Source: Opitutia bacterium ISCC 52 (GTDB taxonomy: Bacteria > Verrucomicrobiota > Verrucomicrobiia > Opitutales > UBA2995). From it: 64,000 nt of DNA. Below, piece by piece: positions 1-64,000 of the stretch; the first letter of the stretch is position 1, and the number at the start of each line of letters is the position of its first letter. The stretch is from the NCBI GenBank assembly GCA_014529675.2, contig CP076040.1, positions 3,367,894 to 3,431,893 of the forward strand, given 5' to 3'. The position numbers and the translations under genes are program-made. The notes beneath the pieces were generated by a model. It searched no databases. It saw nothing but the letters and a program-made list of their open reading frames with translations, and had not been told where the DNA came from.

Positions 1-1460
1 TTGTCACTTTCCTGTTTTTGCAATCGGGAAGCTGGGCGAAGTCTTCTCCTGAACAGCCCAACATTATCTTCCTCCTCGCCGATGACATGGGCTATGGCGA
101 TCTGGGTAGTTTCGGTTCCAAGATCATTCAATCGCCCAACTTGGATCGGATGGCTTCCGAAGGCATGAAGCTGACTCAGTGCTATGCCGCAAGTCCGAAT
201 TGTTCTCCTGCTCGCACGGGAATGCTAACGGGTCGCACACCCTATCGAGTCGGCATGTATGACTTTGCCCGTTTCGAAACCCTCCATGTCCCAACCGATG
301 AAACCACAGTAGCTGAGAAGCTCAAGACTGCCGGTTATCAAACCATGTTTGCTGGAAAATGGCACCTCTCAGGTGACTTCTATTCAGGCAAACAACCCTA
401 CCCAGGAGATCATGGTTTCGATCATTGGCTAGCCCATGAAAGTAACTTTGGGAAAGACGCCAAAGGTTTCCTGAGGAACGGAAAGCCAGTCGAGCAAGTC
501 GAAGGCTGGATGAGCGAAGTGGTTGTGAACGAGACAATGGATTGGTTGGACCAACGGGATGAAGATAAACCGTTTTACGCCAACCTTTGGTTCAGCGAAC
601 CCCACACACCGGTTCTAGCTGCGGATGAATTTCGGACCCTTTATCCCAAAGAGAAAATAGCTTCTCACCTCGAGTATCTAAAAGTATCGGGCGGCCCAAC
701 GGTCAAACGTAGAGACGTACTCAAAGCCCCTGACCTTTACTTTGGTTGCGTAACCATGCTCGACCACCACATCGGTCGACTCCTCAAATACCTTGATGAA
801 AAAGGGCTCACAGAAAACACTCTAATAGTTTTCACTTCCGACAACGGCCCCGAACACCGGACACCCACTGCCTTCGGTAGCTCGGCCAACTTGAGCGGCG
901 CCAAGGGGCACATGCACGAAGGCGGGATCCGCGTTCCCGGCATCGTCCGTTGGCCCGGCCGAGTCGAAGCGGGAAGCGTCAACGATGAACCTATAAACGG
1001 AACAGATTGGCTTCCCACCTTCTGTGCAGCAGCAGGCATCAATCCTACTTCCGAAAAACCTCTCGATGGCACCAACACGCTCCCGGCTCTAGTTGATCAA
1101 AAGGAACTCGACCGTGAGGTCCCCCTCTTCTGGTGGCTCTGGCACGCTCGCGGTGGATTTGAAACCGCTATGCGCATAGGCGACTACAAGCTGCTCGCGA
1201 CCATGGTTCCCCAAAAAGACCCCGGAAGCAGCAATGACGCTGTTCATCCCGAGGGATGGTCTATTTTGAAATTTATTAAAGAAGCTGAGCTCTCTCGCTT
1301 TACACTCTACAATCTCGAGAAAGATCCGGCAGAGCAAAACAACCTGGCGACTAAGCAAGCAAAACGATTCGAACGCCTCAAGAACCGCATGGTGGGGCTA
1401 TACGAGGAGATCCAAGCCGAAGGCCCGGACATAGACATGTATCGGAAGCAGAGAAATTAA
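1..1460 (+). CDS. S1-family sulfatase, 5' end outside window
   Basis: Probable secreted sulfate-ester hydrolase acting on a polysaccharide; the exact substrate cannot be read. The frame is open from base 3, and the first residues (VTFLFLQSGSWA) look like the end of a signal peptide, so the true start lies upstream of the window. The metal-binding segment NIIFLLADDMGYGD is followed by the signature CSPAR, whose Cys codon at bases 201-203 would be converted to formylglycine. GKWHLSG and TSDNGPEH are further S1 landmarks. About 480 residues are present, a normal length for the family. It is the first visible gene of a plus-strand run with a symporter, a uronate-dehydrogenase-like enzyme and a lyase-like protein, which suggests a role in sulfated uronate-containing glycan use. 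Confidence 0.95.
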   Translation, partial: VTFLFLQSGSWAKSSPEQPNIIFLLADDMGYGDLGSFGSKIIQSPNLDRMASEGMKLTQCYAASPNCSPARTGMLTGRTPYRVGMYDFARFETLHVPTDETTVAEKLKTAGYQTMFAGKWHLSGDFYSGKQPYPGDHGFDHWLAHESNFGKDAKGFLRNGKPVEQVEGWMSEVVVNETMDWLDQRDEDKPFYANLWFSEPHTPVLAADEFRTLYPKEKIASHLEYLKVSGGPTVKRRDVLKAPDLYFGCVTMLDHHIGRLLKYLDEKGLTENTLIVFTSDNGPEHRTPTAFGSSANLSGAKGHMHEGGIRVPGIVRWPGRVEAGSVNDEPINGTDWLPTFCAAAGINPTSEKPLDGTNTLPALVDQKELDREVPLFWWLWHARGGFETAMRIGDYKLLATMVPQKDPGSSNDAVHPEGWSILKFIKEAELSRFTLYNLEKDPAEQNNLATKQAKRFERLKNRMVGLYEEIQAEGPDIDMYRKQRN

Positions 1461-1548
1461 TAGGCGTATCCAAATTTTCTGGTCGAAGACTCGAACCCGT
1501 TCTTGCAGTTCTAGTGCGACATCCCCATAAAAGGATCAGAATCGCGCA

Positions 1549-2088
1549 ATGGACACGACACAGGACAACAAACTCATCTATGTACTCCTGGCTATCTCAT
1601 CTGCACTGGGGCTGATCCTTATCTTCATCGGATTTGCCGAGCCGGTTGCGGATCCTGGAGGCACTAACCACCCGAGTATAGCCAGCATGAAAATCGGCGG
1701 GGATGGGGCTGCGCGCATAGCCTTTATCGGCCACTATGGGTTCGCGTTTATATCTCTGGTCTTTCTGATGATCGTTAGCCTGGCCGCTTTTGGTGTGTCC
1801 CCCAAAAAGAGGACCCGAGAGTTCTGGATTTATGCAGGCGCAGCGTTTGCGTTCACGATGCTGGTTTCCTGGAAGCTTTTCATGAGTCATCAGGCATTTC
1901 TCGAAAGCGGTGAAACCACCTATTCATTCGGGTTCCCTACACCTACTGCCTGGCAGCTATATGGAACCTGGCTGTGCGCTATTCCGTTGGTAGCCATTTA
2001 CACCTTCGGGTTTAGAAAATTTATTTATACACCGGAGGACGAGGAATCTTTTAACCAGTTACTCAAAAGCAAATCGGAATCCGATTAG
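1549..2088 (+). CDS. Small four-helix membrane protein upstream of symporter
   Basis: I do not recognise the family. The 179-residue protein has about four hydrophobic segments, near residues 8-28, 60-85, 98-115 and 135-155, a short charged loop (SPKKRTREF) and an acidic, soluble C-terminus. It lacks a cleavable signal peptide. The stop is only 8 bases from the ATG of the SSS symporter, so the two are almost certainly co-transcribed. Some SSS transporters are encoded next to a small membrane partner (for example the DUF485 and DUF4212 types), but I do not see the sequence of those families here. A role as accessory subunit of the symporter is an inference from position and topology. Confidence 0.8.
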   Translation: MDTTQDNKLIYVLLAISSALGLILIFIGFAEPVADPGGTNHPSIASMKIGGDGAARIAFIGHYGFAFISLVFLMIVSLAAFGVSPKKRTREFWIYAGAAFAFTMLVSWKLFMSHQAFLESGETTYSFGFPTPTAWQLYGTWLCAIPLVAIYTFGFRKFIYTPEDEESFNQLLKSKSESD

Positions 2089-2096
2089 TCATCTGT

Positions 2097-3593
2097 ATGG
2101 AAGGCTTTAGACAAGAAATTATCGTCGGTGCGGTACTCCTCTACATGGTGTTCTGTATCGTTACCGGAATTTGGGCAATGCGCCGCACTCACAATGCGTC
2201 CGATTTTTTCATAGCGGGACGTGGCCTGGGACCCATCGTATTAGCACTGGCTTTATTTTCGAGCACCTTAAGCGGTTTTGGATTCGTGGGCGGTCCCGGA
2301 CTCGTTTACTCCATCGGAGCCAGTTCGTTCTGGATGGTGGCTGTTTCTTCCACCGGCTATGCATTGGCCTTCTTTTTAGTAGCTAAACGTATTCGCATGA
2401 TCGCCGAAGTGCGGGATTGTATCTCACTACCGGATGTAGTGGTGGCGCGCTATAAAAGCCAAACAGTACAACTGCTCATAGCGATCACGATTGTGCTCGG
2501 TGTCATGGGTTACCTTGCAACACAAATACTAGCCATGGCCGTGGTCATGCAGGCGATTCTTTCCGGCACTGAAATGTTTGCCAGCATTGGACTGGTAACC
2601 TGCGTAATCGTTTCATCCGCGGTACTCATTTTCTATTGTGTCTCGGGTGGAATTATCGCTTCGGTTTACACCGACCTGGTTCAAGGCTCCATTATGATCG
2701 TAGCCGGGACTTTGATCCTATTCACTGCCATGTCGGTATTTGACGGAGGCATACAGGAAGCCACCTCCATTATCGTGGCTGATGACCCGGAATCCATGAT
2801 GCCCTTCGGTGCGGCTGGTATCATCGCCTCCATGGGTTGGTTCTTCGTCTTTGGTCTTGGGATGGCCGGTCAGCCTCACCTGATCACCAAAATGATGATG
2901 AATCGAAAAATGGCGGAAAATCGCACCATTTTGCCCATGTCCTTATTTGGTTATATAATGGCGGCCTTGTTATGGGTATCCATCGGAGTCGTCATGCGTG
3001 CAGCCGTTATCGATGGAAAGATCTCTCCATTGGCGCTACCGGATGATGCTGCGTCGGCGTTCCTTTCCATATTCACAAACCCCTTGCTGGCGGGTGTGGT
3101 TTTTGCAGGCCTGTTTGCTGCCATCATGTCCACCTCCGATGCATTTCTAAATATTGGAACAGCGGCGATCATCCACGACATACCAAAAGCCATTCGCGGA
3201 AAAAGTATTCAAAACGAATTGTTCTGGGCTCGAATGGTCACAGCACTCCTCGCAATCGTAGCGGCTGCCTTTGCACTGTATTCACATTACAAAGACGCCA
3301 CTCTGGTCGCACTACTGGGAGCTTTCGGCTGGGGAACCTTCGCGGCCTCTATATTCCCTGTCGTAGCCATCGGCCTAAACTGGAAAGGGGCCACCGTCAG
3401 CGGTGCGGTCGCGGCCATCGTAACGGCTTTGACCATCAACCTTAGTACTCAACTGTTTGGAATAACATTCCCTTATGGCATGAATGGTCAACTGGTAGCC
3501 TTCGTAAGTTCGATGATCCTGTTCATGGGTGTATCGCTTTTCACGACCAAGACGAAGCTGGATCCGGACATTGAGCGCATGATGGATATTTGA
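2097..3593 (+). CDS. Sodium:solute symporter (SSS family)
   Basis: Inner-membrane cation-coupled transporter, probably for a sugar acid or similar product of the surrounding polysaccharide enzymes. The 498-residue protein is hydrophobic throughout with about 13 predicted helices, usual for SSS. The N-terminal pattern NASDFFIAGRGLGP followed by SSTLSGFGFVGGPG matches the first two helices of this family, and the segment around LFAAIMSTSDAFLNIGTA matches the helix carrying conserved Na+-site Ser/Thr residues. It follows the four-helix protein by 8 bases and precedes the dehydrogenase gene by 29 bases, fitting one operon. Substrate assignment is inference from neighbours only. Confidence 0.93.
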   Translation: MEGFRQEIIVGAVLLYMVFCIVTGIWAMRRTHNASDFFIAGRGLGPIVLALALFSSTLSGFGFVGGPGLVYSIGASSFWMVAVSSTGYALAFFLVAKRIRMIAEVRDCISLPDVVVARYKSQTVQLLIAITIVLGVMGYLATQILAMAVVMQAILSGTEMFASIGLVTCVIVSSAVLIFYCVSGGIIASVYTDLVQGSIMIVAGTLILFTAMSVFDGGIQEATSIIVADDPESMMPFGAAGIIASMGWFFVFGLGMAGQPHLITKMMMNRKMAENRTILPMSLFGYIMAALLWVSIGVVMRAAVIDGKISPLALPDDAASAFLSIFTNPLLAGVVFAGLFAAIMSTSDAFLNIGTAAIIHDIPKAIRGKSIQNELFWARMVTALLAIVAAAFALYSHYKDATLVALLGAFGWGTFAASIFPVVAIGLNWKGATVSGAVAAIVTALTINLSTQLFGITFPYGMNGQLVAFVSSMILFMGVSLFTTKTKLDPDIERMMDI

Positions 3594-3622
3594 CCTATTG
3601 CACGAAGCACGATCCAAGTTAC

Positions 3623-4429
3623 ATGCAGAAACAATCCATTCTTATCACTGGCGTTTACGGGCTGGTTGGAAGCTGTATTTATAGACACTTGTCTGCAAAG
3701 CCCGATTGGTACGATGTTTATGGATTGGATCGAAACAAAGAAAGATCATCGCGCCTTCACCCAGACGAGTTCACCGAAGTGCCAGAAGACCGTTTTATTT
3801 TATCGGACCTGTCGAATGAAGGTGAGCTTAAAAAGCAGTTTAAGGGAATCAATACCATCGTCCATATGGCCGCTGATCCCGACGACCAAGCTGCTTGGGA
3901 AAGCACATTAAAAAATAACATAGAAGCCACTCAGCACCTGTTTGAGGCCGCTAAGGCTTCAGGAATTGGACGAGTGATCTATGCGAGTTCCATCCAAGTA
4001 AGTTTTGGATATTTCCGTAATATGGAGCCCTATAAGAGCATCTACGAGATGGACTATAAAAACGTCCCGGAATCGTATGATCACATTTCTGTCACAGCTC
4101 CTACCTGGCCGGTAAACTTTTATGGCTCAAGCAAGGTTTTTGGAGAGGCACTGGCACGTATGTATAGCAGCACAACAGATCTGTCCTGTATCTGTATCCG
4201 GATGGGCGGCATCCACTCTAAGGATCAAGTACCGCAAGCTGTTTTGCCAAACGCGAGCACCAAGAACGACATGGTTCGCCTGGTCGAGTGCTGCCTAAGA
4301 GCCCCCGATAGTGTTCAGTTTGAAATTCTCTACGGCCTTTCAAATAGTGATTACCGATGGGTAGACTTAAAGCACTCTGAAGATGCAGTCGGGTACTTAC
4401 CGGAAGACAGTATACATTTAGAGGCTTAA
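3623..4429 (+). CDS. NAD-dependent epimerase/dehydratase family, uronate-dehydrogenase-like
   Basis: Extended short-chain dehydrogenase, 268 residues. The NAD-binding motif ITGVYGLVGS sits at residues 8-17 and the catalytic Tyr-x-x-x-Lys is Y167 and K171 in FYGSSKVFGE, preceded by the YASS strand. The ending, with the segment ILYGLSNSDYRWVDLKHS and a short C-terminus, resembles bacterial uronate dehydrogenases, which oxidise glucuronate or galacturonate to the aldaro-lactone in the cytoplasm. A longer reading from a TTG at 3590 overlaps the symporter stop, but the ATG at 3623 starts right at the Rossmann strand and is preferred. Being next to a symporter and a lyase-like gene supports uronate oxidation; other sugar dehydrogenases of the family remain possible. 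Confidence 0.85.
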   Translation: MQKQSILITGVYGLVGSCIYRHLSAKPDWYDVYGLDRNKERSSRLHPDEFTEVPEDRFILSDLSNEGELKKQFKGINTIVHMAADPDDQAAWESTLKNNIEATQHLFEAAKASGIGRVIYASSIQVSFGYFRNMEPYKSIYEMDYKNVPESYDHISVTAPTWPVNFYGSSKVFGEALARMYSSTTDLSCICIRMGGIHSKDQVPQAVLPNASTKNDMVRLVECCLRAPDSVQFEILYGLSNSDYRWVDLKHSEDAVGYLPEDSIHLEA

Positions 4430-4507
4430 GGTATTTTTTCTTTGCTGAAGAACTGGGATTCCGATGGCATATCGGAAGGAGTTAACCCTAAGATTCAGAT
4501 CTACCCC

Positions 4508-5851
4508 ATGAGTAATAAAATAGAACGACGCACTTTCATAAAAAGCGGCGTAGCGGCCAGCCTCGCCCTATCTACAGCGCCCGCCATCCTCCAAGGCAAA
4601 GACGATCGAAAGATCAAACTGGGAATCATCGGTATCGGTGGCCGTGGAACGGGTATGCTCAAGACAACCATGCGATTACCCAACGTTAGCGTGACCGCCG
4701 TTTGTGATACATTTCCGAGAAACCTGAAAGCGGCACAAGACCTGGTTGAGAAAACGCAAGGGGCAAGGCCCGATGGCTATGCTGACCACGAACTGTCCTA
4801 TTTGGATCTTTTAGAACGGGATGATCTGGATGGCGTGATTATTTGCACCCCCTGGGAGCTACACATTCCCATGACCATAGCGGCCATGAAGGCGGGTAAA
4901 TATGCGGCGACAGAGGTAGGACCTGCTTCGTCAGTCGACGAGTGCTGGGAACTCGTCAACACCTATGAGGAAACACGAGTCCCCTGCATGCTTTTGGAAA
5001 ACTACTGCTATTTTCGATACAACATGGCCGTGCTGAACATGGTGCGCCAGGGTCTCTTTGGAGAATTGATTCATTGCACCTGTGGTTATGGGCACGACCT
5101 GCGTGAGCGCATTGTTCTTGGAAAAGGAACAGGACCGACCGCCAAAGGAGAGGGTGATTACCGATCGACTCACAACGAACATCGCAATGGAGAGCTTTAT
5201 CCGACGCATGGTTTCGGTCCCATAGCTCAATGCCTGAATATCCAACGCGGTAATCGCATTCAACACCTGACATCCACCGCTTCCAAATCGCGAGGACTCA
5301 GCCAATGGTCTAAAGACAATCTCGATTCAAGTCACAAGCGGCGAAACATTCATTGGAACCAGGGTGACATCGTAACAACCACGTTGAAATGCTTTAACGG
5401 AGAGACCGTGGTCATGACCTTTGATACACGACTGCCCCGCCCCATGAGTTTCATGTATCAGGTTCAAGGAACGGCTGGCATGTGGATGCAAGATGGGGAT
5501 TCTTCCTCCAAGGAAAAATCAGTGATCTACCTCGATGGCAAAAGCCCGAAGCACCAATGGGAACCCTTTGGACCCTTCCAGGAAAAGTATGAGCACCCTC
5601 TCTGGAAAAGTTATTTGCATGAAGCGGAAACAGCCGGTCACGGCGGAACCGATTTTCTCGAGCTGCGCGAATTTGTCGCCTGTATCAGGAATCAATCTTC
5701 GCCTCCCATTGACGCTTATGATGCAGCGGCCTGGATGGCCATTGCTCCACTCTCTGAAGCATCGATTTCCACCGGCAGCTCCCCCATGGCTTTCCCCGAC
5801 TTTACCGACGGCGCCTGGATGACGAACAAACCCATCTTTGGACTCGTCTAA
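4508..5851 (+). CDS. Gfo/Idh/MocA family protein, GH109-like, Tat-exported
   Basis: NAD-dependent oxidoreductase-fold protein of 447 residues. The leader RRTFIKSGVAAS is a twin-arginine type signal, followed by a Rossmann start (KLGIIGIGGRGTGM). The segments LLENYCYF, VRQGLFGELIH and YPTHGFGP (Tyr about residue 231, His 234) closely resemble GH109 proteins, which cleave alpha-N-acetylgalactosaminides by an NAD-dependent redox mechanism. A glycosidase or periplasmic sugar oxidoreductase is therefore likely. The longer frame begins at a TTG at 4442; the ATG at 4508 places the Tat motif correctly at the N-terminus. Downstream of the uronate-dehydrogenase-like gene in the same run. Real substrate unknown. 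Confidence 0.88.
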   Translation: MSNKIERRTFIKSGVAASLALSTAPAILQGKDDRKIKLGIIGIGGRGTGMLKTTMRLPNVSVTAVCDTFPRNLKAAQDLVEKTQGARPDGYADHELSYLDLLERDDLDGVIICTPWELHIPMTIAAMKAGKYAATEVGPASSVDECWELVNTYEETRVPCMLLENYCYFRYNMAVLNMVRQGLFGELIHCTCGYGHDLRERIVLGKGTGPTAKGEGDYRSTHNEHRNGELYPTHGFGPIAQCLNIQRGNRIQHLTSTASKSRGLSQWSKDNLDSSHKRRNIHWNQGDIVTTTLKCFNGETVVMTFDTRLPRPMSFMYQVQGTAGMWMQDGDSSSKEKSVIYLDGKSPKHQWEPFGPFQEKYEHPLWKSYLHEAETAGHGGTDFLELREFVACIRNQSSPPIDAYDAAAWMAIAPLSEASISTGSSPMAFPDFTDGAWMTNKPIFGLV

Positions 5852-5882
5852 TGGTTCGATAAAACACTTTAACTATCTAGAA

Positions 5883-7319
5883 ATGAAAAGAAGAGATTTT
5901 GTAAAAACAGCCCTGGCAGTGCCAGTCGCGGGCGTAATACCCAAGTGGTCATGGGCCTCAGATAAAACAGAGGGCATCCTCCCATTTGGCTACAAAGGTG
6001 GAAAGAAGATGCTTTATGACAACCGTCAGCGACCACAAGCCGTCTATTTAAACGGTAAGGTATTTATTGGTTACAAAGGCAACTCCGTTGAACGCGTAAC
6101 AGCCAACAACGGTGATCGCTCCGGGGGTGGTAAAGCGTATACCCTGCTCATCAGCTACGATCCCAAAACGAGAACCTTTTCGGAACCCGTACACTTGGGA
6201 AAGCCGACCACCGACCATCACTATTGTCCCATTGTGTGGGCCGATAACGAAGGTCACCTCCATGTGCTTCATGGCTGCCACAGAACGCCTGGCACTCACT
6301 TGATTTCCAAGAAACCAGGAGAAATGGGTACGGACGAATCATCGGGTTGGATCAAGGCCCAGGATATTGCTTCCGGCATGTCCTACCCCACCCTGTTTCA
6401 AGTGTATGACAACAGCCAGGTGATCTATTATCGAACCGCCGGTCACACCAGTTCCTGGACCTACAGCCTCAGCACAGACAATGGTCGCACCTGGAAGGCA
6501 CGCGACAAAGATGTCACGGACCTCGACTTGGTATCGCATCCAGATTGGTCCACCTACCACTGTAAAGTAACCAGTGCCGATGGGCGTTTCTTACATGTCA
6601 TTTTCACCGACTACGATGACAACAAAGCCAAAGAGCCCAGGCGGTTCTATAATCCACGCTACAAGCACGAGGTGAGTAATGAGTGGAAATATAATCTGTC
6701 CTATGTGAAAATAAATCTCGAGACCCAAGAGGTGCTTAACGAACGTAATGAAGTACTCGATACACCGGTTGATTATTACACCGCCAAAGAAAAGTGCATG
6801 ATCTGGGACACCGATTGGCGCGGTGCTGGTGTTCCTCCAGCAGTGATGTTGGATGAAAACAACAATCCGGCGTTACTGCACGTGTTGTCCGAACAGGACA
6901 TAAGAACACACACTTACTATTATGTAAGAAAAGATGTTACCGGCCGCTGGGTTCAGACACCTATCACTGCATCCAATCACCAATGGAATAGTGGCTATAT
7001 TCGTAGAGACAAAAAAGGTCACATCCACGCCTATGTAATCGTTGGAGAAGGTTACCTTGATCTTGAAGGGGTTAACAACTCCCACGGCGGAGGAAGGATC
7101 GAGCAATGGATTTCAAAAGACAAAGGTTATAGCTGGAGTAAGCATCGAGACATTTCGCCTGATCCTAAAAAGTATGCGGGCATGCGTTACAACAATGTGC
7201 AACCCGTACTACGCCCGGACGGTTCTGCAGTAGATGGGATGCTCTTGTTCTACGGTTGGAAGCACGAGCGTGAGCCTGATGGTGTGGCGTTTCTGTTGGA
7301 CGAGAGCAAGAAAGCATAG
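5883..7319 (+). CDS. BNR_4 beta-propeller protein, possible PL24/PL25-type lyase
   Basis: Exported protein of 478 residues with an RRDFVKTA Tat-like leader. The body has the layout of the BNR repeat family PF15892: repeated blades, Asp-box-like pieces such as STDNGRTW and SKDKGYSWS, and the conserved His segment DHHYCP (H112, H113) followed by HVLHGCH (H130, H133). Ulvan lyases of PL24 and PL25 are seven-bladed propellers of this family and use His, Tyr and Arg residues in the same region. With a sulfatase and a uronate-dehydrogenase-like gene beside it, cleavage of a sulfated uronate polysaccharide is a good hypothesis, but non-lyase members are common. The ATG at 5883 is chosen over an upstream TTG because it starts the leader. 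Confidence 0.85.
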   Translation: MKRRDFVKTALAVPVAGVIPKWSWASDKTEGILPFGYKGGKKMLYDNRQRPQAVYLNGKVFIGYKGNSVERVTANNGDRSGGGKAYTLLISYDPKTRTFSEPVHLGKPTTDHHYCPIVWADNEGHLHVLHGCHRTPGTHLISKKPGEMGTDESSGWIKAQDIASGMSYPTLFQVYDNSQVIYYRTAGHTSSWTYSLSTDNGRTWKARDKDVTDLDLVSHPDWSTYHCKVTSADGRFLHVIFTDYDDNKAKEPRRFYNPRYKHEVSNEWKYNLSYVKINLETQEVLNERNEVLDTPVDYYTAKEKCMIWDTDWRGAGVPPAVMLDENNNPALLHVLSEQDIRTHTYYYVRKDVTGRWVQTPITASNHQWNSGYIRRDKKGHIHAYVIVGEGYLDLEGVNNSHGGGRIEQWISKDKGYSWSKHRDISPDPKKYAGMRYNNVQPVLRPDGSAVDGMLLFYGWKHEREPDGVAFLLDESKKA

Positions 7320-7345
7320 AATCGCTACGCTGATAAGCCCGTATT

Positions 7346-8737
7346 ATGAAACGTAATATCCTTAGAGGACTGACTCTACTTCTCTTTATTTCTGCATCGC
7401 TCGAAGGAAGCAACTCACCCATCCGGGAACGCCTGATGGGAGCTGCCTATCTAGATAACCAAGCCTATCATCTGCTCGAGGAGATGTCGGATCGCTTTGG
7501 TGGACGTATCACAGGATCAGCATCGAACGAACAATCGATGACATTTATTCAAGAAGCTTTGGAGAAAGAAGGGATCAAATCGTGGCAAGAATCCTTTACC
7601 TTCCCGGGCTGGGTTCGGGGTAAGGACGAAGCGGTTTTAATTGAGCCTGTGAACCGACCCTTGAGAGCGATTGCACTTGGTTACGTTCAATCCCATCCAA
7701 GCTTTTCGGCAGAGGTCACACTCATCGACAAATCGAAGGAGGAAGAAATAACGGCAGAGTTGAAGGGTAAAATCGGGCTGGTCCCTGCGAACGTCAAATT
7801 GAGCACCAAGACGATTGATCTCCTGGTGAATGAACGTGGGCTCAAAGGCCTTCTCCTGATCAACCGTAAGAACGGAGGACAACTCCTGGCTCGAACACAG
7901 CACCGTGAGGGCAGTCCTTCACCCATACCGGTTTATACAATCACTGAAGAAGAAGGACACTGGCTAAAACGACTCATTAAACGAGGAGAAACTCCAAGCG
8001 TTCAATTGACCACGCGATCAGAGACCAAACCAATGCGAACGGCCAACCTGGTAGCCACACTCCCCGGTCAAGTAGAAGAGAAGATCGTCATCGGAGCACA
8101 CTTCGATTCCTGGGATCTTGGTCAGGGAGCTTTGGACAATGGATTGGGAATTGCCCAGGCCTATGACGTCGCTCGACTCTTGAAAGCCATCCACCCGAAT
8201 AATCACTACACCCTGGAGTTTGTTTGGTTCAACGCAGAGGAATTTGGCCTGTATGGATCTTATGCCTACATGGAGAAACACAAGAACGATCCAATAAGGG
8301 CTATGATCAACATGGACATGGTCGGAGACCCCATCGGGATCAATGCCATGGGATTCGACTCGCTGATTCCTTTCCTCGAAGAATTTTCAAATCAGCTAAA
8401 CGCGCTCTCCTTCACAAGAGCCATGGACAACAAACCCTGGAATGGAAGCGATCACATGCCTTTCATTATACAAGGCATTCCTTCGATCACGCTCTACGCT
8501 CCGATCAATGAAGCATCATCCCGATTCTATCACGACTTTGGTGATACCTTCGATAAAGTGGATGAAACAACCCTTTCAAAATCCATCGCGATCATCAGCC
8601 TCTTAGCCTATGAGTTGGCTAATGACGATAAGCTCAACCTACCCCGTCTTACCGAAGAGGAAACCATCGCCCTGCTTCGTAAAGCCAAACTCGAGAACCC
8701 ATTACGGGAATCTGGATACTGGCCGTTCGCCGATTGA
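7346..8737 (+). CDS. M28 family metallopeptidase, secreted
   Basis: Zinc aminopeptidase-type enzyme, 463 residues with a short signal peptide (RGLTLLLFISASLEG). A protease-associated-like region occupies roughly residues 100-230. The M28 core follows: IGAHFDSWD (His about 252), GALDNGLG with the bridging Asp, FNAEEFGLYGS with the catalytic Glu and a metal Glu, NMDMVGD, and a late His in RFYHDFGDTFDKV. All expected metal ligands are visible. It lies 26 bases after the BNR_4 gene, in the same orientation. Its link to glycan use is unclear; it may process peptides attached to the material being degraded. The family call is firm, the substrate is not known. Confidence 0.94.
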   Translation: MKRNILRGLTLLLFISASLEGSNSPIRERLMGAAYLDNQAYHLLEEMSDRFGGRITGSASNEQSMTFIQEALEKEGIKSWQESFTFPGWVRGKDEAVLIEPVNRPLRAIALGYVQSHPSFSAEVTLIDKSKEEEITAELKGKIGLVPANVKLSTKTIDLLVNERGLKGLLLINRKNGGQLLARTQHREGSPSPIPVYTITEEEGHWLKRLIKRGETPSVQLTTRSETKPMRTANLVATLPGQVEEKIVIGAHFDSWDLGQGALDNGLGIAQAYDVARLLKAIHPNNHYTLEFVWFNAEEFGLYGSYAYMEKHKNDPIRAMINMDMVGDPIGINAMGFDSLIPFLEEFSNQLNALSFTRAMDNKPWNGSDHMPFIIQGIPSITLYAPINEASSRFYHDFGDTFDKVDETTLSKSIAIISLLAYELANDDKLNLPRLTEEETIALLRKAKLENPLRESGYWPFAD

Positions 8738-8773
8738 TGATTGGCATCTGATTAACTCAAACCACCACCGCAC

Positions 8774-9559
8774 ATGAAACAGCTAGCATCACTACTGTAT
8801 CTACTCTGCTTCGCATCACTACTTCATGCTGAGGAGGAGTTCCAACCTTTGTTCAATGGGAAGAACCTCGATGGCTGGGATGGATCCCCCGCTCATTGGA
8901 AAGTGGCGGATGGAATTGTCATCGGGACCAATTCCGGACCAGAGGATTTGAAGCATAACAGCTTCCTCATTTGGCAGGGAGGCACGGTCAAAGACTTTGA
9001 GCTACAGGCTACCGTCCGCATTCTCGGTGACAACAATTCGGGTATCCAATACCGTAGTCGCACACTTCCTGAAATCGGCCCCTGGGTCATTTCTGGCTAT
9101 CAGTGCGACATCCATCCGGCCCTCGAACATACCGGTATGACTTACGAAGAAAAGGGACGTGGTATCTTTGGGCTCAATGGGAAGAAGGTGGCTCTCGACT
9201 TAGAAGGTAATCGTTGGCTGACCTCCGAACACGAAGCAGTGAAGGTAGATCTTTCCGAGTGGAATGTATTCACAGTCATCGCTCGCGGAAACCAGATGAT
9301 TCACAAAGTTAATGGACAGATCACTTCTGAGCTGGTTGATCATCACGAATCAGGCCGATCACTGGAAGGGCTACTCGCGATCCAATTGCATCGTGGGAAT
9401 CCAAACAGCGTACACATAAAGGATCTTCGGATAAAAACACTGACCGACGGTAAAATCCTCCCACTCGACATGAACACACTTTCCAAGGAAGCCCAACCGA
9501 TCGACAAACCAAGGACGGTCAATCCGCAAGGTGTTGGTCCCGTGCAAAAAGCAAGGTAA
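8774..9559 (+). CDS. DUF1080 (3-keto-disaccharide hydrolase-like) secreted protein
   Basis: Secreted 261-residue protein with signal peptide KQLASLLYLLCFASLLHA. The start of the domain, FQPLFNGKNLDGWDG, and the strands around NSGIQYRSR and the late IQLHRGNP match DUF1080, a concanavalin-like beta-sandwich related to GH16. Some members hydrolyse 3-keto-glycosides made by Gfo/Idh/MocA oxidoreductases, which fits the Gfo/Idh gene earlier in the run; others are probably carbohydrate-binding only. It is the last intact gene of the plus-strand run, 36 bases after the M28 gene, and is followed by a decayed ThuA fragment. The conserved PRTVNPQG tail is seen in many relatives. Confidence 0.9.
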   Translation: MKQLASLLYLLCFASLLHAEEEFQPLFNGKNLDGWDGSPAHWKVADGIVIGTNSGPEDLKHNSFLIWQGGTVKDFELQATVRILGDNNSGIQYRSRTLPEIGPWVISGYQCDIHPALEHTGMTYEEKGRGIFGLNGKKVALDLEGNRWLTSEHEAVKVDLSEWNVFTVIARGNQMIHKVNGQITSELVDHHESGRSLEGLLAIQLHRGNPNSVHIKDLRIKTLTDGKILPLDMNTLSKEAQPIDKPRTVNPQGVGPVQKAR

Positions 9560-9587
9560 TCGCTCAAACTCACTTTCATGAAGAGAG

Positions 9588-9731
9588 CTGGCTCCAGCCC
9601 TTGCCTGGGCCCACAGCTACGACCAATCAAAAGTGGTCTAGATAAACCCAGGATTCACGAAGAAAGCCTACGAAAACGAATCCTATCAAAAGCTCGTTGG
9701 AAATGCGTTCCGATATGTGGCGGTAATGGTT
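9588..9731 (+). pseudogene. Remnant of a ThuA-like gene (C-terminal end)
   Basis: The plus-strand frame from 9588 reads LAWAHSYDQSKVV, then a TAG stop, then INPGFTKKAYENE and SYQKLVGNAFRYVAV. This is the pattern of the C-terminal end of ThuA-like proteins (W-x-H-x-Y-G-x-S-x-V-x-x-I-x-P-G, ending in a N-A-x-x-W/Y-V-A helix). The TAG replaces what is normally an aromatic residue, so a TAT or TAC to TAG change is likely. No N-terminal ThuA sequence precedes it; the intact DUF1080 stop is only 28 bases upstream. It is therefore a leftover of a deleted gene. A family search on the two pieces joined would test this. Confidence 0.65.
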
Positions 9732-10887
9732 AGATCGAAATGGTATCTAAGTAGATGGCACTGCCTAAGTTCTTTAAGAGATATTCATAGGTGGCAATTC
9801 CGTAGCCACCCATCCCCCAACTTACCCCGTAGGAATTCTTAAAGATAAACCGGGTATCCTCCAGTCGGCCCGTCTCGCATTTGTACCCGACCAAAGTTAC
9901 GGCATGAGCGTATCCTTCTCTGGCCGTCTGCTTGGAAAGGAAATGCCCTCGACCCAATTTCCGCCAAGTGGGCCACCCCATCCCAATGACCACCGGTTGC
10001 TTCTCGTTTAATATCTTAACGATGTATTCCAAGCTGGTTGAAGGATCACGGGCAGCTACATTGTAAGCGGTGATTTTACCACGTTCACGTGCATTTTGAA
10101 TGAGCTGCTCGGGGGGAGATTCGATGGCATCCATACCTTTACCGAAGGTATTAGGCATTTCGCTTTGGGTAGGAACCCCATAGCTGCGCACAGCCGATAC
10201 GACTTCCATAAGTGCAAAACCCGCATCCGCCCCCACGACTTTGTACCCTTTCATTCGAGAGGCCATTTTGTCTAAGCCCAGCGATTTGCGCGTCGCCCAA
10301 ATTAAATACTCTTCCGAAAGCCGAGCCGCTCTATTGGTATGTCTGGCACTTTGTATTTCCAAAGCACTCACCACTGCAAACACTGCACAACTGGGTCGTA
10401 GGCCTTGGCTTTTGGAGATGAGAGACAGCTCTCGTATTCTAGGTCGAAGATCCATCGACTCTTTGAGCTCGATTGGAGCATTAAGCTTTTGAAGCAGATC
10501 TGAAGACTCCTTTTCGGAGGAACGCGCTTGCGCAGCTTTCATGAGCCGTTGGCGCTCAGCAATGGCCTGCTCTGACCGTTGCCGCTGCTCTTGAAGATAG
10601 TTAGCCGACTCCTCCGGATCAAAATTAAATGCCTTCTGTAAGTCTGGTGAAAGCTTGGACAGTGGAACTTTGGTAATACCCTTGGAATGAAATATGGTAA
10701 TCGCATCCGGCGTGACCGCATTCACACGGACTTTGTAGTAGGTATTTTTACCCACCGTCAGTTTGTCGAATCCTGAAGGCCCAGCGTTTTCAGATTCAGA
10801 GGAAGAACTTGAGAGCACGGACAGTCCCAAACTCAGCAATATTACCAAGGTTTGGAGGAGGAATCGTTGGGAAATTCTTAAATGCAT
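9730..10887 (-). CDS. C1-family (papain-like) cysteine peptidase with N-terminal extension
   Basis: Exported protein of 385 residues. After a signal peptide (LLQTLVILLSLGLSVLS), residues 40-90 form a small beta-rich region resembling the SHD1-type domain common in Verrucomicrobia and Planctomycetes. A charged, probably coiled segment (about 95-145) follows, then the peptidase. Catalytic residues are visible: oxyanion Gln161 and Cys167 in SQGLRPSCAVFAV, His328 in GYAHAVTLVGY, and Asn351 in FKNSYGVSWGMGGYG. The order and spacing fit papain-family enzymes. It is convergent with the plus-strand run and its stop touches the ThuA remnant. Substrate unknown. Confidence 0.9.
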   Translation of the reverse strand: MHLRISQRFLLQTLVILLSLGLSVLSSSSSESENAGPSGFDKLTVGKNTYYKVRVNAVTPDAITIFHSKGITKVPLSKLSPDLQKAFNFDPEESANYLQEQRQRSEQAIAERQRLMKAAQARSSEKESSDLLQKLNAPIELKESMDLRPRIRELSLISKSQGLRPSCAVFAVVSALEIQSARHTNRAARLSEEYLIWATRKSLGLDKMASRMKGYKVVGADAGFALMEVVSAVRSYGVPTQSEMPNTFGKGMDAIESPPEQLIQNARERGKITAYNVAARDPSTSLEYIVKILNEKQPVVIGMGWPTWRKLGRGHFLSKQTAREGYAHAVTLVGYKCETGRLEDTRFIFKNSYGVSWGMGGYGIATYEYLLKNLGSAIYLDTISI

Positions 10888-11042
10888 GACGACTGCAGCT
10901 TAATAGTCCCACAACACGCATCAGAATAATGACAGGGGGACGACCCAAACAGCCGCCTGAGACAAAAGTTATAAAACCTTTTATAAGCTACAAGCTGTTA
11001 GCTTGATCTAAACCCGCGTAGTTACTGGACTTTCCGAGCTTC

Positions 11043-12212
11043 TCAGAAACCTTCCAACAAACCACCCTTAACAAAAAACTCTGGGTGCTCGCCGGCAATG
11101 CGCGCTCGGAGTTCAGGACGATTTTTAATAACTCGACCTAATTTGGCTACCTTGGCGGGATCTGAAAGGCCTCCGATCTCCGCACTTTTCGGCATGATTT
11201 GACTATCCCAAGACGCTAACTCGTCTGGTTTAACACCCGAGATGCCCACGCCGTTATTATAAGCACTGGGAGCAAAACCGCCCACGATGTCCACATTAAG
11301 ATGGGCTTTGATCTGCTTCTCCCAACCTCCGGCCCAGAGGCAGGCATTGATGAGAAAGCGTCGCCCATCTTCGCTGAGCAAATCTTCGGAAGCTCCATAG
11401 GAGGCATAGACGACCCGGGCATTCTTTTTGGCACCGGAAGGAGCCACATAAAAACCTCGAGTCCAACCGGCATTCACGATGGGTTTTTCCGTATTGATAT
11501 CGTCACTTGCGTGAAAGGTGTTGAGGACCTGCACTTCCAAGAGCGGGGTTGCGTCTGCTGGAGGCGGTGATTTGTAGGCACCCGAGTATGCATGGATACT
11601 TTTCACTCCGGTATTGATGGGATGTCCCTTTGCACTAGCGACCGGTGTTATCCGACAACCCATGACATGATTAGATCCGTAATGTGACTGCCCACGTTCC
11701 TTGTGCCAGGTAATGCCGAGTATCTGTTCACCCAAGCCGCCCATGTAGTCATCACCCGTATAATTGAAATTCAATTTCTCCCACTTGCCTTCTTGTCCAT
11801 TAAAGCAATGGGTTGAAGTACGCACTCCAACCACTGGACCCCCGCGTTCAAAGTAATCAACCAGATGATCTACTTGCTCGTCTGGTAAATCCATAAAACG
11901 GGAATAGAAAAAGAGCATATCCGCATCCTTCAATGCTTCCGTTCCTGGCATATTCTTACCGCCACCTTGGATCGCACCATTTTCATCGAGTCCAAAAATA
12001 ACCGTGCATTTAAAGCCATAGCGTTTGGCCAAAATCTTGGCGAGCGCAGGACAGGTTTCCTCCGAACGGTATTCGTGATCGTTAGCGATGAAGACAATGT
12101 GTTTTCCTTTTCCGAATCCTTCGGTGCCTTCGTAAACGAGTGGCTTAGATAATAGCGGGGCTGTAATCCCGATCAAGGTCGCAAGAATCAGAAAGGGTTT
12201 CATTAATTTCAT
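11043..12212 (-). CDS. ThuA-like domain protein, secreted
   Basis: A 389-residue protein with a signal peptide (MKPFLILATLIGITAPLLS). The core is a class-I glutamine-amidotransferase-like fold of the ThuA type: KHIVFIANDHEYRSEE, then a predicted strand with ADMLFFYSRFMDLP, GGPVVGVRTSTHCF and a late region describing a shift to a target site. ThuA proteins are linked to trehalose and other disaccharide use, but the biochemical role of the secreted PVC versions is not established. The C-terminal tail is rich in LGRVIKNRPELRARI-like helix. No close operon partner: 155 bases to the next gene downstream. Confidence 0.85.
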   Translation of the reverse strand: MKLMKPFLILATLIGITAPLLSKPLVYEGTEGFGKGKHIVFIANDHEYRSEETCPALAKILAKRYGFKCTVIFGLDENGAIQGGGKNMPGTEALKDADMLFFYSRFMDLPDEQVDHLVDYFERGGPVVGVRTSTHCFNGQEGKWEKLNFNYTGDDYMGGLGEQILGITWHKERGQSHYGSNHVMGCRITPVASAKGHPINTGVKSIHAYSGAYKSPPPADATPLLEVQVLNTFHASDDINTEKPIVNAGWTRGFYVAPSGAKKNARVVYASYGASEDLLSEDGRRFLINACLWAGGWEKQIKAHLNVDIVGGFAPSAYNNGVGISGVKPDELASWDSQIMPKSAEIGGLSDPAKVAKLGRVIKNRPELRARIAGEHPEFFVKGGLLEGF

Positions 12213-12300
12213 AGCTTTTGGGGCAGGAAATAAATTCTCAATATTAGAGAGCCTTAAACGCTCTTCAAAACCATCAAACTGAAAGGAGATGTGAGCGATG

Positions 12301-12340
12301 TAAAGTCACCAATTTGAATGGACATCAAACTAAAGTCGCC
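12301..12340. repeat. Direct repeat, possible insertion-sequence end remnant
   Basis: The decamer TAAAGTCACC at 12301-12310 recurs as TAAAGTCGCC at 12331-12340, exactly 30 bases later, in the 156-base gap between a ThuA gene and a dioxygenase gene. Multiple short spaced terminal repeats of this sort are typical of IS21-family ends. No transposase is nearby, so this could be a remnant or coincidence. Confidence 0.3.
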
Positions 12341-12368
12341 GGTTCCAGCTACGAGGCACAAATCTCAC

Positions 12369-13244
12369 CTAATCCCCTGCGGCCAAGGGACGTGCGCCAG
12401 CAACGGTCGTTCTTAAAACAACTCGCCGTTGTCCAGAATAGTCATTGATAGCGGCATGCATAAGACAGGTATTCGCCCACATGGTGAGTGTATTGGGTGC
12501 CCATCGTAGTCTGCAGGCATACTCTACTTTCTGGGCGTGCGTTATAAGATAATCGATAATCGGTTTGCTCTCTGCCTCCGTCATGCCGACGAAACGGCAA
12601 AGCGCACGACTTATATACAAGTGCTTTCGACCCGTATTTGGATGGCGACACACCAGCGGATGCGCGGTCTCAATATCATCAACCTTCTGCCCACTTTCTT
12701 TCACAGAAAAGGCAGTGGCGTGAGACGCATTGAGTGCGAAAACTCCTTTTCCACTGTGAACTCCGACCAAATTATGGATGAGATCGCGCATCGCGTCCGA
12801 TAATCCTTCATAAGCAGCTGATAAACTCGCAAACATTGTATCTCCTCCGACGGGAGGTATTTCTTCGCCATAAAGTATGGTTGTACCTGGTGGAATTTCC
12901 ATCCAAGCCAGATCCATATGCAAATCTTCACCGACCACCGGACCACGGTCTTCTGCCTCGCGAGTAAACCGAACCAAATCATCGAAACCTTCGAGTGGGA
13001 CATGAACCGGATTTCCACTGAATGGACCAAACCTTCGAGCCAGTTTATGGAAACTATTGGGATCTAGCTTTTGATCTCGTATGGCTAATACGTGATAGTG
13101 GTCGAGCGCTTGTTGCACTTGGGCAATCTCCTCGTCACTGGCATGGCTCAGATCGGTGTCCAGAATCTCTGCCCCCAGACTGCCTGTCAGAGGTCGTATG
13201 TTAAAAGAGGTAAACTCGGGGATGGTATTGGGTTCGCTTGTCAC
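12369..13244 (-). CDS. TauD/TfdA-family 2-oxoglutarate Fe(II) dioxygenase
   Basis: Cytoplasmic oxygenase of 291 residues that would hydroxylate a small organic substrate using 2-oxoglutarate. The iron-binding H-x-D is H109 and D111 in EDLHMDLAW, the distal His is H263 in CLMHAAINDY, and the 2-oxoglutarate-binding Arg lies in RRVVLRTTV. The preceding segment NTLTMWANTCLMH is the usual Trp-Asp/Ala-Asn context. I choose the GTG at 13244, just 4 bases after the permease stop, because GGAAAG lies upstream and it gives the usual family length; a longer frame runs into the permease gene. Tight coupling with an amino-acid permease suggests an amino acid, taurine-like or carnitine-like substrate. Confidence 0.9.
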   Translation of the reverse strand: MTSEPNTIPEFTSFNIRPLTGSLGAEILDTDLSHASDEEIAQVQQALDHYHVLAIRDQKLDPNSFHKLARRFGPFSGNPVHVPLEGFDDLVRFTREAEDRGPVVGEDLHMDLAWMEIPPGTTILYGEEIPPVGGDTMFASLSAAYEGLSDAMRDLIHNLVGVHSGKGVFALNASHATAFSVKESGQKVDDIETAHPLVCRHPNTGRKHLYISRALCRFVGMTEAESKPIIDYLITHAQKVEYACRLRWAPNTLTMWANTCLMHAAINDYSGQRRVVLRTTVAGARPLAAGD

Positions 13245-13248
13245 AATT

Positions 13249-14766
13249 CTATCTTTCCGTTTTGGAGGATGAAGACCATTTCTGGTAGAGGAAATAAACG
13301 GGAATGCCCAATGCGATAAACAACAGCCCAATCCGCGACTCAAGGGGTTTGTTGAGGTAAATCTGAATCATGAACCAGATATAAACGCTGAGGAAGATGA
13401 CTGGAGTCACGGGATATCCCCAAGACCTATAGGGCCGAGCAAGATCTGGTTGTTTAAATCGGAGGACAATCACAGCAAAAACAGCCAGACTAACAAACCC
13501 TCCAAGAGAAAAAATAATAAAATTGGTCAACAGTTCAAAGATCGAAGAATCCTGGAGGCTTCCAACAATGAGTTGCATCACGGGCGAAGCGATCTCTTCC
13601 ACTGAAACATCCCTGACGAGGTGCTGACCAAGCGGCACGAGGAATACCAGGCCGATGGCCATCAAAGCGGTCACTAGAATCGCAGGAACCGGAGTTTGAT
13701 ACTCGGGGTGCACACGTCCCAGTGTCCGGAAGAACACCCCATCTCGGCCCATGGCAAAGGTCACGCGCGGAGCGATGAGCAAATTGGTATTTATCGCGCC
13801 AAAGGTGCTGCACATGATCACAGCAGACATAGCTGCCATCCCTGCAGGCCCGACCAACTTGAGCAGCATTTGCTCGGCAACGTGATTTCCAGCGGAGGCC
13901 ATTTCTTCCATGGAAAGCACTCCATGGTAGGCGAAATTCGCAGCCAGATAGAGGGCTATAAGAATACCGATTCCAGCAAACAGAGAAATGGGGAGATTGC
14001 GCTGAGGGGATTTTATTTCTTCAGCCAACGGAACGACACCATTCCAACCGTTATAGGCCCACATGACGGCAAGTAACACCACACCTACCTGAGCAGATAG
14101 GGAGATTTGTCTCGGCTCAATAATGGTCCCATAATTGGAGACTTGGATGCTCTGCTCAACGAAGGGAATAAGTATGAACGGAATGGCTGCCACCAGTCCA
14201 AGAAAAAGGGCTTTGACAACCGTAACTGCCAGTTGCAAACGCCCACCCCAAAGCACGCCCATGATGTTTACCCAGGAAAGCAGAATAATAACCAAGGTTG
14301 CCAACATCGCTTGTTGAAACCCCGATAACTGCCACCCCATCGAAAGTCCGAGTGAGCCGGTGAACGCAATCGAAAGAGCGCCGATACTCGCTGGTTTGGC
14401 GAATAAAAACTCATTCCACCCGGCAAGGAAAGCCACCTTACGCCCATAGGCTTCACGGATGTAAACATACATACCTCCTGCTTTGGGTAACATCGCCGCC
14501 AACTCAGCTAGACAGAGTGCTCCGAGAATACAAAGCACTCCGCCAAACACCCATACCGAAATGATTAATCCAAAGTTACCTGACTCGGCTGCAATGTTAC
14601 CTGGTTTCAGAAAAATGCCCGAGCCGATCACATTGCCCACCACAACCGCGATCGCAATTCGAGGACCGAGTGCCCGGCGTAGAGTAGGTCCTTTCTCTTT
14701 TGACGAAACAGGGGACTGGGGTTCGTCGCTCGTAGTGTTTTCCATAGCTATAGTTTCAAACAGCAT
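13249..14766 (-). CDS. APC-family amino acid permease
   Basis: Inner-membrane transporter of about 505 residues with 12 predicted helices. The first helix carries the unwound motif VGNVIGSGIFLKPG, which binds the substrate amino group in APC transporters, and the family signature helices around AELAAMLPKAGGMYVYIREAYG follow. I chose the ATG at 14766 (MLFETIAMEN) because an AGGAG lies seven bases upstream at 14773-14778; ATG codons at 14790 and 14745 have poorer sites. The dioxygenase gene follows after 4 bases, so the pair is probably one transcript for import and oxidation of an amino acid or amine. The divergent gene at 14891 encodes another iron oxygenase. Confidence 0.92.
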   Translation of the reverse strand: MLFETIAMENTTSDEPQSPVSSKEKGPTLRRALGPRIAIAVVVGNVIGSGIFLKPGNIAAESGNFGLIISVWVFGGVLCILGALCLAELAAMLPKAGGMYVYIREAYGRKVAFLAGWNEFLFAKPASIGALSIAFTGSLGLSMGWQLSGFQQAMLATLVIILLSWVNIMGVLWGGRLQLAVTVVKALFLGLVAAIPFILIPFVEQSIQVSNYGTIIEPRQISLSAQVGVVLLAVMWAYNGWNGVVPLAEEIKSPQRNLPISLFAGIGILIALYLAANFAYHGVLSMEEMASAGNHVAEQMLLKLVGPAGMAAMSAVIMCSTFGAINTNLLIAPRVTFAMGRDGVFFRTLGRVHPEYQTPVPAILVTALMAIGLVFLVPLGQHLVRDVSVEEIASPVMQLIVGSLQDSSIFELLTNFIIFSLGGFVSLAVFAVIVLRFKQPDLARPYRSWGYPVTPVIFLSVYIWFMIQIYLNKPLESRIGLLFIALGIPVYFLYQKWSSSSKTER

Positions 14767-14772
14767 GCGGAT

Positions 14773-14778
14773 CTCCTG
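14773..14778 (-). promoter_or_regulatory. Ribosome-binding site deciding the permease start
   Basis: On the minus strand this reads CAGGAG, seven bases before the ATG whose first base is 14766. It is the best Shine-Dalgarno-like match among the three candidate starts of the APC permease. Confidence 0.6.
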
Positions 14779-14890
14779 ACCAAAGGTCAAAAGCTATAGA
14801 CGTCCGATGGGGATCCTTGACTCTCCTATTCACCTCCCCTAATCCGTAATAACACTCGCCCGATAAATCAGTCCTACAAAACGCGTTCGC

Positions 14891-15892
14891 ATGTTACCGA
14901 TTCTAGATATCTCTCTATTTCTAAAAGACCCCTTCGGCAAAGAAGGACAGGCATTCTGTAAATCACTGATCGATACCAGCCGGAGCTCTGGGTTCTTCTT
15001 TTTGTCCGGTCATCAAATTCCTGAAGAAAAAAGTGAGCAACTACTGTCCGCATCCAAGCGGTTCTTCAAATTGCCAGAGGAAGAACGACGCGAAATAGCG
15101 ATTGTAAATTCACCCCACTTTCGGGGCTATACCATTTTAGGGGACGAGCGAACCAACGGACAAAGTGACTGGCGAGATCAGATAGACATCGGTCCTGAAG
15201 AAGCTGCCATTTCCTTACAAGAAAATGACCCGATCTGGCTACACCTCAAAGGCCCCAACCAATGGCCAAGATCCATGCCCGAGATGCGCACTACGGTTAC
15301 CGATTGGATGAGTTCAATGGAATCCGTTGCGATGGAATTGTTTCGGGCCCTGGCGATGGGACTAGGCAAAGACTATCACTATTTTGACGATACCATGTCG
15401 CCGGATCCCTATTCCCGCATGAAGATCTCTCGCTACCCTGGACAAGCACCAGGACCGGATTCCTCACAAGGTCTTGGGCTGCACCATGACTCTGGGCTGT
15501 TTACTTTTATCCTGCAAAATAAAGTCATTGGCTTGCAGGTTCTGCGAGATGGAGAACTACACGATGTCACCCCAGTCCCGGGCACGTTCATCGTGAATCT
15601 GGGAGAAATGTTCCAGGCGGCGACCAATGGGTTTTTAAAAGCAACCAAGCACCAGGTGAAAAGCCCGCCATTAGGTCAGGAAAGAATATCCATCGCATAT
15701 TTTATGAACCCTCGCCTGGATGCTGTGTTCAATCCCATTTCCCTTCCCGATGAGTTCGATTCATTGGCGACGGGCGGACACCATGACAATGCGGGTGATC
15801 CGATCCATTCACTTTATGGTGAGAATATCATGAAGATCAGGATGCGTTCCCATCCAGATGTAGTCGCCGCCCATTACCAAAAGGACAGCTAG
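14891..15892 (+). CDS. Isopenicillin-N-synthase-like 2-oxoglutarate/Fe(II) oxygenase
   Basis: Cytoplasmic non-haem iron oxygenase, 333 residues. It opens with the DIOX_N pattern LPILDISLF and the GFFFLSGHQIP strand. The iron ligands are H198 and D200 in GLGLHHDSG and H254 in ATKHQVKSP; the co-substrate pair is R265 and S267 in RISIAYF. This is the layout of the IPNS/gibberellin-oxidase/ethylene-forming group. Members act on many amino acids and secondary metabolites, so the substrate cannot be stated. It is divergent from the permease-TauD pair across 124 bases, raising the possibility of one shared regulatory region and one pathway. Confidence 0.92.
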   Translation: MLPILDISLFLKDPFGKEGQAFCKSLIDTSRSSGFFFLSGHQIPEEKSEQLLSASKRFFKLPEEERREIAIVNSPHFRGYTILGDERTNGQSDWRDQIDIGPEEAAISLQENDPIWLHLKGPNQWPRSMPEMRTTVTDWMSSMESVAMELFRALAMGLGKDYHYFDDTMSPDPYSRMKISRYPGQAPGPDSSQGLGLHHDSGLFTFILQNKVIGLQVLRDGELHDVTPVPGTFIVNLGEMFQAATNGFLKATKHQVKSPPLGQERISIAYFMNPRLDAVFNPISLPDEFDSLATGGHHDNAGDPIHSLYGENIMKIRMRSHPDVVAAHYQKDS

Positions 15893-15908
15893 CGATTACG
15901 GTTTTCTT

Positions 15909-16199
15909 CTAAGGGTTTGATGAAACTGAAACCTGCCAAGTATCGTCGGTCTCCTCAGAGCTAACCGTCCAATTACCAGGTTCAGGAAAGCTGACACGGA
16001 TAGAGTAATTGTTTCCTCCAGTATAATAGCCCGGCACCGTAAACTGCTGCCCATTCGGCCCTACGCAACGGGCCCGAGGGAGCCGATCGAAGGGATTGGT
16101 GCCATTATCTGCCAATTCCATTTGGAATTTAGTGACAGCAAATTGCCCCGTAGACGTCTGAGCGGCCAGCGATGCCAGCAGACGGCAGCAAGGACTCAC
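15909..16199 (-). pseudogene. Truncated DUF5060-type domain remnant
   Basis: The minus-strand frame holds MELADNGTNPFDRL, FTVPGYYTGGNNYSIRVSF and PEPGNWTVSSE, the pattern of DUF5060, an N-terminal beta-sandwich of secreted glycoside hydrolases (asparagine-proline-phenylalanine, then G-x-Y-x-G, then vRF-P-x-x-G-x-W). Such domains sit at the front of proteins of several hundred residues, but here the frame stops at 15909, only 17 bases from the IPNS-like stop, and there is no signal peptide at its start. Its first codons overlap the DUF3574 remnant on the other strand. I read this as a fragment of a deleted gene; a stand-alone small protein is less likely. Confidence 0.55.
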
Positions 16200-16453
16200 G
16201 CTGGGAAAATTATATTAACGAAGCAGTGACTCCACGCTTTCCGGAAGGGCTCACCCTCCTGGAGGGAACCGGTCAGTGGCGTATCAAAGAAGGACAGACG
16301 CCTCGACGCAACCGAACACGTATCCTGATTTTGATTCACAAGGACACAGAGGAGAATTCCAGGAAAGTAGATGAGATCCGAACCCTGTGGAAAGAGATCA
16401 GCGGACAACAATCTGTTCTTCGCGTCAGCCAGCCTGCAGCGGTATCCTTCTAG
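16172..16453 (+). pseudogene. N-terminally truncated DUF3574 family remnant
   Basis: The frame carries AVTPRFPEGLTLLEGTGQW, then RTRILILIHKD and a final QQSVLRVSQPAAVSF. These are the landmarks of DUF3574, a family of small exported proteins. Full members begin with a signal peptide and an FGxxxPDG strand before this point; here only PADGSKDSRW remains and the upstream frame hits a TAG at 16151. The 5' third of the gene is therefore missing, cut near 16170 where the DUF5060 remnant begins on the other strand. The end is intact and lies 4 bases from the RecQ stop. Confidence 0.65.
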
Positions 16454-16456
16454 GAT

Positions 16457-18553
16457 TCATCCGTGCTGCTGAATAATCTCAAGGAAGTGCGGCAGAATGG
16501 TATCTGCTTTGGCAGGGCCAATACCTTTGATCTCCATGGCTTCTTCAGGAGTAGCTGGCTTGAGAGCTGCCAGTTTCTTTAACACCAGATTGGGGAAAAT
16601 AGTGTAAGCTGGCACGTTGCCGCGTTGTCGGCGAAGCTCGTTGCGTTTAGAAACGAGGGCTTTGAACAGATCTTCTTCGTAATCGATATCCTCGGATTTA
16701 CTGGCAGCCAGGTCCTCCAACTTTACTTCGGGCCAGGCGAGCTCAGTGAATTCCTCACCAAACATCACCCCGCTGCCAAATTCCGTAATCTGAACCATTG
16801 GATACTCCCCATCGGTTGTTTCGATTAATCCTTGCTGAGCCATCGCATCGAAAAGATCAGAAACAAAATCGGATGTATGCGCTTTCAGGATACCCCAAGT
16901 AGGCAGTTGATCGAGGCCGGCCTGGAGAATTGATTTGGCCTTACTCCCCAGCAGGCACTTGATGATCCGATCGCGACCAAACTTTGCTTCCCACTCATGC
17001 TTGCTCAGGCGGTGGGACATTCGGGCGATACCACTCAGGGCTTTTTGAACGATGATGCTCTCGTTCTCATCGAGCGCACGGGCCGGAGAATCAATGGCTG
17101 CCATGCAAGCATCGCAACGGCCACAAGGCTGACTATGCTGCTCACCAAAATAACGAAGGATCCATTGCTCACGACAATTCTGAGCATAGGCCCATTGAAT
17201 CACTTTTTTGAGTTTGTTCTCATCTCGCTTCTTTTTGACTGCGAGAGCTTCCGCATCAAGGACCAAGTCCTTGGGCTTGAGGTCCGGTTGCAATAGCCGA
17301 GTGCCTCGTACCCGACTCCCAGGTACATCGAAGCGTTCAATAATCCCCTGCCTACGTAACACACCTATGGCCGCACTCACTGACATGCCGTTTGTTTTCT
17401 TACCCAGTCGATAGACGAGCTCATCCATGGGCATGTAGAGCTCGTAGTTGTCGGGTGCCTCTGAATGCAAATGGGCATAAGTGCTTTGAATGAGCTTTGC
17501 GTCCGGATTACTTCCCTCGATAAAGAAGTCCTGCACGCGTTTGTCAGCATACATGAATTGCAGTTCACAAAACCCGGGTTTCCCATCGCGTCCTGCCCGG
17601 CCGGCCTCCTGGTAAAAGGCTTCAATGCTGCCCGGCATCTCATAATGACAAACAAAGCGAATATCCGCACGGTCGATACCCATACCAAATGCGTTGGTCG
17701 CAACCGCCACCGAACTTTCCCCGGAAATAAACCGATCCTGAGCAGCACTGCGTTCAGAATCGCTTAGACCACCGTGGTAAATGACATGGTCCTGATCGTC
17801 TTCCTTCATCCAACCCGATACCTCTTCGACACTCTTGCGAGTAGCACAGTAGACGATTCCGGTCTTGTGCAGTTCAATCAAGCAACGGATTCGCGCGTAT
17901 TTCTTCAGCTTGGTTTTTGGCTTACGAATAGTGAAAGTCAGGTTGGGTCGCGAAAACCCAGACACAAAGGACCTGGGTGATTTCAATCGCAGGTTATTCT
18001 GAATATCCTCACGAACTTCTGGAGTAGCAGTAGCGGTAAATGCAGCACACAACGGCTGCCCCAAATATTGAAGCGCTTCTCCCAAACGCAGGTAGTCAGG
18101 TCGGAAGTCATGTCCCCATTGGGAAATACAATGCGCCTCATCCACGGCAACCAATGAGATATCAATCCCTCTCAAGGAATCGGTGAATACTCTCGACCGA
18201 AAACGCTCCGGGGCAATGTAGAGCAGTTTGAGCTCACCCTCCTTCAATGATGCCAGAATCGCCTGCTGTTCCGCCCACGATTGAGAGCTATTGATCATGG
18301 CGGCAGAAATGCCTTTAGCTTTCAGAGCATCTACCTGATCCTTCATCAATGCGATCAAAGGAGAGATGACCAGCGTCACTCCCGGCAACAAAAGAGCCGG
18401 CAATTGGTAGCAAAGACTCTTGCCCCCTCCGGTTGGCATAATCACCTGAGTATCCCGCTTCTCCAGAATTGATTCGATGACCTCCTCCTGTGGATAGCGA
18501 AAGCTTTCCAGGCCAAAGTGTTCTTTAAGAGCGTCCTGAGGAGACATGATCAT
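16457..18553 (-). CDS. recQ: RecQ-family ATP-dependent DNA helicase
   Basis: A 3'-5' DNA helicase of recombination and fork repair, 698 residues, full length. Walker A TGGGKS is at residues 41-46 and the DEAH box at 138-141, followed by the aromatic-rich loop CISQWGHDFRPDY typical of RecQ. The second RecA domain has GRAGRDGKPG. The RQC zinc site is seen in CREQWILRYFGE and CGRCDAC, then a winged helix, and the C-terminus ends in an HRDC domain (RGNVPAYTIFPN with the helix MEIKGIGPAKADTILP). The start at 18553 or the ATG two codons later both fit. It is divergent from the small HTH-like gene and looks chromosomal and ordinary. Confidence 0.97.
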   Translation of the reverse strand: MIMSPQDALKEHFGLESFRYPQEEVIESILEKRDTQVIMPTGGGKSLCYQLPALLLPGVTLVISPLIALMKDQVDALKAKGISAAMINSSQSWAEQQAILASLKEGELKLLYIAPERFRSRVFTDSLRGIDISLVAVDEAHCISQWGHDFRPDYLRLGEALQYLGQPLCAAFTATATPEVREDIQNNLRLKSPRSFVSGFSRPNLTFTIRKPKTKLKKYARIRCLIELHKTGIVYCATRKSVEEVSGWMKEDDQDHVIYHGGLSDSERSAAQDRFISGESSVAVATNAFGMGIDRADIRFVCHYEMPGSIEAFYQEAGRAGRDGKPGFCELQFMYADKRVQDFFIEGSNPDAKLIQSTYAHLHSEAPDNYELYMPMDELVYRLGKKTNGMSVSAAIGVLRRQGIIERFDVPGSRVRGTRLLQPDLKPKDLVLDAEALAVKKKRDENKLKKVIQWAYAQNCREQWILRYFGEQHSQPCGRCDACMAAIDSPARALDENESIIVQKALSGIARMSHRLSKHEWEAKFGRDRIIKCLLGSKAKSILQAGLDQLPTWGILKAHTSDFVSDLFDAMAQQGLIETTDGEYPMVQITEFGSGVMFGEEFTELAWPEVKLEDLAASKSEDIDYEEDLFKALVSKRNELRRQRGNVPAYTIFPNLVLKKLAALKPATPEEAMEIKGIGPAKADTILPHFLEIIQQHG

Positions 18554-18667
18554 ACGTTCATCAAACCATTCTTACTCTGAGATGCAAGTTCGTATCCCTT
18601 CTTTACCCAGGTGATACGTTTCCTTGCCAAAGGATAATCCAAGCCATCACAGTATGAGGATTAACGA

Positions 18668-18904
18668 ATGGAAGAAACCCTAGAAAGAAATCTCGGAGAT
18701 CAGCCGATTGCCCAAAAGATGGAGGAGCACGGCCTGACAAATCATGATTTGGTGAACGCTTCCACTGAGCAGATAACACACAAGATGGTGGCAAAGGCTT
18801 GCAAGGGCCGAAGACTAACGAAGAATGTGCAAAACAAAGTCGTTCGCTCCATGAATTTGGCAAGTGGGCAAAACTACAAGAAACAGGATTTATTCAATTA
18901 CTAA
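18668..18904 (+). CDS. Small helix-turn-helix-like conserved protein
   Basis: A 78-residue, helical, basic protein. The segment IAQKMEEHGLTNHDLV followed by THKMVAKACKGRRLTKNVQ has the alternation of helices seen in XRE-like DNA-binding domains, and the ending around KKQDLFNY looks conserved. From memory, similar short proteins occur in several phyla as uncharacterised genes, but I cannot verify that here. No signal peptide or membrane segment. The ATG at 18668 is followed 4 bases after its stop by an esterase-like gene, so the two are likely co-transcribed. A DNA- or RNA-binding regulator is the best guess; function is unproven. Confidence 0.75.
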   Translation: MEETLERNLGDQPIAQKMEEHGLTNHDLVNASTEQITHKMVAKACKGRRLTKNVQNKVVRSMNLASGQNYKKQDLFNY

Positions 18905-18908
18905 GCAG

Positions 18909-19940
18909 ATGTCGTTCATGAATCGCTTCAAACTACCCATTTTCCTATTTTTAATCATTAGCCTGTTGGCTCCAATGCTTTCGGTGGAAGCCCAAAACCG
19001 TTGGTCACGTCGGGTCAAAGAGATCTATTACCCGAGCGCCGCAGACAACTCGCAACAACCCGCATTGGTCTATGCCGCCAAAAAATCGGAAAGCAAACGC
19101 CCGCTCCTCGTTGCCCTCCATACGTGGTCCAATGATTTTCTCCAAGAAGGGGGTCAGCCACTCTTTGGCGAATGGTGCAGGCAAAACGACTGGTTTCTTA
19201 TTCACCCCAATTTCCGGGGAAAGAATCGTACACCCAAGGCCCTCGGATCAGACTTGGCTGTGGGAGATATCGTAAGTGCGGTCGAGTACATGGTAAAAAC
19301 CTACAATGTGGATGAGGATCGTATTTATCTAACCGGCACTTCAGGAGGCGGACATATGTCCCTGCTCATGGCAGGGCGTCATCCGGAAATCTGGGCGGGA
19401 GTATCTGCCTGGTGCCCGATCACGAACATCCAAACCTGGTGGGAGCAGAAATCGGTCGACAAGAAAAACAAGCGTTACGCGACAGAGATTGAGAAAGCTC
19501 TCGGAGGCCGCCCTGGCATTGATGAAGAGGCCACTGAGCAAGGTCGCTATCGCTCTCCCCTAACATATCTGTCCCGAGCAGGCGGCGTGAACCTGGATAT
19601 CAATCACGGCATCGATGACGGGCGTAAAGGCAGCGTACCATTTACGCACTCTTTGCTCGCTTTCAATCGGGTGGTTTCAGGTAAACATGCCATTAGCGAA
19701 GAAGACATCGATTCATTTTACGCGACGCAAACGCCTCCCGCCGATGGATCGGGAGATCTTAAAGATCCTGCTTATGGAAACCGCCGCCCACTCTATCGAA
19801 AGATTGGCGACAACACCCGCATCACGATCTTCAAAGGGGGACATGAAATCGTCCATGAAGCCTCTCTCAATTGGCTGCGCCTCCAACGTAAGGGACAAGC
19901 TCCCGTCTGGAAGGTCAATGAAATCATCAAAATCGATTAA
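18909..19940 (+). CDS. Secreted alpha/beta hydrolase, prolyl-oligopeptidase/esterase type
   Basis: Exported serine hydrolase of 343 residues with a signal peptide (FLFLIISLLAPMLSVEA). The nucleophile elbow GTSGGGH has Ser about residue 145, the Asp is probably in INHGIDDGRKGSVP, and the His in IFKGGHEIVHE. The body resembles S9/dienelactone-hydrolase-like esterases that release acyl groups or peptides. The ATG at 18909 is used because it begins the signal peptide; a GTG frame from 18864 would run through the small upstream gene. It follows that gene by 4 bases and precedes a small membrane protein by 6 bases. Confidence 0.88.
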   Translation: MSFMNRFKLPIFLFLIISLLAPMLSVEAQNRWSRRVKEIYYPSAADNSQQPALVYAAKKSESKRPLLVALHTWSNDFLQEGGQPLFGEWCRQNDWFLIHPNFRGKNRTPKALGSDLAVGDIVSAVEYMVKTYNVDEDRIYLTGTSGGGHMSLLMAGRHPEIWAGVSAWCPITNIQTWWEQKSVDKKNKRYATEIEKALGGRPGIDEEATEQGRYRSPLTYLSRAGGVNLDINHGIDDGRKGSVPFTHSLLAFNRVVSGKHAISEEDIDSFYATQTPPADGSGDLKDPAYGNRRPLYRKIGDNTRITIFKGGHEIVHEASLNWLRLQRKGQAPVWKVNEIIKID

Positions 19941-19946
19941 ACGGTT

Positions 19947-20333
19947 ATGGACCCAAAACTAGCCGCTCAAATCGTAATGGTCTTCGGAGCAGTCATAGGA
20001 TTGCTCTGCCTTTACGGGCTAGTCTTTCCCAAACAATTGATCGGATGGGTCACCGATTTCTGGAAAAACAAAGCGAGCTTCATCATAGCTATCCTCATTC
20101 GTCTGTTTCTGGGAGTGACTCTCATTTTTGCAGCATCGGCAACCCAATATGAGTCGATCTTCAAGCTCCTGGGTTATATCATGATAGTCGCTGCCGTAGT
20201 TATAGCTGCCCTCGGCAAAGCAAAGATTAGCATCATGATCTTGTGGGTAAAAACCTGGCCGCTCCTTTGGGTGAGAGCATGGCTGCTTTTTGGCCTGCTC
20301 TTCGCAGGACTCTTAATCGTCGGCACTCGGTAG
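19947..20333 (+). CDS. Small four-helix inner-membrane protein, unknown
   Basis: A 128-residue hydrophobic protein with about four transmembrane segments near residues 6-26, 44-62, 70-88 and 105-125. The only charged loop, FWKNKASF, lies after the first segment. No motif I recognise. It begins 6 bases after the esterase stop, so it shares a transcript with it. Function unknown. Confidence 0.8.
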   Translation: MDPKLAAQIVMVFGAVIGLLCLYGLVFPKQLIGWVTDFWKNKASFIIAILIRLFLGVTLIFAASATQYESIFKLLGYIMIVAAVVIAALGKAKISIMILWVKTWPLLWVRAWLLFGLLFAGLLIVGTR

Positions 20334-20377
20334 CAAGTCTTTCACTGAGTAAACGATGCTTCGTTGGCAACAACAAC

Positions 20378-20454
20378 GGACGGCAGAGCGGGACGCTCTT
20401 GCCCTACCCCTTTAATTTCAAAAGGTAGCGCGACCTTGCCGAGGGCGCCGCTTC
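20378..20454. repeat. Paired GGTAG-type hairpin repeats (REP-like)
   Basis: Intergenic dyad. On the minus strand, 20408 to 20378 reads GGTAGGGCAAGAGCG, TCCC, GCTCTGCCGTCC, a stem with one bulge. On the plus strand a second unit starts with the same GGTAG at 20424 and continues to about 20454. The two units face each other, which is the layout of bacterial interspersed mosaic elements. Lies between two genes whose stops converge, so a role in termination or mRNA stability is possible. Confidence 0.45.
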
Positions 20455-20487
20455 AAAAACTCTCGGACACCGCAATAGAGTGAGGCC

Positions 20488-22080
20488 CTACTTGTTTCCA
20501 CAAGCCGCATCTGCACACCGCAGACCGTCTAAGGCAGCCGACACAATACCACCCGCATAGCCGGCGCCTTCACCGCACGGATATAGCCTCTTGAGTTCAA
20601 CATGTTCGCAGCTAGCTTTATCTCGCGGAATACGAACGGGTGAGCTGGTTCGAGTCTCAAACCCGATTAGATTAGACTCGTCCGTAATATAGCCTGGCTT
20701 GGATTTTCCAAATTGAACGAGCCCACGCTGCATACGGTCGGCAATAAAGGCAGGTAACAATTCCTGCAATGGAGCGGATACAATTCCAGGACGGTAGCTC
20801 GTTTCAGGAAGTTCGTCTGACAGGCGACCTTTCAAAAAGTCTGTCACACGTTGAGCCGGAGCCTGTTGTTTGCCTCCACCCGTTTTTGAGGCTAGCACTT
20901 CTAGTTCCTTTTGAAATGCGACTCCCGCTAAGGCGCCAAACTCTGACTGTAATGCCGCCGTATCCGCAGGCTCAACCGTGACGACCAATCCACTGTTAGC
21001 AAAGGGAGAGTCACGACGGGCCAAGGACATACCATTGACCACCACTTCATCGTTTTCAGTAGCAGCTGGCACGATGAATCCTCCCGGACACATGCAAAAG
21101 GAATGGACCCCACGACCATCGATCTTGGTGGCCAGTTGATAGCGGGCCGCCGGCAAGATGCGGGGTCTTTCCACCTTTCGGTCAAAGTGGTATTGAATGC
21201 TATCGATGAGAGGCTGCGGGTGTTCGATGCGCACGCCCACCGCAAAGGGTGCTTGCTCGATGGCTACCTGGTCCTCTTGCAGGAGTTTAAATATATCCCG
21301 AGCGCTGTGACCGGTAGCCAAGATGACTCCCGCCCCAAGAAACTCCTTCCCATCGGCAGAACGAACTCCGAGCAGGGTTTGCATATCCGGAGATCGGATG
21401 AATCCAATCACCCGTGTTCCAAAGTGAACTTCACCACCAGCGTTGAGGATGGAATGACGCATCGCCATGACTACCTTGGGTAGCAAATTGGATCCTATGT
21501 GCGGATGCGCATCAGTGAGAATATTGTAAGGTGCACCGTGCGCGACCAAACTCTCATAGACATGACGAACCGGCCCACGCTTGGTGGCCCGGGTATAGAG
21601 TTTTCCATCAGAAAAGGTACCTGCCCCACCCTCACCAAAGCAATAATTCGAATCCTCAATCACGCGCCCTTCACGGAGTAATGGGGCTAAGTCAAAGCGG
21701 CGACTCGAGGCATCTTTTCCACGCTCAAGAATGATCGGTTTGAAACCGAGCTCAATGCACCTCAAAGCGGCAAACATCCCTGCTGGTCCACATCCGACAA
21801 TGATGATTCGTTTGGCCTCACTGCCAATAGCTGAGTAAGAAGGGGTAAGCTCAGGGTCTGCAGGCAACTCGCCATCCAGAGAGACCTCCAACCGAAGCTG
21901 AATCTTTATCTGTTTCTGACGGGCATCGATCGAATGCTTTCGCAAACGGATATCGACAATCTCATCCGGCAACACCGCAAGCTTTTCAGCTGAAGCCTTA
22001 CGCCATTCGACTTCGTCTTCCGATCGCTCAAGAGGAAGAACGATGTCGAGTATGTGGAAGCTGTGGTCAGATGGATTCAT
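20488..22080 (-). CDS. FAD-dependent dehydrogenase of the COG2509 type
   Basis: Cytoplasmic flavoprotein of 530 residues. The N-terminal 90 residues form a small alpha/beta domain seen in this family (DIVLPLERSEDEVEWRKA), then the dinucleotide-binding motif IIIVGCGPAGMFAALR (G96-x-G98-x-x-G101). GEGGAGTFSDGKLYTR, HIGSNLLPKVV and SFCMCPGGFIVPA are characteristic later segments, and YPCGEGAGYAGGIVSAALDG near the end completes the FAD site. Relatives are widespread; their substrate is not known. The gene is monocistronic with a dyad repeat just upstream. Confidence 0.93.
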   Translation of the reverse strand: MNPSDHSFHILDIVLPLERSEDEVEWRKASAEKLAVLPDEIVDIRLRKHSIDARQKQIKIQLRLEVSLDGELPADPELTPSYSAIGSEAKRIIIVGCGPAGMFAALRCIELGFKPIILERGKDASSRRFDLAPLLREGRVIEDSNYCFGEGGAGTFSDGKLYTRATKRGPVRHVYESLVAHGAPYNILTDAHPHIGSNLLPKVVMAMRHSILNAGGEVHFGTRVIGFIRSPDMQTLLGVRSADGKEFLGAGVILATGHSARDIFKLLQEDQVAIEQAPFAVGVRIEHPQPLIDSIQYHFDRKVERPRILPAARYQLATKIDGRGVHSFCMCPGGFIVPAATENDEVVVNGMSLARRDSPFANSGLVVTVEPADTAALQSEFGALAGVAFQKELEVLASKTGGGKQQAPAQRVTDFLKGRLSDELPETSYRPGIVSAPLQELLPAFIADRMQRGLVQFGKSKPGYITDESNLIGFETRTSSPVRIPRDKASCEHVELKRLYPCGEGAGYAGGIVSAALDGLRCADAACGNK

Positions 22081-22105
22081 CTAATAAGAAGCATTTCATT
22101 TAAAA

Positions 22106-22189
22106 TGTAGGAGCTGCTTTAGCTGCGAACCTGGGAGCGCCGAGCACCAGCTTGGCTTTTTATAAATCGCAGCTGAAGCAGCTCCTACA
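22106..22189. repeat. Long inverted repeat, REP-like, 23-base arms
   Basis: The left arm at 22106-22128 begins TGTAGGAGCTGCTTTAGC and the right arm at 22167-22189 is its reverse complement with one difference (T against a C-type position, still a G-U pair in RNA). The 38-base interior holds a second, imperfect dyad around GCCGAGCACCAGCTTGGC. It fills the 111 bases between the COG2509 and esterase genes. The element looks like a repetitive extragenic palindrome. Confidence 0.75.
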
Positions 22190-22191
22190 AA

Positions 22192-23103
22192 TTAAAGCCG
22201 TGAGGCTACCCAGTCAGCCGCCGTGGGCTCGCCTTCCAGATATCCGAGAGACTCTAAAAACGTATCCATAGCCGAAAACGTGGCTGTTATAATTTCCTTA
22301 GTCGGAGAGTCATCTCTATCCCAGTTGAAGAACCCATGCCCTTTATCCGAAAACACCTGAAGTTCACTGCGGATTCCCAGTTCCTGCATACGCCGCTGGT
22401 ACTCCTCCGCGGTTGGCACGGGCACCAGGTCGTCGCTGTCACCAAAGAACACCAAGGCAGGCGGGTGATCCTTATCAATATTGTGCATGGGGGAGAAGTA
22501 GGTCCAGTAGTCCTTCACTCGATCGTACCCATAATCACCCGGGCCGTTGGCGTACACTGGATTAAAGAGTACTAAAGCATTCGGAAAGGGATCCACATCC
22601 AAATTTCGTCCTGAATCAAATCGATCAATCGTTGCGGTAGCAGCAGCCACATGGCCTCCAGCCGATCCCCCTCCGGCTGCAATGCGATCAGGATCGATAC
22701 CCAGCTTGTTTGCATTTTCCCGAACATAACGCATAGCCGCCCGGCCATCTTCAACGCAATGATACGGCAGAGCACCATGGCTATTCTTCGTCCTGTAATC
22801 CGGGCAGATGACCACCATACCTCGGGAAGCCAAATAGCTGGCCTGAGCATAAAAATGACGAGCGTCACCTCCATTCCAAGCACCTCCGAAAAAGAAAACC
22901 ATAGCAGGGGAACTTGCGTTTTTTTTGTGTCCCCCTGGGTAAAATATATGGAGCTTCAATTCAGTGACCTTTCCAGGTACATTCTTGTAAACCATCATTT
23001 CATCGGGAACGATCCCTCCACTTCGATCAGTATTACCGGATTGGGCCTGAACGAGCCATGGAAGTATACAAAGCAGAGTGAGTAGTCTTAGGGTTTGATT
23101 CAT
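22192..23103 (-). CDS. Secreted carbohydrate-esterase-like alpha/beta hydrolase
   Basis: Exported serine esterase, 303 residues, with signal peptide MNQTLRLLTLLCILPWLVQA. The oxyanion segment MVFFFGGAWNGGD replaces the usual HGGG, and the nucleophile is S147 in AAGGGSAGGHVAA. The acid residue is probably in FFGDSDDLVPV and the His in FSDKGHGFFNW. This is the BD-FAE/esterase-lipase layout, typical of enzymes that remove acetyl or other acyl groups from sugars. The ATG at 23103 is chosen because it starts the signal peptide; the longer frame is non-coding-like. It is divergent from the YheT-like gene across 89 bases. Confidence 0.9.
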   Translation of the reverse strand: MNQTLRLLTLLCILPWLVQAQSGNTDRSGGIVPDEMMVYKNVPGKVTELKLHIFYPGGHKKNASSPAMVFFFGGAWNGGDARHFYAQASYLASRGMVVICPDYRTKNSHGALPYHCVEDGRAAMRYVRENANKLGIDPDRIAAGGGSAGGHVAAATATIDRFDSGRNLDVDPFPNALVLFNPVYANGPGDYGYDRVKDYWTYFSPMHNIDKDHPPALVFFGDSDDLVPVPTAEEYQRRMQELGIRSELQVFSDKGHGFFNWDRDDSPTKEIITATFSAMDTFLESLGYLEGEPTAADWVASRL

Positions 23104-23192
23104 GCTACCGTTATTAAGTTTCGCCACCACAAACAAGGCGAGCACATTTGCGAGGCTTGCGGAACAAGCTCTTTTCACTTCCATAGCTGATA

Positions 23193-24164
23193 ATGCCGCT
23201 TATCCACAACTCCACCTATCGTGCACCTTGGTTTTTTCGATCAGCACATCTGCAAACGATTTATCCATCTGTAATCCGGCAAGTTCCCTTGATAACGAAG
23301 GAGAGGGAGCGCATCGATACCCCGGATGGTGACTTCTTGGATTTGGATTGGTACCGATGCCACACATCCCGGAAGTTGGTTATTCTGACGCACGGACTGG
23401 AAGGAAGCTCACACCGAGCGTATATACAAGGCATGGCCCGGACCTTCAGCAATGCTGGTTGGAACACCTTCGCCTGGAACTTTCGTGGCTGCAGCGGAGA
23501 AATGAATCGTAAGCCACAGTCTTATCATAGCGGTGCTACAGAGGAGCTGCAGACCATACTCGATCATGTATTCAACATGGATGAGTTCACAGAGATCTCA
23601 CTGATTGGATTCAGCTTGGGAGGCAATGTGACGCTCAAGTATTTAGGTGAGCGTGCCCAGGAAGTGGATACGCGCATTAAAAGTGCAGTCACTTTTTCAG
23701 TACCTTGCGACTTACAAAGCAGTTCTTATCGCCTCGAGCGCGCAGAAAACCGTCTCTACATGGAGCGCTTCATGCTCACCCTGCGAAAAAAGATCAGGCT
23801 AAAGATGAGACGTTTCCCAGGGAAAATTGAGGATAGAGGACTGAAGGAGATGAGGACCTTTAGGGAATTTGATAACGAATACACAGCTCCTCTTCATGGA
23901 TTCAAGGACGCTGTGGACTATTGGACGCAATCCAGCAGCAAACCCTACCTGCCTAGCATACGCATTCCTACCCTGCTCATCAACGCCGCCGACGATACCT
24001 TTCTTCCGCAAGATTGCTATCCCACCAAGGCCGCACGAGAGAGCAAATTCTTCCACCTTGAGATTCCCTCTCATGGAGGACATGTCGGTTTCGTCACCTT
24101 CAGTCGAAGCAGAACCTATTGGTCAGAACGCCGCGCACTGGAATTTGTCGAGTGGAAGAAGTGA
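23193..24164 (+). CDS. YheT-family alpha/beta hydrolase
   Basis: Cytoplasmic hydrolase of 323 residues belonging to the YheT/COG0429 group. The diagnostic opening FRSAHLQTIYPSV is followed by LTHGLEGSSHRAYI, WNFRGCSGEMNRKPQSYHSG and the nucleophile elbow LIGFSLGGNVTLKYLGE (Ser about 141). The acid is in INAADDTFLP and the His in SHGGHVGFV. The physiological substrate of YheT proteins is not established. Single gene with its own divergent promoter region. A second inverted repeat lies in the 174-base gap behind it. Confidence 0.95.
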   Translation: MPLIHNSTYRAPWFFRSAHLQTIYPSVIRQVPLITKERERIDTPDGDFLDLDWYRCHTSRKLVILTHGLEGSSHRAYIQGMARTFSNAGWNTFAWNFRGCSGEMNRKPQSYHSGATEELQTILDHVFNMDEFTEISLIGFSLGGNVTLKYLGERAQEVDTRIKSAVTFSVPCDLQSSSYRLERAENRLYMERFMLTLRKKIRLKMRRFPGKIEDRGLKEMRTFREFDNEYTAPLHGFKDAVDYWTQSSSKPYLPSIRIPTLLINAADDTFLPQDCYPTKAARESKFFHLEIPSHGGHVGFVTFSRSRTYWSERRALEFVEWKK

Positions 24165-24210
24165 TAGTGAACCACTGATAGTGCGTATGCTTAATGTAAG
24201 TATGGTTTAA

Positions 24211-24292
24211 AACCTCAGATGAACACAGATTCTGGTTTTCCTATCCATAGGCTGAGCTTTAGATCTACGTCTATCTGTGTACATCTGTGGTT
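24211..24292. repeat. Imperfect inverted repeat with ACAGATG-type arms
   Basis: The arm at 24211-24230 reads AACCTCAGATGAACACAGAT. The arm at 24273-24292, reverse-complemented, is AACCACAGATGTACACAGAT; 18 of 20 positions match. The second arm is followed by a run of A residues (TTAAAAAAAT). The arms can form a long hairpin between the YheT-like gene and a sulfatase gene. Sequences of this look are common intergenic repeats in PVC-group genomes (recollection, not checked). Confidence 0.65.
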
Positions 24293-24338
24293 AAAAAAAT
24301 CATTTCCCTGACACCCGACACCTGCCACCTTCTTTCCC

Positions 24339-25895
24339 ATGAGACCTACCCTACTCACCCTAGCCCTACTCAATCTATTTAGCCTGATTGCTCTCCAAGG
24401 AGACGACCGCCCCAATATCCTCTTCCTCATCGCAGACGATGCCTCACGGAACAGCTTTGGAGCCTATGGTGCCAATTATGTTGAGACCCCTCACTTCGAT
24501 CGCCTGGCGGAAGAAGGTGTGTTATTTACAAACGCCTATAACAATAACCCCAAATGCGCGCCAGCTCGAGCCTGTCTGGTCACAGGCCGTTACTCCTGGC
24601 AACTTGAAGAGGCGACCAATCACAATCCCATCCTCTCGGACAAGTGGATCTTTTATCCTTATATCCTGGAAGAGAATGGTTACTTCATCGGTTTTACCGG
24701 TAAAGGCTGGGGACCTGGAACTTGGCGAAGGAGCGACGTGAATGCAAATAACGCCAAAAACGACAATCCAGCCGGCCATGCCTACAACAATAACAAGCGG
24801 GATGTGCCTTACAAAGGCATCAATAAAATGGACTACCCTGCAAACTTCTCTGATTTCCTCTATGAATGGGATGAAACCTCCCAACCGTTCTGTTTCTGGT
24901 TAGGCACAAAGGAACCTCACAGGGGTTACGAGAAAGACTCTTGGAAAAAGGACGGACGCAATCTGGATGACGTGGAGGTGCAGAATTTTTATCCGGACAA
25001 CGAAACTATTCGCGGCGACCTAGCCGACTATGCCATTGAGGTGGAATGGTATGACAAACAGATCGGGGCGGCACTCAAACTGCTGGAAGAAAGAGGACTA
25101 TTAGAGAATACACTGATTGTTGCTACCTCTGATCACGGCATGCCCTTCCCCCGCGTGAAGGGACAAATCTATGACGAAGGCTTCAGGGTACCGTTCGTCG
25201 CTATGTGGAAAGGAACGATAGCTCCCCAACGCGTGGTTTCTGACTTTATCACCTTTCCCGATTGGGCTCCTACCCTGCTTGATCTTCTAAAAGTTGATGC
25301 ACCTGACCAAATGACAGGACAGAGCTTCCTTCCACAACTCATGTCCAAGGATTCCGGTCGTATTGACGAAGATCGAAGCTATACCTTGCTTGGCAAAGAG
25401 CGTCACGACGTAGGACGGGTAGACAATGGATTACGCTCTGTATCTTACCCCGTTCGAGCGATCCGAAACGACTTCTTCCTCTATTCTAGAAACCTGCTTC
25501 CTCACCGTTGGCCAGCTGGGGATCCAGAATATGGATACAAGAATACCGATGGTTCACCCACAAAAACCTATCTAACAGACCTAAAACCTTCTGACCCCGA
25601 GTATCACTATTTTAAAATGAGTTTCGGTAAACGCCCCAAGGAGGAGCTCTACGATATTCTCAACGACCCCCACTGCGTTAACAACCTGGCCGACAATCCA
25701 AGCTACGCAAAAATCAAGGAAGGCATGTGGAAACAATTGCAGAGTGACCTCATCGCACACAAGGATCCCCGCATCCTTGGCCAAGGAGAAATATTCGACT
25801 ACTACCCCAACAGCAAATGGGAGAGAAACAAGCAGCTCTACAACGACCCTGACTGGAACCCGGTAAAAGTATTTGAGGAGAAATATGGCCGCTAA
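24339..25895 (+). CDS. S1-family sulfatase, heparan N-sulfatase-like
   Basis: Exported sulfatase of 518 residues with signal peptide TLLTLALLNLFSLIALQG. The formylglycine signature is CAPAR with Cys73 in NNNPKCAPARACLVTGRYS. Metal residues are in NILFLIADDASRNSF and in the late SDHGMPFPR. Unlike most S1 enzymes it has the segment LGTKEPHRGYEKDSW and the pattern DFLYEWDETSQPFCFWL, which I associate with N-sulfoglucosamine sulfohydrolases, so N-sulfated amino sugars may be the substrate. The last 11 bases overlap the next gene, implying translational coupling with a D-amino-acid-oxidase-like flavoprotein. Confidence 0.93.
   Translation: MRPTLLTLALLNLFSLIALQGDDRPNILFLIADDASRNSFGAYGANYVETPHFDRLAEEGVLFTNAYNNNPKCAPARACLVTGRYSWQLEEATNHNPILSDKWIFYPYILEENGYFIGFTGKGWGPGTWRRSDVNANNAKNDNPAGHAYNNNKRDVPYKGINKMDYPANFSDFLYEWDETSQPFCFWLGTKEPHRGYEKDSWKKDGRNLDDVEVQNFYPDNETIRGDLADYAIEVEWYDKQIGAALKLLEERGLLENTLIVATSDHGMPFPRVKGQIYDEGFRVPFVAMWKGTIAPQRVVSDFITFPDWAPTLLDLLKVDAPDQMTGQSFLPQLMSKDSGRIDEDRSYTLLGKERHDVGRVDNGLRSVSYPVRAIRNDFFLYSRNLLPHRWPAGDPEYGYKNTDGSPTKTYLTDLKPSDPEYHYFKMSFGKRPKEELYDILNDPHCVNNLADNPSYAKIKEGMWKQLQSDLIAHKDPRILGQGEIFDYYPNSKWERNKQLYNDPDWNPVKVFEEKYGR
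25875..25880 (+). promoter_or_regulatory. Ribosome-binding site of the overlapping flavoprotein gene
   Basis: GAGGAG lies five bases before the ATG at 25885, inside the end of the sulfatase gene. It decides the start over a TTG at 25873 and supports translational coupling. Confidence 0.6.
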
Positions 25896-26871
25896 AGTAG
25901 ATACCGAAAAGCAAATCGCAGTTGTGGGTGCCGGCGTCATTGGCCTCACCTCCGCAATTCGCCTTCTTGAAGCAGGACACTCGGTGGATATTCATGCACG
26001 GGATATCACTCCCCATACAACTTCGGATGTGGCAGCTTCCTTTTGGTGCCCATACAGGGTCGGGCCGCACGGTCGTGCTCTGGAATGGGCACGCTTTACC
26101 CGCGACGTGTTTTCAAGGGAAATGAAACATCCGGAATGCGGTATCAGTCTGACGCGCAATCGTGAAATCTTTAAAGAGCCAGCAAAAGATCCCTGGTATC
26201 TGGATCTGCTCCAAAACTATAAAAAGATTCCTACCGAACAACTGCCTGAGGCATTCAGCGATGCATACGAATTCGACACTTATCTGATCGAAACCGCTAG
26301 CTACATGAAGTACCTCCACGAGAAAGTTCAATCGCTTGGAGCCAACATTATTGAGCACGATCTCCACTCGCTTGAAGAATTAAAAGGAAACTACGATGTC
26401 GTAATCAATTGCAGCGGAGTCTGGGCCAGGCAGTTGGTCAAGGATGAGTCCGTGTATCCCATTCGAGGCCAGGTCGTGGTGATTGAAAAGCTGGATAAGC
26501 CCAATGAGCCGATTACCACCCACGACGCAGGCGAATACCCAAGCTACATCGTGCCAAGGTCCAACGATTGCCTTCTCGGAGGAACCGCGCTTGCCGACAA
26601 TTGGGACCTTGAAGCACACCCGGAAACCGCCTCCAATATTCGGGCCCGATGCGAAAAAATCGTTCCTGAAACCGAATCCCAAAAAGTTCTTCAGCACAAA
26701 GTAGGTCTTCGTCCAGGACGCAAATCAGTCCGACTTGAGCTCGATCAAGCCATAACTGAACTTCCAGTCATCCATAATTACGGACATGGCGGTAGTGGCT
26801 ACACACTCTCCTGGGGTTGCGCTGAAGATGTGTTGGAATTAGTAGGACAAGTTCCTGACACGGCGACTTGA
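25885..26871 (+). CDS. D-amino-acid-oxidase-family FAD oxidoreductase
   Basis: Flavoprotein of 328 residues. The N-terminal FAD motif is AVVGAGVIGLTSAIRLL (G15-x-G17-x-x-G20), followed by HTTSDVAASFWCPYRV. The active-site and signature parts of D-amino-acid and D-aspartate oxidases are clear: INCSGVWARQLV, YPIRGQVVV, GLRPGRKSVRLE and the ending HNYGHGGSGYTLSWG. It would oxidise a D-amino acid to the keto acid with hydrogen peroxide, in the cytoplasm. Its ATG overlaps the sulfatase by 11 bases. No signal peptide. Its stop is only two bases from the convergent SGNH gene. Confidence 0.92.
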   Translation: MAAKVDTEKQIAVVGAGVIGLTSAIRLLEAGHSVDIHARDITPHTTSDVAASFWCPYRVGPHGRALEWARFTRDVFSREMKHPECGISLTRNREIFKEPAKDPWYLDLLQNYKKIPTEQLPEAFSDAYEFDTYLIETASYMKYLHEKVQSLGANIIEHDLHSLEELKGNYDVVINCSGVWARQLVKDESVYPIRGQVVVIEKLDKPNEPITTHDAGEYPSYIVPRSNDCLLGGTALADNWDLEAHPETASNIRARCEKIVPETESQKVLQHKVGLRPGRKSVRLELDQAITELPVIHNYGHGGSGYTLSWGCAEDVLELVGQVPDTAT

Positions 26872-26873
26872 AA

Positions 26874-28205
26874 TCACATCTCTTTAATTCGAATTCGTCG
26901 GTACTCGATCTGACCACGGTCCCCTTCCAGACCGATGGCGCCCTTGGCTGGAATCTCCATAGCCTCTTCGATAACTTCCCCGTTGCAGGTAGCATGCGCG
27001 GTCGTTCCCGTGACGGTGATGACCAGTTCGTTCCAACCACCTTGGCGATAGTGCTTTAAGTCCGTATAGGGACCTGCCAAAGGAAAGTCGCGGCACTGGA
27101 GCTGTTTACCTTTTAGAAACACTCCACTGTCGGCATTGGGTGTAGCGCGGAATTCCAGTTTCAACACGAAGTCTTTTTCAAAATCACGCGTGGTCCAAAG
27201 CTGTTGGATCCGACGACCCTCAGTCGGAGTGGTCACTACCAGTCGATCATTGATGGCCAAATAACGACCATCACTGCTGACGGTTTTTCCATAAAAATTC
27301 TCAGGCTTATCGAAGGAAGAAAATATCAGTCCGTTCTTATTCGGCTTACGAGGAGGAGTCACTTTAAAGCCCCAACCATTTAAGTTTTTCCCGCTGAAGA
27401 GAGGAACAAAATCATTCTCAACAACAAAAGTATCGGGAGCGGTCTCGACCATACCGAGCGTGGCAAAAACAGGACGCAAGGCCTCTGCCCATTTCTTGTA
27501 GCCTTTACCATTGGGATGAAGTAGGTCGGGAAACTCTTCCAACTTGGAGTTACCTTCCTCATTCGCAAACAGTGTCCAGGTATCCAAGACAGTAATACGG
27601 ATATCGCCTTTAGCAACGGAGGCCAAAGCATCGTTGATGGCCTGAATATCTTCCGGCGTGCGTTTCTTATCGGGATGACTAGGCATAACCCGACACAAAA
27701 TGATAGGCATGTCCGGGTTGTGAGCTTTGAACGCATCGAGCATCAATTTCACATTGCCATAAATTTGTTCAGGAGTCGCACCATCGGCCAGGTCATTGGT
27801 TCCCATAAGCATCACGACCGCACTTGGATTAAGCGCCAGGACATCTTCATCCAATCGGATGAGCATACCCCGCGTCGTATCACCACTGATGCCACGATTA
27901 GCGATTTTGAGTTCAGGAAAGAGATTAGGTAGATCTCGCCATCCATGCGATATGGAATCCCCTAAGAATACAACCGCACCCTGATCTTGTTCGGTGCGGT
28001 GATGCCAAGATCCTCGCCGCTGATTCCACACATTCTGAAACCAGTCATGTTGACCTCGAATCGGGCCATCTCCTGGAAGGCCTTCATAACTATCTGGCAG
28101 AGCGATGGCTGCCTTCTCAGCTGGAGATAATTCGTGTGCTGAGACATCAGCAGCAACCAAACTGAGACATAGAGAAATTAGAGTAAGTACAGAACGTAGC
28201 TTCAT
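26874..28205 (-). CDS. SGNH/GDSL esterase fused to a DUF1080 domain
   Basis: Exported two-domain protein of 443 residues. The signal peptide (LISLCLSLVAADVSA) is followed by an SGNH esterase: block I VVFLGDSISHGW with the nucleophile Ser, IANRGISGDT for the Gly block, VVMLMGTNDLADG for the Asn block, and LLHPNGKGYKKW with Asp-x-x-His equivalent. From about residue 270, FVPLFSGKNLNGWGF starts a DUF1080 beta-sandwich ending in QIEYRRIRIKEM. The architecture suggests an acetyl-sugar esterase carrying a sugar-binding or 3-keto-glycoside domain. Last gene of a minus-strand group with a membrane protein and a CE15 esterase upstream. Confidence 0.92.
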   Translation of the reverse strand: MKLRSVLTLISLCLSLVAADVSAHELSPAEKAAIALPDSYEGLPGDGPIRGQHDWFQNVWNQRRGSWHHRTEQDQGAVVFLGDSISHGWRDLPNLFPELKIANRGISGDTTRGMLIRLDEDVLALNPSAVVMLMGTNDLADGATPEQIYGNVKLMLDAFKAHNPDMPIILCRVMPSHPDKKRTPEDIQAINDALASVAKGDIRITVLDTWTLFANEEGNSKLEEFPDLLHPNGKGYKKWAEALRPVFATLGMVETAPDTFVVENDFVPLFSGKNLNGWGFKVTPPRKPNKNGLIFSSFDKPENFYGKTVSSDGRYLAINDRLVVTTPTEGRRIQQLWTTRDFEKDFVLKLEFRATPNADSGVFLKGKQLQCRDFPLAGPYTDLKHYRQGGWNELVITVTGTTAHATCNGEVIEEAMEIPAKGAIGLEGDRGQIEYRRIRIKEM

Positions 28206-28226
28206 AGAGGTACTATTTAATAGAAA

Positions 28227-28808
28227 TTATTCACGTGACTGGCACTGATACATAAGGTGCCCTAAACCAGCTCCAAACCCCAGGCCGTGACCGAGTCCCC
28301 AAAGGATGCGACCCATAAAACCAGGCACTGCTGCATGAAGTTCACCTCCAAGGTAATAGCCGAGCGTGTGACAGGTAAAGAGGACAGATACAAGGGGTAG
28401 CAGTGCCTTCGCACTGCCAAATGCGGAGCGAAACAGCACAGCCATAATCAAGAGCCCAAAGAATGACCCGAAGAGGTCTGCTTGGAACTTTCCTTTTAGG
28501 CCAAACCAGAAAACACAGTAACTAACTGCGTAGAGAAAAAAGGAGACGGCGAATAATCCAAAGAACTTCATTGCGCTCTTCGGTTTTACCACCAGTTGCC
28601 CTAATGCAAAACTTGATAAACCAAGGTAAACAACCGCAATAGATCCCCACATGGGATACCGTCCAGGCACCAGACGGAATGCCCAGATTGAATAGGCAAT
28701 CACGCTGACAACGGCAAAAGAGATAGCTCCAAACAGCATGCCTTTGCAGCAACCGCTGGTCCACCGGATGTTGTTTTCTTTATTTGGGTCAGGGACTAAA
28801 TCGAACAT
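28227..28808 (-). CDS. Polytopic membrane protein, unknown
   Basis: A 193-residue hydrophobic protein with about six transmembrane helices and no family I recognise. The ATG at 28808 is preferred over a TTG at 28838 because it lies 4 bases after the stop of the CE15 gene and starts with a short hydrophilic N-terminus (MFDLVPDPNKENN). Coupled spacing to the CE15 gene and to the SGNH gene 21 bases downstream implies one transcript. Function unknown. Confidence 0.75.
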   Translation of the reverse strand: MFDLVPDPNKENNIRWTSGCCKGMLFGAISFAVVSVIAYSIWAFRLVPGRYPMWGSIAVVYLGLSSFALGQLVVKPKSAMKFFGLFAVSFFLYAVSYCVFWFGLKGKFQADLFGSFFGLLIMAVLFRSAFGSAKALLPLVSVLFTCHTLGYYLGGELHAAVPGFMGRILWGLGHGLGFGAGLGHLMYQCQSRE

Positions 28809-28812
28809 CGTA

Positions 28813-30141
28813 TTAATCGTTAAAGTGGCGGTCGGCAAAATTCAAATACTGCTCCCAATCGAAACCGGTCACATCGTGCTTTCCCGTACGTATATGATAC
28901 CCGATTGAGTCACCTACAGGTTGATTGAGGGGTGGCTGCTTCTCTACTCCAACGCCCGATTTGCCAAAGAGCTCATACACGGGTCCGGCATGCTTTCCCG
29001 AAAGAAACTCTCCATGGGGATCCGCCCACTCATCTTCCACGGCACTCGCGATATAAACCGGTCGGGGGGCCATCAGAGAAATCAACATATGCTGATCGAG
29101 CGGCAAGGCTGCCTCGTTAGCATTATACTGCTTGAAACTCTTACAAAACCAATGGGGGAAAGTATCGTTGATCTTTTTAACCGTTTCGCCGAATGCCCGT
29201 CTACTCAGTGCAGCACCACCGCAACCAGAATTGTTTGAAATCACGAGTGCAAATCGAGGATCCGCCGCCCCAGCCCAGAGGGAAGTCTTCCCCAGTCGCG
29301 AGTGACCAATCACGGCGATCTTAGAACCGTCGATGTGTGACATTTTTCCGAACTCATCCACCACCAGGCTCAATCCCCAGGCCCACGCCGATATGGCACT
29401 CCAGTCTTCCAGCGCCAACGGGTTACCCGACTCATCGGTCTTAATATGTGCGCGAACGCCGTGCTTCCAACCGTCCTTATGATCGGGTTCTACATCCCCA
29501 TAATAAACCGTGGCTAACGCATAACCACGATCAATAATCGTTTCCACCGGCCAGCGGTTTGCGCTTAATCCCCGAGCAGCATCGGTCGCACGGTGGTTTA
29601 CGTTTCCATTTTCATTCCCCTTTCGCATCCATTTGTCGGACAAGGTTATTTCCGGGTCAGCTTGTATGGTGTGGTTGCCATTAAAATTGTACCCGAGAAA
29701 CACGGGATGGGGACCTTCGCCAACCGGAATATACATCAAGACGCGCATTTCAAAATCAGGGCTTACATCCTCGTAGCGAATAACAAGCTCCGTACGGTGG
29801 GCTTTCCCATTCAATACATTAGCTTCTACAGCCTCAGTCGAAACACGCTTTAGAACTGGTCGCCCTGGTCGACGCCCATACATTTGGTCTTCGAATAACG
29901 CCAAGATCTCACCACGCTGCCTCCCTATCCATTGGGCGGCTGACCGAATTTTAGATCCATCTTCAAGGATCAAAGGATCCGGCAAGGTATATTCAGGAAC
30001 TTTGTCCTCTTCATAGTTAAACCCGGGTCGCCGTCCATTAGCTAAGGTCATAACCAAACAAAAAAACAGGAGGCCAAAAAAGCCAAACCAATTAATGGTA
30101 TGAAATAATCGATGCAGGGGTTTTTGATCAAAGGGAGACAT
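28813..30141 (-). CDS. CE15-type glucuronoyl esterase-like alpha/beta hydrolase
   Basis: Membrane-anchored or exported esterase of 442 residues; a hydrophobic helix near residues 18-36 comes first. The CE15 nucleophile motif is GHSRLGKTSLWAGA (Ser281), then the conserved NNSGCGGAALSRR segment, with His376 in WADPHGEF and an acidic residue just upstream. The N-terminal IGRQRGEILALFEDQMYGRRPG pattern is typical of bacterial CE15 proteins, which cleave esters of 4-O-methyl-glucuronate in lignin-carbohydrate complexes and related glycans. The ATG at 30141 is chosen because the longer frame extends into the propeller gene. It heads a three-gene minus-strand group. Confidence 0.92.
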   Translation of the reverse strand: MSPFDQKPLHRLFHTINWFGFFGLLFFCLVMTLANGRRPGFNYEEDKVPEYTLPDPLILEDGSKIRSAAQWIGRQRGEILALFEDQMYGRRPGRPVLKRVSTEAVEANVLNGKAHRTELVIRYEDVSPDFEMRVLMYIPVGEGPHPVFLGYNFNGNHTIQADPEITLSDKWMRKGNENGNVNHRATDAARGLSANRWPVETIIDRGYALATVYYGDVEPDHKDGWKHGVRAHIKTDESGNPLALEDWSAISAWAWGLSLVVDEFGKMSHIDGSKIAVIGHSRLGKTSLWAGAADPRFALVISNNSGCGGAALSRRAFGETVKKINDTFPHWFCKSFKQYNANEAALPLDQHMLISLMAPRPVYIASAVEDEWADPHGEFLSGKHAGPVYELFGKSGVGVEKQPPLNQPVGDSIGYHIRTGKHDVTGFDWEQYLNFADRHFND

Positions 30142-30205
30142 AGTCAGCACCCTAGCAGATGCTATCTGAAAGGAACAAGCTTCAACTAGACTGCTAGAAA
30201 ATTGC

Positions 30206-33200
30206 TCAACCGTCTGACAACAACAGACGAATAAATATCGTTTCAGTTGAATCAATCGGCTCCAAGTACCGCACTAACTTTCCAGTGCGAAAATCCAAAT
30301 CGGTAATTTCGTGTCCTTCCGGAAATGAGATCCAATCCTTGAGGTTATAGGAAAACTGAGGCATCACTTCCTGCCCCTCCACTGAATGCACATTTTGAGC
30401 AACTTGAAGATAGAGATAACGTTCTCCGTCTTCGCCTTCTGCCACCCAGCTGACAATGGGTAATACATCCTGATCATCCTCAGGGTTCGAACCTGTAAGG
30501 AATTCAAAACCATTGGATACCCCATCTCCATCGAGATCCCCTGCGCTTTCGGGCACATTATCTCCTTCTCCTAACCCGAGGAGTTGCGTCATCCAATCAT
30601 TGTAAGACTTTTGAACCACCGTATCGGCATACGCCCATGGTTCCCCGTCTCCCAACTCTTCCAGTATATGACTTCCACTTGCTTGAGTGAACGAAAGCTG
30701 TTCCGCACCAATGATCATCCATTCATCTTCATGATGCATTTGAAGCTGTGGAGCTTCCAATGAGGACTCGACATTTGAGAAAGCGCCGCCGAAATCCAAG
30801 GTCTCTACACCGTACCAGCCTTGGGGAATATAGGCGAGTTCGCGTTCAAAAACATCAATAAGATCTATGCGTTGCCAGAAGTAGATATCGGGAAAGGAAA
30901 TCGTCGTTTTTTGTGGGTCGGCAGGATCCGTGAAATCCATAAAGCTCAATTCGCCAGATCCTGGTGCAACGAGTATATCATCCACCACACCCAAACGGTA
31001 AATAGCACCCTCATGATTCACCGCCTGATGTTCAAAAAAGGCCCCGCTGTTGAGCCACTCGTAGGTCGTTAATTCTGTTAGCGATTTACCTTCGGTGTAT
31101 TCAGTACGACCCAACACAACGAACTCATCTTCAAACAATTTGGGGCCATAGTTGGAATCCTCATCCACCAGCTCATCAATCAAGTAGGCCGAAACACCAT
31201 CAAAGGCGGAAGCCTGTACCCGGAAAGCACTACGCCATACTTCTTTGTCGTAATAACCCCGGTAGACTGAGGAAAATAGAATGACACCGCCGGAACCGTT
31301 ATCGATCACGTTCTCAAAAGTACCTGGAATCTCAACGAGAGGAAGCCGTTGTGGCTCTGTGGCGTTGCTCAGATTAATCTGTCCTAACCAGTGACGGGCC
31401 ATCCACCGATTCTGACCCTCCACGGTTTCAATGAACTCAGAACTTTGCAGGCCATAGTAAACAACCGAATCGAGAACTCTGATTTGCCCTTCCGACCAAC
31501 ATTCTCTTGGCTCGTCACCATTCGTAAGATTGGTCAGTAAATTAACGGAACTAAGAATCTCCGGTGCGCTCTTGTCCTCAATATTTACTAAATACAACTT
31601 CCCTCCAGGAGAGTAGTAAGGACTGATAAAGTCAGAGGAAAGCCTGCCTGAATCAGCAAACCCAGGTTCCAGGAAGAAATAGGAGTTTTGCTCTCCCGGA
31701 TACCAGAGCAAGGTGCCATCCTCCAACAACTTAGCCTGATAATCACTGGAACCATAGAAGACATATTGATTGGAAACCAATTCATCCATGACCGAGCCCA
31801 GAACGACGGGTTCGGCCGGATTCGAAAGATCAATAATCGTCGTGCGGAAGCTATCCCGATATTCCCACTCACCTTCTGCTATTTGATTATTCCCATAGTT
31901 GGACTGTGCAATCACCAAGTAATTTTCGAGCAAAATCGATCCAACGATCCTGCCTTCAGGCAATGCTATGGAGGCAAGTAATTCGTCTGCATCGTCGAGT
32001 GAAGTAACATGCAACTGAGGCTTTTGATCGTTGCCGCCCCAATACCAGAAGCCTGGACCCCGTTGAAGCTGTACCAAGTAATCCCCTACACGATGCACCA
32101 AGTCAACTGGCCAGGCCAAAGGCAAGGTAGCAAGGAGCTCCGGATTATCCGGATCAGAAATATCAAGTGACTTGAGCGACTGACCCGAAATAGATACTAC
32201 CACCTCGTCCATGACTCGTGCCCGACGTGCCCGAAAATCGTGTTCGATGGCCCCACGCTTCGCCAGCTCTCCCTCACCAAGCTCAACCAGTTGGATACCA
32301 CTGATGGATCCATTATCTGGATCATAACCAGAGAATGGGACGAGCGCCCAACCTTCTTCCGGGAAAAAGCCAAAGGCCTTTTCGTCCCAATTCGCTTCCG
32401 ACCAGGACCAGCCGTCTTCCTCGCCAATGTATACACGCGATGCGAGCGTAGGATCGGTTGGATCCGAAACATCAAACCAAGACACTGCAATTTGATTTTC
32501 TTCTACACCCACTGAAACCAAAGCATCATCACCCATCGGTTCCAAATGAGTGGAAAAGCCCGGGACTTCCAATTCACCCAAGAGTTGAGGATTGGCCGGA
32601 TCGGCCAGACTGATGACAAATAGAGGATCAATCCTCAGAAAGGTAACTACATATAGAAGGTCTCCAGAAAAACGGGAAGAGGTGATCGATTCATTGTTGG
32701 CAAATTCCAGGGCGGCCAAAGCTTCCACCGGCTCCTCACTGGGTTCTGAAATATCAAAGGTCTCCACACTGGCGTACCGTTGCCTGTTTTCATCACGCCA
32801 GACCTGACTGACCACGGTGAGGATATCGTCCTTTAAGTTCAGGTTAAATTTATTACGGACGTGGCCTTTGCTGGGAAATTCGTGAGTGAGTATCGGATCC
32901 ACTTCAGGATCTGAGATATCAACCACATGCACCGTAGAGAGCGTCGTTCTGGTTATATGGTCATAGGCGGAAGTCGCAATCATGAGGGCTCTAGAAGTCG
33001 CCTGCACAATTCCGCCCCAGTAGTTGTACTTACCGTCACGTAACTCAAGAGGATCAGCAACCACTACATTCTCGGGATCGGCCATATCGATCTTGCTCAC
33101 AGCTAGGCCAGATACAGATCGCAGGTGCTCGACTCCACTCTCTTCATCGACAGTACTCTCCTGCCACCAACGTCGCGATACCACATAGAGTATATTTCCG

Positions 33201-33916
33201 ACCAAGCGAGATTCCAGGATGTAGCCAGGTACATCGATAGTCATTTTCTCTGTTAGCGTGTCCGAATCTTCATGCTCAACCAGAAGCACTTGCCCATTCC
33301 CCGTGTTACCGTTGTAGGTCAGAAGTACGACCATGTTCTCCGTCGGGTGAAGATACATTTGTTCTCCCCCAAATGGAACACGCATCGTGGCGACTCGTTT
33401 GGGATCTGCCGGATCAGATGAATCGATAACCTGTAATCCGCGATATTGATTAAAGAAATAGAGCGTTTGATCACGCCATTTCCAGATGTCTGACTCTTCG
33501 ACGGTCGATTCGCTAGTTCCATAAGCTACTCCCTCAGCATCGGCAAGTCGGGCACCATTGCTGTTTCCATCCGGCTCAGAAGGATCAAAAACCGTTTCAC
33601 CGGAATAAAACTCGTAAGGGAAGGGATCTGACCAACTGGCCGAGACTTCAATCTCATCCTTCTGCACCCCATCTGGTACACGTAGTTTCAGAAAACCTTC
33701 ACTACCCTTCAGGTGGGCAATCGTATGTGTCTCCCAGTTTCCACTTTCATCAAGAATACGCAGACGTATGCGCCTTACCCCTTCTGGAAGTTGTAGGACC
33801 ACTGCTCGGTCCATCAGCTCGGCATCAATCTCCTCAAACTCATTGTTTGCGGTTACCGGGATATAAATTAGAGAGCTGAGCGCCAGAACCAACGCCCCTA
33901 TCGACAATGACTTCAT
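30206..33916 (-). CDS. Large secreted beta-propeller protein (LVIVD-like repeats)
   Basis: A 1236-residue exported protein (signal peptide LSIGALVLALSSLIYIPVTA). It carries at least eight repeats built on D-x-S-D-P-x-x-P-x-x-L, for example VVDISDPEVDP, ISDPDNPELLATLPL, VSDPTDPTLA and FTDPADPQKTT, the pattern of LVIVD/Beta_propel (PF09826-like) propellers, enough for more than one propeller. Near residue 1120, DLDGDGVSNGFEF with GSNPEDD is a calcium-binding, thrombospondin type 3-like element, followed by a final beta-rich part. No enzyme motif. Probably an adhesion or surface protein. It follows a GH115-like gene. Confidence 0.8.
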   Translation of the reverse strand: MKSLSIGALVLALSSLIYIPVTANNEFEEIDAELMDRAVVLQLPEGVRRIRLRILDESGNWETHTIAHLKGSEGFLKLRVPDGVQKDEIEVSASWSDPFPYEFYSGETVFDPSEPDGNSNGARLADAEGVAYGTSESTVEESDIWKWRDQTLYFFNQYRGLQVIDSSDPADPKRVATMRVPFGGEQMYLHPTENMVVLLTYNGNTGNGQVLLVEHEDSDTLTEKMTIDVPGYILESRLVGNILYVVSRRWWQESTVDEESGVEHLRSVSGLAVSKIDMADPENVVVADPLELRDGKYNYWGGIVQATSRALMIATSAYDHITRTTLSTVHVVDISDPEVDPILTHEFPSKGHVRNKFNLNLKDDILTVVSQVWRDENRQRYASVETFDISEPSEEPVEALAALEFANNESITSSRFSGDLLYVVTFLRIDPLFVISLADPANPQLLGELEVPGFSTHLEPMGDDALVSVGVEENQIAVSWFDVSDPTDPTLASRVYIGEEDGWSWSEANWDEKAFGFFPEEGWALVPFSGYDPDNGSISGIQLVELGEGELAKRGAIEHDFRARRARVMDEVVVSISGQSLKSLDISDPDNPELLATLPLAWPVDLVHRVGDYLVQLQRGPGFWYWGGNDQKPQLHVTSLDDADELLASIALPEGRIVGSILLENYLVIAQSNYGNNQIAEGEWEYRDSFRTTIIDLSNPAEPVVLGSVMDELVSNQYVFYGSSDYQAKLLEDGTLLWYPGEQNSYFFLEPGFADSGRLSSDFISPYYSPGGKLYLVNIEDKSAPEILSSVNLLTNLTNGDEPRECWSEGQIRVLDSVVYYGLQSSEFIETVEGQNRWMARHWLGQINLSNATEPQRLPLVEIPGTFENVIDNGSGGVILFSSVYRGYYDKEVWRSAFRVQASAFDGVSAYLIDELVDEDSNYGPKLFEDEFVVLGRTEYTEGKSLTELTTYEWLNSGAFFEHQAVNHEGAIYRLGVVDDILVAPGSGELSFMDFTDPADPQKTTISFPDIYFWQRIDLIDVFERELAYIPQGWYGVETLDFGGAFSNVESSLEAPQLQMHHEDEWMIIGAEQLSFTQASGSHILEELGDGEPWAYADTVVQKSYNDWMTQLLGLGEGDNVPESAGDLDGDGVSNGFEFLTGSNPEDDQDVLPIVSWVAEGEDGERYLYLQVAQNVHSVEGQEVMPQFSYNLKDWISFPEGHEITDLDFRTGKLVRYLEPIDSTETIFIRLLLSDG

Positions 33917-33992
33917 AGCAAATCCAGGAATTTATACGTTAGAACCTAGAATTCGGATTCGCGAGATTTTATTTTTTGGGAAAACTTCGCAA

Positions 33993-35963
33993 TCAAAGTG
34001 TCTCTAGCACCCTATCAATGTCCTTCAATGCCGGAGGCGGCGTATGAATCCGGAAGTTTTCAGGATCATACCAGCCCTGCCACTTTTCCCAACGAGAGCC
34101 CTGCTCCAGAGAGATCCGCAAATTGAGCAACTGCTCACGGGCAGTTAGACCAAGAGCTCGAATTTGCTCGCGGGATTTCGAATTTCTCCTACCTGGATTG
34201 GCGACGTAGGCATTGTTGAATTCGATCAAACTCTTCAAGAATTGGAGATTCTCAACAAAGATTTTGACGGGAAACAATACTTGGTCGTCATAAACATTTA
34301 TCGAATGCTCCGGTACAAAGGGCAATCCCTCTTCAGCTAACTCAAGAGATTTTTGGGCCAGAGCAAGCGAAGTCCTCACGTTTGCAAGTTCCTCCATTTC
34401 AACTTTTCCATTCTCAAGATTCTTAAGAATCTTTTCCGACGCCTTCATAAGCTCCCGAAAACCCACTGCGTAGTGGTGAACATCATGGAGCAGCTTCAGA
34501 CTCTGAGTCGCAGAGAATGAGGCAGACTTCCCAAAATAACGGGTAGTCCATTCATCGTAGAATTCATCCTCATCAAATCCATTCGGATCCCAAGCTACCC
34601 GTGCAGCTGCTTCGAGGTTGAGAATGAACGGCTTAAAATTTTGCCCGTTAACGAGGACGTTGTGAGTCATCTGTTTTGATACAGCTAGCAGAGCAACCGT
34701 TTTAAGCCGATTGGGATACGGGTCCTGCACTACTTGGTTTTTCCAAACTCCGGCATGAACATAGATGCCGAAATCATAAGCCTTGAGCCGCTGAGGCCAT
34801 TCCGGAAATTGAGCAAATCCATCATCGGCCCATAACATCTGAGCCTCCCGTTGAATATTAAATTGATTGCTGTGCCACATGTCGAGGCCTTCCTGCCAGA
34901 GGTCGCACACAAGAACTCCACCCGGTCGATATTTCTGAATCAATTTTCCCAGCCCACTAAATACAGCCTCCATCAATGGCCCAGGATATAGACCTATCGC
35001 TTCCTCTTCAGGGCATGAGTATGCCCAATCGTAGATCGGGTGACGTGGACGTGCCAGGAACAGGTCTCCTTTCCCGAGCGGAGTTTCGCGCAGGTAGTAG
35101 CTATAGATCTCCATCCAGCGATCGAAGTGCGAGGTGATACACACTTCATCCATCTCCAGATGCATAAACTCCCACCCCAGATGCATCGGAATCTGAACGA
35201 GCATCCCCTTGCTGTGCGCGTAATCGATGACCTGATCCACCAACTCCAGATCGGTGTGGTAGTCAGTCATCTCGGTGTAATACTCGCGCAGGTAATACTC
35301 GGGGCGTCCCAAAAGATCATGAATGTCGATGTAGTTATACCGAAGCCGGGCGAGTGAATCGATCATCTCCTTCCAGATATCAAACTCAACAATCAGCTTC
35401 CGGCCTCTCCAATTGGCGAGCATGTCGTTGTCGTTATCAAAGTAACCACGCAGCTTGAAGGCCGGTGGCTGCTCGCGATGATCCAGTGTAGGAATCTTGA
35501 GGAGTTTCTGGGACGTTGGGATTTTCCCCGTCCAATACTCTAGCGGATCAATGCCAACTACCTGTTCTGAAAACTCATATACTCCGTAAAGTACTCCGCG
35601 GTCATCACCTCCCAGAATGTACAGATTACTATCCTCCCCAGATCGAAGTACAAAGGTCTCTGGCTTCAATGGAGATTCAGAGTAGCTTTCCGAAAAAGAA
35701 TGATCCGCACCTAAAACAAGAGTGTTTCCCTCAAAACGCTCGTCCTTTAATTCAGAATAAAATCCGATTGAAACCGATTCATCTGAATAAACCCGTTCAA
35801 TATCCACCTTCAATTCTTCCGCGGCAACCCTCACTACGTCCGACGCTTCCGAACTTAATAGTATCCGAGTGTCGGCCTCCAACCGTGTCTCCAATAATAG
35901 AGCACAGAGGCAAAGGGTCCATACCCCCTCCTGGAATAATCGAAAGGATTTCACAGGACTCAA
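33993..35963 (-). CDS. GH115-like secreted protein (alpha-glucuronidase-related)
   Basis: A 656-residue exported protein. The segment YILGGDDRGVLYGVYEFSEQ matches the GH115 and GH67-type N-terminal domain, in which GxDDRGxxYGxYxxSE precedes the barrel, and FKLRGYFDND follows where GH115 has its RGFFxNDE motif. GH115 enzymes release glucuronic acid from xylan. A catalytic pair cannot be fixed by eye, and the protein is shorter than many GH115s, so a related function is possible. The start is a TTG at 35963 with AGGA upstream, overlapping the end of the Gfo/Idh gene whose stop is 9 bases away; ATG is absent nearby. Forms a unit with that gene. Confidence 0.65.
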   Translation of the reverse strand: MSPVKSFRLFQEGVWTLCLCALLLETRLEADTRILLSSEASDVVRVAAEELKVDIERVYSDESVSIGFYSELKDERFEGNTLVLGADHSFSESYSESPLKPETFVLRSGEDSNLYILGGDDRGVLYGVYEFSEQVVGIDPLEYWTGKIPTSQKLLKIPTLDHREQPPAFKLRGYFDNDNDMLANWRGRKLIVEFDIWKEMIDSLARLRYNYIDIHDLLGRPEYYLREYYTEMTDYHTDLELVDQVIDYAHSKGMLVQIPMHLGWEFMHLEMDEVCITSHFDRWMEIYSYYLRETPLGKGDLFLARPRHPIYDWAYSCPEEEAIGLYPGPLMEAVFSGLGKLIQKYRPGGVLVCDLWQEGLDMWHSNQFNIQREAQMLWADDGFAQFPEWPQRLKAYDFGIYVHAGVWKNQVVQDPYPNRLKTVALLAVSKQMTHNVLVNGQNFKPFILNLEAAARVAWDPNGFDEDEFYDEWTTRYFGKSASFSATQSLKLLHDVHHYAVGFRELMKASEKILKNLENGKVEMEELANVRTSLALAQKSLELAEEGLPFVPEHSINVYDDQVLFPVKIFVENLQFLKSLIEFNNAYVANPGRRNSKSREQIRALGLTAREQLLNLRISLEQGSRWEKWQGWYDPENFRIHTPPPALKDIDRVLETL

Positions 35964-35972
35964 AGCAGATTC

Positions 35973-37340
35973 CTAAACTCTATCTGGATGCGGGTGTTTC
36001 CAAGGCTTGCGATACGGACGCGCCAGCAAGCCGTTTGCTTCGTCATCACCCACTACCTTTCCAGCCTTGTTGTCCCATTCAAGCGAACGCCCCAGATCCA
36101 TGGAATGGTTGGCCAGAATACAAGCAATCGAAGAGATATGTCCCTCCTCAATGTCTGCTACTGGTCGCCCACGGCTTTCAACGGCCTTTAAGAAATCCAA
36201 CATGTGCCAACGAACTGCCGAAGCGACGTGCTTCTCCAAACGCTTTTCTGTCCGGTCGACTGGATACTGCTCAAACTCAAAAAGCGGAGTCCCACTCAAA
36301 GTTGGTTTCTTAGAACGGTGAGGAATGAATTCATACTTATGCACACTGAGCTTCAGCGTGCCCTTTTCGCCGTAGATAATTCCAGCCCATGGATATTCAG
36401 GGTCGGGAGCATCACCCCAACTGCGGTGATTCCAAACTACATTTAACTCAGGAAATTTGAAGGTAGCGGTTTGCGTGTCAGGCGTTGTAGCCCGGGCAGC
36501 TTTGTCATAGTAAATGCCTCCAATCGAGTTTACGGAAGTTGGCATTCCCAGATCGAGCATCCAACGCACCATATCCAGCATGTGCACACACATGTCTCCC
36601 ACTATACCGTTGCTGTATTCCATATAGGCTCTCCAACCACCAGGATGGATGATGATATTAAATGGCTGCATGGGAGCGGGTCCGGTCCACATATCCCAAT
36701 CCAGATGTTTGGGCGCTTGAATGTCAGGAGCCTGCTCCTTGGTCGTACGCCGACGCATGTGATAATAGCAGCAAATATCTGCGTGCGATATTTCACCCAG
36801 TAACCCTTCTTTAATCACGCGGTTTTTCGCTTCGATTAAATGAGGAGTACTTCGACGCTGAGTTCCTACTTGAACCACCTGGTTGTATTTTCGCGCAGCC
36901 GCCAGCATGGCCTGACTTTCTACCACATCCACACCGGTCGGTTTTTGAACATAGACATCAGCTCCAGACTTTACCGCCTCAATCATGGGCAGAGCATGCC
37001 AGTGGTCGGGCGTATCAATAAGAACCAGATCAAAATCTTTTTCCTTCAGCAGTTTCCGGTAATCGGAATAAATGCGTGGACGTTTCCCTGACAACTGGCG
37101 ACCGGCAATTTGATCTGCAGCATCGTTTGCCATGTTTGCATCCACATCGCAGATCGATACCACTTCAACAGGAGCAACTTGAATCAATCGGAATAAGTCC
37201 AACTTCCCATACCAACCGGGGCCAATCACCGCCACCCGCTTTTTGACATCCATGAAATCGGATCCCAGACTGCTGAGAGTCGGTAAGGTGGAAAATGCGA
37301 AGGCCGCGGAAGTAGCTTTGAGAAACTGGCGTCTGTTCAT
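35973..37340 (-). CDS. Gfo/Idh/MocA family oxidoreductase, Tat leader
   Basis: NAD(P)-dependent oxidoreductase of 455 residues with the leader MNRRQFLKATSAAF (twin-arginine type). Rossmann start RVAVIGPGWYGKLDLF; the family landmarks IDTPDHWHALPMIEAVKSG, DVYVQKPTGVDV and GTQRRSTPH follow, with the sugar-binding Asp/His region near GDMCVHMLDMVRW. These enzymes oxidise sugars or inositols, or start redox glycoside cleavage. Directly upstream of the GH115-like gene, so a uronate- or xylan-derived sugar is plausible. The 249-base gap upstream contains the repeat at 37429-37557. Confidence 0.93.
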   Translation of the reverse strand: MNRRQFLKATSAAFAFSTLPTLSSLGSDFMDVKKRVAVIGPGWYGKLDLFRLIQVAPVEVVSICDVDANMANDAADQIAGRQLSGKRPRIYSDYRKLLKEKDFDLVLIDTPDHWHALPMIEAVKSGADVYVQKPTGVDVVESQAMLAAARKYNQVVQVGTQRRSTPHLIEAKNRVIKEGLLGEISHADICCYYHMRRRTTKEQAPDIQAPKHLDWDMWTGPAPMQPFNIIIHPGGWRAYMEYSNGIVGDMCVHMLDMVRWMLDLGMPTSVNSIGGIYYDKAARATTPDTQTATFKFPELNVVWNHRSWGDAPDPEYPWAGIIYGEKGTLKLSVHKYEFIPHRSKKPTLSGTPLFEFEQYPVDRTEKRLEKHVASAVRWHMLDFLKAVESRGRPVADIEEGHISSIACILANHSMDLGRSLEWDNKAGKVVGDDEANGLLARPYRKPWKHPHPDRV

Positions 37341-37428
37341 GATATGAAGTTATTCAGGGGAGGGAATGAGTGACAAGTCTGGAGATTTGAAAGAAGCAGG
37401 ATACGAAAACAATTTTTGAACAGAAGGC

Positions 37429-37557
37429 AACGAAGGTAACGAAGGTAACGAAGAATGCTAACAGCGACGTAATTTTCTAACAGCAGAAAACGCAGTGAGT
37501 TGGAGGCAAAGAATCGCATAATAAAATATGTTTCCTCTTTGTTTCCTTCGTTTCCTT
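37429..37557. repeat. AACGAAGGT tandem repeat with distant inverted partner
   Basis: Three near-perfect copies of AACGAAGGT lie at 37429-37454. At 37537-37557, CTTTGTTTCCTTCGTTTCCTT is an imperfect reverse complement of the same unit. The pair lies in the 249-base gap upstream of a Gfo/Idh gene and downstream of the cupin gene. No gene is seen in the gap. Confidence 0.5.
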
Positions 37558-37589
37558 GAGAGAAGTGGCTGTTTAAAAACTAAATTTAA

Positions 37590-38042
37590 TTACATTTCAT
37601 AAAAGATCTTGTACTTCGCACTGATCTCGACGATTTTTTCCATATCGGGCGGACCACCCTTAGCAAACTCCTCGGCGCACTCAGCGAAGAACTTATCGAA
37701 TCCTCCCGGCATGGTCTGATTCAACATCTCCAATGGTTGGTCATTGGGATTACGAAATGAGTGAACCGATCCGCGTGGCATAAAGACCGCCGTCTTGGCT
37801 GGAACCTGAACCCACTCGCCATCTTTCAAAAATTCTGCCGGACCGGATAAGGGCCAGAACCATTCGTCTTCCTCTTCATGCCGATACGGAGGAGGCCCGC
37901 CACCTGGAGGAGTTACATTGGTCCACATGGAAAATTTGCCACCTGTGTCTTCAGAGCTGAGGTGCAATATCATTTCATCTCCGAATGCATGTATGCGGCG
38001 GGATTCATTTTCGGGTCGAAAGACAGGATTTAGATCAGACAT
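37590..38042 (-). CDS. Cupin-domain protein, quercetinase-like
   Basis: A 150-residue, single-cupin protein without a signal peptide. The two cupin motifs are visible: PYRHEEEDEWFWPLSG with the first metal His and Glu, and PRGSVHSFRN with the last metal His. The C-terminus (ECAEEFAKGGPPDME) is helical and shared with quercetin-dioxygenase-like cupins. May bind metal and act on a small phenolic or sugar, or be a sensor. Upstream of it the GNAT gene ends 47 bases away, so the two may form one transcript with the sulfatase. Confidence 0.85.
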   Translation of the reverse strand: MSDLNPVFRPENESRRIHAFGDEMILHLSSEDTGGKFSMWTNVTPPGGGPPPYRHEEEDEWFWPLSGPAEFLKDGEWVQVPAKTAVFMPRGSVHSFRNPNDQPLEMLNQTMPGGFDKFFAECAEEFAKGGPPDMEKIVEISAKYKIFYEM

Positions 38043-38089
38043 AGGTTTAAAAGTAATAATTTATCACACTTTTTCGATTAAAAATCTTA

Positions 38090-38512
38090 TTAATCAACTC
38101 CCTTAACCCATCTCCATACGGATCCATCCTCAGGATCTATCACATCGCCTTTGAATTCAAAATTGAGCTTTTTCAGAATCGAAGTTGATGCATTTTCCCC
38201 TTTGAGCGTATGAGCGAGGACATGTTTTACTCCATCAGAAGCCTCAGCCAAAGTAACTAAACCGCGAGCCATAGCACTAGCATAGCCACGGCCTTCGTTT
38301 TCGGGAAATGTGAAGTAGCCGATTTCGACGGTGCCTTCTTTTGTAGGTTCGTCTTTAAAGCTGCACATGCCGATCAGCTCATCGTCTTCGAATCCCAGGT
38401 AACCTGTCCAGGGAAGACGTTTTTCGGCCATGAGTAGCAGTTCTTTGGGTACGCGCTCTAAAACAGCCTTGTTGTTGAGAAACTCTGCAATGGGCTTTAT
38501 TTCAATAGCCAC
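38090..38512 (-). CDS. GNAT-family N-acetyltransferase
   Basis: A 140-residue acetyltransferase. Motif A is FPENEGRGYASAMARGL (the pyrophosphate loop as Q/R-x-x-G-x-G/A), preceded by GYFTFPENEG and followed by AHTLKGENASTSILKKLNF. Starts with GTG at 38512, three bases after the stop of the sulfatase, so they are translated from one message. Acetyl-CoA-dependent; substrate unknown. Confidence 0.9.
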   Translation of the reverse strand: MAIEIKPIAEFLNNKAVLERVPKELLLMAEKRLPWTGYLGFEDDELIGMCSFKDEPTKEGTVEIGYFTFPENEGRGYASAMARGLVTLAEASDGVKHVLAHTLKGENASTSILKKLNFEFKGDVIDPEDGSVWRWVKGVD

Positions 38513-38515
38513 AGC

Positions 38516-39934
38516 TCAATAGATGTCCGCATTCTTCAGACGCTCATCCAATTGAGCAATCAATTCTTGAATTAACAGGCTATTAGCGCCGGCCAGGTTG
38601 ACCGTTTCCGCATCGGGCAATCGGTGATCGTACAATTCATGATAACCATCTTTGCCTTCAATGAATCGATGCGTATCGGTTCGAATGGTACGACCGCCAC
38701 GATGGAAGTAAGCAACTGCAGGACGACCTTCGGCATCCGGGTTATCGAGTAATGACTTCAGAGAGGCACCATGTAGACCACTAGGCGGCTCCAGCCCGGT
38801 CAACTCGCACAGCGTAGGAAATACATCGAGCGTTTCTACCATGGAGGATGTCGGTTCACCGGCTCGCTTCATACCAGGAGCAGAAATGATAAGTGGAGAA
38901 TGAAGCGATTCTTCAAAGAGTGCGTGTTTACCCCAGATCGCATGCTCGCCCAGGTGCCATCCATGGTCACCCCAGAGCGCGATTATGGTGTTATCGCGAA
39001 TACCGAGTGATTCAATTCGATCAATGAGTTTGCCCACAAGCGCATCGGCGTAGCTCACACAGGCAGCGTAATGCTTTCGTGTTTCGATGGCAAAGTCAGG
39101 GTCTTCGTTCGGATTCTTACCCCACTTATTGTATTTCATGTACTCACCTGACTTGTGCCAGGTCGTACGGCGCCCTTCTGGTTTCTGCGGATGTGCAATC
39201 TCCGGCAAAGTCGCGTCCTTGTAATACTCCATGTATTTAGCTGGAGCACCAAATGGAAGGTGCGGACGGATAATGCCTACGGCCAGGAAGAATGGTTTGT
39301 CGGCAGAGGCCAATGATTCCATCTGCTTGAGCCCTTCCTCAACAATCAATCCATCCGGGTAAATGGTGTCAGGCCCGGGTGTCGATTGATGCACATCCAT
39401 CTGAGAGGCATCTCCTCGAATTTCTCCATTCGATAGACCGTGCATCGATCCACGTGGGTGTTGCCAGGGGCCATCGGGACTGATGTGTCGATCCCAGGAA
39501 TTGGGCATCTCAGGTAGGGCTGGATCATTCCAGTCAGGGCCACCTCGGCCACCTGGGTGATGACTGACCTTGCCAACCGAAACCGTGGTATATCCATTTT
39601 GGCGAAACCAGGCCGGCATGCTGGGAACGACTTTATCGTCCGCTTTAGCGATATGCTCGGCACGACTAAATAGATCGCTATTCGATCCCGAACCGTAACG
39701 CCCGGTCAGCAGCGTGTAACGCGAAGCTCCACAGGTCGGAGCCTGAACATAGTGTTTGAAAAACGGACGACCGGTTGCGGCTAGCTTGTCGATATGGGGC
39801 GAGTGAATATATTCGGCACCAAAGCTTTTGAGCTCCGGCCTTAGGTCATCGATGCAAATCAGGAGAACGTTAGGCTGGGCTACTGCTGAAAGCGATAAGC
39901 CAACAAATGACAGGACAATCAAAAGGATACGCAT
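38516..39934 (-). CDS. S1-family sulfatase, iduronate-2-sulfatase-like
   Basis: Exported sulfatase of 472 residues (signal peptide [18 protein letters not shown]). The formylglycine motif is CGASR with Cys68 in [17 protein letters not shown], the form found in iduronate-2-sulfatases, and [19 protein letters not shown] is the matching metal-binding start. GKVSHHPGG and [13 protein letters not shown] are further matches to the iduronate-2-sulfatase group. It would remove 2-O-sulfate from uronic acid residues of polysaccharide. Followed three bases later by a GNAT gene, and 15 bases downstream of the PHP gene stop. Confidence 0.93.
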
Positions 39935-39949
39935 AATTATCTATTCGGG

Positions 39950-41059
39950 TTAGACAGAAATGGAGATAGAGATTTCGGGGTGCTCGTCGGGAGCAGTTAC
40001 AACATTGAGTGCTCGGAAAGTGAGTTCGACTTCTTCCATTCGTTCAAGCGTCTTTACTTGGATGGTTGTATCCTTCATGGCAGGAATAGTCACCACATCC
40101 GTATGGGTGTAGAAGTCGTAGAGTGAAGTATTTTCAAGCGTGTAACTCACACTGGTTGCATTGCGCAACGTAACAGCAAGCACCGAAGACTTGTTCCGGT
40201 AAGCCGCTTTATGAGGAATCAAAGAAGCTTCGACCAGAGGGACCACACGCTCAGCACGTCCGATGAGGCTATCATCAATCAATGCTACCGTTCGGCGAGC
40301 ATTGAGTGCCTCCTTAATGGATTCAGCAGACCGTTCTTTGGCTAGTACGAGCGTCAATGGGCGATGTCCACCGGCAGGGACATTGTACTGCCAGTCAATC
40401 AGACCATGAATATCAGAGGTGCCAATAATGGTCAGGTTGTTATCGAGTGCAATTTGCAATGCTTCATCGGAATAGGTATCTTCGTTTACCACTTCGATGC
40501 CATCGAGTAAACCGTCCGCGATGAGTTGCTCATGCATGGGTGTCAACTCTACCACCGCATCGTAGTTCTGACCAATCCAGGTCGGGTGATTCCAGAATAT
40601 AAATCCGCCCTGCTCTTTCGCTGCTTTGTATGCGTCGATAGGCTCATCCAAGAGAACCTTGTTCGTATCAGTGATAAAGATAGCATTGGCGTGTCCAGGA
40701 GGCATAGAGCGGGTGATCTCCGTGCCCTGAACCACAATCAGGTCTGTTCCCTTTGCCGCTAACACCGCTTCCTCGTGGGAACGGTTGCGATTCGGCATCG
40801 GGATATCGGCGCCGTGCTTTAATTTCTCCAAATGATCCGTGATGGAAATGGCATCGAGGTTGTCCTTCAACGCCTCCTCCACCCGAATGCTCGGCCACAC
40901 ATTGCCATCGGAAAAGACCGTGTGCATATGGAAATCGCATTTGAGCGTTTTGTAACCCGGCACATCCGGGAAGTAGAGCTTTCGAGTATCGTCGAGGCTC
41001 GTATGCGCACTGGCCACAGACAATCCAAGAAGGGTAAGCAGAGATAGAACTTTAGTCAT
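39950..41059 (-). CDS. PHP-domain phosphoesterase-like secreted protein
   Basis: A 369-residue protein with signal peptide KVLSLLTLLGLSVASA. The metal site of the PHP fold is visible in DFHMHTVFSDG and ISITDHLE, with a Glu in IVVQGTEITR, a His in FWNHPTWIG and the late IIGTSDIHGL. The C-terminal ~100 residues form a beta-rich domain. PHP enzymes hydrolyse phosphate esters; the exported version here has no known substrate. The ATG at 41059 starts the signal peptide, so a longer frame reaching 41197 is rejected. Divergent from the esterase gene at 41175. Confidence 0.85.
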   Translation of the reverse strand: MTKVLSLLTLLGLSVASAHTSLDDTRKLYFPDVPGYKTLKCDFHMHTVFSDGNVWPSIRVEEALKDNLDAISITDHLEKLKHGADIPMPNRNRSHEEAVLAAKGTDLIVVQGTEITRSMPPGHANAIFITDTNKVLLDEPIDAYKAAKEQGGFIFWNHPTWIGQNYDAVVELTPMHEQLIADGLLDGIEVVNEDTYSDEALQIALDNNLTIIGTSDIHGLIDWQYNVPAGGHRPLTLVLAKERSAESIKEALNARRTVALIDDSLIGRAERVVPLVEASLIPHKAAYRNKSSVLAVTLRNATSVSYTLENTSLYDFYTHTDVVTIPAMKDTTIQVKTLERMEEVELTFRALNVVTAPDEHPEISISISV

Positions 41060-41174
41060 AGGCGTAGAATAAAGGCACTCAGTGTGGAGTGTCTGGCATG
41101 CAGAAACAAGTGTGAAGGAGCGGGAATAAAAATTCACTCTTTTCACCTCCTGAAATTCCAGCACACTATTAATC

Positions 41175-42662
41175 ATGCATCTACCCCGAGCACTCATTAT
41201 CCTATTTCTTTTAACCGTCGGTCTTAACGCAGCTGATCCACTCTACTTCCGGGAGGACTGGAAGGAGATCCCTTTCGCTCTGCCGATTACTCCCGCTCAC
41301 GTGGACAATCCCGACCTTCGAATGGAGACACATGGACCGGGGAGGTTGGGAATCAAGAAGTCGAACCACGACAACATCGAGAATGACCCTTTCTACGTTT
41401 GGTCAGGGAAGTGCACAATGCCCTGGGGATTGTCTTTGAAAAAACAGGGCAAGCTAGTCGACCTGTCCTCCAACACTGCAAAGGTAACCTGGCGCACACG
41501 ACAAAGCGGAGGGCACAAACTTCATCTGCTTCTCAAGCTACCGGGTGAACGGTGGTTTATTAGTGAGCAATCAGATCAGGGAGAAGAGAATACCTGGCAC
41601 GAACACTCATTCAAAATCAGCGACCTTTCTTGGCGTCACTTTAGTGTGATCAAGTGTGTAGCCGAGGAGAAGGTGAAGATACCCGACCTGTCGGAAGTCG
41701 AGCAAATCGGTTTCACCGATCAGCAAGCCGGCAACGGAAGCAAATTCTCTTCCCGTCTCGATTGGATTGAAGTTTACGGCAAAGAGAAGGCTGCACCGAA
41801 GGGGACTCCTCCTGTGGTCAAGATGACACGTATCGTCCCCAAGCTCCCAAAAGGAATAGAGGCGCATGAAGATCTCGTTTATGCCGCATACGGTGATCGC
41901 GAGTTAACCTTGGATCTCTATAAACCGAAATCCGTATCAGGACGATTACCAGCCGTCATATTTATTCACGGAGGCGGACATTACAAAGGAGACCCAAGTA
42001 GCTACACTGCCATGGCGATGGATCTGGCAGATAAGGGCTATGTGACCTTGAACATCTTCTACCGCCTCTCAGGTGAATCCCCTTTCCCTGCCGCCATCCA
42101 AGACTGCAAGGCTGCGGTTCGCTGGGCGCGAGCGAATGCAAGGAAATATAAAATCGATCCTAATCAAATTGGCTCGGTCGGCGGATCCGCAGGAGGTCAC
42201 CTCTCCGGCTTACTGGGCACCAGTGGTCCGGCTAGCTACTTGAATGGACTCGGTGGAAACGAAAACCAACTGAGCAATATCCAAGCCTGCGTCGTTATGG
42301 CCGGGGGCATGGATTATCGAACTGAACGCACCTTGGATTCTATGGCGTCTGATCCACGACGCAGAGGCTATACCTTTCTCGATGGCAAACCAGAATCTGT
42401 GCCCCACAATTATCACAATGCGTCTCCTGTTTTCCACGTCTCAAAAGCCACCCCTCCCATGTGCTTCATGGATGGGGAATTTGATTCACCTGGAACACGC
42501 TATCCAGAGATCATCCAAAAACTGAATACACTGGGAATCTACAACGAATCTCATGTCATCAAAAAAGCACCCCACCCCTTCTGGAGCTCGGATCCGTTCT
42601 TTGATCCGGCTATGGAGATCCTGGTGAGTTTTTTTGATCGGACGTTGAAAGGGAGTTCTTGA
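41175..42662 (+). CDS. Secreted esterase with N-terminal beta-sandwich domain
   Basis: Exported protein of 495 residues, signal peptide RALIILFLLTVGLNA. Residues about 25-205 are a beta-rich domain likely to bind carbohydrate (FREDWKEIPFALPIT, TWRTRQSGGHKLHLLLKL). An alpha/beta hydrolase follows: VIFIHGGGHYKGD oxyanion segment, nucleophile in SVGGSAGGHLSGL (Ser about 338), an acid residue in CFMDGEFDSPGT, and His in KKAPHPFW. This is the esterase/lipase type that deacylates sugars. A single gene, divergent from the PHP gene. Gene remnants fill the DNA after it. Confidence 0.9.
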   Translation: MHLPRALIILFLLTVGLNAADPLYFREDWKEIPFALPITPAHVDNPDLRMETHGPGRLGIKKSNHDNIENDPFYVWSGKCTMPWGLSLKKQGKLVDLSSNTAKVTWRTRQSGGHKLHLLLKLPGERWFISEQSDQGEENTWHEHSFKISDLSWRHFSVIKCVAEEKVKIPDLSEVEQIGFTDQQAGNGSKFSSRLDWIEVYGKEKAAPKGTPPVVKMTRIVPKLPKGIEAHEDLVYAAYGDRELTLDLYKPKSVSGRLPAVIFIHGGGHYKGDPSSYTAMAMDLADKGYVTLNIFYRLSGESPFPAAIQDCKAAVRWARANARKYKIDPNQIGSVGGSAGGHLSGLLGTSGPASYLNGLGGNENQLSNIQACVVMAGGMDYRTERTLDSMASDPRRRGYTFLDGKPESVPHNYHNASPVFHVSKATPPMCFMDGEFDSPGTRYPEIIQKLNTLGIYNESHVIKKAPHPFWSSDPFFDPAMEILVSFFDRTLKGSS

Positions 42663-42700
42663 TTCGACAGCTGCTAGCTCCTTCAAAATAACTTTCAACC

Positions 42701-42847
42701 TTACGACTCCGCCGCCATCAACTCGTCCAGTTTGGCACGAAGAGCCACTAGTTTGGCATCGAAGTTCATCGAATCAAGGAGGGAGCTAAACTGCATCTTT
42801 TCTTCCGGATCGATGACAATGTTTGACGCAAGCACCACTGGCCAACC
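42701..42847 (-). pseudogene. Gene fragment, C-terminal piece, family not recognised
   Basis: The minus-strand frame between two stops at 42848-42853 and a TAA at 42701 reads VVLASNIVIDPEEKMQFSS, then LLDSMNFDAKLVALRAKL and DELMAAES. It looks protein-like, with a helical end, but has no start or ribosome-binding site. I do not know the family. It is part of a 361-base stretch (42663-43023) without an intact gene. Confidence 0.4.
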
Positions 42848-42902
42848 TCATCACTTAGCCTTGGGAGCTTTCATAGTACGGCCTTCCTGTTGATAGGTCA
42901 TG

Positions 42903-43022
42903 TCAGGAACTTAGAAGCAAGTCGAGGTCACTCCTGCTCGTAAAACGATAGGCGTCGTAGAGAGGCGCGACTTGAGCAACATCCTTTACCGTTGCCAAAG
43001 TGATGCCGAATTCAGACTTCAC
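42903..43022 (-). pseudogene. GNAT acetyltransferase N-terminal remnant
   Basis: From a GTG at 43022 the minus strand reads EFGITLATVKDVAQVAPLYDAYR and then SDLDLLLSS before a TGA at 42903. The I-x-x-AT-x-x-D-x-x-x-V-A-x-L-x-x-x-Y pattern is the first strand and helix of GNAT acetyltransferases. The acetyl-CoA motif is missing. Between 42851 and 42901 another short piece, MTYQQEGRTMKAPKAK, ends in TGA. The stretch looks like several decayed genes joined by deletions. It lies directly after the cyclophilin stop. Confidence 0.5.
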
Positions 43023-43023
43023 C

Positions 43024-44088
43024 CTAGCGCATCTCCGAACGAATGGAAATAATCTGAACCTCTTCTACAGGTCGATCTTGAGCACCTTTCTCAACATCCT
43101 CAATCGCATGTACAATCTCCATGCCTTCAATCACCTTTCCGAATACCGTGTGCTTACCATCCAGGTGGTGGGCACCGTTTTTGTTGGTCACGATAAAGAA
43201 CTGTGAGCCATTGGTATTGGGTCCAGAATTTGCCATGCAAAGGGTTCCATAATCGACAGGCGCCAAAAGGGTTGGAATCTCAACCTTTTCCTCACTGCCA
43301 ACTAAAGCTTGTAACTCCTCAACCGTTTTTCCAACGAGTGGGTCCAATCCGTTGGCCGCTACGATTTCTTCGTAAAGGGCTTGGATTTCAGCAACCGGGC
43401 TGTTGCCTTGATGCTCTTGAAGATGAGGGGAGATCAAGATTTGGAATACAGAGTTGGCAATAGCCACATCAGTAATCTCGCCTATAACAGGTACCAGCTC
43501 ATTCTCAAATCGCTCAAGAGGCTCTGTACTCCCCAGCATCTCCTGAACCTGTTCAACCGTCATCCCTACTATAGGCTGGAAAGACCGTTGTGTATTCATC
43601 GTATTAAACAATTCCGCAACAGCAGGGATGGGGCTGGATCCTTGGTTTTCTTTAATGTGCGGAAGCATCAAGGAATTAAAAACAACACTGGCAGTTTCCT
43701 GGTCTTCAATCTTCCCTGAAAGAGGAACCATCTTACCCGCATAGGTTTCATCCTGAAACTGATAACCAGGTCCACCAGTACCGGTTCCCTGCGGACAACC
43801 TCCTTGAATCATAAAGTCTTTGATAATTCTATGGAAAGTCAGGCCGTCGTAATAAGGTTCATTTGAATCCATACCTTCGATGGTCTTCCAGGTCTTGGTG
43901 CCTTCGGCCAATCCCACAAAATTGTCCACGGTGATGGGAGCCAGTTCTTCAAACAACTCCATGACTACCGTGCCGTGGTTGGTTTCCATAACCGCGACCA
44001 AGGTGGTCGGCTTCTTTTTACAGCCAACAACCAATACAAGAGAGAGTGCGGCGAGAACGGAAAGGGTCTTAAGGATAGAAATTTTCAT
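43024..44088 (-). CDS. Cyclophilin-type peptidyl-prolyl isomerase lipoprotein with inserted domain
   Basis: Exported lipoprotein of 354 residues: signal peptide then LVVGCKKK, with Cys23 as lipidation site. The cyclophilin domain starts at [13 protein letters not shown] and [13 protein letters not shown] (Arg-catalytic region), and finishes with [34 protein letters not shown]. Between residues about 118 and 275, where a cyclophilin normally has a short loop, about 155 residues are inserted. The insert holds two copies of a ~67-residue unit (121-187 and 199-265). It accelerates prolyl isomerisation of periplasmic proteins; the insert is of unknown function. Stop abuts the GNAT remnant. Confidence 0.9.
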
Positions 44089-44143
44089 AAGCAGCGAAGC
44101 AAAGGGAAGCCCTTCGCTTTCGGCAATAAGAATGTTGTTTAGC

Positions 44144-46372
44144 TTAGAGGACCGTTAAGGTCACAGATGACTTGCTATAACCCAATTTGAACCGCTTACC
44201 ATTGTCCGCGATGATTTCTTTTTGTGCGTTGCCAAATTTTCCAGAAATTTTGGCAGCGGTTAAAATGGTGTAGACGTCCCCTTTCTTGGGTTTGAAACGT
44301 CGTGCTAAAGTAATGGAAAGGTCTCCATCCAAATGAGCCTCACCAGCCACTTGCAAAGAAGCCTCATCGGACACGACAAGGCTCAAGGTCGACTTTTTAG
44401 CCGCACGGAAATCTGCACTTAGCTGCAGTTGATCCGTGGAGGTTATCGTACCAGCGTTATAGACGTCGCCTGCAACTTCTCCGTTGCCTTTCAGACTACC
44501 CCCGTCGGCAATTTCGATCCATCGCATGGAAGAAACCTTACCTTGGTTAACCGTGAGCGAACCGTGTTTTGCAATCCGGATCTCGTTGCGTCCGGTTAGC
44601 TTGATATAAGGATCAAGCACGAGTGACTGAGCAGCTTGCTCTCCCCCGATATGAAGGGCCAAAAACTCCAGATCCTTGTTGGCCACGGCATGATTTGCTT
44701 CACCACCAGAATTGATCAGATGAGCGGTCCAGGAAACTTGGGGAGCTCCATCGTCACTTGTGTATGTTATACCTTCGTTGGCATAAACATAATCGGACCA
44801 GTTATCGGCCTCGTGAGCCAATGAAGCATTGGAACCTGTCCAGTGGTGGTAAGTATTCGAAAACCCTTTGGGTTCGTCCACCCGCTCACCGAGCATGAGT
44901 GCCTTGAGCTCGGCGACCAAGCTTGGGTGCTTGGATGCTAGGTCCTTTGCTTCAGCATGATCGGACGCGAGGTCATAGAGTTCATAGGTTTCATCCTTAC
45001 GACGGATGAGCTTGTCCTTTCCACGAATGATCGACTGACCGTTACCTGCTTCGTGAATGAGGAACTCACGCGAGCGCTGATGCCCTTTGCCCGTTAAGGT
45101 AGGAGCCAGGGATACTCCATCTACGCCCAATGGAGTTTCAACGCCTGCCAGATCGCAGAACGTAGGCAACATGTCCGTAACATCGAGGATGATATCCGTG
45201 CTCGTTCCTGCCTTGAGCTTGGAATTTTCGGAGAAATTTTTGGCCAGCCGAATCATCAGGGGTGTTCGAATACCACCCTCTTCGATTCTGCCTTTAACTT
45301 CACGCAATCCACCGTTGGCATCAAATGCCCCGCGGCTTCTCCCCCCAGGACCTCCATTGTCGGATTGAAAAATGATGAAGGTATCATCGATGACCGAATC
45401 GGACGTATCTCCATCACTATTGGGATCCTCGAGTGCAGCTATGATATTCTTAAAGTGTCCATCGACCCGACTAATCATAGCCGCCCATTGTTTGGCTTGC
45501 GGCTCCAAGCCTTTCCAAAACGATTTTTTGCGATAAACGGTGTTCCACTCAGGAAGTTCTTCGACTTCATCGAATGGTGAGTGCGGAACTTGAACAGCTA
45601 GCAGTCCAAAGAAAGGCTGACCGGTTGTATTGTAGTTCTGTGACTGGACGCGCACAAAATCCATCGCAGCCATGGCATACATGTCATCGCAGTAAGCAGT
45701 CTCCGGATACTCGGGATGATTCTGGAGGGCTGGCTCATTTGGGTAGTCATCGCGATTCATATAACGCTCCATGGCATTGGGAACGAGTTCCATTCCGCCT
45801 CGTGATCCAGGAGCAGCCGGCGCCTTCCACAAGGTTGGCTGAAAGAAGGTGTGAGCACGTACGTGATGAAGTTCAGCCAGGACATGTTGGTAACCGTGCG
45901 AGGTGGGCAAAGTCTGGATATTTAAGATTTCTGGGTTGGGTTGATCTTTCGATCCTCCATAGCCCCACTTTCCCCAGTAGCCAGTCACATACCCCGCCTT
46001 CGATAACACATCACCCATCGTGATGTCTTCCGTGCGGATCGCCTTCATGGCATTATCGGGATTATTTTGATCCGCGAAGGTGTGACCCTGGTGGAATCCG
46101 GTTTGCTGGGAAGAACGAGCTGGCGAACAGACCGTGCAACCGTATCCACGACTGAAATTAACTCCTTCGGCGGCCAGGCGATCCAAGGTCGGCGTAATCA
46201 AATGAGGCAAGCCTTTGGCTTTGCGCTCTGCTTGTCCGTTAGGAGCAATGGAGCCCCAACCCATGTCATCGACATAAAAGTAGAGGATATTGGGCCGTTT
46301 CGTTGAAGCGTTTGCCAAGGAAGCTGCAATCGCCATTGAAGCACAGATAAGGACTAGAGTCTTAGGTTTCAT
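44144..46372 (-). CDS. S1-family sulfatase with C-terminal passenger-like beta-domain
   Basis: Exported sulfatase of 742 residues, much longer than usual. The signal peptide is followed by [14 protein letters not shown] and the formylglycine motif CSPAR with Cys82; [15 protein letters not shown] is a late sulfatase landmark. After about residue 510 comes a beta-rich extension: [56 protein letters not shown], and the final [18 protein letters not shown]. This resembles the autotransporter-associated strand passengers of PVC bacteria, but no transporter beta-barrel follows. The extension may anchor the enzyme to the surface or polysaccharide. Confidence 0.9.
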
Positions 46373-46425
46373 AGGGTAAAAAAGAAAAGATAAGGGTACC
46401 AGAAAGCTTAGAGCAACTTGGAAAA

Positions 46426-47835
46426 CTAGCGACCGCTCCTAACCACCTGTGTTTGCCGTTCCGCATCAAAATTGGGATTCGGCATGGGCATCTGAGCGTC
46501 GATGGAACCACGCCATTGGTATAGTTTTTCTTTTAGTTCAGCTAGTTTCTCAGGATAACGAGCTGCAAGGTTCACCGACTCGCTGAGGTTGTGACGAAGA
46601 TTAAAGAGCTCCAGCTTACCATCTTCATGGAATTCAACCAGACGCCAATCACCAGATTTCACAGCACTGTAGGGACCATCTCCCCCAGCATGATAATGCG
46701 GGTAGTGCCAGTAGAGATCACGATCAATAGACTGTGCCGGACTTTTGAATACAGACACCAGACTACTCCCATCCACATTTGAATTATGCTGAGAGTCGCC
46801 TGACACTCCAGCAGCTTCAAGAAAAGTGGGATACATGTCTGTGGTAATAATGGGAGTCTCGGAAACAAGTCCAGCCGGAGTGACGCCCGGCCAATAAGCG
46901 ATGGCCGGCACCCGCACACCGCCCTCGTAAGCCGAGCCTTTTCCACGCCTGAGAGGAAGATTCTCCGTAAATTTATCGTGCTTATTGTAACGCTGGGTGA
47001 GGCCTCCGTTATCAGAGATAAAGAAAACCAAAGTGTTATCAGCGACCCCGTTAGCTTTGAGCGCCTCCATTACTCGACCGACACTCATATCGAGGCTCTT
47101 TACCATGGCAGCGTAGATAGGGTTCTTATGAATCTTGGATTCGTCTCGTTTGCTTTCGAAATACTTAACAATGTCCTCCCTTCCCTGGATGGGCGTGTGA
47201 GGCGTATTGTAAGCAAAGTAGAGAAAGAATGGCTCATCCTTACTTTTTCCTATTTCCTCGACAACTTTGTCGGTGAGATAATCAGTTGTATAGTTACTTT
47301 CGAGGTTCAGCTCCTTAACTTGCTTGTCGTTAAGATAATATCCCCTGGATCCACTCGGCTTGTCGTGTGCTACGTCGAATCCGTGGGTGGTTGAACCAGG
47401 ATCCGACTGACCAGGGAAATCCAAATGCCATTTGCCAACATGGATGGTTCGGTAGCCTCCAGCTTTCAACGCTTCCGCAATCGTCATGCGACTCTTTTCC
47501 AGTCCCTTAGTCCAATCCGGGATAGTCATTTTGGCATAAGGGCGATTTTGCCCGGCTATAAAATCTGTGAGACGCAGACGAGCCGGATACATGCCGGTCA
47601 TCAAACTGCCACGTGTCGGTGAACACACGGTGCACGCCGAATAAGCATTGGTAAACTTTACCCCATTCTCAGCCAATTGATCGAGATTGGGGGTTTCGTA
47701 GTAGTCGCTTCCGAACGAACTCAACCCCGTCCAACCAAGATCATCGGCAAGAAGAAGGACTATGTTGGGCCGGGTAGCCGATAGTGATGATGCACTCCAA
47801 AGAAGGAGCAGACTAAGTAATAGAGGTAGACGCAT
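46426..47835 (-). CDS. S1-family sulfatase
   Basis: Exported sulfatase of 469 residues, signal peptide PLLLSLLLLWSASSLSA. NIVLLLADDLGWTGLSSFG carries metal residues and the formylglycine motif is CSPTR with Cys71 in ACTVCSPTRGSLMTG. GKWHLDFPG and SDNGGLTQRY follow as usual. Length is normal. It lies 53 bases upstream of the long sulfatase (44144-46372) on the same strand, so both are probably one transcript acting on the same glycan; the exact sulfate position cannot be assigned. Confidence 0.94.
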   Translation of the reverse strand: MRLPLLLSLLLLWSASSLSATRPNIVLLLADDLGWTGLSSFGSDYYETPNLDQLAENGVKFTNAYSACTVCSPTRGSLMTGMYPARLRLTDFIAGQNRPYAKMTIPDWTKGLEKSRMTIAEALKAGGYRTIHVGKWHLDFPGQSDPGSTTHGFDVAHDKPSGSRGYYLNDKQVKELNLESNYTTDYLTDKVVEEIGKSKDEPFFLYFAYNTPHTPIQGREDIVKYFESKRDESKIHKNPIYAAMVKSLDMSVGRVMEALKANGVADNTLVFFISDNGGLTQRYNKHDKFTENLPLRRGKGSAYEGGVRVPAIAYWPGVTPAGLVSETPIITTDMYPTFLEAAGVSGDSQHNSNVDGSSLVSVFKSPAQSIDRDLYWHYPHYHAGGDGPYSAVKSGDWRLVEFHEDGKLELFNLRHNLSESVNLAARYPEKLAELKEKLYQWRGSIDAQMPMPNPNFDAERQTQVVRSGR

Positions 47836-47873
47836 AAGAAAAGAGGATGGGGCCTGCTCTTCTTAAGCGCAAT

Positions 47874-48270
47874 CTAGTTTCCACTGAGCTTCTTCTCCAG
47901 CCCGTCGAAGTAGTTTCCCCAACCAAAAGAGTGATTATCGAAGCTTTCCTGCTTTTGGAATTCACCGTGAGTCAAGCTGACTTTGCAACCATTGCCCGCC
48001 GGATCAAAGTTAACAGTGACCAAAGTCTCTTCACCGTCATCGTTCCACTCCCAAGAATAAACGAGTTTCTCGTTGGGGACGATTTCTTTGTACTCAGCCA
48101 GCATCATCCCTGTATACTCGGGGGTCTCAATGTAGAGTCGATAATGGCCACCCACACGCACCTCTTTTTCAATACGAGTAACAGGAGGAACCACCGTCTC
48201 CCCAGAAACCCAGGCACCATAAACTTGTTCAGGGGAATACTCAATAAGTGCGATCAGTTGTAATAGTCAT
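47874..48270 (-). pseudogene. AHSA1/SRPBCC-domain gene broken by a frameshift
   Basis: The main frame (48194 to 47874) encodes PPVTRIEKEVRVGGHYRL, LVYSWEWNDDGEETLVTV and a final WGNYFDGLEKKL, the body of an AHSA1/activator-of-Hsp90-like START-fold protein. The usual N-terminus is present but in another frame: an ATG at 48270 starts MTITTDRTY, and the continuation EYSPEQVYGAWVSGETVV is reached only after removing one T near 48245. The gene is therefore frameshifted or holds a sequencing error. With the shift repaired it would be about 131 residues, normal for the family. Confidence 0.75.
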
Positions 48271-48443
48271 AATAAATGAATCTTTGGATGGGTTCGAACT
48301 GGCAGAGAAAATAAGGCAACTACTTAAAGGGATAAAGGAAGCCTAGGAGGCTGGCCTAATAAACTTACACGCTGAAATAGATATTATTCTGAAACGACAA
48401 ATCGCGGGGATGAAAACTGCACGTGTAGATAGCTCAGTAGTGC

Positions 48444-48983
48444 TTAGATAAATATAATTAATCCACCAAACTCCAACAGCTCTTCCACCGTCGCAAAAAT
48501 GGCAACGGATACATAGTCATCGTGGTAAATGTTATAAAGCTTTCCAAAAATGATCTCAAAACCAAGTGCACCTAAAACAAAAGTACCTCCAGCCAATACA
48601 AACAATTTCCGAAACCGATCAGGTAAATTCTTGAGAAAAGGAAAGTAAATGACCCCACCAAAAATCAAAAGAATACTGTGGGGAAGCACCCAAGGTGGAT
48701 AAATTAATATGGGTATATTTGAGACAAATACCAAGTAGCCAATTGTTTCGTGAATAGATGACGCTTCGTCTAATGCTAAGAAAGGAAAAATTATTCCCAA
48801 AAGAGCCCATTGAAAATGGGTATTCCCTTCACGCTTATGCGCAACTATAACGAAGCAATGAGCTAAAAATAAAAGAACCAATACATAGGTCAATTTCAGT
48901 GACAAGCTTCGAGGCTGTAATTTAAATTCCACCACAATACAGATTTCGAGTTTTAGAAAGTGATCGAAATAAGACAAACTCAA
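48444..48983 (-). CDS. Polytopic membrane protein with LDE...HE motif, unknown
   Basis: A 179-residue protein with about five transmembrane helices. Two polar spots inside or next to helices are unusual: FLALDEASSIHE (Asp, Glu, Glu, His) and TVEELLEFGG near the end. Paired LDE..HE and EE..E motifs of this sort occur in uncharacterised membrane proteins and may form a metal site; the pairing is inference. The first start is TTG (48983) with AGG seven bases upstream; GTG codons 15-16 positions later are alternatives. The frame ends just after the second motif, so a shortened C-terminus is possible. Confidence 0.6.
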   Translation of the reverse strand: MSLSYFDHFLKLEICIVVEFKLQPRSLSLKLTYVLVLLFLAHCFVIVAHKREGNTHFQWALLGIIFPFLALDEASSIHETIGYLVFVSNIPILIYPPWVLPHSILLIFGGVIYFPFLKNLPDRFRKLFVLAGGTFVLGALGFEIIFGKLYNIYHDDYVSVAIFATVEELLEFGGLIIFI

Positions 48984-49079
48984 AGAAAAACCTACGCTGA
49001 TAAAAAAGCTCTATCAACTCCTGGCAAAGAGATAGCCACCAATAACAAAGCCAGGGACCAAAAAAGGCATCCAAGCATG

Positions 49080-49463
49080 CTAATTTTGAAATCGATGAAT
49101 TTCTCCTCTTTCGTCTTCAACCGTTAGCTCCTTTCCCAAACGAATAACTAATCCGTCATAAGATTCCCCAGCAACTGATTCAACTACTTGGATGTATTTA
49201 TCCTCACCGACGAGGTCTTCGACATGCACCTCTGTTAAACCGTTGTCCAAAAAATATTGATCCGCTGCAGACACGATCTGTCGAAAGTTGCATTGAATCG
49301 CTTTACGTTGTGATTCATGCGCGACTGAGCGAAACGCTCCCCCAATAACCAAATAGAGAAAAAAATATCCGCCAACTATCCACAGAGCAGCCAACAATAC
49401 CAAAAGTATTTTTCGACCACTACTACGCTTCTTGTCGCTCGACGGTACTGGGTTTCGATTCAC
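49080..49463 (-). CDS. Single-pass membrane protein, pseudopilin-like small protein
   Basis: A 127-residue protein with a basic N-terminus (KKRSSGRK), one hydrophobic helix about residues 18-45, and a soluble part containing CNFRQIVSAADQYFLDNG, LVGEDKYIQVVESVAGE. That C-terminal pattern recalls the soluble parts of type II pseudopilins, where N-L-R-Q-I-x-S-A-A-x-Q-Y occurs after the helix. The pilin cleavage motif is not obvious. The start is GTG at 49463, supported by CTCCTCC (minus-strand GGAGGAG) at 49471-49477. Function unknown. Confidence 0.75.
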   Translation of the reverse strand: MNRNPVPSSDKKRSSGRKILLVLLAALWIVGGYFFLYLVIGGAFRSVAHESQRKAIQCNFRQIVSAADQYFLDNGLTEVHVEDLVGEDKYIQVVESVAGESYDGLVIRLGKELTVEDERGEIHRFQN

Positions 49464-49494
49464 GTATAAGCTCCTCCGTATGCTCCAAACGGAG

Positions 49495-50976
49495 CTACTT
49501 CAACTTCCTCTGATACAATCGATCACCTGCCGGTCTTCTAAAAGGAACTTCAAGAGCTCCCGATGCTTCAAGCTCTTCAAAAAGTTGATCGCGCAATCGA
49601 ACAATCTCTTCCTGATAAGAAGGAACATTAATCAGGTTATGACGTTCGATGGGATCCGTTTTTAAATCATAGAATGCATCGATATCCCACACGCCATGAT
49701 GGTAGACGTATTTGTAGCGATCGGTACGTATGGAAAATAGCGTCGGGGTAGCGGGAAAATTCCACTCCCAGTGATATTCGTAAAGGATGTGGTCGCGCCA
49801 CTTTGTATTCTTACCCTGTAAGAGCGGAATAAAACTCTGCCCATCCATCTGGCGAGCTTTGGGAAAATTCCGTGGTGAGGCCACTCCCATGGCATCTAAC
49901 ACCGTAGAGGCGATGTCGATATTCTGTACCATACTGGTAACTACACTCCCTGCATCGATAACTCCAGGTGCTCGAGCCAGCATCGGCACACGAATCGATG
50001 GTTCATAGGCGTCGCGTTTATCATAAAACCCGTGCTCTCCCAGATGAAATCCGTTATCCTCCATGTATAGGACGAGGGTGCTGTCGGTGAGTCCGGCTTC
50101 ATCCAAGTGATCAAGGACTCGACCGACGTTTTCATCGAGCCCATGTACGGCTTCACAAAAGTCCCAATACAAGTCATCGAAATCAGGAACGGGATCGTTA
50201 TCGAATGCGCCTGTCTCCATGTGATCGATTCGATGAATGGAGTATCTTCGTTCCCTCACCCAATGAGGAGCCGTGCGATAGTTGCGTTCGGTATTAGCCA
50301 TGGTTTCCGGATAAGGAATCGCTTTCCCATGATAACGTCCGGCATGTCGTTCGGGAGGTTGGAAGGGATAATGAACCGCCTTATAAGACAGATAGAGGAA
50401 GAAAGGTTGATCATCCTTCTTTTCATTATCCAACCAGTTTAGCGCCTGCGTGGTTAGGATATCGGCGTTGTATCCTTCAAAGTCTTGGCGCCTCCCATTG
50501 ATATTCAAAGTTGGATTAAAGTATTTCCCCTGTCCAATGAAGCTGACCCAGTGATCAAAGCCATCCCGTGGCGAATCATCGTCATGCCCCATGTGCCACT
50601 TGCCTACAAAGGCAGTTTGCACACCTGCCTCCTGCAGGTATTGAGGGAAAAACACGGTGCCCTCAGGAACCGCTCATTGATTATCAACCACACGGTGACG
50701 ATGCATATACTGACAGGTCAGGATGGAGGCGCGACTGGGTGAGCATAATGAAGTGGTAACAAAGGCATTCTTTAAATGCGCTCCTTCCGAGGCCAGACGA
50801 TCCAGGTTGGGCGTTTCCAACCAATCCGGGGCCTGCTCCATGAATCCCATGAGATCATAGCGGTGATCATCGCTAAGAATGAAAACCACGTTCTCGATGG
50901 CTGCCTTGGTAGATACAAGAGACAGCATCGAAATAAATACGGTGAGAAGAAAAAGTAGAATTCGCTTGGCGCTCAT
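49495..50976 (-). pseudogene. S1-family sulfatase interrupted by one TGA stop
   Basis: One frame of about 490 codons reads a complete sulfatase apart from a single TGA at 50674-50676. The N-terminal part has a signal peptide (RILLFLLTVFISMLSL), NVVFILSDDHRYD and the formylglycine motif CSPSR with Cys78. The part after the stop begins VPEGTVFFPQYLQEAG and holds GKWHMGHDDD and MEDNGFHLGEHGFYD. Relatives have a non-stop residue here; CGA to TGA is a simple explanation. Just before, TCQYMHRHRVV has Cys where Gly is usual in TGQYMHRH. The start at 50976 is the ATG before the leader; an ATG at 51012 is also in frame. Confidence 0.9.
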
Positions 50977-51123
50977 AAGGATCAAAAGATGCATCGTTGA
51001 GGATCGATTCATTCTTGTCGATGCTTCTAGTTCCTCAATAAAAATGTAGAAATCCTTCGCATCAAAACCGAATAAGGAAATTACGATTGATCAGGAACCA
51101 AGGGTGTCTACGTTCGCTCGGAT

Positions 51124-52230
51124 ATGACGCCCCAATTCACACAGCTCGTTGACTCTTTACCAGCCACTATTCCTTTTGTAGCTCCTGAGGCGATAGAACG
51201 GCAGGTCGGCGTCCCGATTAGGGTGAGGGTCGGCGCCAATGAAAGTGCGTTTGGGATTTCACCAAAGGCTGCACAGGCCATGAATGTAGCACTCAATCGA
51301 ATCTCGCATTACAACGATCCGGAAAGTCATGACCTAAAAGAAGCCCTGGCAGAACATCACGGACTCACGGTTGGAGAAATCTGTGTAGGAGCCGGGATAG
51401 ATGATTTGCTTGGTTTGGCTGTGAGGGTATTCCTTGGGGCTGGAGACACCGGCGTAGGCTCATTTGGATCGTACCCGACATTTCACTACCACGTTTCTGG
51501 ATTTGGAGCTCAGTGCAAAACCGTACCTTACCTTGACACAGGCTACAATGACCTCGAAGCCTTAATTAATGCTGCCCATCAGGAGAGTGCCAAGCTCGTC
51601 TATCTGGCCAACCCAGATAATCCAGCCGGGACTTGGTTTAGCGCTGATGACCTTAATCCTTTTGTGCAACGGTTACCTGAAAACTGCGCCCTCATACTTG
51701 ATGAAGCATACATCGAATTTGCCCCGGAAGGTACCGCCTTCCCAATTGAAGATCTCGATCCACGGATCATGATCATGCGAACATTCTCGAAGGCCTATGG
51801 CATGGCGGGTGCAAGAGTGGGATACACAATCGCATCACCTGAAATCATAACCGCCTTCGACAAAGTTCGCCTACACTTCAATGTCAACCTGGTAGCTCAA
51901 GCGGGTGCGTTGGGTTCACTCCAGGATCCGGGATTTGTAACCAGTGTGGTGGAAGAAGTTGAGAGAGGCCGCAATGAGTATGAGGCACTTGCTCAAAGCC
52001 TGGGCATACCCACATTACCATCCGCAACCAATTTTGTAACGTTCGATTGCGAAAACCAACCCCGAGCTCAAACAATCCTCGATGCTCTGGCTCTGCAAGG
52101 CGTATTCATTCGCAAACCGGGAGCTCCCCCACTCGACCGTTGCATTCGTATTACGGTGGGATCACCTGAGGAACGTAAAATGTTTTCAGAGGTCTTACCG
52201 AGCGTGTTGGCTCAGGTCGACAATAGTTAA
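51124..52230 (+). CDS. PLP-dependent class I/II aminotransferase, HisC-like
   Basis: Cytoplasmic aminotransferase of 368 residues. The pyridoxal-phosphate Lys is K223 in RTFSKAYGMAGARVGY, with D193 and Y196 in LILDEAYIEF and the NP-x-NP loop in LANPDNPAG. The start MTPQFTQLVDSLPATIPFVA with GANESAFGISPKA is the histidinol-phosphate aminotransferase pattern. It could act in histidine synthesis or on another amino-phosphate or aromatic keto acid. No other his gene is in the window. Divergent from the broken sulfatase gene. Confidence 0.93.
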   Translation: MTPQFTQLVDSLPATIPFVAPEAIERQVGVPIRVRVGANESAFGISPKAAQAMNVALNRISHYNDPESHDLKEALAEHHGLTVGEICVGAGIDDLLGLAVRVFLGAGDTGVGSFGSYPTFHYHVSGFGAQCKTVPYLDTGYNDLEALINAAHQESAKLVYLANPDNPAGTWFSADDLNPFVQRLPENCALILDEAYIEFAPEGTAFPIEDLDPRIMIMRTFSKAYGMAGARVGYTIASPEIITAFDKVRLHFNVNLVAQAGALGSLQDPGFVTSVVEEVERGRNEYEALAQSLGIPTLPSATNFVTFDCENQPRAQTILDALALQGVFIRKPGAPPLDRCIRITVGSPEERKMFSEVLPSVLAQVDNS

Positions 52231-52311
52231 GGGTCTACCTTTGACTTCATTTAAAATTGCCAGGACCAACATCGGCGGATAAGGTTGATTTCGGTTTCAT
52301 CCCCAAAATCC

Positions 52312-53229
52312 ATGAAACAATCCATTATTCCCCATCCCCTCTCTAAATCCCTCTACCGTCCATGTTTAGTTACCTGTCTGCTCATTTCATTGAGTTTTAT
52401 ATCACTCGAAGCAGCAAATTTCGTTAGCGTAAAAGCGTGGGCTTCTGAAGAGTACCTCAAAGAAAGGTCGAGAAACCCAAATAGTCGAATCCAGAGCTAT
52501 CAGTTCATGGAGGGGCGTCGCTACATGGGAAAATCCTTAGATGCTGGCGCTCAAGAAATGACCTTTGTCGAAATAGCTACAGACCTGGCCCAACATCTGG
52601 CAAAGCAGAATTTCTATCCCGATCCGGTACTGGGTGAGGGCGATCTTCTCCTCGTTGTGAACTATGGAGCGACAACCTTTGAAGATGATATGATGGAACT
52701 ACTTGGAATCACAAGCGAAGAAAGCGTTTTGGGACAAGACGTGAGTCAGGTGGATGTTTCATCCGCATCTGCAGCAGACGTAACCGCTCTCTTCGACGCC
52801 ATCGATACCATAGCAGGTACTTCAAGTCTGACCGATGGATTCAACTCAGGTAACAGCATGACGCGGAAGGAAAAAGCATGGATGCTGGGCATTGATGATA
52901 TCTCCGAGAAGCCAGATCACCTGAACGCGAACTATGAGTCTGAACAGATGCTTCGCGAAGCCCGGTATTTCGTAGTTGTATTGGCCTACGATTATCAACT
53001 GCTCACAAAGACGGGTGAGAAAAAGCTGCTCTGGTCCACGCGCTACAATATTCGTTCCGCTGGTCAATCCTATCAGGCCGCCATCAAAGATATGAATCTG
53101 GTTGCAGGTGACTTCTTCGGTAAGAATTTCAAAAAGCTAACCCGCAAGCGTCTAGACGATAACTCGCGAGTAGAAATGGGTGAGATCGAAGTGATCCAAG
53201 AAGAAACGTCAGACGTTCAACCGAACTAG
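52312..53229 (+). CDS. Secreted protein of unknown function
   Basis: A 305-residue exported protein; the signal peptide is in LVTCLLISLSFISLEAANF. The rest is soluble and acidic with a beta-rich segment (LLLVVNYGATTF) and repeated pieces such as YFVVVLAYDYQLLTK. No motif I recognise. The ATG at 52312 is used because it gives a normal signal peptide, whereas a TTG at 52285 would add nine residues before it. Follows the aminotransferase by 81 bases; may be co-transcribed. Confidence 0.75.
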   Translation: MKQSIIPHPLSKSLYRPCLVTCLLISLSFISLEAANFVSVKAWASEEYLKERSRNPNSRIQSYQFMEGRRYMGKSLDAGAQEMTFVEIATDLAQHLAKQNFYPDPVLGEGDLLLVVNYGATTFEDDMMELLGITSEESVLGQDVSQVDVSSASAADVTALFDAIDTIAGTSSLTDGFNSGNSMTRKEKAWMLGIDDISEKPDHLNANYESEQMLREARYFVVVLAYDYQLLTKTGEKKLLWSTRYNIRSAGQSYQAAIKDMNLVAGDFFGKNFKKLTRKRLDDNSRVEMGEIEVIQEETSDVQPN

Positions 53230-53309
53230 ATCAGCCTGAATATAGTGATCATTCGTGGCCGTTGCCAGGCCTTCTCCCTTGAGTCGTGAACCAAGGTTGC
53301 TACTCACTT

Positions 53310-53449
53310 GTAGCCACAGTGGAGACACTGTGGACCGTATGTTTCCTGAGCAGAACGCTTGGTGATTAGGCTCTAACTAACTGTAGGCACGTTCGTGTGA
53401 TAGTGGATACCCTTTGCCGAATGGTCCACGCTGTATTCAGCGTCGCTAC
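53310..53449. repeat. Pair of inverted hairpin units (REP/BIME-like)
   Basis: Two 27-base units face each other: plus-strand 53310-53336 (starts GTAGCCACAGTGGAGA) and minus-strand 53449-53423 (starts GTAGCGACGCTGAATA). Both begin GTAGC and end GTGGACC, with an eight-base stem and four-base loop; 20 of 27 positions agree. At stem positions 9-20 and 10-19 both sides change together (A-T to G-C, G-C to C-G), so pairing is kept. A third, degenerate GTAGG hairpin lies between near 53385. The 224-base gap 53230-53453 has no gene. Confidence 0.6.
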
Positions 53450-53453
53450 TCAT

Positions 53454-54749
53454 TCAGTCTGAATAAATCGACCACTCATCACGCATTGGTCGCTTCAACA
53501 GGCTGTTGCCCAACTCATTGTTGGTAAACTTTTCTGCAACAGGATCAAAAGCCAGGTCTGTACCCATTTGCTCAGCGGCGATGGCTCCCATGTGACAACA
53601 AGTGGCAGAACGATGTGCTACCTCCACCGGTGCAGCAGTTGCGTGACGGCTTTTTACAGAATCGATGAAGTTCCGATGGTGATTTGTGGAAACGTAGAGG
53701 CGCTTGTCGCTGTTTTGAATCCGGGTAGTGCGTAAATTCTCCGGGCAAGTCTTAAAAACTTTGTCCTGAGTAAACACCCAACCGTCGGTACCTATAAGTT
53801 TAATGCCGAGTTTCTCAGGATCATCCGTAGAGAACATCGTCATCTTCACACCATTCTTGTAGAGGTATTCAATTCTGAATGATTCAGGAGCATCGTAGAT
53901 ACCTTTATATCTCCTGCCCACCTCAGTCGCTTTTACCGCGATGGGTGTGGTATGATCGCTATCATTTCCCCATTGAGCCACATCCAGGAAGTGGACACCC
54001 CAATCGGTAATGTACCCAGGCGCATACTGGTCGATCCAACGAAAATTGAAGTGGCACCTCGCGGGAGTATAAGGCGCATCGGCGGTTGGCCCTTTCCACA
54101 TCTCATAGTCAAAATGATCAGGCACCGTCTCGGGTAATTCCAAACCTGTAAACCCACCACGGATACGAAACTCCCCAAGCACCCCTACTTCGATGGATTT
54201 CAGTTCGCCAATATATTCATTTTGAACCAACTCACAGGCCCAGCGGGTATAGAGTCCGGATCGACGCCAGGTTCCACATTGCAGCACCCGTTTGTTCTTT
54301 TGGACGACGTCACTCACCACACGCCCCTCCCGTATACTGGCCGCCAGGGGTTTCTCACAATAGATGTCTTTCCCTGCATTGGCAGCTGCAATGGTGATGT
54401 ATGAGTGCCAGTGATCAGGCGTGGCAATCATGACGGCATCGATATCTTCACGCGCAAGCACCTGCCGAAAATCTCCATAACCGTCGGATGGTTTTAAACC
54501 GGCAATTTCAATGGCATTGGCGCGGTGCTTTTCATCCACATCACAAATCGCCACCACCTGAACCCGTTCATCCTGCAGAAAAGCTTTCAGATTGTTCGTG
54601 CCCATATTCCCGGTACCTATGCATGCCAACGTTATGCGTTCACTAGGAGCAGGACGTTCATCATCTCCCAAAACAGAAGAAGGAACGATCAACAGCCCCG
54701 ATGAAAAGGCAGCTGATGTTTTTAAGAATGATCTACGGGAGGAATTCAT
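53454..54749 (-). CDS. Gfo/Idh/MocA family oxidoreductase, Tat leader
   Basis: Exported NAD-dependent oxidoreductase of 431 residues. Leader SSRRSFLKTSAAF is twin-arginine type; Rossmann start ITLACIGTGNMGTNNL; then IATPDHWHSYITIAAANAG, DIYCEKPLAASIREG and CGTWRRSGLYTR. The sugar-binding residues are in YITDWGVHFLDVAQWG. The ATG at 54749 is used since it starts the leader; the ATG at 54785 adds a non-conserved stretch. Oxidises a sugar-like substrate. Lies behind the BIME-like repeat. Confidence 0.93.
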   Translation of the reverse strand: MNSSRRSFLKTSAAFSSGLLIVPSSVLGDDERPAPSERITLACIGTGNMGTNNLKAFLQDERVQVVAICDVDEKHRANAIEIAGLKPSDGYGDFRQVLAREDIDAVMIATPDHWHSYITIAAANAGKDIYCEKPLAASIREGRVVSDVVQKNKRVLQCGTWRRSGLYTRWACELVQNEYIGELKSIEVGVLGEFRIRGGFTGLELPETVPDHFDYEMWKGPTADAPYTPARCHFNFRWIDQYAPGYITDWGVHFLDVAQWGNDSDHTTPIAVKATEVGRRYKGIYDAPESFRIEYLYKNGVKMTMFSTDDPEKLGIKLIGTDGWVFTQDKVFKTCPENLRTTRIQNSDKRLYVSTNHHRNFIDSVKSRHATAAPVEVAHRSATCCHMGAIAAEQMGTDLAFDPVAEKFTNNELGNSLLKRPMRDEWSIYSD

Positions 54750-54820
54750 AAGAGACACGAAACTCGCTTCCTCCTTATACAACACCCAGTAGCGCTATGA
54801 GTGAACTAAAAAAAGTAACC

Positions 54821-55426
54821 TCAGTTTCGCTTCTTCATCTCCACGAACCACTCCTTCCCAATCCGACCCTCAAAAGAGTCGATGGGACGTTCGATTCGCG
54901 TGATCTCAAAATACTTTTCAAAGTGATGCATGATATCTTCCTTGGTCGTTCGGAAAGGAGGTCCCTCTTCAGCATCGGTTTCATAAAATAACCCGACCAG
55001 TCGACCATCCTGCTTCAACAACTTCTGCATCACTTCGGCATAGCCAGGTCGCATTTCCAATGGAATAGCACAAAAACAAGTATGCTCCAGAACCACATCA
55101 AAGGAGTTAGCATGATCTTCAGGCAGACTGAAAATATCCCGCTGCAATGCGCTGACAGGTAAGTCCCCCATTCTGGAGCGAAGCCCTTCTATGGCTCCCT
55201 GCGCAAAATCCACAGCCGTAACTTCGTAGCCAAGACGAGCCAGAAAAAATACTTCATGCCCCAAGCCACAGCCAGGCACCAGGACCCGACTGCCTTTGCC
55301 AAACGGTTGCTCTTTCAGGAAGCTTACAAAGGACGGAGCCGGGACACCCTTGTCCCACCCCAAATCATTCTCGTCGTAGATAGCCTGCCAATAAGCAGCG
55401 TCTTTTGGCGTGTGATCTTCACTCAT
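54821..55426 (-). CDS. TPMT-type SAM-dependent methyltransferase
   Basis: A 201-residue methyltransferase. SAM-binding motif I is RVLVPGCGLGHEVFFLARLG, followed by VTAVDFAQGAI and FDVVLEHTCFCAI, the thiopurine-methyltransferase (TPMT) pattern. The front WQAIYDENDLGWDKGVPAPSF and the late GLFYETDAEEGPPFRT fit the same family, members of which methylate thiols, iodide or metalloids. The ATG at 55426 starts MSEDHTPKDAAYW; the longer frame from 55519 is rejected. Divergent from the amidohydrolase gene. Confidence 0.92.
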   Translation of the reverse strand: MSEDHTPKDAAYWQAIYDENDLGWDKGVPAPSFVSFLKEQPFGKGSRVLVPGCGLGHEVFFLARLGYEVTAVDFAQGAIEGLRSRMGDLPVSALQRDIFSLPEDHANSFDVVLEHTCFCAIPLEMRPGYAEVMQKLLKQDGRLVGLFYETDAEEGPPFRTTKEDIMHHFEKYFEITRIERPIDSFEGRIGKEWFVEMKKRN

Positions 55427-55594
55427 AGTTGTGGGAGAGATAGTAGAGCGTCTGAGGAGCAGGACAAAAGTTTTATTACAATTAGGCGTAGTATAGTTCA
55501 GAGCTCGCTCAGTTTTCATGGTAAAAGATCCAAGATATCAGATCTTCTGATACTATTCGCCCGATTCGGCACTCCCCCTGCTTGATGGCAAGAC

Positions 55595-56977
55595 ATGAAC
55601 CTTAGTCGAACTTTGCGCATCCTGTTATTTCTCAGCCTGATTGTTTCCGTCTGCTTGCCTGGGTCGGGCGACACCTGGATACGCTCAAATATAATCCTAA
55701 CGCTGGCCGACGGTGAAGCCGAACCTGTAGACGGATTCCTCCACATCGGTGACGATGGTACCCTCATTTCAGTCTTAGCCGGCGAGCCAAAACCAGCCAC
55801 CGATGACAAGGTCGTAGATGCGACAGGAAAGATCGTCATTCCTGGCTTCCTGTCAGGCCACAATCATCTGTGGCAAAGCGCCTTCAGAGGAATCGCCTCA
55901 GATAAAGAGTTATATGGTTGGCTCGAGAACCTTCACTGGACCTACGGAGAGCATTTCCAAAAGAGGGACATGTACTACTTCACCTTATACGGTGCACTGG
56001 ACCAACTGATGCATGGCATCACCACTACTTTGAATCATTCACAAAACGTTGCGCCGACCTATGAGGACTACATGGAACAATTTGAAGCGGAAATGGATGC
56101 CGGTCAGCACTTTCTATTTTCCTATATTCTGGACGCCAATGAAGATTCCCAAATCGTCAGAAAAGCTAAACTGATTGATCTGATAGACGATACCGAAGCA
56201 CTGACTACCCCCCACCCTTGCCTGGACTTCGGCATTCATGGAACCGGGATGTACTTCAGTCTCGATCGTCACAAAGAGGAGATTGCCGTCGCCAAAGAAC
56301 TCGGACTCGACATGCAGGTTCACTACCTGGAGGAGAAAGCTCAATCGCTGGGAGATGGCCAGGCCAAGTTCAATGACTATTTCGCAAAAGACGGTCTCTG
56401 GGATGGGCTTGTATACGCCCATTTCATCCATGTGACGGACAACATCTTGACTAGCTCCATCGATGCTGGCGCCAAAATGGTTTGGAACCCTCTTTCCAAC
56501 GGGCGACTGGCATCGGGATTGGCAGACATCACCAAATATCTGGACGCCGGCTTAGCAGTAGGAATGGGCGTCGATGGGGCCGCCAGCGCAGATATCTGCG
56601 ATCCATTTCAAAACATGCGGATGGGTATGTACGCTCTGAGGATGCGAGACTCCAGTGCGGATGCCATGTCCTGCTACGATATCCTCCGCCTGCACACACT
56701 GAAAACAGCAGAAGTCCTGAAGGTTGACGATCGGGTCGGAAGTTTGGAAGCAGGCAAACTGGCCGACTTTCTCATTATTGAACCTTCCACTCCCATTTTC
56801 GATCCCTACGCAACCCTCGCCATGGCGACCAGCGCCTCGGACGTCGAAAGCGTCTGGGTTCGCGGGAAACAAAAAACCCAATCAGGCAAATTGCTAACCC
56901 ACGATCTTAAAGCGATCAAAACGGAAGTCTCATCCCGCGTAGCTCGGATCAAGCAGGCAGCCGATACGACTCCCTAG
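55595..56977 (+). CDS. Amidohydrolase of the ATZ/TRZ deaminase type, exported
   Basis: A 460-residue metal-dependent hydrolase with an N-terminal hydrophobic segment (RILLFLSLIVSVCLPGSG). Metal site H89 and H91 in GFLSGHNHLWQSAFRG, His in LDMQVHYLEEKAQ, His in YAHFIHV and Asp in GMGVDGAASADICDP. These are typical of chlorohydrolase/deaminase subfamilies (such as the guanine and S-adenosylhomocysteine deaminases). The late SLEAGKLADFLIIEPSTP strand is also diagnostic. An exported deaminase is unusual. Substrate unknown; the hydrophobic start may only be an anchor. Confidence 0.9.
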   Translation: MNLSRTLRILLFLSLIVSVCLPGSGDTWIRSNIILTLADGEAEPVDGFLHIGDDGTLISVLAGEPKPATDDKVVDATGKIVIPGFLSGHNHLWQSAFRGIASDKELYGWLENLHWTYGEHFQKRDMYYFTLYGALDQLMHGITTTLNHSQNVAPTYEDYMEQFEAEMDAGQHFLFSYILDANEDSQIVRKAKLIDLIDDTEALTTPHPCLDFGIHGTGMYFSLDRHKEEIAVAKELGLDMQVHYLEEKAQSLGDGQAKFNDYFAKDGLWDGLVYAHFIHVTDNILTSSIDAGAKMVWNPLSNGRLASGLADITKYLDAGLAVGMGVDGAASADICDPFQNMRMGMYALRMRDSSADAMSCYDILRLHTLKTAEVLKVDDRVGSLEAGKLADFLIIEPSTPIFDPYATLAMATSASDVESVWVRGKQKTQSGKLLTHDLKAIKTEVSSRVARIKQAADTTP

Positions 56978-57001
56978 GCACAGACCAATTGATTCGAAAA
57001 A

Positions 57002-58606
57002 TCAGGCCAATACAGAGAAGTCCGCCATTGAAAAGTATAGGACAAGCACGAAGACCACGATACCGATACCGACTGGTTTGGCATACTTCCAGGGCGTGAG
57101 GTCCACATCACCGGAATGCGTGTGTTCCCAATCCTGTGGAAGTGGTTTCGCTTTACTCATGATAAACTGGAAGAGCATCAGAGCCCCGAATACAAGTCCG
57201 AGGAAATGAAAGTCATGAACCTTTTGCGCAAGCCCCGTAAAAGGTGGCACGAAGTAACCCAGAATGAGCATGGAGCATCCCGCAACCAGAGCAATGTTTG
57301 CCGCCAAAGCAGAAGCTCGTTTGAAAAGGAAGCCGGCAAGTACCACAGAGAATATAGGAATGAAGTAGAGACCATTCATCTTTTGCAGGTAACCGAAGAT
57401 ACTCTCCTGCCCTGCCAACAGTGGCGCAGTGCACATGGCAAGGATAGCCATAAAAGTTCCAACGAGCTTTCCATTCCGTATGACTTTATCTTCGTTGGCT
57501 TCATCGTGTTTGATCCAATGCTTGTAGACTCCCAATGAAAACAAAGTAGCGGTGCTGTTCAGGGCTGAGTTAAAGGAACTCAAGATGGCACCCACCATGA
57601 CGGCAGCAAAGAATCCAGCCAACCAGGATGGCAATACGTCCCGGACCAAGGTACCATAAGCTTCATCCGCTCGGAAACCCACCTGATCAGAATACAGGTG
57701 AAATGCGATGATTCCAGGAAGTACCAAAATGATGGGAGCAATGACCTTCAGGATACCAGCAATCAGGACTCCCTTTTGACCTTCCTTCAGAGACGTCGCG
57801 CCAAAGGTCCGTTGAATGATTTGCTGATTCGTCGTCCAGTAAAAGAGATTTAGCAAAAGGACTCCGGTGAACAAGGTACTGAACGGAACAGAAGATTCGC
57901 TCCCCCCGATACTGTTAAACTTCTCCGGATGGGCCTCTTTCATTTCTCCAAGCGCCTGGAAGATGCCGCCATCATTCACTGCATAGAGTCCAAAGACAGC
58001 GATCATAATTCCACCGACCAGTAATCCGAAACCATTGATCGTATCCGAGACCGCAACCGTACGTAAACCACCAAAAATCGCATAAATGGATCCCACGATT
58101 CCAATGAACCACACGGTCATCCACAGAATGGTCGAATCATTTTGAATTCCAGTAAGCTCCTTCAGGTCCAGAATCCCGGCAAGTCCGGTAGCACCGGTAT
58201 AGAGAATGATGGGTAATAGAATACCCGCATAAGCTATGATGAAGATCACACTCGTGATGGACCGGGTAGTCCCATCAAACCTCCGCTCCAGAAACTCTGG
58301 AATGGTGGCAATGCCACTCCGCAAGTACTTGGGCAGAAAGTAGAGAGCCATCAAAACCAAAGAGGCCCCAGCAATCACTTCCCAGGCCATGACGGCAACA
58401 CCGTCCGTGAAAGCGGCTCCATTCAAACCCACCATCTGCTCGGTGGATAGATTTGTCAGCATGAGTGAACCGGCAATAAAACCGCCAGTCAGCGTCCGCC
58501 CAGCAAGGAAGTAACCTGTAGAGGTCCCGTGGTCATCCTTGCGAGTCAACCGCCAGGTAATAAAGCCAACAAGCCCGGTAAAAAATAAGAAGGTAAGTAT
58601 AGTCAT
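57002..58606 (-). CDS. Sodium:solute symporter, SGLT-like
   Basis: Inner-membrane symporter of 534 residues with about 14 helices. Start GYFLAGRTLTGGFIAGSLMLTNLSTEQMVG matches the SSS family and Na+-galactose transporter group; GAILSSFNSALNSTATLFSLG is the conserved helix with Ser/Thr residues of the sodium site. The long C-terminal helix region is usual for the SGLT branch. A sugar substrate is likely. It is convergent with the amidohydrolase and divergent from the SDR across 174 bases in which I see nothing else. Confidence 0.94.
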   Translation of the reverse strand: MTILTFLFFTGLVGFITWRLTRKDDHGTSTGYFLAGRTLTGGFIAGSLMLTNLSTEQMVGLNGAAFTDGVAVMAWEVIAGASLVLMALYFLPKYLRSGIATIPEFLERRFDGTTRSITSVIFIIAYAGILLPIILYTGATGLAGILDLKELTGIQNDSTILWMTVWFIGIVGSIYAIFGGLRTVAVSDTINGFGLLVGGIMIAVFGLYAVNDGGIFQALGEMKEAHPEKFNSIGGSESSVPFSTLFTGVLLLNLFYWTTNQQIIQRTFGATSLKEGQKGVLIAGILKVIAPIILVLPGIIAFHLYSDQVGFRADEAYGTLVRDVLPSWLAGFFAAVMVGAILSSFNSALNSTATLFSLGVYKHWIKHDEANEDKVIRNGKLVGTFMAILAMCTAPLLAGQESIFGYLQKMNGLYFIPIFSVVLAGFLFKRASALAANIALVAGCSMLILGYFVPPFTGLAQKVHDFHFLGLVFGALMLFQFIMSKAKPLPQDWEHTHSGDVDLTPWKYAKPVGIGIVVFVLVLYFSMADFSVLA

Positions 58607-58780
58607 AGTTTGGTTAGAGAGTCTGGGGTTTCAGCAATGTCTACCCTCCAGAGGGTTGGCCGGTCAAGGACGCGCATTTCATGACCGTCCAGTGAAACCA
58701 GCTAACATCCCCTCTTACGCATTGCCCAAGTTTTAAAACTACCTGTATCTTCACACCCAATTTCAAATTAAGATCATCCT

Positions 58781-59560
58781 ATGCCCCAATTAAACGAAAA
58801 GAAAGCACTCGTAACAGGAGGAGGCACCGGCATTGGCCAGGCCATCGCCATCGACCTGGCTAAAGCAGGAGTCGAAGTGACCATTTGTGGTCGGCGCGCC
58901 GCGCCGTTGGAAGACACGGTAAAGCAAATTGAAGCCGAGGGCGGCAAAGCGAGGTTCCTGTTATCCGACATGGCCGATCCAGATTCCATCGAAGCGCTTG
59001 CCCAAGACGTTCTCGACGATGGCGGTGTCGACATACTCGTCAACAATGCAGGATTCAGCTCAAAGGTCCGCAGCGCGCGCTATGTCGGAGCCGAAGAGTG
59101 GCGAGCAGTCATGGACGTCAACACCATGGGCCCGGCTATGCTCACCCAACAACTTCTCGATCCCATGATCGAAAAAAAGAGTGGCGATGTGGTTTTGATT
59201 TGTTCGATGGCCGCCATCACACCAAGCCCGGTCGCAGGTGCCGCCTACAGCTCAGCTAAGACTGCAGCTAAAGCCTATATGAACGTGCTGCAACAGGAGG
59301 TGAAGCCATTCGGTATTCGTTGCCTGACAGTGTGCCCTGCCGAGGTGGATACACCCATCCTGAAAAAACGGGCCCGGGTACCCAACGAGGAAGATCGGCA
59401 AACTATGATCCAACCGGAAGATGTATCCGCCGCTGTTCTCATGACTGTATCCCTACCCCATCGAACCACCGTTTCAGAAATCGCCATCGCCACCACCATC
59501 AAACGCGACATGACCGCCGACCTGGAAGCGGCGTTAACCAAACAAACACCAGAAGACTGA
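58781..59560 (+). CDS. SDR-family oxidoreductase
   Basis: Classical short-chain dehydrogenase, 259 residues. Cofactor motif TGGGTGIG is at residues 12-19, the NNAG strand at 88-91, catalytic S142, Y156 and K160 in YSSAK. CGRRAA after the second strand suggests NADP preference through Arg residues. The C-terminus includes RCLTVCPAEVDTPILKKRA. Acts on a sugar or small alcohol in the cytoplasm. Possibly linked to sugars delivered by the adjacent symporter, which is divergent. Confidence 0.94.
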   Translation: MPQLNEKKALVTGGGTGIGQAIAIDLAKAGVEVTICGRRAAPLEDTVKQIEAEGGKARFLLSDMADPDSIEALAQDVLDDGGVDILVNNAGFSSKVRSARYVGAEEWRAVMDVNTMGPAMLTQQLLDPMIEKKSGDVVLICSMAAITPSPVAGAAYSSAKTAAKAYMNVLQQEVKPFGIRCLTVCPAEVDTPILKKRARVPNEEDRQTMIQPEDVSAAVLMTVSLPHRTTVSEIAIATTIKRDMTADLEAALTKQTPED

Positions 59561-59610
59561 TTCGATCGTGACTTGCACCATCTGGCAATTTCCACTTTTA
59601 ATACAGCTTC

Positions 59611-60345
59611 TCAGAATTTAGGCTCCGTCCAATCTAAGTGCTCGTGGAGAAAACGAAAGGTGCCCTCCCCATTAATGGTATGCGGACCGTTAAAGAATTC
59701 GATGTCCGTACGCTCAGGAATACCTAGTTCAGCGTAAAGGCGACGAACCTTGGCGTATTCGTAAGCAACCCACTCATCCGGCGCCACCTGATCATAGTGG
59801 CCTCGTTCGACCATAAAAGGTCTTGGAGCCATCATGGCCGCCAACTCGGCGTCGCCAAACTCCTTGAGCAAACCCATGACATTTCGATAAATCGGTTCCT
59901 GCCAAAGGCCTTCTCGTTTCCCGAAGTAGCCACCGACCAGGGTGGAATCAATGCGCGTATCCAAAGCACCACTATACAAGGCCAGCATGCCTCCTTCTCC
60001 ATAACCGAAGACACCAATATTGAGATCGCTCCCAACGGATCCTGCCGAATACCAATCCACTAATCCAAGGATTTTTTGCAGCTCGTAACCCATTAGATGA
60101 CGTCCCATCTCAAAGGCCTGGCGGTAAATCCACTCTCGATGAGGTTGGTTGGTGAAGTAGTTGAGCGATTCGTTCCCCGACCAGGTATCATCGCGACTGA
60201 TCAAAGCAGGCACAACGACCTCATAACCCTGCTCAGCTAAGCGTCGGGCAAACTGATTCTTTGATGGTAACCCGGGAGCCAATCCAGCCACCATCTCCGG
60301 GGTTTGATCGGCATCCGAAATGGCAATCACAAAGCCTTTGATGCG
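59611..60345 (-). pseudogene. Dienelactone-hydrolase-like gene, N-terminally truncated
   Basis: The frame contains FVIAISDADQTPEMVAGLAP, then SQFARRL-like KNQFARRLAEQGYEVVVP, NQPHREWIYRQAFEMGRH and GVFGYGEGGMLALYSGAL, ending FNGPHTINGEGTFRFLHEHL. This is the C-terminal part of a large exported alpha/beta hydrolase family of PVC bacteria (GYGEGG is the elbow, with Gly replacing the usual Ser in GxSxG). About 200 N-terminal residues, signal peptide included, are missing. At about 60340 the frame runs into a Gfo/Idh gene. A deletion joined the two. Confidence 0.75.
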
Positions 60346-61093
60346 CTCCATCATCTGCCAAATCACCCCCTGAGTAATTCCAGAAATGATGCCATCCACC
60401 TTTATAGATATTGCGATGCCAATCACGGAACTCCGCCGGTCCATGCCATTCGTTCCAGTCAAAGTCTCGTGGTTGATCGCCTGCATCACCCAGGGTAAAC
60501 GGACCTCTCGGTTTCAGGTTGTACACTTTCACAAGCCGTATGTCCCCCAGCTTTCCTCCTCTAATGTAATCGAGTGCGGCATGATTATAGGGAGCACTAC
60601 GATTTCGCGTACCCACCTGAAGGATACGATTCGTCATTTTTGCAACTTTGGCCATTTGCTGGCTTTCCCAAATATTGTGCGCGTGAGGTTTCTCTACATA
60701 GACATCTTTCCCGGCCTGCATAGCCAAAATCGCGGCCGGGCCATGCCAGTGATCCGGCGTGGCAATAATGACCGCATCGATACTGGCGTCATCAAACACC
60801 TGACTCATCCTACTCATGGCCTTGGGTTTCTTCTTATAATACGGAGCCAGGAACGCCGCTACTTCATCAATCTTGGCTGGATTTAGATCACAGAGGGCGA
60901 CCAACTCACCCCCCTATTGAATCATATTGTAGCTTACGACCCTTCCTCGACCCCCACAACCAATCGAGGCAAAGCGCACGCGCTCATTGGCTCCAAGGAC
61001 CTGAGACCAGGCAGAAGTGCTAAAGGTAAAGGCCGGTGCTGAGGCCGCAGCCGCAGCTATAAAAGTTCGCCGATTCATGTGCTTATTTTTCAT
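60340..61093 (-). pseudogene. Gfo/Idh/MocA gene, nonsense-mutated and C-terminally deleted
   Basis: From an ATG at 61093 (or 61078) the minus strand encodes a Tat-type leader MNRRTFIAAAAASAP, the Rossmann start VRFASIGCGGRGR, then an in-frame TAG at 60914-60916, and continues LVALCDLNPAKIDEV, IIATPDHWHGPAAILAMQAG, DVYVEKPHAHNIWES and GWHHFWNYSGGDLADDGAHQ. There it ends: the C-terminal half is missing and the dienelactone-hydrolase remnant starts, in another frame, around 60340. So one stop and one deletion destroy the gene. Confidence 0.85.
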
Positions 61094-61341
61094 GGGGTAT
61101 ATCTAGGGCTTATTAATGACTGATAGAGCTAAACAAAGATACAAATCCTCATTTACCTTCCTCGATCTATTTAGAAGTGTTCAGTTCTCATAGACCTCTT
61201 AAATATAAACTTCGATTCTCGGTTGTAGGCAATATGAAATCAACCATCGCCCGTGAACTGAATAGAAAATAGTGAAACGAATGAGGGGAATCGCATCTTA
61301 ACCCCTGAAAGTTGAAGCGATGAAAACACGAATTAATACAC
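61094..61341. other. Gene-free interval
   Basis: The 248 bases between a Gfo/Idh remnant and a membrane-anchored protein gene hold only short open frames. I see no dyad, promoter or RNA gene that I would call. Confidence 0.5.
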
Positions 61342-62253
61342 TCAGCGCTCAATCGTTAGAAGCGCGCTATCGATCAGCTTCAGGGAACTGGTCAGGGTTC
61401 CGTCAGGATAGTAGGCATACCAGGCTTCTTCATCGGGATCGTATTTGGAATAGCCTACGATATCGAGTACCTGAAAGGACTTGGGAAACTGGTTGTCGAT
61501 CTCCACTTTGTAGATCACTGAGGGTTGATCGGCATGGAACTCATTGCCGTCTTCAGCTTCATTAACTTCAATGACCAGGTAGAACGGTTCCGTATTTCTC
61601 TCGGGTAAAATGTAATCGGCAGGATCAAAGGAACTGTTGGGTGTCGCACGTGCCATGGCATGGAATTCATCTTCTCCCAATTCTTTGGCTTCCTCCCATT
61701 CCAGTTTCGCGTCTTCATACTCTTCTACTTTCCACCCCCAGTAAGGAAGCTCTTCGATCGATTCACTGCTATGGAGCGTCTTTATGTGATAAGACGATTG
61801 GTTTTCGAGCCAGATGGCTATGCTGGGGGGAGCCTCGCCATCATAACCGTCGCCGGCCCTGACATCCAGCTGGAGCTTGTAGTTGGGAGCGGGTGTGTAG
61901 TTATAGAGCATCCCATCGTCTCTCATTTCAAAACGATCGAGGGCGGCTCCCACATTCTGACTTAAGCCCTGAATCATCTGGATCGGTTTAGGGCGTCTCA
62001 AAAAAAGCGTAACCAACAAAACCGTAATGAGCAGAGAAGGGATGACATACCGAGCTTTAAAGCTTCTCCGCATGCCTCTGAAGTTTTGTTTCACATGGCC
62101 AACCACCAGACCAATCAGAACGAATCCCATAAGCGCATGCAGCCCGACCACCAAAATCGAAAACGGCTGAAAAAAGGCCAGCAAGCCGGATACGGATGTG
62201 ACCACAAAGGTCATCGCCGCCAGCAGGATTACGATTTTATGCTTCGTGTTCAA
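61342..62253 (-). CDS. Membrane-anchored protein with periplasmic domain, unknown
   Basis: A 303-residue protein with three hydrophobic helices in the first 85 residues (about 8-25, 33-52, 70-85), followed by a large soluble domain. The first part resembles DUF4405-type membrane segments in general layout, and the soluble part resembles DUF2271-type periplasmic proteins (PSVIYKVEIDN near residue 235); neither is certain. The start is TTG at 62253 with only a weak ribosome-binding site; no better start lies nearby. It follows the FAD oxidoreductase by 24 bases in the same orientation. Function unknown. Confidence 0.7.
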   Translation of the reverse strand: MNTKHKIVILLAAMTFVVTSVSGLLAFFQPFSILVVGLHALMGFVLIGLVVGHVKQNFRGMRRSFKARYVIPSLLITVLLVTLFLRRPKPIQMIQGLSQNVGAALDRFEMRDDGMLYNYTPAPNYKLQLDVRAGDGYDGEAPPSIAIWLENQSSYHIKTLHSSESIEELPYWGWKVEEYEDAKLEWEEAKELGEDEFHAMARATPNSSFDPADYILPERNTEPFYLVIEVNEAEDGNEFHADQPSVIYKVEIDNQFPKSFQVLDIVGYSKYDPDEEAWYAYYPDGTLTSSLKLIDSALLTIER

Positions 62254-62277
62254 ACGATTGCGGAGAACGACCTCTTC

Positions 62278-63651
62278 TTAGACGAGCGGTACCACCGCGT
62301 TATGAGCTTTTAAATTCTGACGGATATCCGCAAGAGCCACGTTTGCAGGTGAGGTTTTCTTGCTCGCTGCCAAAACTGCCGCGACGGCTGCCGCCTGCCC
62401 CATCCCCATACAGGAGGCCTGGACACGTGCCGCCGAGTTGGCCAATCGATCACTCGATAGGCAGCGCCCGGCCACCATAATATTTTTCGAGCCCTTCGGA
62501 ATGAGGGCCCCTCTCGGAATAGTCGGCACCGTACCGTGAGAAAGCGGCTTAGGTTTCACCCCATGCTCGTCGTGTAAATCGATCGGGTAGAAGGAATAAC
62601 TCAGGGCGTCATCAAAAACTCTGCCCGAGGTGTAATCGTTCACCGTCACCGTCTTCTCTCCTACAATGCGGTAGGTTTCACGGCTGGCGGTTTCGTTCAT
62701 CATCCTATCGATGGTTGCGTTTTCGCCCCCGGGTATAGTCTTCATGAACTTGAGCATGCGCAGGACGTGCTTACGACCGGCCAAATTGGTTTGGGTTTGT
62801 GTGGCGGCGGTGGAGGAGTCGGCGCCGAAGATGTGGTTGCTGCCACTCCCTCCCCTGATCGGCGCCATCGCATTGCCTCTCCAGGTATCCCCTTTCTGAA
62901 GCCTGCCGTCTTCGATAGCCTCATCATACATTTTCTGGATGAGAGCCGCGTTCTCTTTAATGACCTCATGGTCAAAGCCCTTGAAGACAACCATTTGCGT
63001 TCCTGGCTGGCGAACATCGCTCCACATTCGCTCAAGGCCCAGCATGTCGACAACCGAAGCACTACCCGTGCAGTCAATGATTTGGCGACAGCGCAATTGG
63101 TACTGTACCCCTTGCCCCACTACATCAACCAGCCAGCCACCTTCGGTTTTCTCGATCTTTTGAGGGAATTGATAGTAAGCCAGCGAAACTCCGGCTTCCA
63201 AACAGGCCTCCTCCGCGAGCAAGGCATACAGGTGTGCGTTAATGCGAACTTGGTGCTGTGGATGACTTTTTGGTACTTTGGAAAAATTCGGAAGTTCTTT
63301 CCCATCGATCTCCACCGATTTCGCAACCAGCTCCCAACCGATTCCAGCAATGTATTGCTTTCCCCAGGCATGAAAAAGACCGGGAAAATTAACCCCACCC
63401 GTAGTGGTGGTTCCACCCAGTTGCGAGTTGCGCTCCAGCAACACGGTTTTCGCTCCCAGACGGCCCGCTTGAATAGCGGCCACATGACCGGCAGAGCCAC
63501 CACCCACGACCAACACATCCACATCCAGAACATCCGGGCTTTTCGGATCCACAGAAGGCAGATTCTGAGCACTTGCTTTATGCACCAGGCCGGAGGCTGC
63601 TAAAATGGCAGTGCCTGCTATCTGGCGTTTAATAAACTGACGACGATCCAT
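62278..63651 (-). CDS. FAD-dependent oxidoreductase (FAD_oxidored, PF12831 type), Tat leader
   Basis: Exported flavoprotein of 457 residues. Leader MDRRQFIKRQIAGTA is Tat type. The FAD motif is DVLVVGGGSAGHVAAIQAG (about residues 45-62), with ERNSQLGGTTTTGGVNFPG next, the PF12831 signature. A late AGRCLSSDRLANSAARVQ with MGMGQAAAVAAVLA completes FAD binding. Relatives occur with polysaccharide genes; their substrates are mostly unknown. Neighbour upstream is the partial gene at the window end. Confidence 0.92.
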   Translation of the reverse strand: MDRRQFIKRQIAGTAILAASGLVHKASAQNLPSVDPKSPDVLDVDVLVVGGGSAGHVAAIQAGRLGAKTVLLERNSQLGGTTTTGGVNFPGLFHAWGKQYIAGIGWELVAKSVEIDGKELPNFSKVPKSHPQHQVRINAHLYALLAEEACLEAGVSLAYYQFPQKIEKTEGGWLVDVVGQGVQYQLRCRQIIDCTGSASVVDMLGLERMWSDVRQPGTQMVVFKGFDHEVIKENAALIQKMYDEAIEDGRLQKGDTWRGNAMAPIRGGSGSNHIFGADSSTAATQTQTNLAGRKHVLRMLKFMKTIPGGENATIDRMMNETASRETYRIVGEKTVTVNDYTSGRVFDDALSYSFYPIDLHDEHGVKPKPLSHGTVPTIPRGALIPKGSKNIMVAGRCLSSDRLANSAARVQASCMGMGQAAAVAAVLAASKKTSPANVALADIRQNLKAHNAVVPLV

Positions 63652-63669
63652 AGGGTATAAAAATTAAGA

Positions 63670-64000
63670 TTACTGATGCATGCTTAGCTTAAATCGATCG
63701 ATCTGCAATTGTTGTTTCGGGACCCTGGACATAAGGCGGATGAGCTTGAGTCCTGGTTGATCAAACCTAACCACCCCGACCGAAACGTCTTTGAGGCCAC
63801 CGCTGGCGGGCTCAACCGTGCCGACTGTTTTCATTGGATATCCGGTGTCCGCCTGAGCGGCGGCGTTCTCCACAGTGTCAACCAGCACAGACGTCGTCCC
63901 ACCCACTGAGAGGGTCGCCGCCAGCTCGTAAGCTCCGGGCTTTTGAATATCCAATACAAAATCAATATAGCTACCGGCACCCTTGTTCAGGTCGGCGCAT
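63670..64000 (-). CDS. C-terminal part of a large secreted protein, 5' end outside window
   Basis: The frame is open from the window end to a stop at 63670. It contains ADLNKGAGSYIDFVLDIQ, then PGAYELAATLSVGGTTSVLV and VRFDQPGLKLIRLMSRV. This is the beta-sandwich pattern of carbohydrate-binding domains found at the C-terminus of fucosidases, sulfatases and related exported enzymes. The catalytic part is not in the window, so the enzyme cannot be named. It precedes the FAD oxidoreductase by 18 bases. Confidence 0.6.
   Translation of the reverse strand, partial: CADLNKGAGSYIDFVLDIQKPGAYELAATLSVGGTTSVLVDTVENAAAQADTGYPMKTVGTVEPASGGLKDVSVGVVRFDQPGLKLIRLMSRVPKQQLQIDRFKLSMHQ

Follow-up and report, generated by a model that had tools for sequence, protein, structure and literature searches.

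The window, that is, the whole stretch of 64,000 nucleotides of the Opitutia bacterium ISCC 52 genome analysed here, carries on its minus strand the truncated remains of two genes joined out of frame. The upstream one (60337..61093, minus strand) is what remains of the 5' part of a Gfo/Idh/MocA oxidoreductase gene, with a Tat-like start, a Rossmann domain and the beginning of a C-terminal domain. Its frame stops at about residue 252, before that domain is complete, leaving about 252 of about 447 codons and removing the last ~195 residues. The Rossmann model PF01408 matches the remnant with 53.9 bits (cut-off 24), whereas the Tat signal model gives the start 17 bits where 22.7 are required, and PF19051 reaches 22.1 bits against a cut-off of 23.3, over profile positions 48-92 of 254 only. 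The best NCBIfam model, NF058561 (glycoside 3-dehydrogenase), has a cut-off of 750 bits, and a score of 107 does not assign a substrate class. Among the matches listed for 53 genomes are three clear orthologues, intact in G006 (450 amino acids) and G002 (447) and cut by a contig end in G007, and the remnant is 70-74% identical to them in amino acids; the other Gfo/Idh matches listed for these genomes do not exceed 41%. The window copy thus resembles the Gfo/Idh/MocA oxidoreductases in sequence and Rossmann domain but differs in carrying a stop codon and in lacking its end. The stop, already noticed in the first-pass annotation, is a TAG at 60914..60916 (minus strand), in frame with the start at 61093, where all three orthologues have a sense codon, and beyond it the frame runs on to DDGAHQ. 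Recoding of TAG is ruled out, since TAG terminates 12 of the 42 stop-to-stop frames of at least 250 codons in the window. In G002 the orthologue is flanked by sulfatase-like genes (named by eye).

The fusion junction lies at 60333..60337 (minus strand) and was located by DNA matches of two relatives: the match to a same-genus Gfo/Idh relative (L144) extends to 60337, and that to a hydrolase relative (L028) begins at 60333. It had been proposed that the Gfo/Idh frame ends at DDGAHQ against a hydrolase frame missing its front, and these matches bear that out. The hydrolase has lost about 160 residues of its front, the first shared residue being F160 of the G002 frame, and from there its frame is open, without internal stops, to a stop codon at 59613-59611. 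It consists of two parts. The first (59821..60333, minus strand; 307.3 bits to profile positions 170-353) belongs to an alpha/beta-hydrolase domain without nucleophilic serine, shows the elbow GYGEGG in agreement with the family pattern G-x-[G/A/N/S]-E-G, and is 67% identical to the G002 protein over 198 columns. The second (59611..59850, minus strand; 147.5 bits to profile positions 729-805) is the tail of a second hydrolase domain; it retains the Asp and the His (in ERGHYD and GPHTI), and the segment with the catalytic Ser is absent from the window. As a whole the fragment matches the dienelactone hydrolase family PF01738 with 28.9 bits (cut-off 21, E 1.1e-6). Elsewhere in the genome domain 1 has no further copy, and domain 2 has a single weak match, at 29% identity.

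The intact counterparts of this fragment are tandem proteins. In 88 genomes, the host's own included, the best match is the copy of the same-genus G002 (70% identity), whose frame exits its contig, and the next best is an 805-codon open frame in G071 with two separate matching places. A scan of a genome collection returned 258 relatives, and the best 80 of these together with G071 and G002 make up the 82 loci analysed. They mostly encode about 780 residues, with a first elbow GYGEGG or a variant of it and a second elbow GLSYGG or a variant; 78 of them reach the second elbow, and the other four have no residues there. At the nucleophile position of the first elbow we found Gly in 70, Ala in 7, Asn in 4 and Ser in 1, followed in all 82 by Glu, and the domain also has several invariant Arg and Glu residues. 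In the esterase-like second domain all 78 relatives that reach the positions have Ser and Asp, and all 77 that reach its position have the His, the catalytic role of the Asp and His being ascribed from the fold. The GYGEGG of the window, which the first-pass annotation had taken for a lesion at a site where Ser is expected, is therefore inherited and not damage, given the invariant Glu and the lack of Ser in 81 of 82 relatives. More generally, an absent catalytic serine need not signify decay, as a Ser-less elbow is conserved here in relatives that, by their record titles, come from many bacterial groups. The record titles of family members (L039-L118, L027) are Planctomycet-, Verrucomicrobi-, Acidobacteri-, Bacteroid-, Armatimonad-, Poribacteri-, Latescibacter- and Hydrogenedent-type names.

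In the same class, 46 of 286 genomes (own included) give matches with E <= 1e-20, and the 11 loci fetched from outside the window comprise 10 full-length tandem proteins and one broken copy. Among the class matches with shorter frames that we opened, the G333 copy is split, that of G196 is fragmented, that on contig C98 of G220 meets a contig end, and those of G105 and G121 are single-domain Ser proteins. The G333 copy is the same record as L069, one of the 82 relatives, and is hence not independent of them; it (L179, G333:C3:86000-91500) is broken into one frame of 644 codons and one of 108, next to an intact paralogue of 854 codons, and the G196 copy (L178, G196:C27:32500-37500) lies in several pieces in different frames. 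The single-domain relatives of G121 and G105 (L176 and L177) have the elbow GISQGG in frames that are open for 399 and 434 codons. G105 and G121 were considered as further cases of the window's form, having short matches that cross its internal junction, but were rejected as single-domain proteins with a normal elbow and 34 and 33% identity. Their form possibly resembles the precursor that was duplicated into the tandem family.

Structure prediction for one intact relative (L055, 750 residues, alignment of 47 rows; mean pLDDT 94.8, pTM 0.93) gives a strand-turn-helix at both elbows. This protein also matches PF01738 (E 6.6e-12), differing from dienelactone hydrolases in that its first domain has no nucleophile. 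Its model is closest, mainly through the second domain, to the BT1017 structure 6goc (Z 26.2, rmsd 3.1, 289 residues), the putative esterases 3g8y and 3nuz (for 3g8y Z 25.2, rmsd 4.0, 328 residues), and the CE15 glucuronoyl esterase 7b7h (Z 24.8, rmsd 3.2, 310 residues). Sequence identity to 6goc, 3g8y and 7b7h is 16-17%, and the likeness is one of predicted fold. BT1017 is described as a pectin methylesterase (PMC7939467). Against these carbohydrate esterases, acetyl xylan esterases included, the distinctive feature of L055 is its tandem arrangement with a Ser-less partner domain. By sequence, the closest solved structure is dipeptidyl peptidase IV, matched at E 5.6e-8 in the second domain alone, and none of the NCBIfam models reaches its cut-off on L055, the one family member so tested. 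We found no description of a tandem Ser-less/Ser family in the titles and abstract openings covered, a weak negative because most subscription journals lie outside that coverage; the family is apparently undescribed, and it is a more interesting object than the pseudogene that led to it.

The two parts of the window fragment meet in a second scar. On a family profile built from 70 full-length relatives, positions 170-353 correspond to residues 51-235 of the translated stretch and positions 729-805 to residues 226-302, with an overlap of ten residues. These ten, AELAAMMAPR (59821..59850, minus strand), belong to both matches, closing the one to domain 1 and opening the one to domain 2. Because they stand for profile positions 344-353 and also for 729-738, 385 positions are missing in frame, and the lost middle includes the catalytic Ser. 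A query with the G071 protein against the host genome gives the same split, at residues 127-267 and 622-693. The closest comparison of the second domain is limited by the same-genus G002 copy ending at its contig end. The two domains are themselves homologous by profile alignment (hhalign probability 98.8, E 7.9e-17), and in that alignment the APR segments face each other. A strict motif detects both segments in 24 of the 82 relatives, a median of 1156.5 bp apart, which fits the loss of 385 codons; in these 24 a median of 23 of 33 bases are equal and the median longest identical run is 5 bases.

Deletion between short direct repeats is a textbook mechanism of bacterial pseudogene formation. 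On the sequence comparison just given, an ancient domain duplication would have placed two short, diverged direct repeats about 1.16 kb apart, and the AELA-x-x-APR segment of domain 1 then probably recombined, or mispaired by slippage, with its domain-2 equivalent, at the cost of about 385 residues; the loss of about 160 residues from the front is separate. This repeat-driven origin of the middle loss is plausible, though weakened by how short and diverged the repeats are in living relatives. The locus would resemble other direct-repeat deletion pseudogenes in its in-frame loss that leaves one repeat copy and in the truncation of a neighbouring gene, and would differ in that the repeats here are corresponding stretches of a single gene's two ancient homologous domains, which is why a chimeric domain results. 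The product would combine the Ser-less elbow of domain 1 with the Asp and His of domain 2, and owing to that elbow no serine hydrolase is to be expected. Tandem homologous domains can in this way let one gene collapse in frame to a chimera.

How the two genes came together is less constrained. The locus had been described as a deletion fusion; the two truncated genes and their out-of-frame joining stand, while a longer-range rearrangement is equally possible as their origin as one deletion between neighbouring genes, since no tandem hydrolase adjoins the Gfo/Idh orthologue in G002 or lies downstream of it in G006, and the genomes of G006 and G007 give no match at all to hydrolase domain 1. The G006 contig begins just before the gene. 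The expectation that a relative would carry the pair unfused is confirmed by G002, where both genes exist on separate contigs, the hydrolase frame running out at a contig end; the orthologue of G006 is likewise unfused. A long-kept gene pair was also considered and rejected: Gfo/Idh matches occur in 10 of the 82 tandem-hydrolase loci, several of which are short, but at 27-39% identity they are not the orthologue. The same fused or shortened gene was not seen in the 88 near genomes, the genome collection or the 286 class genomes (own genome included in the 88 and the 286); reading frames were opened for the 82 loci and 16 more, and the remaining matches were judged from the listing. In particular, the intact in-frame fusion that would have argued against a pseudogene is absent from the 82 tandem-hydrolase and three Gfo/Idh orthologue loci opened.

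Under neutral drift, changes fall in near-equal thirds across codon positions. Over 211 Gfo/Idh codons the changes unique to each branch at positions 1/2/3 number 19/19/40 in the window, 10/9/28 in G002, 2/3/7 in G006 and 4/0/7 in G007. Over 178-180 codons of the domain-1 part, with six outgroups used in turn, the ranges are 17-23/4-12/33-40 in the window and 10-14/4-7/28-37 in G002; against the outgroup L044, for example, the window shows 19/4/37. Judged by such counts the window branch is faster than that of G002 yet mostly constrained, and the second-position changes in its Gfo/Idh part, twice those of G002 (19 against 9), hint at relaxed constraint there. The counts cannot separate changes made before the lesions from those made after. 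The fragment also keeps 34 of 36 near-invariant columns in its domain-1 part and 20 of 21 in its domain-2 part, the ten junction residues being counted in both, and its two missed domain-1 columns place it at the low end among relatives (51 of the 82 miss none, 23 one, six two and two more than two). Long decay, as first proposed, does not fit a stop-free hydrolase part with most near-invariant columns kept and changes biased to third positions; the decay is probably recent, and from the codon-position counts we infer a recent loss of function for both genes.

Taken together, we consider it very probable that the locus is a composite pseudogene, in which a Gfo/Idh gene and a tandem alpha/beta-hydrolase gene have each been cut short and now meet out of frame, the hydrolase having also lost its middle; both genes are most likely non-functional. 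It contains at least three lesions (the stop, the fusion and the internal deletion); the inherited elbow is none of them, and the earlier reading, which spoke of two separate lesions, had overlooked the deletion at 59850-59821. As a kind of pseudogene it is ordinary; its internal recombination scar is unusual and informative. The earlier scheme, in which a single deletion fused two neighbours and a long decay also spoiled the elbow, has in its favour that the genes share strand and order across an out-of-frame junction; it is hardly credible, because the elbow is the family state, a separate internal deletion is required, the changes are mostly constrained, and the two genes are not neighbours in G002, nor is the hydrolase downstream in G006. 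That the deletions and the stop are artefacts of assembly or sequencing is very unlikely: a repeat-flanked loss can mimic a collapsed repeat, and nothing more direct speaks for it, but the genome is one contig of 4,815,747 bases (97.8% complete), the frames next to the locus, 57002-58606 and 58781-59560, are intact and can be matched to G005 almost from end to end, and diverged repeats of about 30 bases are too short to collapse.

A live new gene, a compact single-domain protein made by in-frame recombination and starting at the ATG pair 60354-60349, which follows a purine run, is somewhat less improbable than an artefact and still quite unlikely. The open hydrolase frame spans 249 codons (a 248-residue chimera), most near-invariant columns are kept, and the third-position bias of its changes looks as if it were once or still translated. 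Structure prediction gives the chimera, with moderate confidence, an alpha/beta-hydrolase fold (mean pLDDT 78.1, pTM 0.76), the model's best structural match being 3g8y (Z 18.8, rmsd 3.2 over 223 residues), on a par with 3nuz_A (Z 18.7). Yet the chimera lacks the Ser and the front present in 10 full-length class proteins, its modelled residues 148-168 fall below pLDDT 50, the constraint seen on its branch may date from before the deletions, and none of the relatives opened has an intact short version. Nor is the open frame a sign of selection, since homology-guided recombination would by itself stay in frame. A bolder extension, which we regard as improbable, is that the window holds a natural domain swap in an esterase-like family: an ancient Ser-less domain would have acquired, in frame, the Asp-His part of the active domain that accompanies it, and the compact product may still be made. 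Domain 1 of the intact family would be a conserved binding or allosteric module, or would perform serine-free chemistry.

The composite pseudogene sits where gene order differs between species. On its left, window 57007-59560 carries an SDR gene besides one that by eye is of sodium-solute-symporter type, and this stretch matches contig C155 of G005 at 85%; on its right the window from 61333 onwards matches contigs C326 of G005 and C709 of G004 at 75-81%. In G005 C155 the SDR gene has other genes on its right, and in G004 C709 the 61333 block has other genes on its left, which places the remnant at such a break; in G005 C326 that block begins near the contig end. Further left, at window 55412-57006, a gene that by eye is of amidohydrolase type separates two blocks which almost touch in G005 (L152 541 and 583), so that it was either inserted here or lost in G005. 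The same G005 locus, from the same genus, holds an SDR-related stretch (L152:7562-8149) that is 26% identical to the SDR of the window and has two in-frame TAGs, possibly a pseudogene as well.
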